From the IMG/VR virus record IMGVR_UViG_3300012017_001267, positions 1 to 30,735 of that record: a DNA stretch of 30,735 bases. One strand, written 5' to 3'. Source of the DNA: a virus. A program made the position numbers and the translations under genes. Positions 1-30,735 of this stretch are shown here, piece after piece. Each line of letters opens with the position of its first letter. Position 1 is the first letter of the stretch. The notes beneath the pieces were generated by a model. The model did no database searches. It was not told the DNA's origin and saw only the letters and a program-made list of their open reading frames with translations.

Positions 1-387
1 TCGTTTACTAGCGAGGACGACAATATTGTAGCAATTGATTTTTCCGAACATCCTACTTATTTGTTAGGTATGTTCAAAAAATTAATTCTCAATCATAAAA
101 ATTTCTTTATAAAAAATCTTACTTTTCTTTTAAAATCAGATCAAGGAATTGATCAAGACGATGTTAAAAGTTTAGGAGATATGATTGTGTACAATAGAGC
201 TTTTTCTTATATAGAAAAAATAGATTTATCTAATGCCGCCCACATCCAAGCAGTAGAAAATAATTATACCCCTCAATTAATAATATCATTAGATTCTGCT
301 ATCTCATATTTTGAAAATATAGAGGAATATGAAAAATGTGCTTATATATTAAAAATTAAGAAAATTTTTGCAGAAAAAATAAAGTAA
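1..387 (+). CDS. Hypothetical protein, 5' end outside window
   Basis: The reading frame is open from the first base of the window, so the gene almost certainly starts upstream. A TTG at 61 and an ATG at 70 are internal candidates only. The visible 128 residues are Leu/Ile/Lys-rich and mostly helical in appearance. They end in a Tyr/Glu-rich helix (YFENIEEYEKCAYILKIKK) typical of small phage proteins with a helical C-terminus. No catalytic motif, signal peptide or membrane segment is visible. A weak AT-rich hairpin straddles its stop codon, and a promoter-like element lies 20 nt beyond it, so the gene seems to end a transcription unit. I do not recognise the family. Confidence 0.75.
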   Translation, partial: SFTSEDDNIVAIDFSEHPTYLLGMFKKLILNHKNFFIKNLTFLLKSDQGIDQDDVKSLGDMIVYNRAFSYIEKIDLSNAAHIQAVENNYTPQLIISLDSAISYFENIEEYEKCAYILKIKKIFAEKIK

Positions 388-406
388 ACTTGGTTTTACT
401 TGATAC

Positions 407-416
407 TATATTTATA
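407..416 (+). promoter_or_regulatory. Late-promoter-like element TATATTTATA
   Basis: Exact copy of the element that recurs upstream of seven genes here. It lies in the short gap between the cut-off first gene and the 62-aa gene, 22 nt before that gene's ATG at 439. This copy is followed by T rather than the usual AAYAAAA. Its position also argues that translation starts at 439 and not at the upstream TTG at 400, which precedes the element. Assignment to the phage sigma factor is inference. Confidence 0.6.
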
Positions 417-438
417 TTCCCGCCATAAAAATATTACT

Positions 439-627
439 ATGAAAAATCGAAACATCATAATGCGAAGACTAGAGAAAGCAGAGGGTAATATCTCTAAACT
501 ATTTTTAGTACTTCAACGAGCTGGTTCTAGAGAAGAATTTGAAGCTATTCTTAAGGACACACAAGAAGTTATCCAAGATGCTAAAGCCTTTGTTCAACAA
601 GAACCTATGGAGTCGTATGAATTTTAA
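439..627 (+). CDS. Small hypothetical helical protein (62 aa)
   Basis: Start chosen at ATG 439 because a frame-open TTG at 400 lies upstream of the promoter-like element at 407-416, whereas 439 lies downstream of it. The product is short, charged and probably two helices, with an acidic C-terminus (EPMESYEF). No enzymatic motif, zinc site or membrane segment is visible. It is separated by 16 nt from the HD-domain gene and is probably co-transcribed with it and with the sigma factor. The family is not recognised. Confidence 0.7.
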   Translation: MKNRNIIMRRLEKAEGNISKLFLVLQRAGSREEFEAILKDTQEVIQDAKAFVQQEPMESYEF

Positions 628-643
628 ATTAAAATAAATAGTT

Positions 644-1435
644 ATGAAACTTACAGCAGAACAAATTCAAGAAAATTGGGACTATTTTATCCAGCATATC
701 AATACTTGGATATCATCCCCTCGTAAAGAAAAACTACTAGAATTTTACGAACAATATAAAGATCGTTTAATTCTAATGCCGGCTGCCCATAAAAAAGAAT
801 ATCACAATGCTTTTCCAGGAGGTTATATCGAACACGTTAATCGCGTTGTAGATTGTGCTCTTAAACTTAACAATTTGTGGGGTGAAATGGGAGCAGATTT
901 AACTACATACACAGTTGAAGAACTTGTATTTTCTGCTATTAACCACGATTTAGGTAAAATGGGAGACGAAACAAACGAATCTTATATCCCCCAAACAGAC
1001 CAATGGCGCAGAGATAAACTAGGTGAAGATTATATGTTCAACAACAAAGTAGCATTTGCTTCAGTTCCTGATCGTGGTTTGTATTTACTCCAATCTCATG
1101 GTGTTCAATATTCGTTTAATGAAATGTTAGCTATTCAAACTCACGATGGTTTATACGATGAAGGTAATAAAAAATATCTTATGACGTATATGCCTGAACA
1201 GAAGCCACGTACTTGTCTTCCATTTGTATTGCATCAAGCAGATTTAATGGCAGCAAGAATTGAGTTTGAAAGAGAGTGGTTGCCAAAATTTAAAAATTCC
1301 GTGGAGGCTCCCAAAAAGAATTTTACATTAGATACTAGCACTAAGTCCAACACTAAACCTGCTATAAACAAACAACAAAAAGCATTAAGTACACTTAAAA
1401 GTGAAGGTTTAAAAAATCTATTAGACAGTATATGA
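644..1435 (+). CDS. HD-domain metal-dependent phosphohydrolase
   Basis: A 263-aa protein with the ordered residues of the HD superfamily: H64 (in GGYIEH), the H101-D102 doublet (in SAINHDLGKMG), H167 in IQTHDGL, and H197/D200 in VLHQADLMAARIE. HD proteins bind divalent metals and hydrolyse phosphomonoesters or phosphodiesters, commonly nucleotides. The exact substrate cannot be read from the sequence. A nucleotide-pool or nucleotide-signal role would suit a lytic phage but is inference. Residues from about 220 on are Lys/Ser/Thr-rich and look flexible. The stop overlaps the next start by 4 nt (ATGA), suggesting translational coupling with the membrane protein and then the sigma factor. Confidence 0.85.
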   Translation: MKLTAEQIQENWDYFIQHINTWISSPRKEKLLEFYEQYKDRLILMPAAHKKEYHNAFPGGYIEHVNRVVDCALKLNNLWGEMGADLTTYTVEELVFSAINHDLGKMGDETNESYIPQTDQWRRDKLGEDYMFNNKVAFASVPDRGLYLLQSHGVQYSFNEMLAIQTHDGLYDEGNKKYLMTYMPEQKPRTCLPFVLHQADLMAARIEFEREWLPKFKNSVEAPKKNFTLDTSTKSNTKPAINKQQKALSTLKSEGLKNLLDSI

Positions 1436-1707
1436 TAATTTTAACAATAATTTTAGCGTTAATGGTCGTGATCTTAGGATACACGACCTTTAACCTTCTA
1501 CGCAAAAACGAAAAACAAGAAGATATCCTTACAGGATATATGGTTTATCTAAATAAAGTTTCTAAAATTATAGATGAATCAGATAGAAAATTAAAAGAAA
1601 TAGACCATCGAGGTTCATTTAAAGCAGATGATGAAATTGGTTTTTTCTTTGAGAGTGTTAAGAGTATTCAAACTATTCTTAATTCTTTTAATATAAAAGA
1701 TCTATAA
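1432..1707 (+). CDS. Small single-span membrane protein (91 aa)
   Basis: Residues about 2-22 form one strongly hydrophobic segment (IILTIILALMVVILGYTTF), followed by a basic/acidic linker and a probable coiled coil, then a C-terminal patch DDEIGFFFESVKSIQ. The basic residues after the span suggest a signal-anchor with most of the protein on the cytoplasmic side. This topology resembles small phage inner-membrane proteins; an i-spanin-like role is possible, but no partner outer-membrane lipoprotein is visible nearby. It overlaps the HD gene by 4 nt and the sigma gene by 1 nt, so it is tightly coupled to regulation genes rather than to a lysis cassette. Function unknown. Confidence 0.75.
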   Translation: MIILTIILALMVVILGYTTFNLLRKNEKQEDILTGYMVYLNKVSKIIDESDRKLKEIDHRGSFKADDEIGFFFESVKSIQTILNSFNIKDL

Positions 1708-2381
1708 TGGTATATTTTACTCAAGATACGGAAGATGCTATCGTTAAATACAATAACGAGTACGATCCTATTATTAAAAGTAAAATATACGAAAGAAAAA
1801 TACATTATCCTTTCTTTAAATTAACCGAAAATATAGTTCATACATTTAAGTTTTACTATACCGAGGTTGAAAACATTGAAGACTTACAACACGAAGTAAT
1901 AACATTTCTTCTTTCTAAAATACATTTATTTGATCCCTCTAAAGGAGCTAAAGCATACTCATATTTTGGAACAATAGCAAAACGTTATTTGATATTATCT
2001 AACCAGAAAAATTATAAAAAGCGATTAGATACTGTTCCTGTAGAAGAAATATATGAAGATGAAAATCACTCATATGAATTAGAAGAAAACTATACAAACG
2101 ATAAAATATCAGATTTTATGGATATGTATGTAGATTTCTGTACTAAAAATATATTTAAATTATTTCCAAAAGAAGCAGATGCTCGGGTAGCTGATGCTAT
2201 ATTGGAATTATTTCGCAAAAGAGACCATTTAACCATTTTCAACAAGAAGGCACTTTATATTTATATTCGCGAGCAAATCGATGTTAAAACACCTAAGATC
2301 ACTAAAGTAGCCAATCACCTATACAAATTATATAAATCTCATTATTTATTTTATGAAGAAAATGGTTATATGAAAGTTTGA
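1707..2381 (+). CDS. Late-transcription sigma factor, T4 gp55-like
   Basis: A 224-aa protein with a sigma-70 region-2-like segment at about residues 57-105: IEDLQHEVITFLL, then FDPSKGAKAYSYFGTIAKRYLI, the aromatic-rich helix pair that binds RNA polymerase and melts the -10 DNA. It lacks an obvious region 4, as does T4 gp55, which recognises only a -10-type box. The middle (about 110-135) is acidic and linker-like. The C-terminus is helical and basic and could contact DNA or a co-activator. The gene lies immediately before the virion module, which opens with a TATATTTATA element 7 nt after this stop. It probably redirects host RNA polymerase to those elements late in infection. One further exact copy of the element lies inside this gene at 2256-2265. 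Confidence 0.8.
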   Translation: MVYFTQDTEDAIVKYNNEYDPIIKSKIYERKIHYPFFKLTENIVHTFKFYYTEVENIEDLQHEVITFLLSKIHLFDPSKGAKAYSYFGTIAKRYLILSNQKNYKKRLDTVPVEEIYEDENHSYELEENYTNDKISDFMDMYVDFCTKNIFKLFPKEADARVADAILELFRKRDHLTIFNKKALYIYIREQIDVKTPKITKVANHLYKLYKSHYLFYEENGYMKV

Positions 2382-2387
2382 TATAAC

Positions 2388-2397
2388 TATATTTATA
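2388..2397 (+). promoter_or_regulatory. Late-promoter-like element at head of virion module
   Basis: Exact TATATTTATA followed by ATAAAAT, the full extended form shared with the copies at 15374 and 19417. It lies 10 nt before the ATG at 2408. If read as a -7/-10 box, the transcript would start around 2401 with a leader of only a few nucleotides. It is the natural start of the baseplate operon. Confidence 0.7.
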
Positions 2398-2407
2398 ATA
2401 AAATGAT

Positions 2408-2740
2408 ATGAGCCAATTTGATAAAATCGTATTCGGTAAAAAATCTTTTTCTAGCATACTAGAAGAAATATACGAAAACCAAAAGAAAAAAGATAAACAA
2501 ATATCTACCCTTATCTCGGAATTAAAACCATTAATAAACGAGATAGGCGATGCTACTCTTATAGTTCCTTTAATTAAAGAATATATGGAAATAGGAGTTA
2601 AAAACGACGATTTACTTGTTAAAATGGCCGCCTTAGCTCAACGAGCTATAGCTAGCCAAGCATCAGGCGACCCATTAACAATATCAGATGCTGAAAAAGA
2701 GCAATTGTTAGCCGCTATTAATAATATAAAAGAAGAATAA
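2408..2740 (+). CDS. Hypothetical helical protein, first gene of virion operon
   Basis: A 110-aa protein with a Lys/Glu-rich, probably coiled-coil middle (about residues 20-45, ENQKKKDKQISTLISELKPL) and an Ala-rich C-terminal helical region. No catalytic or metal motif is seen. It is directly downstream of a late-promoter-like element, and its stop overlaps the start of the gp5-like gene (TAATG), so it is probably made with the baseplate proteins as a small virion or assembly protein. I do not recognise a named family. Confidence 0.7.
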   Translation: MSQFDKIVFGKKSFSSILEEIYENQKKKDKQISTLISELKPLINEIGDATLIVPLIKEYMEIGVKNDDLLVKMAALAQRAIASQASGDPLTISDAEKEQLLAAINNIKEE

Positions 2741-4023
2741 TGGCCTACGTTCAGGCAGGATTAGCTGCTCAATCATACCAAAATCAAAATTTTTTTAATG
2801 AACCCAATTTATTTACTATTCAACCAGTAAGAGTTCATTTTACATTTTTAGATATAGAATATGTTAGAAGAACATACCCTAAATTATATGAAAAATATGG
2901 GGGATACGATGCTTTAAATGGTATTTTATTTGATTCATTTACATATCCTATTGTTCCTAACCCTGAGTTGCCTTTTGAGGATAATTTAATATCAAATTAT
3001 AGTTTTGCTAAGCCTTTATTTCCTAACATAAGACATATTCCTTTATTAGAAGAAGTAACATATATTATATCTTTACCATCTACAGTTTCTCAAAATCCAC
3101 GGAATGTTGATTTAAATCAACCTGATTATTATTATTTTTTTCCGATTAATTTATGGAATACTTCACATCAAAATGCTTTTCCTGATCCTCTTATTGAGTA
3201 TAATGCTCAAACCGCTCCCCAACCAAAAAATACATCTTATAAAAGGACAGAAGCAGGAGCCACTATAAATTCTGATGCTCTATCTCCTGAAGTTAGTTTA
3301 GGGGATACTTTTGAGCAAAGAAATAATATTAAGTATTTAACTCCATATGAGGGGGATGTCATACATGAAGGTAGATGGGGGCAAAGTATTCGATTTGGTT
3401 CAACTGTTTTAGGAAAAAATCCTTGGTCCCAAGTAGGAAAAAATGGAGATCCTATTTTAATTTTACGAAATGGGCAAGCTTCCTCTTTAACAGAAGCTTG
3501 GGTTCCTACTTTTGAAAAAATAAATGAAGATTTAGGTTCTATATATTTTGGTAGTACCCAAAAACTCCCTTTAGATGCTTCTTCAACTAGTTACAGTAGC
3601 TATAAACCATCAAATGCACCAACTATTCCTAATCAATATGCTCAAAATCAAATAATGATCACTTCCGGAAGATTAGTATTTAACAGTTCCTTAGATCATA
3701 TTTTATTAAGTTCTAATAAATCTATTAATTTAAATGCTCAAGAAAGTATTAACATAGATGCCGATACTACAGTTATAGAAAGTGGAAAAGTATATCTAGG
3801 TAGCAAAGATGCCGATCAGCCTTTACTTTTAGGAAATGAAACTGTTTCTGTTTTAAATCAATTAATAAATAATCTAAAAATCTTTATGAATATCTGTGCT
3901 ACAACAACAGGTCTTCCACAATTAGCTCCTTTAAATGGAATAGCTCAAACAATAGGAAATAATTTAACCAAGATTCAAAAAGAATTAGATAAAATAAAAT
4001 CAAAAGATACTTTTACTACATAA
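2740..4023 (+). CDS. Baseplate hub / central spike protein, gp5-like
   Basis: A 427-aa protein with two recognisable parts. At residues about 205-225 is an OB-fold-type segment (EGRWGQSIRFGSTV) found in gp5/VgrG-like hub proteins. Residues about 305-365 are short alternating hydrophobic strands (ITSGRLVFNSS, INLNAQESINIDADTTVIE) like the triple-stranded beta-helix of the T4 gp5 C-terminus that pierces the outer membrane. A helical tail follows. No lysozyme domain with a recognisable E-D-T catalytic pattern is seen between OB and helix, unlike T4 gp5, so cell-wall cleavage would need another protein. The position before gp25 and gp6 fits a baseplate cluster. The hub assignment is by family resemblance. 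Confidence 0.7.
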   Translation: MAYVQAGLAAQSYQNQNFFNEPNLFTIQPVRVHFTFLDIEYVRRTYPKLYEKYGGYDALNGILFDSFTYPIVPNPELPFEDNLISNYSFAKPLFPNIRHIPLLEEVTYIISLPSTVSQNPRNVDLNQPDYYYFFPINLWNTSHQNAFPDPLIEYNAQTAPQPKNTSYKRTEAGATINSDALSPEVSLGDTFEQRNNIKYLTPYEGDVIHEGRWGQSIRFGSTVLGKNPWSQVGKNGDPILILRNGQASSLTEAWVPTFEKINEDLGSIYFGSTQKLPLDASSTSYSSYKPSNAPTIPNQYAQNQIMITSGRLVFNSSLDHILLSSNKSINLNAQESINIDADTTVIESGKVYLGSKDADQPLLLGNETVSVLNQLINNLKIFMNICATTTGLPQLAPLNGIAQTIGNNLTKIQKELDKIKSKDTFTT

Positions 4024-4026
4024 GAT

Positions 4027-5094
4027 ATGTCTTCTATTGATAAAAATACTGCAACCCAAATCCAAAACTCTTCAGGGATAAAAAAATCCCCTGGATATGA
4101 TTTACCTTTTAAAGACTTTAAAAAACTAAAAAAAGACCAATTAAACCAAGCCAGAGAACAAGCAAAACAAGCAAGAGAGCAAGCTGAAAATAGAAGAAAA
4201 CAACTAGAAGCTCAATTAAACCAAATAAATAATACTATTTTAAATACTACACCTTCAGATCTAAAAGCTAAAGGTATAGCTCGACTAAAAGGATTAATAG
4301 ATGCTCAAATTCAAAAAATAGAAACTATAATAATTCCTAACCTAATATTACTTCTTAGAAACGAAATAGAACAATATATTATTGAAAATGCTTGCCCTCC
4401 TACTCAAGTAACAGAAAAAATTTTATTAACTATAAATAACATAATAAAAGATCTTAATAGTGTTGCAACTCAAATTGATAAAGTAGCCCAAATTTTACAA
4501 ATCACCTCAGGAGTAATAAATTCAGTACAAGAATTATCTTTTATACTTCAAGCAACTATTCCATCAGTATCATTAGCTGCTAAAACTCAACCTCTTATAC
4601 CAGGATTTGTAGTTTCTCTTTTAGATGATTTAGACTACATTAATAATAAACTTCTATATAAAGCAAACGGTGAGCCAAAATTACCCCCAACAATTGCTGG
4701 GATTAGTTCTGTGACATTAGGAATTTCTATAGCTTCTGTTTTTATAAGAAATGCTATCGGATTAATAACTCCAATTACATTATTATTACAACGATGTATT
4801 AAAGAAAATTCATTAAATTTTCCTCCAATAGAACCAATATCAGATATATCTAAACAGTATTCTGAATATGGAAGTAGTAATTATGATACTTTTGAAAAAA
4901 CATCATATCAAGGATTTGATATTAGAATTGAGGAAGTTCCATTTAATGCTAATATAGTAAGAAGAAGAGCAGTTGGGTATAGCCCATATGGAACACCATT
5001 AATTAGAACCGAATTATCATTTTCATCTAATGCCCAAACTTTAGTTGAAGAACTTAAACTTATTATTGACAGAGATAATTTAAAAGCTTACTAA
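4027..5094 (+). CDS. Virion protein with N-terminal coiled coil, baseplate-associated
   Basis: A 355-aa protein. Residues about 30-75 form a highly charged coiled coil rich in Q/A/R/E (AREQAKQAREQAENRRKQLE). Long helical stretches follow, then a hydrophobic segment at about 220-250 (GISSVTLGISIASVFIRNAIGLI) that could cross or insert into a membrane. The last 60 residues are a folded beta-like end with RRRAVGYSPYGTPLIRTELSF. Its place between the gp5-like hub and the gp25/gp6 wedge genes, with only 3 nt to the hub gene, makes it a baseplate or tail-tube-associated protein. A tape-measure role is unlikely at this length. No homologue is recognised by name. Confidence 0.65.
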   Translation: MSSIDKNTATQIQNSSGIKKSPGYDLPFKDFKKLKKDQLNQAREQAKQAREQAENRRKQLEAQLNQINNTILNTTPSDLKAKGIARLKGLIDAQIQKIETIIIPNLILLLRNEIEQYIIENACPPTQVTEKILLTINNIIKDLNSVATQIDKVAQILQITSGVINSVQELSFILQATIPSVSLAAKTQPLIPGFVVSLLDDLDYINNKLLYKANGEPKLPPTIAGISSVTLGISIASVFIRNAIGLITPITLLLQRCIKENSLNFPPIEPISDISKQYSEYGSSNYDTFEKTSYQGFDIRIEEVPFNANIVRRRAVGYSPYGTPLIRTELSFSSNAQTLVEELKLIIDRDNLKAY

Positions 5095-5097
5095 CTT

Positions 5098-5107
5098 AAT
5101 ATTTATA
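5098..5107 (+). promoter_or_regulatory. Late-promoter-like element (variant AATATTTATA)
   Basis: Nine of ten bases match TATATTTATA. It ends only 3 nt before the ATG at 5111. If it works as a -7/-10 element, transcription would begin at or next to the start codon, giving a leaderless mRNA. The tight spacing may instead mean that it acts on the gp25/gp6 genes further on. Confidence 0.5.
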
Positions 5108-5110
5108 ATC

Positions 5111-5455
5111 ATGAAACCCCAAGACTTTAAAAAAATCATTAAAGAAGCTGTAAGAGAAGCAATTCAAGAAGAACTTAAAGATATTCTTCTCGAAGCAGTC
5201 CGTTCTCCAAAGACAATCGTAAACGAATCTATTAGAGATACATACGCCCAACCTCACATCGAAAAACCAAAACAATTAACTGCTCAAGAACGTAGAAATA
5301 TGTTTTCTGGGATTTTAGAAGAAATGCAACAAGGGGCAGTAGCCACTTCAGCATATGCTGGTCAATTCCACCCCAAATCTACAGATACAGTAAACGGAGC
5401 ATTGCCCGATGGAAGTGTTGGTTTGGATCAGATAATGAACTTAATGAATAAATAA
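5111..5455 (+). CDS. Hypothetical protein with K/E-rich helical leader
   Basis: A 114-aa protein whose first ~30 residues form an amphipathic charged helix (MKPQDFKKIIKEAVREAI, then QEELKDILLEAV). The leader resembles those of the proteins at 25633 and 28930 and the C-terminus of the protein at 27947, and it contains L-L-E-A. The remainder is polar, with Gly/Ala/Ser-rich stretches and no enzyme motif. It sits between the hub-associated gene and gp25, with its own promoter-like element. It may be a small virion or head/scaffold-related protein carrying the sorting-like leader seen in the last third of the window. Function unknown. Confidence 0.65.
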   Translation: MKPQDFKKIIKEAVREAIQEELKDILLEAVRSPKTIVNESIRDTYAQPHIEKPKQLTAQERRNMFSGILEEMQQGAVATSAYAGQFHPKSTDTVNGALPDGSVGLDQIMNLMNK

Positions 5456-5459
5456 ATTT

Positions 5460-5864
5460 ATGGCAATACTTGTTCAAAATAAATTTCCTATTGACTCTAT
5501 AAATAGAAAAGCTATTGGAGTTGGGCTCCCATTTAATGCCCCCGGAGTTTTTAGGTCAACTTATATAACAAGAGATGCAATAAAAAGCAATTTGATGAAT
5601 TTTTATTCTACTAATTTGGGAGAAAGAGTATTTAATCCATTTTTTGGTAGCAAATTATTAAATGAAGTATTTGAAAATATAACTAGTTTAACTATTGATT
5701 CTATTAGAAAATTAGTAATAGATGAAGTTAATCAATTTTTTCCTTTTGTAGGCATACAACAAGTAGATGTAAAATTAGGTGAAGATTCAAATACTATAGA
5801 AATTACTGTAAAATACCAAGTTCAAAATTTTGGTATTCAAGATGAAATTAATATAACAATATAA
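5460..5864 (+). CDS. 25: Baseplate wedge subunit gp25-like
   Basis: A 134-aa protein matching T4 gp25 in length (132 aa) and in the core pattern: an N-terminal segment ending in a Gly/Pro loop, then TNLGERVFNPFFGSKLL at about residues 51-67, then an alpha/beta region ending in hydrophobic strands (TIEITVKYQVQNF). This is the GPW/gp25 lysozyme-like fold used structurally in contractile baseplates, where gp25 joins gp6 and gp53 in the wedge and contacts the sheath. The gene directly precedes gp6, the usual order in T4-like phages. It has no catalytic requirement and probably no enzymatic activity. Confidence 0.9.
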   Translation: MAILVQNKFPIDSINRKAIGVGLPFNAPGVFRSTYITRDAIKSNLMNFYSTNLGERVFNPFFGSKLLNEVFENITSLTIDSIRKLVIDEVNQFFPFVGIQQVDVKLGEDSNTIEITVKYQVQNFGIQDEINITI

Positions 5865-5865
5865 A

Positions 5866-7716
5866 ATGGCCATTAAAAGAGATATAAGATATGTAAATAG
5901 AGATTTCTCAACTTTGAGAGATCAATTAATTAATTATTCCAAAACATATTTTCCTAATACATACAATGATTTCACACCAGCCTCACCTGGTATGATGTTT
6001 ATGGAAATGGCTGCTTATATAGGAGATGTATTGTCATTTTATGTAGATAATCAATTCCAAGAAACTTTTATTCAATACGCCCGCCAAACCCAAAATTTAT
6101 ATGATTTAGCATATCTATTAGGATATAAACCAAAGGCAACAAATGCCGCTACAACATTATTAGACATATACCAGCAAGTACCCGCAACTACATCAGCTAG
6201 CCAAGAGGTTCCAGATTATTCTTATGCTCTTCAAATTCCTGCTAATACAACAATTACTTCTACTTTAAATGGAAATTTAAATTTTTTAATGACTGAAAAG
6301 GTAGATTTTTCTATAAGTAGTTCACTTGACCCCACTGAGGTAACAGTATATGAGACAGCTGGTAATCTTCCTACATACTTTTTACTTAAAAAAACTCGAA
6401 AAGCAATTTCTGCTACTATTAAATCTACTTCCTTTTCATTCTCCTCTCCTGTTCCTTTTGACTCAAGAACAATTACTGATGATAATATTATAGGGATTTT
6501 AGATATAACAGATTCAGTAACAGGAGACAAATGGTATGAAGTAGATTATCTAGCACAAGACGCTATATATGAATCTATATCTAATTCTAATCCAAATGAC
6601 CCTAACTATACCCAAGACCCAGATGTTTCTAATTTATTAAGAATAAGACAAGTTCAAAATAGATTTGCTACAAGACTTTTAAATAGAACAAATTTACAAA
6701 TCCAATTTGGTTCTGGGGATCCATATAATACAACAGAAGAAATTATCCCCAACCCAGATAATGTGGGTCTTGGATTACCTTATGGAGAAAATAAGTTAAC
6801 TACTGCTTATGCCCCTACAAATTTTATATTTACTAATACTTATGGAATTGCCCCTTCAAATACTACTTTAGTTGTTAGATATCTTGTTGGAGGGGGTGTT
6901 GAATCTAATGCTCAAGCAAATTCTCTTCAAAACATAAATACTACAGGAGTAAGTTTTGTAAATTTTAATATAGGTAATACTAATTTAGCTAATCAAATAT
7001 TTGAAACTTTATTAGTTACTAATCCAATAGCAGCTTCTGGTGGGTCTGATGGAGACGATATAAATGAATTAAGACAAAATTCTTTAGGTAGTTTTCAGAG
7101 CCAACTAAGAAATGTAACTTTTGACGACTATGTAGTAAGAGTATTAAGCTTACCAGCTCAGTATGGTACTGTTGCTAAAGTATACGCTGAAAAGCCAAAA
7201 GCTTCTTCTACTTCATTTAATACAATAGATTTATATGTGTTATCTTACAATAATACTAAAAAATTAACCACAGCATCTGATGCTTTAAAAAGAAATATAA
7301 ATACATATCTATCGCAATATAAAATGATTAGTGATTCTATTGGTATTAAGGATGCTTTTATAATTAATATTGGGATTAACTTTGAAATAATAACACTCCC
7401 TGGGGCTAACTCAGATGAAGTTATATTAAAATGTATTTTGGCTTTACAAGACGAATTTAATATAGATAGATGGCAAATTAATCAACCAATAATATTAAAA
7501 AATATATTTACTATTCTTGATCAAATTCAAGGAGTCCAAACAGTTAAAACAGTGCAAATAGTTAATAAAATAGATTCAAATTTAGGGTATTCTGACTTTG
7601 CTTATGATATAACAGCAGCAACTAATAATAATGTAATATATCCTTCACTTGACCCTATGATATTTGAAGTAAAATATCCAAATACAGATATTCAAGGTAG
7701 AGTAGTACCTTTTTAA
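5866..7716 (+). CDS. 6: Baseplate wedge subunit gp6-like (baseplate J family)
   Basis: A 616-aa protein close to T4 gp6 in size (660 aa). The N-terminus carries the family signature: RYVNRDFSTLRDQL (residues 8-21), SPGMMFMEMAAYIGD (40-54) and DNQFQETFIQYARQ (61-74). The C-terminal third has the baseplate-J-type alpha/beta region, including NELRQNSLGSFQSQLRNVTFDDY and later FNIDRWQINQPIILKNIF. gp6 forms the continuous ring of the wedge that triggers sheath contraction. It starts 1 nt after gp25. The wedge context and motif match make this one of the firmest calls in the window. Confidence 0.92.
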   Translation: MAIKRDIRYVNRDFSTLRDQLINYSKTYFPNTYNDFTPASPGMMFMEMAAYIGDVLSFYVDNQFQETFIQYARQTQNLYDLAYLLGYKPKATNAATTLLDIYQQVPATTSASQEVPDYSYALQIPANTTITSTLNGNLNFLMTEKVDFSISSSLDPTEVTVYETAGNLPTYFLLKKTRKAISATIKSTSFSFSSPVPFDSRTITDDNIIGILDITDSVTGDKWYEVDYLAQDAIYESISNSNPNDPNYTQDPDVSNLLRIRQVQNRFATRLLNRTNLQIQFGSGDPYNTTEEIIPNPDNVGLGLPYGENKLTTAYAPTNFIFTNTYGIAPSNTTLVVRYLVGGGVESNAQANSLQNINTTGVSFVNFNIGNTNLANQIFETLLVTNPIAASGGSDGDDINELRQNSLGSFQSQLRNVTFDDYVVRVLSLPAQYGTVAKVYAEKPKASSTSFNTIDLYVLSYNNTKKLTTASDALKRNINTYLSQYKMISDSIGIKDAFIINIGINFEIITLPGANSDEVILKCILALQDEFNIDRWQINQPIILKNIFTILDQIQGVQTVKTVQIVNKIDSNLGYSDFAYDITAATNNNVIYPSLDPMIFEVKYPNTDIQGRVVPF

Positions 7717-7725
7717 TTAAACAAA

Positions 7726-8853
7726 ATGGCAGTATATAAAATATTCCCTTCTCAAGATGCTACATTATATTCGGCTTATCCTGCTATGAATACAGGAATA
7801 GACGAAATCCTAGAAGCATCTACTAATTTTAAAACAGGAGTTACAGAAATAAATGGAGAATATCCTCAAGCTTCCCGTTTTTTAGTTCAATTTGATTCTG
7901 ATGAAATTACATATGTAAGTGCTTCTTTAATAGGAACAGCAAGTTGGACAGCTAATCTTAAGCTTTTTGTAGCCGATGATACTGGATTATCTGGTACTAC
8001 AGCAGTAGCAGCTAATGCTGTTGCTCAGCCATGGAATATGGGTACAGGGCGTTATTTAAATAATCCTGAAACTCAAAATGGTGTATCTTGGGTTTGGAGA
8101 TCCTACTCAGGAAGCAATGCTTGGACTACTACAGGATTTTCTGCAGGACAAACAGGCTCATACAATTTATCTACTAATCCTAATTCTGCAGGAGGTGGGG
8201 TATGGTGGACTGGTTCTCAAGCTACAAAAATATTTTCATATTATTCTGATTTAGATTTAAGCTTTAATGTTAAATCTATAGTAGAAAAATGGACCGGAAG
8301 TGCTTGGGCAAATTATGGATTTATAGTTAGACAAACAGAATCTCAAGAATTTGTAAATAGCATATATGAACAAACAACACTAAAATATTTCTCTAGAGAT
8401 ACTCATACTATATATCCTCCCTGCTTAGAATTTAAATGGGATGATTCAGTATATAATACAGGTAGTTTAACAGTGCTAAATACCAATCCAGCTACAATTT
8501 TACTAGCCCAAAATCCTGGGGTGTTTTATAATCAAAGCGTTAATATTTTTCGTGTAAATTCAAGACCTACTTATCCTCCTGAAGTGTGGCAAACATCTTC
8601 TATTTATATAACTAATTATGCTTTACCAGCAGAGTCATATTATGCGATAAAAGACTTGGATACTAACGAAATGGTTGTAGATTTTGATACAACATACACT
8701 AAATTAAGCTGCGATATATCAGGAAGTTATTTTAAATTATATATGAACGGACTAGAACCTGAAAGATATTATACTGTTTTAATTCAAACTACAATTCAAG
8801 GATCAACAATAGTATTTGATGATAATTATAGCTTTAAAGTTATTAATGGGTAA
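7726..8853 (+). CDS. Virion protein with DNRLRE-like beta domain, baseplate/fibre
   Basis: A 375-aa Ser/Thr/Gly/aromatic-rich protein. The N-terminus (SQDATLYSAYPAMNTG, then ILEASTNF and SRFLVQFD) and a later segment (FNVKSIVEKWTGSAWANYGF) follow the layout of DNRLRE/CBM-like jelly-roll domains, in which a D-A-T/Y strand pairs with a late V-x-x-W...N-Y-G-F strand. Such domains bind carbohydrate or act as structural beta-sandwiches. The C-terminal ~120 residues look like an Ig-like or fibronectin-like beta domain. Directly after gp6 this is where T4 carries gp7/gp8-type wedge genes, so a peripheral baseplate or fibre-attachment role is likely. The domain call is by pattern only. It overlaps the next start by 1 nt. 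Confidence 0.6.
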   Translation: MAVYKIFPSQDATLYSAYPAMNTGIDEILEASTNFKTGVTEINGEYPQASRFLVQFDSDEITYVSASLIGTASWTANLKLFVADDTGLSGTTAVAANAVAQPWNMGTGRYLNNPETQNGVSWVWRSYSGSNAWTTTGFSAGQTGSYNLSTNPNSAGGGVWWTGSQATKIFSYYSDLDLSFNVKSIVEKWTGSAWANYGFIVRQTESQEFVNSIYEQTTLKYFSRDTHTIYPPCLEFKWDDSVYNTGSLTVLNTNPATILLAQNPGVFYNQSVNIFRVNSRPTYPPEVWQTSSIYITNYALPAESYYAIKDLDTNEMVVDFDTTYTKLSCDISGSYFKLYMNGLEPERYYTVLIQTTIQGSTIVFDDNYSFKVING

Positions 8854-9242
8854 TGGATAATTTTGTTTTAACTAAGCAATTATTTGAAAAAAAAGCATTT
8901 GATGCTACTGTTAATACTACCTTTACAGAATTAACTTCTTCTGTACAAGTAGCTACTGGTTCTTCTTTACCCTCTATAGATGAATTTTTTGATAATTATC
9001 AAGCTTTATTTTATAATATACCTAAATTTGGAGATACTAATTCTCATCAATATCTTATATTTACAAGTCAAGAATATATAGGATCAGAAATTGAAGGAAA
9101 TAATGTTATAAACTCTCTTATATCAGAGATTACTGAATTAAGACAGGAAAATTTGGAACTTCAACAAGAATTATCTCAACAAAATATAGCCTCAATTCAA
9201 GGTGCTCTTCAAAACTTACAAACATTAGATGGTCAAAATTAA
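8853..9242 (+). CDS. Small virion protein with C-terminal coiled coil
   Basis: A 129-aa protein. The N-terminal ~85 residues are mixed polar/aromatic. Residues about 88-112 show a regular heptad run (ISEITELRQENLELQQELSQ) typical of a parallel trimeric or dimeric coiled coil. Such proteins often join fibre or wedge subunits. It overlaps the 7726 gene by 1 nt and the next gene by 14 nt, so its translation is coupled to both. No named family is recognised. Confidence 0.65.
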   Translation: MDNFVLTKQLFEKKAFDATVNTTFTELTSSVQVATGSSLPSIDEFFDNYQALFYNIPKFGDTNSHQYLIFTSQEYIGSEIEGNNVINSLISEITELRQENLELQQELSQQNIASIQGALQNLQTLDGQN

Positions 9243-12200
9243 TAATATAAATCCTAATACTTTAACTCTTCAGACAATAAGTCCAGAGGATGTTGCTGTT
9301 ATTCCTAATATAACCATTAATTCATCCTTTAATTCTGTTACAGATAGAATAGAGTATTTTGTATATGATTTTAATAATAATCTTTTATCATCAAATAATA
9401 ATTTAACATCATATAGCCCTGAACTTATTAATTCATCAGGAAGTATAACTAATATAAATCTTACTCCTGAAGTAGATGCTATTGATGAGGGTTTTAGTAC
9501 CGGAATTATAAAAACTATTTATAATTTTATATCTCCTGAATTAGGAAGTGAAGGTAATAGACTATTTATTAGTGAAATTTCTCCTTCTAGAACAGAAGTA
9601 AGATTAAGCTCTAATACTAATTTTCTATTTAATACTACAAATTTTCCAGCTTTAATAAGCTCAGGTAGTTTTAATTTTTTAACTAGCCCCAATTATGAAA
9701 TTTATAATCAATTTAGAAAAAATGTAGAAGCTAGCAATTATTTTGATGAGTTTTATTTAAATTTTGGAAATAATATTTATATTATAGGGATAAATTCGTT
9801 ATTAGAATATAATCCTCAAAATAATACTATTTCTTTATTAATCAAATTATATGAACCTCTTCCTGCACAGATTGGATTAAAAACAGAACTCTCCATTGTA
9901 ACTAGAAAAGCAGATTCAGTTGCTTATCAAATAGAATTCATAGAAGAAATAACACTACCCGATTCTATAGTTAGGATATCAGGACCAAATTATAATATTC
10001 CTATAAAGGATGAGACCGGTCCCTTAACTCAATATCAAGATTATAATACAATTACAAGCTCTTCATTAAGTGGATCTTTTTTTCAGTTAATAAATCAAAT
10101 TTCTTCTTCATCTCCTCAATTATCTGTAGATTATACTAATTATGAAAGTTTTATTTTCTTTTCATCAGCATATCAAAGATTACATAACTTTAAAGAAAAA
10201 GTAACAGCCATATCTTCATCTCAAGCAGAATTAAATACATTGTATAGTATTACTGGGGGGACAGCTAATTCTACTGTTGTTTCTTCTTCTAAGATATTAT
10301 TAGAAAAACAAATAGAAACCACAATTTCTAGTTTTGATGGATATGAATACTTTCTTTACTATACATCAGGCACATATGCTTGGCCTAAAACTAATACAGA
10401 AGCACCATATATTTTATACCCCCCAACAAGTACTCAAGCTACTAATTGGTATTTAACCCAGTCAGATGCTGCTATCGAATATGATTTAAATAATCAAAAC
10501 AATTTAGATTATATTGTTCCTTCATACTTAAGAAATGATATTAATAATGCTAGATATCTACTGTTTACAAGTATGATAGGACAATTTTTTGATGAAATAT
10601 GGTTATATACTAAAGCAATTACTGAAAAATTAGATGCTAATTCTAATTTATATGAAGGTGTTTCTAAAGATTTAGTAGGAATAGTATTAGAATCTTTAGG
10701 TACTAAAATATACGACAGCACATATACACTAGAAAATATATACAGTGCTGTTATTGGTCTTTCTTCTAATGGATCTATATATCCATCTACAGGTAGCGAA
10801 GTAATAAATAATTATATAACAGCTTCCGTTTCAAATACAGAAGATATTCCTACGATAAATGATTTTGTAAAACTTTCATATAAAAAAATATATCACAATT
10901 TACCATATCTTTTAAAGAAAAAAGGGACAGACGCCGGTTTAAGGACACTAATTAATATTTTTGGAGTTCCTGATACTATTTTACAAATAAATGAATTTGG
11001 TGGGCAGAATCAAATAAATGCAAATGATTATGATCTTTGGTATAACCAATATAATTATGCTTACAAACAAAATGGAAACAATTGGATTGAAGTACCTACA
11101 ACATTAAATTCTAATTGGGGGGCACCTTCTGATAATCCTCAAACTTTGATGTTTAGATTTAAAACTAATGGTTTACCTACATCTAATATTCCCTATTCTC
11201 AAAGTTTATATAATTTAGGAAGCCCTTCAATAGTATTAGAATACACAGGATCAGGATATACTAGTGCATCATATTCGGGATCAACTATAGACCCATATTA
11301 TCAATATGCTAATCTAAAATGTGACGGGCAATCCATATATTTACCATTTTTTGATGGTGGGTGGTGGTCGGTAATGGTAACTCCCACTACAATATATGCT
11401 GCTAATTCTATATACAATGGGTACGATGGAAATCAAATAGGATTTAAAGCTTCACAAAGTGTTACACTTTCTTTTAATGCAACATCATTCTTTGGAAAAG
11501 GAGACGCAACCCATAGAAACTTCTCAGGCTCATTCCAAGAAATTAGATACTATACTGTGCCTATAAGCGAAAGTGTATTTGACGATTATGTAATGAATCC
11601 TAATTCCATTGAAGGAAACGGAACAAATCAAGGACCAAATCAACTTGCTTTTAGAGCATCTTTAGGTGGAGAATTATATACTGGTTCAACCTCAATACAT
11701 CCTAAAGTATCAGGATCTTGGGCTACTACTTCATCGTTTGCAAGTAACAGTAATTTTTCTTATAGTGGATCCCCAGTATTTGTATCAAATACACAATCTA
11801 TATTTTTAAATCAATTTCCAGCAGGTATAAAAAACAGAATATTACAAAAAATTTCTTCTCAGAATATAGTACTTCCATATAGTAGTAGTCTAGCTAATAT
11901 TCCTATTAACACAACATTATCTCCATTTAAATCAATTCAACAAAATACCCCAGAGAGTAGCTCTTATACCCCAAATGTTAATTATATTGAAGTTGGTTTT
12001 TCTCCACAAAATGAAATTAATAATGATATAGTTGCTCAACTAGGATATTTTAATATTGGAGAGTATATTGGTGATCCTAGATTAGTATCTTCATCTGCGG
12101 AAACATATCCTCCACTAGATGCTTTACGAAATGCTTATTTTGAGAAATATATTGATAACTATGATATAAATGATTATATAAGACTTATCAAGTACTATGA

Positions 12201-12873
12201 TAATTCTTTATTTAAAATGGTTAAAGATTATACACCTGTAAGAGCTTCAATAGCATCAGGAATTATAATTAAACAAACTACCTTAGAAAGAAACAAATAC
12301 CCTGTCCCTCAAGCTACCCCAAATACCCAAATAGCATACTACGGAAGTGGAAGTGGGAATATAGCTTGGGATACTCCATTCACATTCCAAAATCTTGTTG
12401 TTTCGGGAGCAGGTATTAGAATGTATGAAGTTACAGGAAGCACAGGAGGAGTATTTCCAAATCTAAATGGACAAACTTCTTCATTATATACAGGCAATAA
12501 TATAGTTAATATAACTCAAAGTTGGATTGGAACCAATATAACTCCTAGTGGATCTGTTCCTTTTACTCAATCATCACAGATAGAATTTTTTAATGGAGAA
12601 TTAAGTGGCTCATTAATATTAGTTACAGATGGAGATTTAAATGGAGATAACCCATTTTTAAACCCAAGTACTACAATTTTAAGTTATACTATTACTCAAT
12701 CTCTGACCTCTGTAGTCCCAAACTGGTTATCCAATAATGATCCTCCTAATGGGCAAATATATTTATTGTTTGATGATAACTTAACTTTTCAAGATCCTAT
12801 TGGTCCAAGTGGAGGAAGTACAGGGGGTGGAAGTAATCTTGGAGGCTCTACATTCCCCCCTCCAAAAAGTTAA
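9229..12873 (+). CDS. Giant baseplate wedge / fibre protein with LamG-like domain (1214 aa)
   Basis: Largest protein of the window, at the position where T4 carries gp7 (1032 aa), but positional analogy is not homology. Residues about 555-590 contain YHNLPYLLKKKGT followed by GLRTLINIFGVPDTILQINE, a pattern resembling P2 gpI-type tail proteins that dock fibres to the baseplate. Residues about 640-800 look like a concanavalin/LamG-type lectin sandwich ending in FSGSFQEIRYYTVPISESVF. A conserved helical segment follows (about 960-1010, YFEKYIDNYDINDYIRLIKY). The last ~20 residues are Gly/Ser/Pro-rich and flexible. Start ATG 9229 overlaps the preceding gene by 14 nt. It probably links the wedge to receptor-binding fibres. 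Confidence 0.65.
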   Translation: MVKINNINPNTLTLQTISPEDVAVIPNITINSSFNSVTDRIEYFVYDFNNNLLSSNNNLTSYSPELINSSGSITNINLTPEVDAIDEGFSTGIIKTIYNFISPELGSEGNRLFISEISPSRTEVRLSSNTNFLFNTTNFPALISSGSFNFLTSPNYEIYNQFRKNVEASNYFDEFYLNFGNNIYIIGINSLLEYNPQNNTISLLIKLYEPLPAQIGLKTELSIVTRKADSVAYQIEFIEEITLPDSIVRISGPNYNIPIKDETGPLTQYQDYNTITSSSLSGSFFQLINQISSSSPQLSVDYTNYESFIFFSSAYQRLHNFKEKVTAISSSQAELNTLYSITGGTANSTVVSSSKILLEKQIETTISSFDGYEYFLYYTSGTYAWPKTNTEAPYILYPPTSTQATNWYLTQSDAAIEYDLNNQNNLDYIVPSYLRNDINNARYLLFTSMIGQFFDEIWLYTKAITEKLDANSNLYEGVSKDLVGIVLESLGTKIYDSTYTLENIYSAVIGLSSNGSIYPSTGSEVINNYITASVSNTEDIPTINDFVKLSYKKIYHNLPYLLKKKGTDAGLRTLINIFGVPDTILQINEFGGQNQINANDYDLWYNQYNYAYKQNGNNWIEVPTTLNSNWGAPSDNPQTLMFRFKTNGLPTSNIPYSQSLYNLGSPSIVLEYTGSGYTSASYSGSTIDPYYQYANLKCDGQSIYLPFFDGGWWSVMVTPTTIYAANSIYNGYDGNQIGFKASQSVTLSFNATSFFGKGDATHRNFSGSFQEIRYYTVPISESVFDDYVMNPNSIEGNGTNQGPNQLAFRASLGGELYTGSTSIHPKVSGSWATTSSFASNSNFSYSGSPVFVSNTQSIFLNQFPAGIKNRILQKISSQNIVLPYSSSLANIPINTTLSPFKSIQQNTPESSSYTPNVNYIEVGFSPQNEINNDIVAQLGYFNIGEYIGDPRLVSSSAETYPPLDALRNAYFEKYIDNYDINDYIRLIKYYDNSLFKMVKDYTPVRASIASGIIIKQTTLERNKYPVPQATPNTQIAYYGSGSGNIAWDTPFTFQNLVVSGAGIRMYEVTGSTGGVFPNLNGQTSSLYTGNNIVNITQSWIGTNITPSGSVPFTQSSQIEFFNGELSGSLILVTDGDLNGDNPFLNPSTTILSYTITQSLTSVVPNWLSNNDPPNGQIYLLFDDNLTFQDPIGPSGGSTGGGSNLGGSTFPPPKS

Positions 12874-12885
12874 AATTTTTTAAAT

Positions 12886-15354
12886 ATGCCTATTACTACA
12901 CAAGGAATAAAATACATAAAAATCGCAAAAGTCGGTGGGAATGGAGTAAATAATACTATAAATTTATCCCAATTAACCCAATTACTTTTAGTATCCCCAG
13001 ATCTAGCTACTAGACTTTCTTATGATGTGGTTAGTAGAACAGAATATTCTACCTATTTTTTATATGGGGTATTAACTAACCCTAATACTGCTAGTAATTA
13101 TGCTAATTATAATACATTATTTAGCCCTAACATAGGTAATGTTCCCTTTATTAATTCAGATTATGATGTACTAGCAGGAAATATTGATTTTGACAGATAT
13201 AATCAAAAATACATGGATGTAGACAATGTTGATAGTCAAATCATTCCTGTAAATTTACAATCAATATTATCAGGGTCTGCTACTTTAGCTAAAGTACAAG
13301 ATTCAAACTATACTTTATACAGACAAATAGGTTCTAGGTATTTAGGTCATCAACTAAATTCTCCTAGTTTAAATCAGTATGGTCAATATGTAAGTGATCA
13401 AAGATTAGATATATTATATGATGCAGATAGTCCTGTAAGTCCTGCTATTTCTTATGGTAAAACTCCAAATGTTAGTAATCCTAAAACATATTTTGTTCAA
13501 TTTAATTATGTAGCTGGTACTTCTCCTGAATTAGGAGATAGTGTATCTAAATATATAAACACTAGTATTAAGTATATAATAGATGAAAACGGGAAACGAA
13601 TTAACCCAATAAATGATGTCGATGGCATAAATGTAGGAATAATTAAGCAATCCTTTAATACAAATGCTACTGTACAATTATCAAATCCTCAAGCTTTTGG
13701 AAATGATATGAGCATATTAAATGGTACTTTTCCTGTATTTCGAGCAGGAGAAAAAATTAAACCAATAATATACACCCAAGTAAATACATACGATAGTAGA
13801 GGAAATGTTGGTCTAACCTCTTCATACTCTAGCTCAGTAACATTTACACAAGGAGATATTCCTAATGCCTCAATACCAGATTCAACAAATGACTATAGAT
13901 TAATTACGTTTGTACCAAATTTAAGTGATTATACTTCTACATTTTTACCTAATAGACTAGTAAGCTTTGATGGTTATAATACTAATTTTTATGAGGCATT
14001 TCCTACTGGATCTGTTAAATTTAATTCTCCTATATTATTAGGAGTTTCAGGAAGTTTTCCTACTTCATCTGCTACTCCTTCTACCGGTTCAATATATAAT
14101 CCCACAGGATCTTTAGGAGATCTAGAAGACCAAGGATATATATTATATCTAGAATCCTATTTATCAATAGTTTCAAATATAATTGGAAATACAGGACAAA
14201 TTACTTGGGATTTTTATTTACAAAAATACACTGGAAGCGCATGGGCAAACATATCTGAACCATACACAATAAATATTCCAGGGAATAATGCAAATTATAA
14301 AACATCCTTTTATATTCGAAGTACAGATCGTGCATCCACCACAAGTTCCCTTTATAGAGTAGGTTATGCTTCTAAGGGAAATACAATAAATAATGCGATA
14401 GGTGTTGCCCAAATAGCAGATGGTAGTTATTTTAAAGTAACTCAATTCCCCTCTCCAAGTACAGGCCAAGTAACCAGATTCTGGTTTACAGATCAAGTAT
14501 CAGGATTATCTATCTCTAATTTATTATATGCTGCTAAAGGAGCACCCCCACTAACTTCTTCTTTTACTTCTTTTATAACTCCATTTCATAATACTGCTTC
14601 TTCGGTAGGTAGTGCATCGTTTAATATTAATGGAGCTAATATAATACTTACAGGAAGTAATAAACTACCAAATTCTACTAATTTAATGTATGTTTCAACT
14701 GGATCAGTCACTGACACAGCAGCAAATGTAGCAACGAATATAAATGCTAGTTCATCTAATGGTTTATTTTCTGGGACTTTAAGTGATATTTCTGCTTCTA
14801 ATAATGGGGCAAATTTAAATTTATATTCTAAAAGTACAGGAGTATCTGTTAACCAATATTATTTTAAATATACTGGATCTAATGTAAGTACAGGAACCCA
14901 AGGCATTATCACGGGTTACTTTACAGGGGGAGAAGATTTAAGTACAGGGTTAAATGATGTTTGGGGTCAAAGACAAGCTAATATAGAAAAAAGTGGTTTT
15001 GATTATATTAATACTGATTTTGAACCTCAAGAAGGAGATGAAATTAGATTTAATGGTACTGAACAACAAACATATATAATAACCGGAGTTACCCAATCTT
15101 TAAAAACCCAAAGAGGTTTACCCGGCACATATCCTACCTATACTCTAATATTAGATAGAAGAATATCACCATCTGTTAATACAGATTACTTCTTATTAAG
15201 AAGATATTTTGAAGATCCTAGCAATATCATATTAGCAGTAAACAAACCTCCAGGAAGTACAAGTACAGGTATCATGAAACCAGAATATGTAACTAAGACA
15301 GTAGAGGGAGTATCTGGGGAGACTCTTAGTGAGTTAATAACAACACAATCTTAA
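12886..15354 (+). CDS. Large fibre/baseplate-associated virion protein (822 aa)
   Basis: A Ser/Thr/Asn/Tyr-rich, beta-looking protein. The N-terminal ~180 residues include conserved-looking NIDFDRYNQKYMDVDNVDSQ and then YRQIGSRYLGHQ. The middle contains YTGSAWANIS, nearly repeating the WTGSAWANYG of the 7726 protein. The C-terminal ~100 residues form a compact domain (FEPQEGDEIRFNGTEQQTY ... LILDRRISPSVNTDYF) that may be an attachment or trimerisation end. There is no enzyme motif or intramolecular chaperone signature. It is separated by 12 nt from the giant wedge/fibre gene and followed by a promoter-like element. A tail-fibre or peripheral baseplate protein is the best reading; the exact T4 counterpart is unclear. 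Confidence 0.6.
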   Translation: MPITTQGIKYIKIAKVGGNGVNNTINLSQLTQLLLVSPDLATRLSYDVVSRTEYSTYFLYGVLTNPNTASNYANYNTLFSPNIGNVPFINSDYDVLAGNIDFDRYNQKYMDVDNVDSQIIPVNLQSILSGSATLAKVQDSNYTLYRQIGSRYLGHQLNSPSLNQYGQYVSDQRLDILYDADSPVSPAISYGKTPNVSNPKTYFVQFNYVAGTSPELGDSVSKYINTSIKYIIDENGKRINPINDVDGINVGIIKQSFNTNATVQLSNPQAFGNDMSILNGTFPVFRAGEKIKPIIYTQVNTYDSRGNVGLTSSYSSSVTFTQGDIPNASIPDSTNDYRLITFVPNLSDYTSTFLPNRLVSFDGYNTNFYEAFPTGSVKFNSPILLGVSGSFPTSSATPSTGSIYNPTGSLGDLEDQGYILYLESYLSIVSNIIGNTGQITWDFYLQKYTGSAWANISEPYTINIPGNNANYKTSFYIRSTDRASTTSSLYRVGYASKGNTINNAIGVAQIADGSYFKVTQFPSPSTGQVTRFWFTDQVSGLSISNLLYAAKGAPPLTSSFTSFITPFHNTASSVGSASFNINGANIILTGSNKLPNSTNLMYVSTGSVTDTAANVATNINASSSNGLFSGTLSDISASNNGANLNLYSKSTGVSVNQYYFKYTGSNVSTGTQGIITGYFTGGEDLSTGLNDVWGQRQANIEKSGFDYINTDFEPQEGDEIRFNGTEQQTYIITGVTQSLKTQRGLPGTYPTYTLILDRRISPSVNTDYFLLRRYFEDPSNIILAVNKPPGSTSTGIMKPEYVTKTVEGVSGETLSELITTQS

Positions 15355-15373
15355 TAAAAGAACACAATTTACA

Positions 15374-15383
15374 TATATTTATA
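15374..15383 (+). promoter_or_regulatory. Late-promoter-like element TATATTTATA
   Basis: Exact element followed by ATAAAAAT in a 48-nt gap, 19 nt before the ATG at 15403. It restarts transcription for the second half of the fibre genes. The gap has no terminator-like hairpin, so read-through from the preceding genes is also likely. Confidence 0.7.
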
Positions 15384-15402
15384 ATAAAAATAATTTAAAC
15401 AA

Positions 15403-16050
15403 ATGGGATATTTAGATAATTCAATAGTAACAGTAGATGCTATTTTAACAACAAAAGGCCGTCAGCTTCTCTCACAAGGAAATTTTCAAATAACACAATT
15501 TGCTTTGGCAGATGATGAAGTAGATTATACATTATATAATCCAACTCACCCATCAGGATCTGCTTATTATGGTCAAGCGATTGAAAATATGCCTTTACTT
15601 GAAGCTATACCTAACGAAACCCAAGTAATGAAATATAAATTAATTACATTACCTAGAGGAACAGCTAGGATGCCTATTATTGGTAATATAAACTCTCAAT
15701 ATAACCTGAAACAAGGAGCATCAATTGCTATTACTCCAGAAACACTAAACTATTTAGGTGGTAATACATTTGAAACTAGCGGTTATACAGCTACTATTTC
15801 CGATGTTAGATTATTTAGCACATTTGAAGGTGTAGGTATTAATACTCCACAAGCTCAAGCTCTTAACCAAACTACAACTTTAGGAACCTCAGTATCTAAA
15901 ACTGTTGTTGGAACTACAATTAATATAAGAGCAACTACAATTAATACATTATTCGGCTCAAATACACAATTAACTGCTACCTTAACTATAGAAGGTAGAG
16001 ATAGTGGCGCTCGTATAACTGTACCTTTTATTATAACAAAAGTATCTTAA
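15403..16050 (+). CDS. Virion structural protein (215 aa)
   Basis: The N-terminus MGYLDNSIVTVDAILTTKGR and the segment FALADDEVDYTLYNPTHP are distinctive and read like a conserved virion-protein start. A MPLLEAIPNE segment follows, then beta-rich sequence. The last ~70 residues are Thr/Ile-rich strands (TTLGTSVSKTVVGTTINIRA) ending in an Ig-like strand pattern (TLTIEGRDSGARITVPFII). There is no enzymatic motif. It stands first after a promoter-like element and 10 nt before a second structural gene, which suggests a tail or baseplate accessory protein made in large amounts. Not assigned to a named T4 gene. Confidence 0.6.
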   Translation: MGYLDNSIVTVDAILTTKGRQLLSQGNFQITQFALADDEVDYTLYNPTHPSGSAYYGQAIENMPLLEAIPNETQVMKYKLITLPRGTARMPIIGNINSQYNLKQGASIAITPETLNYLGGNTFETSGYTATISDVRLFSTFEGVGINTPQAQALNQTTTLGTSVSKTVVGTTINIRATTINTLFGSNTQLTATLTIEGRDSGARITVPFIITKVS

Positions 16051-16060
16051 AATATAAAAC

Positions 16061-17035
16061 ATGTCATTTAACAGATTAGATCCCTCAGATTTCATAGTAA
16101 GTGCAGACGCTATATCAGCTCCCATATGGTCAAGCGATACCCCTTCTTTAATATTCAATGCTACAAACGTAACTACTCAATCAGTACAAGCTTTAGGAAC
16201 TTCGGGTCAATTTTACCTGACTGTTTATCAAACAGGATCCGGATTTGTTAATGCTGTTCCTCAATTTGACATAGCATATGCTGATGCTAATGGTAGTGGT
16301 AGTTTAGCTTATAATCTTGCTGTTCCTCAAAATTCTCCTTCTTCAACAATTTACGGGCAATATCAAGATTTAATATTAGGAGACGAAAATGCAGAATTTG
16401 TATTTGGAACAACTACTTCTTCACAATTTTTTGCTTTATCTTTTGAAAGAGCAAGATATAAAGAAGCTTTACTACCAGGATCTTTAACTCTTGTGCTTAA
16501 AAGCGGATCCACAACAGTATCATTAACAGATAATAGCCCGGACGTTACAGTTCCTCAATATATAGGAACTAATAGAGTATTTAATATAGTATCAGGCTCA
16601 GCAGGTAATCCTGTTGACACAACTGCTTATGGATGGTTACTTCCAGATATAGGAACAATATTAATAAATAGCACTTTACCCCTAGGAACAATCGCTGTTA
16701 ATGCGCCAACAATAGCAACTACACCCAGCCCTAATGTAGCCTTCTTTAATCTTATCCAAACAGGCTCTCTTAATTCTTCTGAGACAATAACCTCAGATTA
16801 TATTTTTGTAAGAGCAAGAAGCTCAGAATTTAATTACTCTGAAAATCCATCATTTATTTCAGGATCTACAGGTGAAGTAATATATAGTAGCTTTATAAAC
16901 AATCCACAAACATATGTTACAACAATAGGTTTATATAATGATGTCAATGAACTATTAGCAGTAGCTAAACTATCTAGACCATTACCTAAAGATTTTACAT
17001 CAGAAGCCTTAGTCCGCGTTAAGCTAGATTTCTAA
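16061..17035 (+). CDS. Virion structural protein, paralogous end with next gene
   Basis: A 324-aa beta-rich protein. The N-terminus MSFNRLDPSDFIVSADAI resembles the opening of the next gene product (YKQFLTSDIIITPFEV) in layout. Its last ~40 residues (TYVTTIGLYNDVNELLAVAK, then LSRPLPKDF) closely parallel the end of the 17041 product. A shared C-terminal module in adjacent genes suggests duplication, with the C-terminus binding a common virion partner. There are no enzyme or membrane signatures. Probably a fibre or baseplate-periphery protein. Confidence 0.6.
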   Translation: MSFNRLDPSDFIVSADAISAPIWSSDTPSLIFNATNVTTQSVQALGTSGQFYLTVYQTGSGFVNAVPQFDIAYADANGSGSLAYNLAVPQNSPSSTIYGQYQDLILGDENAEFVFGTTTSSQFFALSFERARYKEALLPGSLTLVLKSGSTTVSLTDNSPDVTVPQYIGTNRVFNIVSGSAGNPVDTTAYGWLLPDIGTILINSTLPLGTIAVNAPTIATTPSPNVAFFNLIQTGSLNSSETITSDYIFVRARSSEFNYSENPSFISGSTGEVIYSSFINNPQTYVTTIGLYNDVNELLAVAKLSRPLPKDFTSEALVRVKLDF

Positions 17036-17040
17036 AATGA

Positions 17041-18006
17041 ATGGGCGCCTACAAACAATTTTTAACATCTGATATAATCATTACTCCTTTTGAAGTAAAC
17101 AAATCGTTTACTTTTCAAGGAGCATCTGAACTGACAGCATCAAGTGTTTCTATAGATAGATTTTTAGGGCTTAATACAAGTTCTTTATTTAATCCAACTA
17201 TTGACCCTAAAACAGGACAAGTATCAGGATCAACCCAATACCAACGCTTAATATATAATTCAATTAAAGAATTATACTACTCAAATTATTTAAGTTCAAG
17301 TTTAGGATACAGCTATGGAGATCCACTTAATATAGGATATATAGTACCAGGGGCAAATGAAGCCGGAAATGTTTTAGTAGGATCACCATCTTCAACAGGT
17401 CGGTATTTTAATTATAAACAAACAGATTTAACATTTGCTAAATATTTTCCTATAACTTCTAATTCAACTATTGGAGTAATATCTATACCTTCTCGTTTGT
17501 TTGGAAATTATATTCAACCAAACTCATTTATATGGAAGTCAAGCAGCTTTACTATTACGGATGATGGAGAAGGTAATCTAATATCAGGATCAACAATATA
17601 CGGGAATATATTTTATTCTCACGGAATTGCAGTTATAACAAGCGGGTCATCAGCAGACATACTTAATTTTGTAACTTCATCTGCTGTTACTTGCTCATTC
17701 TCATCTTCACTTACAATATACGAAACCCAATATAAGTGCACTATCAGAGATAACGAATTTAATGCTACATTAAACCCGTCTGCTGAGATTGGTGCTACAG
17801 AAACAGTATTAGATGAGAGTTATTTTTATCAACCAAATGGGGGGATTTTAGCAGATAATGTAACTGGTTCATATTTTGCTCCTTATATTACTACAGTAGG
17901 TTTATACGATGAAAATCAAAATTTACTAGCAATAGGTAAACTTGCTCAGCCTTTACCAACTACAGCAACTACTGATACTACAATATTAATAAATATAGAT
18001 AGATAA
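17041..18006 (+). CDS. Virion structural protein, paralogue of preceding gene
   Basis: A 321-aa beta-rich protein ending in YITTVGLYDENQNLLAIGKL and then AQPLP, which matches the end of the 16061 product residue by residue over most of about 25 positions. The central parts differ, so the pair looks like a common virion-docking end with diverged bodies. Start ATG 17041 follows the previous stop by 5 nt; an out-of-frame ATG at 17037 also occurs but opens no gene. Likely role: tail or fibre structural protein. The following gene encodes a possible glycosyltransferase. Confidence 0.6.
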   Translation: MGAYKQFLTSDIIITPFEVNKSFTFQGASELTASSVSIDRFLGLNTSSLFNPTIDPKTGQVSGSTQYQRLIYNSIKELYYSNYLSSSLGYSYGDPLNIGYIVPGANEAGNVLVGSPSSTGRYFNYKQTDLTFAKYFPITSNSTIGVISIPSRLFGNYIQPNSFIWKSSSFTITDDGEGNLISGSTIYGNIFYSHGIAVITSGSSADILNFVTSSAVTCSFSSSLTIYETQYKCTIRDNEFNATLNPSAEIGATETVLDESYFYQPNGGILADNVTGSYFAPYITTVGLYDENQNLLAIGKLAQPLPTTATTDTTILINIDR

Positions 18007-18024
18007 AAATATAAAATTTAAGTT

Positions 18025-18960
18025 ATGAAAGGTTACCATGTTTATACTCAGTCAGAGGAAGGTAAGTACTATGATCCTATAGATGATCTAGTGCTTTTAT
18101 TATCAATAATATCTTGGAAAAAATATTTTGGCCCAATACACTTATATTGTAATCAAAAATATTTAGATCGAATATCTAAATGGGGATTACATTTAGAATA
18201 TAGCAACATAGATACAAATGAATTAGAAAATAATATACCATTTAAAAAATATCTTAATGAGTATTTTGCTTTTTCTAAAATTTATATTACTAAACTACTA
18301 GCAGAAAAAAATGAACCATTCACTATGGTAGATACAGATTTATGGATAAATTCTCCTTTTAGTATTCCTGATGTAGATATGTTATTTAATCATGATGAAG
18401 TAGTTACTAGTCATGAAAATCATTATCCTAATGGATATATATACCCTAAATATTTTTTAAATGAAGATGATGATGACTTAAATATGTTTAATCATGTATC
18501 AAATCCAATAAATGCTTCTATAAATTTTTATATTTCTAATTTCCAAAATCCTATAAACGATTGGTATAATTTTGTTATAAAAGTAATAAATAGAAATAAA
18601 AATATAAAAAATGAAATAGGTAAAAATGCTAAAATGTTATTTATAGAACAACAGGCTTTTCCTAAGTTTTTAGAAAAATACAATATAAATTTTGATTTTA
18701 TATTACATAGTTCTTATATAACTCATGGTGACGGCCTTGTTGGAGATGGAAGAGAATGGGAACCTAACATATATTCTAATTCCCAATTTGCATATGAAGC
18801 TAATCTAGTAAAACACATATGGGGGCTAAAAAGATGTTATGATAACCCATATGTAAGAGAAGCAATTATAGAATTAATAATAAATTCACTCCAATCATAC
18901 TCTCCAAAAATCCATAAAAAATATAATCCATTAATAGAAACAGTAAAAAATCTTATATAA
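18025..18960 (+). CDS. Glycosyltransferase-like protein (GT-A type DxD)
   Basis: A 311-aa protein with a mixed alpha/beta N-terminal half and D103-T104-D105 in FTMVDTDLWIN. That is the place and form of the metal- and sugar-nucleotide-binding DxD in GT-A glycosyltransferases (strand, then DxD, then W). Later aromatic and His-rich stretches (HDEVVTSHENHYPNGYIYP; FIEQQAFPKFLEKYN) fit an acceptor side. There is no signal peptide or membrane span, so it should act in the cytoplasm, on a virion protein, on phage DNA or on a host surface precursor. The position directly after the fibre-like genes favours decoration of virion protein, which is inference. Base composition is extremely AT-rich (21 G+C in 120 bases at 18481-18600). 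Confidence 0.6.
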   Translation: MKGYHVYTQSEEGKYYDPIDDLVLLLSIISWKKYFGPIHLYCNQKYLDRISKWGLHLEYSNIDTNELENNIPFKKYLNEYFAFSKIYITKLLAEKNEPFTMVDTDLWINSPFSIPDVDMLFNHDEVVTSHENHYPNGYIYPKYFLNEDDDDLNMFNHVSNPINASINFYISNFQNPINDWYNFVIKVINRNKNIKNEIGKNAKMLFIEQQAFPKFLEKYNINFDFILHSSYITHGDGLVGDGREWEPNIYSNSQFAYEANLVKHIWGLKRCYDNPYVREAIIELIINSLQSYSPKIHKKYNPLIETVKNLI

Positions 18961-18962
18961 TT

Positions 18963-19406
18963 ATGTGGTTATACAATAATAAAGTTATAGAAACACTAGA
19001 CGATTTTCCTCCCAACATATACGGGTTTATATATATAACTACTCATATACCCAGCGGGATATCGTATATTGGTAAGAAGGTACTGTATCACAACGTAAAA
19101 CGCAAGTTAACACGCAAGGAATTAGCCGAACATCAAGGTGCAGGTCGTAAACCAACCCACCAAACAATCCAAAAGGAAAGCGATTGGAAAACATATTACG
19201 GCTCTGCTAAACCGATTTTAGAAATGTTGAAGGAAGGTAAACAGCAAGAATTCAAACGTGAAATATTAGAGTTAGTTTACAGCAAAAAACTGCTAACATA
19301 CTACGAGTGTAAATATTTATTTATGTACGGAGTACTAGAGAAACCTTTAGAATACTTTAACGATAACATTTTAGGTAAATTTTACAGGAAAGACTTTTTA
19401 TTTTAA
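18963..19406 (+). CDS. GIY-YIG nuclease, SegE-like
   Basis: A 147-aa protein with the GIY-YIG layout: GFIY at residues 21-24, YIGKK at 35-39, a WKTYYGSAKPI segment after about 35 residues, and TYYECKYLF supplying the usual late Glu. These match the small T4 Seg-type endonucleases, which nick or cut DNA and often behave as free-standing homing nucleases. It lies between the fibre/glycosyltransferase genes and a new late unit, starting 2 nt after the upstream stop. Composition is clearly different from its neighbour (50 G+C in 120 bases at 19081-19200), which hints at separate acquisition. It may also be a domesticated repair or recombination nuclease. Confidence 0.75.
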   Translation: MWLYNNKVIETLDDFPPNIYGFIYITTHIPSGISYIGKKVLYHNVKRKLTRKELAEHQGAGRKPTHQTIQKESDWKTYYGSAKPILEMLKEGKQQEFKREILELVYSKKLLTYYECKYLFMYGVLEKPLEYFNDNILGKFYRKDFLF

Positions 19407-19416
19407 TTTCTTTTTG

Positions 19417-19426
19417 TATATTTATA
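19417..19426 (+). promoter_or_regulatory. Late-promoter-like element TATATTTATA
   Basis: Exact element followed by ATAAAATAA, with a T-run and G just before it, in the 33-nt gap upstream of the 840-aa gene (ATG 19440, 13 nt beyond the element). It marks a separate late transcript for the gene pair 19440/21955, which ends at the terminator at 22419. Confidence 0.7.
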
Positions 19427-19439
19427 ATAAAATAAAAGC

Positions 19440-21962
19440 ATGACTTACATTTTAACTGAAGAAGTATTGCGTTTACAGAAGATTGCGGGTATTGAAACTA
19501 AACCCCAAGGATCTACATTAGAAGAAATTTTATTAGAAGCTTATATAGGACTTTATTGTTTACAAAATAATTTATTATTAGAAAATCTTGATGAAGGGAT
19601 AATAGATACTTTAAAATCTAAAATTAAAAAACTTAATTTAAAGCCTACAGTAGGTTTAGTTGCTTCTATGTTAAGAGGTTTAAAGGATACTTTAACAGAT
19701 GAAGGGTACCAAAAAATAATAAATTTAATCCAAGATTATGAGGGATCTAAAAATATATCTCAAATAGCAGATTATATTAATCAAAATCTTGGCGTGTTAA
19801 GTGAAGGTATTTTTGATTTATTTAGAAATAAAAAAACAGGAGATGCTAATGTTTTATCTAAATCTATTCTTTCTACTTTAACTTTTATTATTCTTTTTAA
19901 TTTAGCTTCTAATACCTTTTTTTCTCAAGCTCAAGCTAATGTTGATAAAGTTCCCCCTACTATAGAAAATCCTGAAGGTACAGCTAATTCTTTAGATAAC
20001 ATTAGTGACTCTACTAAAAATATTCTTGATCAAGCAAGTGAAGCTGCCGATGAAATTATAGGGAGTGATACAGGATCTACAGGAGATAATCCAGTAACTA
20101 CTGATAATGATGGAAAAACTATTAAAGTAGGTTTTAATACAGGAGAATTTGAAATTTCAGATGAAGATAAAGTTGCTAAAGAAATAGCTGATGATATTAT
20201 AAAACAAGCCAAAGATAAAAAGATCAAGAATGTAAAATTAGGTATAAAAGGTCTAATATCAAATACACCCGGAGCAGGAGATGATGATCCTGATGGCCCA
20301 GGTAAAAATGGATTAGGTGAAAAACGTTTAGAAGCTGGTAAAAATATAGTTAAAAAGGTAAATGATATAATTAAAAAAACGTTTCCTGGGTCCGAGATTA
20401 GTATTGAAGATGAAGGCACCAATGTAAATGATCCTGGGGCAGAAGTAGAAGTAGATTCTAAAGAAGCAAAAGATAATCAAGCGGTATCTTTTACTGTCTT
20501 AGATATGGAAACAGAAACAACAATAGATTCACCAGATGCTGCTTTAACTTATTTTAGAAGCCCTAAAGCTTTACAACCTGATGGAAATAAGTATTATACT
20601 ATATTAGGTTATTTTCTACCATTAATTACAAATAATAAACAACCTTCAAAAGAATTTATGGAAATTCTTGATATGAAAGAAGGAGATATTATTAATGATA
20701 GTTTTATTAATAAAAAACTTAGTAAACTTCCTAAACAATACCCATTAGATAGTCCTAAAGCTAAAGAAGCAGGAAAGGTAATACGAATATTATCTTGGGC
20801 CCAAAAAGTTAAAAAAAATCCCAAATCTATTGGAGAATTTTTTAAGAGTTTAGATCCAAAAATTAATATTCCTTGGGAAAAACGTGTACTTACTAAACCT
20901 GGTGAGAGAGGTAAAGCAGCATTTACTGCAGGATCAGGAATTACTCAAACCCCTGTTCCTAGTTCTCAAGCTCAAGATATATTACGAGGAGTAGGAGCTA
21001 CCGGTAGCCCAGATTTAGCTGAAATAAAATTATTTAACATATATAAAAACTTACTTTTAGAGGCAACAATAACAACCTGGAAAGAACTTCCTGATTATGA
21101 TGAAACTTCTGCTAAGAATAATTTAGGAGAATTAGTTCCTTTGTATGTTTATACTTGGGATGTTAATGGTATGGAAGCAATACAATATATATCTGGGATA
21201 GGTGATGATGGTTCTATAAATAAAGATAATCCTTATAAATCAAGTTGGGAAAAATTTGATACTAAATATCCTGTTCTTTGGAAGAAAGCAACAAATGATT
21301 TGGAATATCTTAAAAATAATAAAAAACCAAATAAATCTTCTAAATCAGATAAACCTACCCAACCCAGTGATGCCACTAAACCAGGCACATCTACTAAACC
21401 AAATTCCCCTACATCTTTTGATACTAAACAAGGTACAACAAAAAATCTTTCAGATATTAATAGAATAATTAAATCTATTAATAGTAATCAAACATTAAAA
21501 ACTTCTTTAAATAAAATAGATACAGTTCAAGAATTTAAAGAATTAGTTTTAGCTATGTTATTAGATCTCCCATTTTATAAAGAAAAACAAACTCAATTAA
21601 AGACTATACTTAATAAAATTAAAGCTCGCGTCCAACCTAGAGAAAAAGGAAAATTTGTTAAAGTTGTAGAAGCCTCTACATTACCTGATGTAGTTAAAAC
21701 CCAAAAAATAATAGATACTTATACCCAACTACAGGGTATATTACCTCAAATAAATTCTGAAGAAGAAGCAATTCAAATAATTATAAGAGCTATTATTCCT
21801 TTCCTAAATCCTAGAATAAAAGATTCAAAAATATTAGTACAAGCTATTACTAGGGCACAAGCTGAATTTGATAAGCAGTTAAAATCGTCTAATGACATAG
21901 ATATAAAAGAACTTTTTGTAAAGATACTCAAAGAATATCTTAATAATATAAAACATGGATAA
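19440..21962 (+). CDS. Large tagged protein with membrane segment and OmpA-like region
   Basis: An 840-aa protein. Residues 5-18 (LTEEVLRLQKIAGI) form the SEE..R.QK.AG-type leader also seen at 24150 and 24508. L-x-E-A occurs at 31-34 and at 539-542, L-x-E-G at 120-123. A hydrophobic segment at about 142-158 is a probable membrane span. Residues about 226-355 resemble an OmpA-like peptidoglycan-binding fold (VGFNTGEFEI; VKLGIKGLIS; NGLGEKRLEAGKNIVKK), although the canonical T-D-x-x-G is not evident. A Lys/Pro/Ser/Thr-rich linker lies at about 620-670. Nothing suggests an enzyme. It could be an internal virion protein released on entry, or a late membrane-associated protein. Function is inferred only. 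Confidence 0.6.
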   Translation: MTYILTEEVLRLQKIAGIETKPQGSTLEEILLEAYIGLYCLQNNLLLENLDEGIIDTLKSKIKKLNLKPTVGLVASMLRGLKDTLTDEGYQKIINLIQDYEGSKNISQIADYINQNLGVLSEGIFDLFRNKKTGDANVLSKSILSTLTFIILFNLASNTFFSQAQANVDKVPPTIENPEGTANSLDNISDSTKNILDQASEAADEIIGSDTGSTGDNPVTTDNDGKTIKVGFNTGEFEISDEDKVAKEIADDIIKQAKDKKIKNVKLGIKGLISNTPGAGDDDPDGPGKNGLGEKRLEAGKNIVKKVNDIIKKTFPGSEISIEDEGTNVNDPGAEVEVDSKEAKDNQAVSFTVLDMETETTIDSPDAALTYFRSPKALQPDGNKYYTILGYFLPLITNNKQPSKEFMEILDMKEGDIINDSFINKKLSKLPKQYPLDSPKAKEAGKVIRILSWAQKVKKNPKSIGEFFKSLDPKINIPWEKRVLTKPGERGKAAFTAGSGITQTPVPSSQAQDILRGVGATGSPDLAEIKLFNIYKNLLLEATITTWKELPDYDETSAKNNLGELVPLYVYTWDVNGMEAIQYISGIGDDGSINKDNPYKSSWEKFDTKYPVLWKKATNDLEYLKNNKKPNKSSKSDKPTQPSDATKPGTSTKPNSPTSFDTKQGTTKNLSDINRIIKSINSNQTLKTSLNKIDTVQEFKELVLAMLLDLPFYKEKQTQLKTILNKIKARVQPREKGKFVKVVEASTLPDVVKTQKIIDTYTQLQGILPQINSEEEAIQIIIRAIIPFLNPRIKDSKILVQAITRAQAEFDKQLKSSNDIDIKELFVKILKEYLNNIKHG

Positions 21963-22398
21963 TTTTAATTTAAAAAAATTCTTAGTAGAAAATAAATTAA
22001 CTAAAAATAGTCAATTAAATGAATCGTATGTGGATCCGGAAACTACAAAAACTTTTAAAGAACTAGGTATATTTACATGGGATGATGTAACTAGTTTTAT
22101 GGAAAATGAACCTATTATAAAAAAGTTTTTACCAAATATTGCAAATATAGGCTTAAGAACTTCTGGCAGACATTTCACAATTAAAAGAATAACAGAAAAA
22201 GCATTGATTGTTGAGTATGGGTATACTCAATTTGCTAGGGGTAAGTCTGGTCAAACCGGTGTTATCCCAAAATCAGTAATGACAATAAATCCAACTATGT
22301 CAAGGGTTGTTTATATGAACGGTGAGTATGCTAATGCAAGAATATTTGTTGAGGTGGCAGATTGGTTTGAGAAAAAAAATTATGAAATGTTTAATTAA
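21955..22398 (+). CDS. Tagged hypothetical protein, partner of the 840-aa protein
   Basis: A 147-aa protein whose first ~23 residues (DNFNLKKFLVENKLTKNSQL, then NE) form a charged helix ending in L-N-E, the same ending as the leaders at 24150 and 24508. The rest is a compact alpha/beta domain (FTWDDVTSFMENEPIIKKFL; TSGRHFTIKRITEKALIVEY). No catalytic motif is recognised. It overlaps the 840-aa gene by 8 nt and is followed by a terminator, so the two genes form one late unit and their products may act together. Confidence 0.65.
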   Translation: MDNFNLKKFLVENKLTKNSQLNESYVDPETTKTFKELGIFTWDDVTSFMENEPIIKKFLPNIANIGLRTSGRHFTIKRITEKALIVEYGYTQFARGKSGQTGVIPKSVMTINPTMSRVVYMNGEYANARIFVEVADWFEKKNYEMFN

Positions 22399-22418
22399 TT
22401 AATAAAATCACTTAAAGT

Positions 22419-22447
22419 AAAGCTTGGTTTTCCAAGCTTTCTTTTTT
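22419..22447 (+). terminator. Rho-independent terminator
   Basis: A perfect 9-bp stem AAAGCTTGG/CCAAGCTTT with a TTTT loop (22419-22427, 22432-22440), followed by C and six Ts. It closes the 19440-22398 unit. The stem core GCTTGG/CCAAGC is the same as in the terminator at 24825. Confidence 0.85.
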
Positions 22448-22453
22448 ATATTA

Positions 22454-23392
22454 ATGGTTATGGTAAATCAAACTCTAGTTGCACTAGTAAACTCTGTACT
22501 TGGTACTGGAAAGCTTACTGCTAGGGGCAATGCTGCTTATACTTGCCCTTTTTGCAAACACACCAAACCAAAACTTGAAATAAACTTTGATGAAGAATCA
22601 AAGAGCTATGAGAGTTGGCATTGTTGGGTTTGCGATAAGAAAGGTAAAAAGATACACCAAATGTTTAAGCTCATTGGTGTACCAGGAGAAAAACTTATAG
22701 AACTTAAATCTATAGTTAAAACATATTTTGCTATAGATGTTCCTAAACAAGAAGAAAAAGTAGAGCTACCAAAAGAATTTAAATCGCTACTTGACATCAC
22801 ACAACACGACATTATAGGAAGACATGCTTTAGCTTACCTCAAATCTAGAGGTATTACAAAAGACGATATTGTTAAGTACAATATGGGATATTGCGAAAAG
22901 GGAAGATATGCTAATCACATTATTATCCCATCCTACGATGCAAACGGCAATTTGAATTATTTTACTGCTAGAACATTCAACCAATCCAGCACTGTAAAAT
23001 ATAAAAACCCATCTACATCTCGCAACATAATACCATTTGAAATATTTATAAACTGGAATGTGCCTGTTATATTATGTGAAGGCCCGTTTGATGCTCTAGC
23101 AATTAAACGAAACGCAATACCATTACTTGGTAAAACAATACAATCTAGTTTAATGAAAAAACTTGTTACATCAGCTGTAGAAAAAATATATATAGCGTTA
23201 GACAAAGATGCACAAAAACAAGCATTAAACTTTTGCGAAAACTTGATAAAAGAAGGAAAAGAAGTATATCTTGTAGATTTACAAGACAAAGATCCTGCAG
23301 ACATGGGATTTAAAAATTTTACCCATCTTATTCAGGAAACTTATCCTTTAACATTCTCTGATCTTTTAGAGAAAAAACTCCAACTAATATGA
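22454..23392 (+). CDS. DNA primase, gp61/DnaG-like (zinc finger + Toprim)
   Basis: Start taken at ATG 22454 (ATG 22460 is also possible), since anything upstream lies in the terminator. The 312-aa product has an N-terminal zinc-binding site C31-x2-C34 (CPFC) with C57-x2-C60 (CWVC), then a Toprim domain: E209 in ILCEGPFDALAI, D250-x-D252 in IALDKDAQ, and a following DPAD. This is the arrangement of T4 gp61 and DnaG primases, which make RNA primers for lagging-strand synthesis with a DnaB-type helicase (not in this window). The gene heads a block bounded by two terminators and overlaps the nuclease gene by 4 nt. No late-type element precedes it, consistent with an early or middle class. Confidence 0.88.
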   Translation: MVMVNQTLVALVNSVLGTGKLTARGNAAYTCPFCKHTKPKLEINFDEESKSYESWHCWVCDKKGKKIHQMFKLIGVPGEKLIELKSIVKTYFAIDVPKQEEKVELPKEFKSLLDITQHDIIGRHALAYLKSRGITKDDIVKYNMGYCEKGRYANHIIIPSYDANGNLNYFTARTFNQSSTVKYKNPSTSRNIIPFEIFINWNVPVILCEGPFDALAIKRNAIPLLGKTIQSSLMKKLVTSAVEKIYIALDKDAQKQALNFCENLIKEGKEVYLVDLQDKDPADMGFKNFTHLIQETYPLTFSDLLEKKLQLI

Positions 23393-24153
23393 TACTAAAA
23401 CACTCGTATGACAGGATACTAGAAATATCCGATGACCATAAGCAAATTACAATGCCCGATTCCCGTTACTATAGACGTAACGGAGAATATTATCCATCTA
23501 TCACTTATGTGTTACAATATTACCCAAAGGGTAAATATTTTGAAAATTGGCTTAAACAAGTAGGATATGCTTCAGAATATATAGTTAAAAAAGCATCCGA
23601 AGAAGGTACTCAAGTACACAATTTAGTTGAAAAATATCTAAACGGAGAAGAATTAAACTATCTATCCAAAAATGGAGATCCAATGTATGCTCCTGATGTT
23701 TGGCAAATGTTTTTACGATTTACAGAGTTTTGGGAAACATATAATCCTAAACTCATCGAAACCGAAGTTCATTTATTTTCAGATGAACTTAAAGTAGCAG
23801 GAACATGCGATTTGATTTGTGAAATAGATGGTAAATTATGGTTATTAGACGTTAAAACATCAAATCATATGCAAACCACCTACGAACTACAAACCGCAGT
23901 TTATGGTAAATGTTACGAAGAATGTTTTGGTAAAACTATAGAAAACTATGGAATACTGTGGTTAAAATCATCAAAACGCAAAGCTAACAAAGAAAAAATG
24001 CAAGGGAAGGGATGGGAAATAGTTACATCAGAAAGATCGCAGAGTGAGAATCTCCACATATTTATGATGGTAAAACAATTGTTTGATTTGGAGAACCCAA
24101 ACGCGGAACCACAATTTGAACAATTTAAAACTATTGTAAAAAGAACAACATGA
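23389..24153 (+). CDS. PD-(D/E)XK exonuclease (RecB/Cas4-like fold)
   Basis: A 254-aa protein with all motifs of the PD-(D/E)XK superfamily in order: H77 in GTQVHNLVEKYL, E124/E126 in LIETEVHLF, D141 in GTCDLI, D154-V-K156 in LWLLDVKTSN, and the Q168-x3-Y172 motif in LQTAVYG. No four-cysteine iron-sulfur cluster is visible, so it is RecB-like rather than a full Cas4 or AddB type. In phages such enzymes degrade DNA ends during recombination or recycle host DNA. Overlap with the primase gene by 4 nt (ATGA) places it in replication/recombination. A role as a single-strand exonuclease or a T4 gp46/47 substitute is inference. Confidence 0.88.
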   Translation: MILKHSYDRILEISDDHKQITMPDSRYYRRNGEYYPSITYVLQYYPKGKYFENWLKQVGYASEYIVKKASEEGTQVHNLVEKYLNGEELNYLSKNGDPMYAPDVWQMFLRFTEFWETYNPKLIETEVHLFSDELKVAGTCDLICEIDGKLWLLDVKTSNHMQTTYELQTAVYGKCYEECFGKTIENYGILWLKSSKRKANKEKMQGKGWEIVTSERSQSENLHIFMMVKQLFDLENPNAEPQFEQFKTIVKRTT

Positions 24154-24203
24154 AAAAACAAATCCTATCCGAAGAATTTCAACGCATGCAAAAGCTTGCT
24201 GGT
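24150..24203 (+). repeat. Leader-coding direct repeat, copy 1
   Basis: The 54 bases coding for the first 18 residues of the 24150 product match 24508-24561 at 49 of 54 positions, with the start codons aligned. Downstream sequence diverges within a few codons. This is a duplicated leader rather than a duplicated gene. Confidence 0.85.
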
Positions 24204-24506
24204 ATTATTACTGAATCACAGTTAAATGAAAATGAAGAGGTTAATTTATTGCAATTTATTAAAGCTAATAAAAACGAAATAGCTAAAAAACTAAAAGCAA
24301 TTCGTTTAGAAGATATTGAAAAAGATGATATGGGTGATATTGGAGCATTAGCAATATATGACGATGATGGTGATGAAATGGAAAGCGGAATATCATTTAG
24401 ATATGCTAAAGATGGAACCAAAAATTTTACAGGTGAAGATGGTGCTAAACCTAGGCCAATAAATGTGGCAGGAGAAAAATTAATGTATATTGAATATAAT
24501 ATTTAA
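24150..24506 (+). CDS. Small protein with EF-x-RMQKLAG leader (A)
   Basis: A 118-aa protein starting MKKQILSEEFQRMQKLAGI and then ITESQLNE. The leader is almost identical to that of the next gene and related to those at 19440 and at the C-terminus of the 28930 product. The body is acidic (about half of residues 60-90 are D/E/G) and ends in alpha/beta sequence (INVAGEKLMYIEYNI). No enzyme motif is seen. It overlaps the nuclease gene by 4 nt, so it is translated with replication genes. If the leader is a head-sorting tag, the body would be cargo. Function unknown. Confidence 0.65.
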   Translation: MKKQILSEEFQRMQKLAGIITESQLNENEEVNLLQFIKANKNEIAKKLKAIRLEDIEKDDMGDIGALAIYDDDGDEMESGISFRYAKDGTKNFTGEDGAKPRPINVAGEKLMYIEYNI

Positions 24507-24507
24507 C

Positions 24508-24561
24508 ATGAAAAAACAATTAATATCCGAAGAATTTAAACGCATGCAGAAGCTTGCTGGT
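24508..24561 (+). repeat. Leader-coding direct repeat, copy 2
   Basis: Second copy of the 54-base leader repeat, identical to copy 1 at 49 of 54 positions. The five differences fall in codons 5, 6, 11 and 14; that in codon 14 is synonymous. Confidence 0.85.
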
Positions 24562-24798
24562 TTTCAATTAAACGAAAACGAGCAAATGTTTGAGGCTAAA
24601 GAAGATCTATTCAACAAATATAAATCCAAAATCGAAACACTTCGTGATGAATTTATTGCCGATTTAAAATCGAATTTAAAAGATCTTAAAAAATTATCTA
24701 AAGAAGATAAAACCAAATTATCTCAAATGGTTCGTAATCTTACGGGAGCTGTAGATGATGCGTTGAGTGAGGGTAAGAAAATAGAAGATACCGAATAA
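24508..24798 (+). CDS. Small protein with EF-x-RMQKLAG leader (B)
   Basis: Start at ATG 24508, 1 nt after the previous stop; an in-frame upstream ATG at 24490 lies inside the preceding gene and would break the leader match. The 96-aa product begins MKKQLISEEFKRMQKLAGF and QLNENE. The leader matches copy A, except that four residues before QLNE are missing here. The rest is a charged helical domain (KYKSKIETLRDEFIADLKSN; TKLSQMVRNLTGAVDDALSE) unlike copy A. The gene is last before a terminator. The leader-plus-unrelated-body pattern supports a modular tag. Function unknown. Confidence 0.65.
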   Translation: MKKQLISEEFKRMQKLAGFQLNENEQMFEAKEDLFNKYKSKIETLRDEFIADLKSNLKDLKKLSKEDKTKLSQMVRNLTGAVDDALSEGKKIEDTE

Positions 24799-24824
24799 TC
24801 TAAAAAGTACATATAATAATTCAG

Positions 24825-24850
24825 AAGGCTTGGGTATCCAAGCCTTTTTT
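24825..24850 (+). terminator. Rho-independent terminator
   Basis: A perfect 9-bp stem AAGGCTTGG/CCAAGCCTT (24825-24833, 24838-24846) with a GTAT loop, and a further TTTT. It ends the primase-nuclease unit and lies immediately before a late-promoter-like element, so one unit stops where the next begins. It shares its stem core with the terminator at 22419. Confidence 0.85.
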
Positions 24851-24852
24851 CA

Positions 24853-24862
24853 TATATTTATA
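24853..24862 (+). promoter_or_regulatory. Late-promoter-like element TATATTTATA
   Basis: Exact element followed by ACAAAAT, two bases after the terminator T-run and 12 nt before ATG 24875. It decides the start of the kinase gene: an upstream frame-open TTG at 24830 lies inside the terminator hairpin and is therefore unlikely. Confidence 0.7.
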
Positions 24863-24874
24863 ACAAAATCTGCT

Positions 24875-25636
24875 ATGATCAGACTGATATCCCTCTTAAG
24901 AGAAGCTATTGAAAAACCTAAAGCTATATTTTTAGCAGGTCCGGCTGGCTCAGGGAAATCTACAATAGCAAAACAACTATTACCTTCAGATATGCCTGTT
25001 CTAAACATTGATGACACATACGAACAAATGTTAAAAGATACAGGTTTAGGGATGGATATAAAAAATTTTACACCTGATCAACTTTCTCAAGCTGCTAAAT
25101 TAATGGCATCTGCTAGAAAAGTTACAGACGAAAAATATCAAGAACTACTTAAAAGTCTTAATAATATTATAATAGACGGAACAGCAGGAGCATCGGGTCC
25201 TATTCGCAAGAAAAAAGAACAACTTGAAGCTTTAGGATACGATACAATGATGTTAATGTTATATGTTTCTCCTATAACATCTCTAGAACGCAATCAAAAT
25301 CGTCAACGCAGTTTACTCCCGGGTATTGTATTACGCACTTGGAGAGATGTAAATTCAAATATAGATACATACAGAGATATGTTTGGGGAAGATAAATTTA
25401 TTTTAATAAACAATGACCCCTCAGATGCTGAAACACAATTTGATCCTGAGGATGTTAAGGCAAGATTTTTTGATACTTCTACTGCTAAGGGCAAACCTAA
25501 AACACCAGAAGAACAAGCTAAATCAGATGCTGAAGCAGCAAAACTAAATCAAGACATACAACAAATGGTAGATACACTACCTCAGTTTGATAGTTTATCT
25601 ACAGCTAAAACTAAAATAAACCAATTTTTATCATGA
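24875..25636 (+). CDS. P-loop kinase-like protein (zeta-toxin / AAA_33 type)
   Basis: A 253-aa protein starting at ATG 24875. The Walker A motif GPAGSGKS at residues 22-29 is followed by a hydrophobic strand ending in two Asp (VLNIDD), then IIIDGTAG as a Walker-B-like strand. An Arg-rich lid region follows (SLERNQNRQRSLLPGIVLRTW), as in nucleoside/polynucleotide kinases and zeta-type kinases. The substrate is not determined; DNA or RNA 5' ends, nucleotides or a sugar-nucleotide are all possible. The first ~12 residues (MIRLISLLREAI) form a short amphipathic helix containing L-R-E-A, in the same place as other leaders here. The C-terminal 50 residues are a polar linker plus a helix. It overlaps the next gene by 4 nt. 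Confidence 0.75.
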   Translation: MIRLISLLREAIEKPKAIFLAGPAGSGKSTIAKQLLPSDMPVLNIDDTYEQMLKDTGLGMDIKNFTPDQLSQAAKLMASARKVTDEKYQELLKSLNNIIIDGTAGASGPIRKKKEQLEALGYDTMMLMLYVSPITSLERNQNRQRSLLPGIVLRTWRDVNSNIDTYRDMFGEDKFILINNDPSDAETQFDPEDVKARFFDTSTAKGKPKTPEEQAKSDAEAAKLNQDIQQMVDTLPQFDSLSTAKTKINQFLS

Positions 25637-25989
25637 AACTAAACCAATTACGCCAATTAATTAAGGAAGAACTAGAAGCAATACAACAAGAAGAATATAC
25701 TCCTATAGACGAAGTAGGTAAATTTTTTGTAGTTAGAAAACCTAAAGGAAAAATGACCAAAGAAGATATGGTATATGAAGCTACTGTATTTGATGAGATT
25801 AAAATGGACGAAACAAAAGGAATCTATAAAAATAAATCCGAAGCTAATCGTCACGCTACAGAATCTCTAAAAGAATACGACATGCAACTTAAAGAAATGG
25901 AAGAGGCTATGAAAGAATTTAGAGAAGCTAAAAAAGGTATTGACGACAAGAAAAAAGCAGCTAAAGAAAAAATCGAAAAACTTAAGTAA
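25633..25989 (+). CDS. Small coiled-coil protein with K/E helical leader
   Basis: A 118-aa protein opening MKLNQLRQLIKEELEAIQQ, a charged helix like those of the 5111 and 28930 products. The middle (GKFFVVRKPKGKMTKEDMVY) is a small beta-like domain. The C-terminal ~45 residues are a strongly charged coiled coil (KEMEEAMKEFREAKKGIDDK). There is no catalytic motif. It is coupled to the kinase gene by the ATGA overlap and followed after 2 nt by the fusion protein, so it belongs to the same late unit. Possibly a virion-internal or scaffold-associated protein; the function is unknown. Confidence 0.65.
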   Translation: MKLNQLRQLIKEELEAIQQEEYTPIDEVGKFFVVRKPKGKMTKEDMVYEATVFDEIKMDETKGIYKNKSEANRHATESLKEYDMQLKEMEEAMKEFREAKKGIDDKKKAAKEKIEKLK

Positions 25990-25991
25990 TA

Positions 25992-27950
25992 GTGAACCAA
26001 CTTATTAAACATTTAATAGGGGAACTTCTTGAAGGTAAACAAGTCATAGGTTTGTATGGAGGAGGTTTTAAACCACCTACTAAAGGACACTTTGATGTTG
26101 TAGAACAAGCTTTAAAAGAATATCCCGAATTAGATAAACTTATAATTTATGTTGGGGGTGGAGTTAGAGATGGTATTACCCAAGAACAATCTTTAGCGGT
26201 TTGGGATCAATATAAAGATCTTTTGGATAGTAAAGTTGATATTCAACCTTCCCCTTCTCCTATAGGTGATATTATACGCTATGGTAGAGATAATCCCGAT
26301 CAAATTGTATATTTCTTTTTAGGAGAAAGAGAAGGTAAAGAAAGCGATATAGCTGATACAGCAAGTCGCACTAGGAATATTGAAGAAAAATATCCAAATA
26401 TAAAAATAAAAGTTATTAAATCCCCTGATACTGGGATTAGTGGAACAGCAACTCGTAAAGTACTTCTCAACCCAGAGAAAACTTTAGAGGATTTTAAGCA
26501 GTTTCTTCCTGATAAGCTATCCGAAGAGGAAAAACAGCAAGTATACGACTTGTTAAAAAAAGGAGTAGTAAAAGAGGGAACTTGCGGATACGATACAAAC
26601 GCTGAAACCGGCGAAAAACTAGATACACCTGGTGGTATATCTGAAGCTGATCCTAAAAAAGGAACAGGCAAAAAACCAAAAGGCTCAGGCCGTAGATTAT
26701 ACACAGACGAAGATCCAAGTGATACTGTGAAAGTTAAATTTTCTACTAAACAGGATATTATAGATACTTTATCTAAAGAATCTTTTAAATCTAAATCACA
26801 CGCACGCCAATCCCAAATAATTAATCTAATACACCAACGTGTTAGGGCAGCATATGAAAGAGCTAAAGATCCTGAGGTTAAATCGCGTTTAAAAAATGCT
26901 TTAGAATACGCTGAACAGAGAAAAGAAGCATCTAAAGAAAAAACAAAACGTTTACGCACACAAAAAGAAAATGTAGCACCAAACCATTCAGGTAAATCTT
27001 CTCCATACGGCTCAGGATATAAACCACTTCTTCTTGAAATATCTAAATTTATGATAAACCAAGGTATGGAAATTCAACCATTACCTAAAGTTCAATTTAT
27101 AGACGATGATACGGATAATGCCCAAGATATCCTAGGGACAACCGCATACTATGACCCACAATCTAAAACTATTGTATTATATACTTTAGATCGTCATCCT
27201 AAAGATATTTTGCGTTCGTTTTGCCATGAAATGGTACATCACGAACAAAATATGAAGGGTACATTAGGGAATATTAGAACCCAAAACACAACCGAAGATT
27301 CTCATTTGGACGAAATCGAAAGAGAAGCATACGAAAGAGGAAATATAATGTTTCGAAATTGGACAGATTCTCTTTCAAAAAAAACTTGGCAACCTGATTC
27401 TCAACCATTATATTCGGAATACGGGGTTAAAGAGAATGATGAAAAGATGAGAGAAGAGAAAGGGGATAAGGGAACCGGGGAATATGAGATATATTGTGAT
27501 ATGGATGGGGTATTGTGTGATTTTGATAAACGTTTTATGGAATTTTCAAATGGTATACCTCCGGGAAAATATGAAAGTAAATTTGGAAAAAAAGCATTTT
27601 GGAAATTAATTAGTGAAAAAGGTGTTGGATACTGGGTTGGTATTCCCTGGATGTCAGATGGTAAACAACTTTGGAATTATATTAAACCCTATAATCCCTC
27701 ACTATTATCAGCTCCCTCTATGGAAGAATCATCTCGTTTAGGTAAACGCTTGTGGGTTAGAAACAACATCCCAGGTACTAAACTTATACTACGTTCAGCA
27801 GAACAAAAACAAGAATTTGCTAATCCAAATGCTATTTTAATAGACGATAGACCCTCAAATATAGAACAATGGAGAGCCAAAGGGGGTATAGGCATATTAC
27901 ACACCTCAGCAAACGAAACAATTGAACAACTTAAAGAACTAGGACTATGA
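25992..27950 (+). CDS. Nucleotidyltransferase - metallopeptidase - HAD fusion protein
   Basis: A 652-aa protein starting at GTG 25992, 2 nt after the previous stop. Residues 1-15 are a leader-like helix. Residues about 18-160 form a cytidylyltransferase-like (HIGH-type) domain: GGGFKPPTKGH at 23-33 and ISGTATR at 149-155. Residues about 205-330 are a basic, Gly/Lys-rich linker and helical domain (SGRRLYTDEDPSDTV). H412-E413-x-x-H416 in CHEMVHHEQ, with a following E-rich helix, indicates a zinc metallopeptidase-like domain. D503-x-D505 in YCDMDGVLCDFD and D618-D619 in LIDDRPSNI mark a HAD phosphatase (5'-nucleotidase-like). Three enzyme folds in one phage chain is unusual. Whether it stays uncut is unknown. 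Confidence 0.8.
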   Translation: MNQLIKHLIGELLEGKQVIGLYGGGFKPPTKGHFDVVEQALKEYPELDKLIIYVGGGVRDGITQEQSLAVWDQYKDLLDSKVDIQPSPSPIGDIIRYGRDNPDQIVYFFLGEREGKESDIADTASRTRNIEEKYPNIKIKVIKSPDTGISGTATRKVLLNPEKTLEDFKQFLPDKLSEEEKQQVYDLLKKGVVKEGTCGYDTNAETGEKLDTPGGISEADPKKGTGKKPKGSGRRLYTDEDPSDTVKVKFSTKQDIIDTLSKESFKSKSHARQSQIINLIHQRVRAAYERAKDPEVKSRLKNALEYAEQRKEASKEKTKRLRTQKENVAPNHSGKSSPYGSGYKPLLLEISKFMINQGMEIQPLPKVQFIDDDTDNAQDILGTTAYYDPQSKTIVLYTLDRHPKDILRSFCHEMVHHEQNMKGTLGNIRTQNTTEDSHLDEIEREAYERGNIMFRNWTDSLSKKTWQPDSQPLYSEYGVKENDEKMREEKGDKGTGEYEIYCDMDGVLCDFDKRFMEFSNGIPPGKYESKFGKKAFWKLISEKGVGYWVGIPWMSDGKQLWNYIKPYNPSLLSAPSMEESSRLGKRLWVRNNIPGTKLILRSAEQKQEFANPNAILIDDRPSNIEQWRAKGGIGILHTSANETIEQLKELGL

Positions 27951-28354
27951 AAGTAGACAGAATTATAATAGATATAGAAGGTAATATTAATGACTTCAAA
28001 ACTAGCCTTACAGATGATTTTACAAAATACAAAGGGTATAAAGTAAAATCTACAACCGAAAATAGAACATTTTTAAACGATGCTGGTGAGAAAATCCAAA
28101 AACCAGTTCATCTACTTAATGTTGAAGATACTTCCCCCATTGGTAAAGGTAAAGAAGCACTCATTACTCTAATCCCAGGTGATAATACCATTAAAATAGT
28201 AATCACAGGCGAAAACAAAAAACCTCTAGAAGATAAAATAAATCAATTCATTGGTAAATCCTCTAAATTTAATAAAGTAGGGGGTAAGATAAAAAAATCT
28301 AAATTAAAAGAAATAATAAAAGGCTATGTTAAAGAAGCAATTCAAAGAGCGTGA
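27947..28354 (+). CDS. Hypothetical protein with C-terminal K/E helix
   Basis: A 135-aa protein with an alpha/beta body (DRIIIDIEGNINDFKTSLTD; IPGDNTIKIVITGENKKPLE), then a basic linker and a C-terminal helix KSKLKEIIKGYVKEAIQRA. The helix resembles the N-terminal leader of the 5111 product (FKKIIKEAVREAIQ). The helix is at the end rather than the start of the chain. It overlaps the fusion gene by 4 nt, and its last 29 nt also encode the start of the next protein in another frame. No enzyme motif; function unknown. Confidence 0.65.
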   Translation: MKVDRIIIDIEGNINDFKTSLTDDFTKYKGYKVKSTTENRTFLNDAGEKIQKPVHLLNVEDTSPIGKGKEALITLIPGDNTIKIVITGENKKPLEDKINQFIGKSSKFNKVGGKIKKSKLKEIIKGYVKEAIQRA

Positions 28355-28880
28355 TGTACAACGTCTCCGTAATCTTGTAACTAAAAAATACGGAGATAAA
28401 ACCACGCAAAGTGTAGGTTATACAAAAGTACAAGAGTTTCACAATGAAGGTGATATTTGGGAAGAAGATGGTCGCAAATGGACCATTAAAAACGGGGTAA
28501 AACAAAATATTACTAAATTAGACAAAGCAAAGGAAAAAATTATTTTACCATTATTTTGCCCTTCCTGTAAAAGCCTAATGAAACACAAATACGATAAATT
28601 ATTTTATATTCAATTTAATCATTGTTTTGATTGTCAACTAAAATATGAAGATGAATTAAAACGCCAAGGATTATGGGAAGAACAAGATAAACAACACGTA
28701 AACGATAATGTTGACAATATGATAAAAGATTTTGAAGTATGGGTTGACGAATTGATAAATACAAATGAAACCTATGTTACCGAAGCAGGTGATGTAGAAA
28801 AATGGGTTGGATCTGCTAAATCAAAACTTATAGAACATAAAGACGAAGCTCTTAAATATCTTCAGTCACTAAAGCGATGA
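28326..28880 (+). CDS. Zinc-ribbon protein with KERDVQRLRNL leader
   Basis: A 184-aa protein starting at ATG 28326 inside the preceding gene (29-nt overlap). Residues 5-23 (QFKERDVQRLRNLVTKKYG) are a charged helix reminiscent of the other leaders. A short conserved-looking block follows (FHNEGDIWEEDGRKWTIKNG). C78-x2-C81 (FCPSC) with C100-x2-C103 (HCFDC) form a probable zinc ribbon. The C-terminal 80 residues are helical and acidic. The zinc ribbon suggests nucleic-acid or protein binding rather than catalysis. Because the start depends on a long overlap, a shorter start is possible, but no later ATG keeps the leader. Confidence 0.7.
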   Translation: MLKKQFKERDVQRLRNLVTKKYGDKTTQSVGYTKVQEFHNEGDIWEEDGRKWTIKNGVKQNITKLDKAKEKIILPLFCPSCKSLMKHKYDKLFYIQFNHCFDCQLKYEDELKRQGLWEEQDKQHVNDNVDNMIKDFEVWVDELINTNETYVTEAGDVEKWVGSAKSKLIEHKDEALKYLQSLKR

Positions 28881-28895
28881 TTTGATTGATCTTGA

Positions 28896-28905
28896 CATAT
28901 TTATA
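28896..28905 (+). promoter_or_regulatory. Late-promoter-like element (variant CATATTTATA)
   Basis: Nine of ten bases match the common element, followed by AACAACA. It lies 24 nt before ATG 28930. A frame-open start at 28882 lies upstream of the element, which argues for 28930 as the real start. A TTGAC lies directly 5' of the core. Confidence 0.55.
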
Positions 28906-28929
28906 AACAACACTCTAAACAAATATATA

Positions 28930-29619
28930 ATGAAAAGATCCGAACTTAAAGAGTTAATTCGTAAAAATATTATTCAAGAATTATCTATTGATGATACTAC
29001 TTCAGAATATGATTTTCTATCCGAAAAAAAGAAAGATGAAGAAGAGGATATAGAAATCACAGCTGATGAAACTGACACAATTGAAGAACCAGCAACAGAT
29101 GCTCCATCCCCAGAAGATCCTGCTTTATCAGATGCAGATCAAGAATATTTAAATACTCTTGAAGACCTAAAAAATAAAGCTAAAGAAATGGGTGACGAAA
29201 AACTCGAAAACCAAATTGATAATACAATTACATATTTTACTCGTCAACACGTTGTTAAAGAAGGCGATACAGATTATGCTAGAGCTAAAGATGCCAAACG
29301 TTTAGGTACAAAAGGCGAAAAAAATATTTACGGAGCAGGAGTAAAGAAAGGTGAAGAAGTTGAAAAAAAGAGACTTCAAAAAGAAATAAGCACCTATGGC
29401 CCTGAAGAAATGGATAATTTAGTTAACCGCAACGATGTTAAAACTCTTATTTTATCTACTCGAAATATTATTAAAACACTTAAAGACGAAGGATTTGATG
29501 AAGATGATGTTTATAACTTTATTGTAGATAAAATTACAACTTTAGACGATGGTAGTGAATCATTGATGGAAAATTATGAACTTCGTCGCTTACAAAGAAT
29601 AGCAGGCCTAATCAAATAA
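28930..29619 (+). CDS. Acidic protein with leader at N- and C-termini
   Basis: A 229-aa protein with start chosen after the promoter-like element. It begins MKRSELKELIRKNIIQEL (K/E-helix leader) and ends ELRRLQRIAGLIK at residues 217-229, the other leader type, at the C-terminus. Residues about 30-70 are strongly acidic and Pro/Thr-rich. The centre contains TRQHVVKEGDTDYARAKD and KNIYGAGVKKGEEVEKKRL. The size, acidity and helical content resemble T4-type scaffold/core proteins, but no sequence signature proves it. It starts a final late unit with the next two genes. Function is not established. Confidence 0.65.
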   Translation: MKRSELKELIRKNIIQELSIDDTTSEYDFLSEKKKDEEEDIEITADETDTIEEPATDAPSPEDPALSDADQEYLNTLEDLKNKAKEMGDEKLENQIDNTITYFTRQHVVKEGDTDYARAKDAKRLGTKGEKNIYGAGVKKGEEVEKKRLQKEISTYGPEEMDNLVNRNDVKTLILSTRNIIKTLKDEGFDEDDVYNFIVDKITTLDDGSESLMENYELRRLQRIAGLIK

Positions 29620-29620
29620 A

Positions 29621-30211
29621 ATGATCAACGAAGGATACCAAGAAACTTTTGATAAAGTTAAGCAAGGTATGCTAGGGAATGTCTCTAAACTCATTAAAAA
29701 ATACAAAAACCCAGATGCCATAATATACGGCAAAGCTAGAAAAGAAGCTAAAAAAGTACAAGATATGGAAAATACAGACAAACTTAAAGAAGCAGTTAAA
29801 GCTGCCTTAATGAATGAAAAGAAAAAACCATTCCCTGATTTAACTGGAGATGGTAAAGTAACCCAAGCCGATATTTTAAAAGGTAGAGGGGTTGAGTTAG
29901 ACGAAGACCTAGACTTAGGTCACGAAGACGACGAACCACACATGATTAAAGCCGATTTATATAAAATTGGAAAATACGCTATGGAACTTTATCAAATGGT
30001 AGATCAATTTGAAGGTCAAGGAGAAGTTGATTTCCCGGCTTGGTGGCAATCTAAAATCACTAATGCTGCCTCTATGATCAGCAGCGCAAAACACTACCTT
30101 GAATTTGAACTTAAAGAACCAGAAATTGATGCTATGGTGGGTGTTGCTCAAAATACAGGGGCAATTGATGAAATTAAAGCCAAAGTATTAGCTAGGCTAA
30201 CTAAAAAATAA
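29621..30211 (+). CDS. Protein with dockerin/EF-hand-like loop
   Basis: A 196-aa protein. Residues 73-84 (DLTGDGKVTQAD) fit the loop D-x-x-x-D-G-x-V-T-x-x-D of dockerin-type calcium-binding repeats, with Thr in place of the usual Asp/Asn at loop position 3. Only one loop is present, so it is not a full dockerin. Just before it, KLKEAVKAALMNE (residues 54-66) resembles the leader helices with an L-M-N-E end. The C-terminal half is helical with DFPAWWQSKITNAASM. It starts 1 nt after the previous stop and its own stop overlaps the next start (TAATG). Function unknown; protein-protein binding is plausible. Confidence 0.6.
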   Translation: MINEGYQETFDKVKQGMLGNVSKLIKKYKNPDAIIYGKARKEAKKVQDMENTDKLKEAVKAALMNEKKKPFPDLTGDGKVTQADILKGRGVELDEDLDLGHEDDEPHMIKADLYKIGKYAMELYQMVDQFEGQGEVDFPAWWQSKITNAASMISSAKHYLEFELKEPEIDAMVGVAQNTGAIDEIKAKVLARLTKK

Positions 30212-30687
30212 TGAACCGCGACGAACTTATAATCAAAATCAAATCAATAGCAAAGCAATCCCTTGCTAATCGCCAAAAGGCTGATATAGCTGCTGTTGAA
30301 TACGATGAATTAACTAAATTCCCAGAACTAAAAAAAGTAATAGTAGATTTACTTACTTCGGATTTTGATTATTTCTTAGCATCTATTGATTGGGTAGCCC
30401 CAAAACCAACTACGTTCCGTATTAATTTAAAAAATGAAACAAGTTTTTATCTTATATTTCACCCACGTTCTTGGATAGCACAAGTTGAAGGTAAAAAATA
30501 TTATTTACTTAATTTAAACGAAGAAGAATCAGCAACTAATGCTATTGCCCGTTTATTAAGAATAGGTGCTAAAGTTGAACCTAAAGAAGAAGCAGATACT
30601 GAAATGCCTGCTATTGAAACCCCCGCTGAAACCCCCGTTGAAGAACCAGCAGCCGAAGAAGAAGTGACACCTGAACCCGCAGCATAA
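30211..30687 (+). CDS. Hypothetical protein with acidic Pro/Glu tail
   Basis: A 158-aa protein. The N-terminal helix MNRDELIIKIKSIAKQSL is charged and leader-like. Residues about 35-115 form an alpha/beta domain (FRINLKNETSFYLIFHPRSW; QVEGKKYYLLNLNEEESATN). The last ~40 residues are almost only Glu, Pro, Thr and Ala with repeated AETP/EEPA units. Such tails are usually disordered. It is joined to the genes on both sides by TAATG overlaps. No enzyme motif or recognised family. Confidence 0.65.
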   Translation: MNRDELIIKIKSIAKQSLANRQKADIAAVEYDELTKFPELKKVIVDLLTSDFDYFLASIDWVAPKPTTFRINLKNETSFYLIFHPRSWIAQVEGKKYYLLNLNEEESATNAIARLLRIGAKVEPKEEADTEMPAIETPAETPVEEPAAEEEVTPEPAA

Positions 30688-30735
30688 TGGACCCATTTGA
30701 TATATTTTTAAAGAAATTTACTTACAAATTTCCAA
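30687..30735 (+). CDS. Start of next gene, cut by window end
   Basis: An ATG overlapping the previous TAA by 1 nt opens a frame that runs to the window end (MDPFDIFLKKFTYKFP). Only 16 residues are visible, so nothing can be said about function. The overlap spacing matches the other coupled pairs, which supports a real start. Confidence 0.55.
   Translation, partial: MDPFDIFLKKFTYKFP

Follow-up and report, generated by a model that had tools for sequence, protein, structure and literature searches.

In phage T4 the prohead protease gp21 cleaves after the glutamate of L/I-x-E; the internal head proteins IPI-IPIII and Alt are processed by it, and the first 10 residues of IPIII are enough for targeting a protein into the head; in IPIII, aspartate in place of the site's glutamate prevents processing (PMC9026906). 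The ejection proteins of SPN3US and other phiKZ-like giant phages are likewise cut several times per chain, after x-x-E, by a gp21-related protease (gp175/gp245; PMC10052503); 13 of the 14 mapped sites in SPN3US remove N-terminal propeptides, and the accessible sections of that paper do not describe the release of separate enzymes. As presented in the available parts of these two papers, prohead-protease cuts trim propeptides or break up the scaffold. A third related group, the polyvalent proteins known from phages and from conjugative elements, combines several effector-type domains per chain, frequently with a zincin, and is predicted to be delivered with the DNA (PMC5512222).

Here we describe a gene at positions 25992..27950 (plus strand) of the window, the whole stretch of 30,735 nucleotides analysed (IMG/VR record IMGVR_UViG_3300012017_001267), from what is probably an immuto-like, T4-related myovirus infecting Bacteroidota. 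Like the T4 internal proteins and Alt, the system to which the gene belongs has short leaders that close with a gp21-type site and comprises small basic proteins as well as enzymes; a gp21-type protease is encoded alongside it in near relatives of the window. The T4 examples, however, are single proteins that lose propeptides, whereas here several unrelated enzymes share a chain with a site at each joint and are predicted cargo. As in polyvalent proteins, a chain holds at least two unrelated effector-type domains (nucleotidyltransferase (NTase), zincin and HAD in the window, others in relatives), and pol-beta NTase and GNAT domains are common to the related chains and to the polyvalent proteins of the accessible text. 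Unlike polyvalent proteins, the chains have prohead-protease-type sites at their joints as well as leaders; their putative cargo includes NMNAT-like, NT5C, superoxide dismutase and plastocyanin-like domains, of which the accessible text of PMC5512222 names only "nucleotidases", in passing. The new point is the mode of joining, with prohead-protease-type sites between unrelated enzymes; the chain would be a variant of both T4 internal proteins and polyvalent proteins. No enzyme polyprotein cut by a prohead protease turned up in a literature search on T4-like and marine phages, a search whose coverage is incomplete and leaves novelty unproven.

Three enzyme domains and a basic module in one frame

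The ORF call and translation give a protein of 652 aa with a GTG start and no internal stops; a homologue (L005) has an ATG at the position matching this GTG. The single chain is kept in contigs L001 and L002 (96% identity) and in L004 (63% identity), where an extra pol-beta-like NTase is fused ahead of the shared chain. A sequencing or assembly error joining separate genes, named in the original prediction as one way in which it could fail, might be suspected from several relatives in which the HAD is encoded by a gene of its own beside the others, in many cases with an overlap of a few bases; this explanation is already refuted by the other contigs, which show the same fusion at 96% and 63% identity, and we give it a negligible probability. 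A search for the same domain order in other phages yielded 13 distinct ORFs, that of the window counted, that run NTase, peptidase, HAD in a single frame. The peptidase loci, 48 of them distinct, were collected with the window protein and with the basic module as starting points, so fused forms are over-represented among them; the NTase lies in the same frame as the peptidase in 33, while in 14 further loci the HAD is a separate neighbouring gene. The three are all separate genes in L017 and L018, and L015 and L016 have the peptidase and HAD pair only; adjacency of these two is kept in most relatives. Megablast of window positions 20001-30735 against named phages returned no matches.

The motifs lie where they had been claimed within the 652-aa frame, and the conservation of the catalytic residues among homologues shows that they are not there by chance; together with profile matches, this upholds the three catalytic domains in a phage setting. 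Domain boundaries, taken from profile searches and family alignments, are approximate. The first domain (aa 17-192, 26040..26567, plus strand) is a HIGH-superfamily nucleotidyltransferase of NMNAT/PPAT-like type. It has both signatures of the superfamily's adenylyltransferases, GxFxPxxxGH (GGFKPPTKGH, aa 24-33) and ISxTxxR (ISGTATR, aa 149-155), and the HIGH-type and S-x-T-x-x-R residues vary little or not at all across 36 aligned homologues. It matches TIGR00125, and its profile, compared with solved structures, found NMNATs and PPATs, the best being 1f9a (E 1e-9). These matches fall short of equivalog cut-offs and hold at the superfamily level only, for which reason the description of the domain as a proven NMNAT, or as part of an NAD-rebuilding pathway, was dropped.

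The peptidase domain (aa 350-464, 27039..27383, plus strand) carries HEMVH at aa 412-416 (27225-27239) and a candidate third ligand, E443; H412, E413, H416 and E443 are invariant among 41 homologues. An AlphaFold2 model built from the peptidase alignment (pLDDT 87.4, pTM 0.81) begins with a helix; three strands, the HExxH helix and another long helix follow in this order, with the HExxH helix beside the three-stranded sheet and the third ligand on the next helix. Foldseek gave no matches below E 0.001 for this model, and the scores are modest; the top of both the Foldseek and the VIA lists is nonetheless filled mostly with zincins and their kin (IrrE/PprI, selecase and Wss1, with ArdC lower), and for this reason we regard the zincin fold as supported. 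An HExxH helix outside a zincin fold had been set out beforehand as a refuting outcome, and the zincin reading survived this check: as modelled, the domain is a minimal zincin with predicted zinc binding. Its core fold agrees with the description of polyvalent-protein zincins in the accessible text of PMC5512222, and its match to the polyvalent-protein model PF18818 (MPTase-PolyVal) is only marginal, with hits to 4 of the 41 members and a best E of 0.05. A further HExxH module (GRYD...RHE[LI]EHLT...), by eye unrelated to the first, sits behind an [LIV]xE or similar site between peptidase and HAD in L029, L032 and L088, and also occurs in the C-terminal third of gene 182 of phage immuto.

The C-terminal domain (aa 497-652, 27480..27947, plus strand) is an NT5C-type HAD phosphatase with DMDG at aa 503-506, K606 and DD at aa 618-619; both D of DxD, the lysine and the DD are invariant or nearly so in 30 homologues. 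It matches PHROG 2643 (E 3.6e-23), and its profile finds 5'(3')-deoxyribonucleotidases among solved structures (3bwv, E 5e-7). With Pfam NT5C the window HAD scores 20.5 bits, below the cut-off of 24.8, while the HAD of L006 lies above it. The third enzyme is thus specifically NT5C-like, judged from its sequence, and a deoxyribonucleotide substrate is predicted.

Between the first two enzymes lies a basic helical module (aa 219-327, 26646..26972, plus strand) of about 108 aa and pI 10.1, with a mean column identity of 77% over 49 sequences and relatives encoded in 553 IMG/VR stretches. Its model has a pLDDT of 71 and a disordered first third. Pfam gave no convincing match, sequence and fold searches found no solved relative, and almost no copies were found in named phages or in plasmids. 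The original prediction had seen here a basic linker domain; the basic region is real, but it is not a fixed linker. The module is cleanly missing from L005, is found alone behind a leader of its own (MISLIKILNEILSE/SDPKTGTGKK...), and also occurs within otherwise unrelated chains, the longest of 1411 aa; taken together, this indicates an optional, independently mobile module. An intein or homing element is not favoured, because the stand-alone copies have their own leader. The module is likely to be a small helical protein associated with DNA. It, or shorter relatives of it, also appears in contigs L123-L150, from MAG and single-cell assemblies binned as Flavobacteriales, Pelagibacteraceae, Maricaulis, Trichodesmium and others; many of these may be phage contigs.

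Partner modules vary among relatives, and include superoxide dismutase, plastocyanin-like, GNAT and pol-beta NTase domains. The chain of 1411 aa (L014) consists of NTase, Fe/Mn superoxide dismutase, plastocyanin-like domain, basic module and GNAT; the superoxide dismutase, plastocyanin-like and GNAT domains, at aa 343-768 and 1283-1347, thus stand in one phage chain. A pathway in which the transferase makes and the phosphatase clears a nucleotide-linked product, as had been proposed, finds no support in this free variation of membership, nor in L017 and L018 with their three separate genes.

[LIV]xE sites in leaders and joints

In the window protein, the motif [LIV]xE is present in the leader and at all three joints. 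The leader (aa 1-14, V/MNQLIKHLIGELLE, 25992..26033, plus strand), of a type shared with relatives, is a candidate capsid-targeting sequence; it reads MNQLIKHLIGE/LLE/ and ends in sites of the L/I-x-E type, IGE11 and LLE14. T4 N-termini of similar make are MKTYQEFIAE in IPII and IPIII and MAKINELLRE in gp24 (T4 record). Joint 1 (aa 193-218, 26568..26645) contains VKE195 and ISE218, sites that also stand behind the NTase in relatives; the connector NVAPNHSGKSSPYGSGYKP (aa 328-349, 26973..27038) ends in LLE349; and joint 3 (aa 465-496, 27384..27479) contains VKE481, all on the plus strand. VKE195 and VKE481 have V, where the T4 site uses L or I. The protein has 14 [LIV]xE in total, with 6 in the leader and joints, which make up 15% of its length (binomial p 0.012). 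The other 8 are inside folded domains, so cutting must depend on exposure.

Related chains have the sites at corresponding places, in numbers that overstate independence since related joints have common ancestry. Of 64 non-redundant basic modules, 62 have [LIV]xE in the 10 aa before them (6.4 expected) and 54 the strict [LI]xE (5.1 expected); the connector motif P[YF]GSGY is followed within 8 aa by [LIV]xE in 35 of 40 distinct connectors (3.9 expected). Stand-alone HAD genes have their own short leader with [LIV]xE just before the domain in 15 of 16 distinct copies (for example MYKLTDLYKQIKEE and MKLIQLLREIKKE), although these 16 leaders are a handful of types and not 16 independent events. 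The leader is absent in about half of the related chains, which begin directly with the NTase or the pol-beta-like NTase.

Module breakpoints were defined by all-against-all alignments of 55 non-redundant modular proteins, with no use of the motif. At breakpoints with support of at least 3, [LIV]xE is enriched 3.1- to 3.2-fold, and at module starts with support of at least 10 it is enriched 4.6-fold, while 20-35 aa inside modules it is near or below expectation at those support levels. With the starts of the basic module excluded, the enrichment at breakpoints is still 2.7- to 2.8-fold. One could argue that the motif merely reflects the composition of charged helical linkers, and that the leaders are ordinary amphipathic N-termini; the linkers are indeed rich in E and K, and the related joints are not independent. 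At the same breakpoints, however, control motifs reach only 1.3-1.4 (reversed), 1.0-1.1 ([LIV]E), 1.1-1.2 ([LIV]..E) and 0.5-0.6 ([LIV].D) of expectation, so the enrichment is specific to the motif and its direction. Site-bearing leaders, moreover, cluster in the head-proximal region and not among the early genes of the isolate Flavobacterium phage immuto (MW353176): [LIV]xE occurs within aa 5-24 in 15 of 20 genes at 100.8-119 kb, the region corresponding to that of the window, and in 7 of 11 head genes, vs 37 of 135 early genes, located within the first 80 kb (15/20 against the early genes: Fisher p = 6e-5). We therefore hold an origin by composition to be very improbable.

The chain might also be a stable, uncut multifunctional enzyme of infection, with its three activities in one nucleotide or cofactor pathway. 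Peptidase and HAD are neighbours in most relatives and occur as the only pair in L015 and L016, and both an NMNAT-like enzyme and a nucleotidase use nucleotides. Yet the composition of the chains varies widely, with parts as separate genes in some phages, and an uncut enzyme leaves the site-bearing joints and the leaders of the split HADs unexplained; we judge it quite unlikely.

Head genes and other leader-bearing proteins

Above its cut-off, the gp21 model PF03420 matches 16 of 26 contigs with the system, immuto among them, and none of 14 control genomes. The window fragment is without its own gp21, which is present in immuto and in G002, a contig of 58.7 kb about 96% identical to the window over the polyprotein region. 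Further along G002 there are leader-bearing genes (MIKLLNILKE, MIKLINILSE, MNLISILKQILQE), then terminase, portal, gp21, scaffold and gp23, named by position and by the immuto annotation. Two stretches of reversed G002, 34710-35300 and 36064-36849, are tandem paralogous leader-bearing genes (MIKLLNILKETQILVPRRSPEERQKNYQ...).

Genes 182 and 183 of immuto match the system. Gene 182 (907 aa) has a pol-beta-like NTase, an NMNAT-like NTase and a zincin, and is followed by the NT5C gene 183; the annotation names them merely as NMN adenylyltransferase and 5' nucleotidase. Gene order is similar in immuto and the window from primase and exonuclease onward, but immuto lacks the basic module, and its HAD is encoded apart from the chain, behind a separate leader. 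Candidate cut sites in immuto, which grows on Flavobacterium sp. LMO8 and whose gp21-type protease is gene 200, are VKE/GSSG in gene 182 and LLE or LEE in the gene 183 leader. A search of the literature found no published virion proteomics of immuto.

Upstream of the polyprotein gene, on the same strand, there are further genes with leaders. A P-loop kinase (Zeta toxin/AAA_33-like; Pfam Zeta_toxin E 1.4e-10) at 24875..25636 has the leader MIRLISLLREAIE; its likely start is the ATG at 24875, which G002 shares, and not the TTG at 24830. A small protein at 25633..25989 has the leader MKLNQLRQLIKEELE, of the type found in immuto genes 175, 176 and 190. Two more small proteins at 24150..24798 (24150-24506 and 24490-24798) have N-terminal SEEF[QK]RMQKLAG..., a peptide that ends the scaffold in relatives. 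All four are probable further cargo proteins. Another leader class, M-x-NF[DN]LKKFLVENKLTxNSxLxE, is common to unrelated proteins, encoded at window positions 21955-22398 and by immuto genes 3, 178, 193 and 194.

In immuto and related contigs, R[WF]QKLAGI forms the C-terminus of the presumed scaffold, which occupies the gp22 position. Several small proteins carry this peptide at the N-terminus, and the product of window positions 28882-29619 carries it at the C-terminus. Altogether RxQKLAGI was seen in the window at 24150-24506, 24490-24798, 19440-21962 and 28882-29619, in immuto genes 42, 187 and 203, and in L111, L113, L114 and G002. It is possible that it is a capsid-binding targeting signal copied from the scaffold. 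As a targeting signal of the polyproteins themselves it failed, as none of the polyproteins examined carries it.

A probable head-packaged cargo polyprotein

Based on the leaders, the gp21-type sites and the head-gene context, which bear out the link to virion proteins guessed at in the original prediction, we consider it probable that the polyprotein is head-packaged cargo, targeted by its leader and cut at its joints by a gp21-type prohead protease. In this scheme, the short N-terminal leader would direct the chain to the core of the prohead while the head is being assembled. There a gp21-type serine protease would cleave the leader and all joints, each time behind the glutamate of [LIV]xE. 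The products would be an NMNAT-like adenylyltransferase, the small basic protein of the helical module, a zincin and a 5'(3')-deoxyribonucleotidase; they would remain with the DNA and be carried into the host at infection. A single frame with standard cut sites would let several enzymes be loaded by one targeting signal, and would let recombination swap modules.

The zincin might itself cut the chain, and perhaps its neighbours in trans, after packaging or injection, much as the original prediction had envisaged. The chain does contain a zincin fold with invariant catalytic residues, HExxH is present in 33 of 49 complete related chains, and autoprocessing by zincins is proposed for polyvalent proteins in the accessible part of PMC5512222. 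The motif at the joints, however, is that of gp21; the same sites end the leaders of zincin-free proteins and precede stand-alone basic modules, and L017 and L018 encode the zincin separately. In complete chains free of HExxH, sites are found at 4 of 9 and 7 of 21 breakpoints, vs 1.4 and 3.5 expected, a sample too small to weigh either way. Self-processing, the main rival reading, is weakened by the sites in zincin-free leaders and by the separate zincin gene of some phages, and we regard it as unlikely; cleavage by a gp21-type prohead protease, whose site matches the joints, is the better candidate, and the zincin is more likely a cargo enzyme than the processing protease.

Going beyond this single gene, we lean, with less assurance, towards the view that one widespread group among the aquatic T4-like phages has a standardised cargo system of interchangeable enzyme modules with a protease site per joint, plus several leader classes for single cargo, one of which would copy RxQKLAGI of the scaffold, and that the prohead protease serves as a polyprotein protease liberating injected enzymes. 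If this is true, leader class and [LIV]xE joint together would give a sequence rule for the head-carried, injected proteins of a large group of uncultured aquatic phages, where the question of head content is otherwise answered through virion proteomics of isolates. The role of the prohead protease would widen from propeptide trimming to the release of separate enzymes from a polyprotein, and superoxide dismutase, plastocyanin-like, NMNAT-like and deoxyribonucleotidase domains would be suggested to act at the very start of infection.
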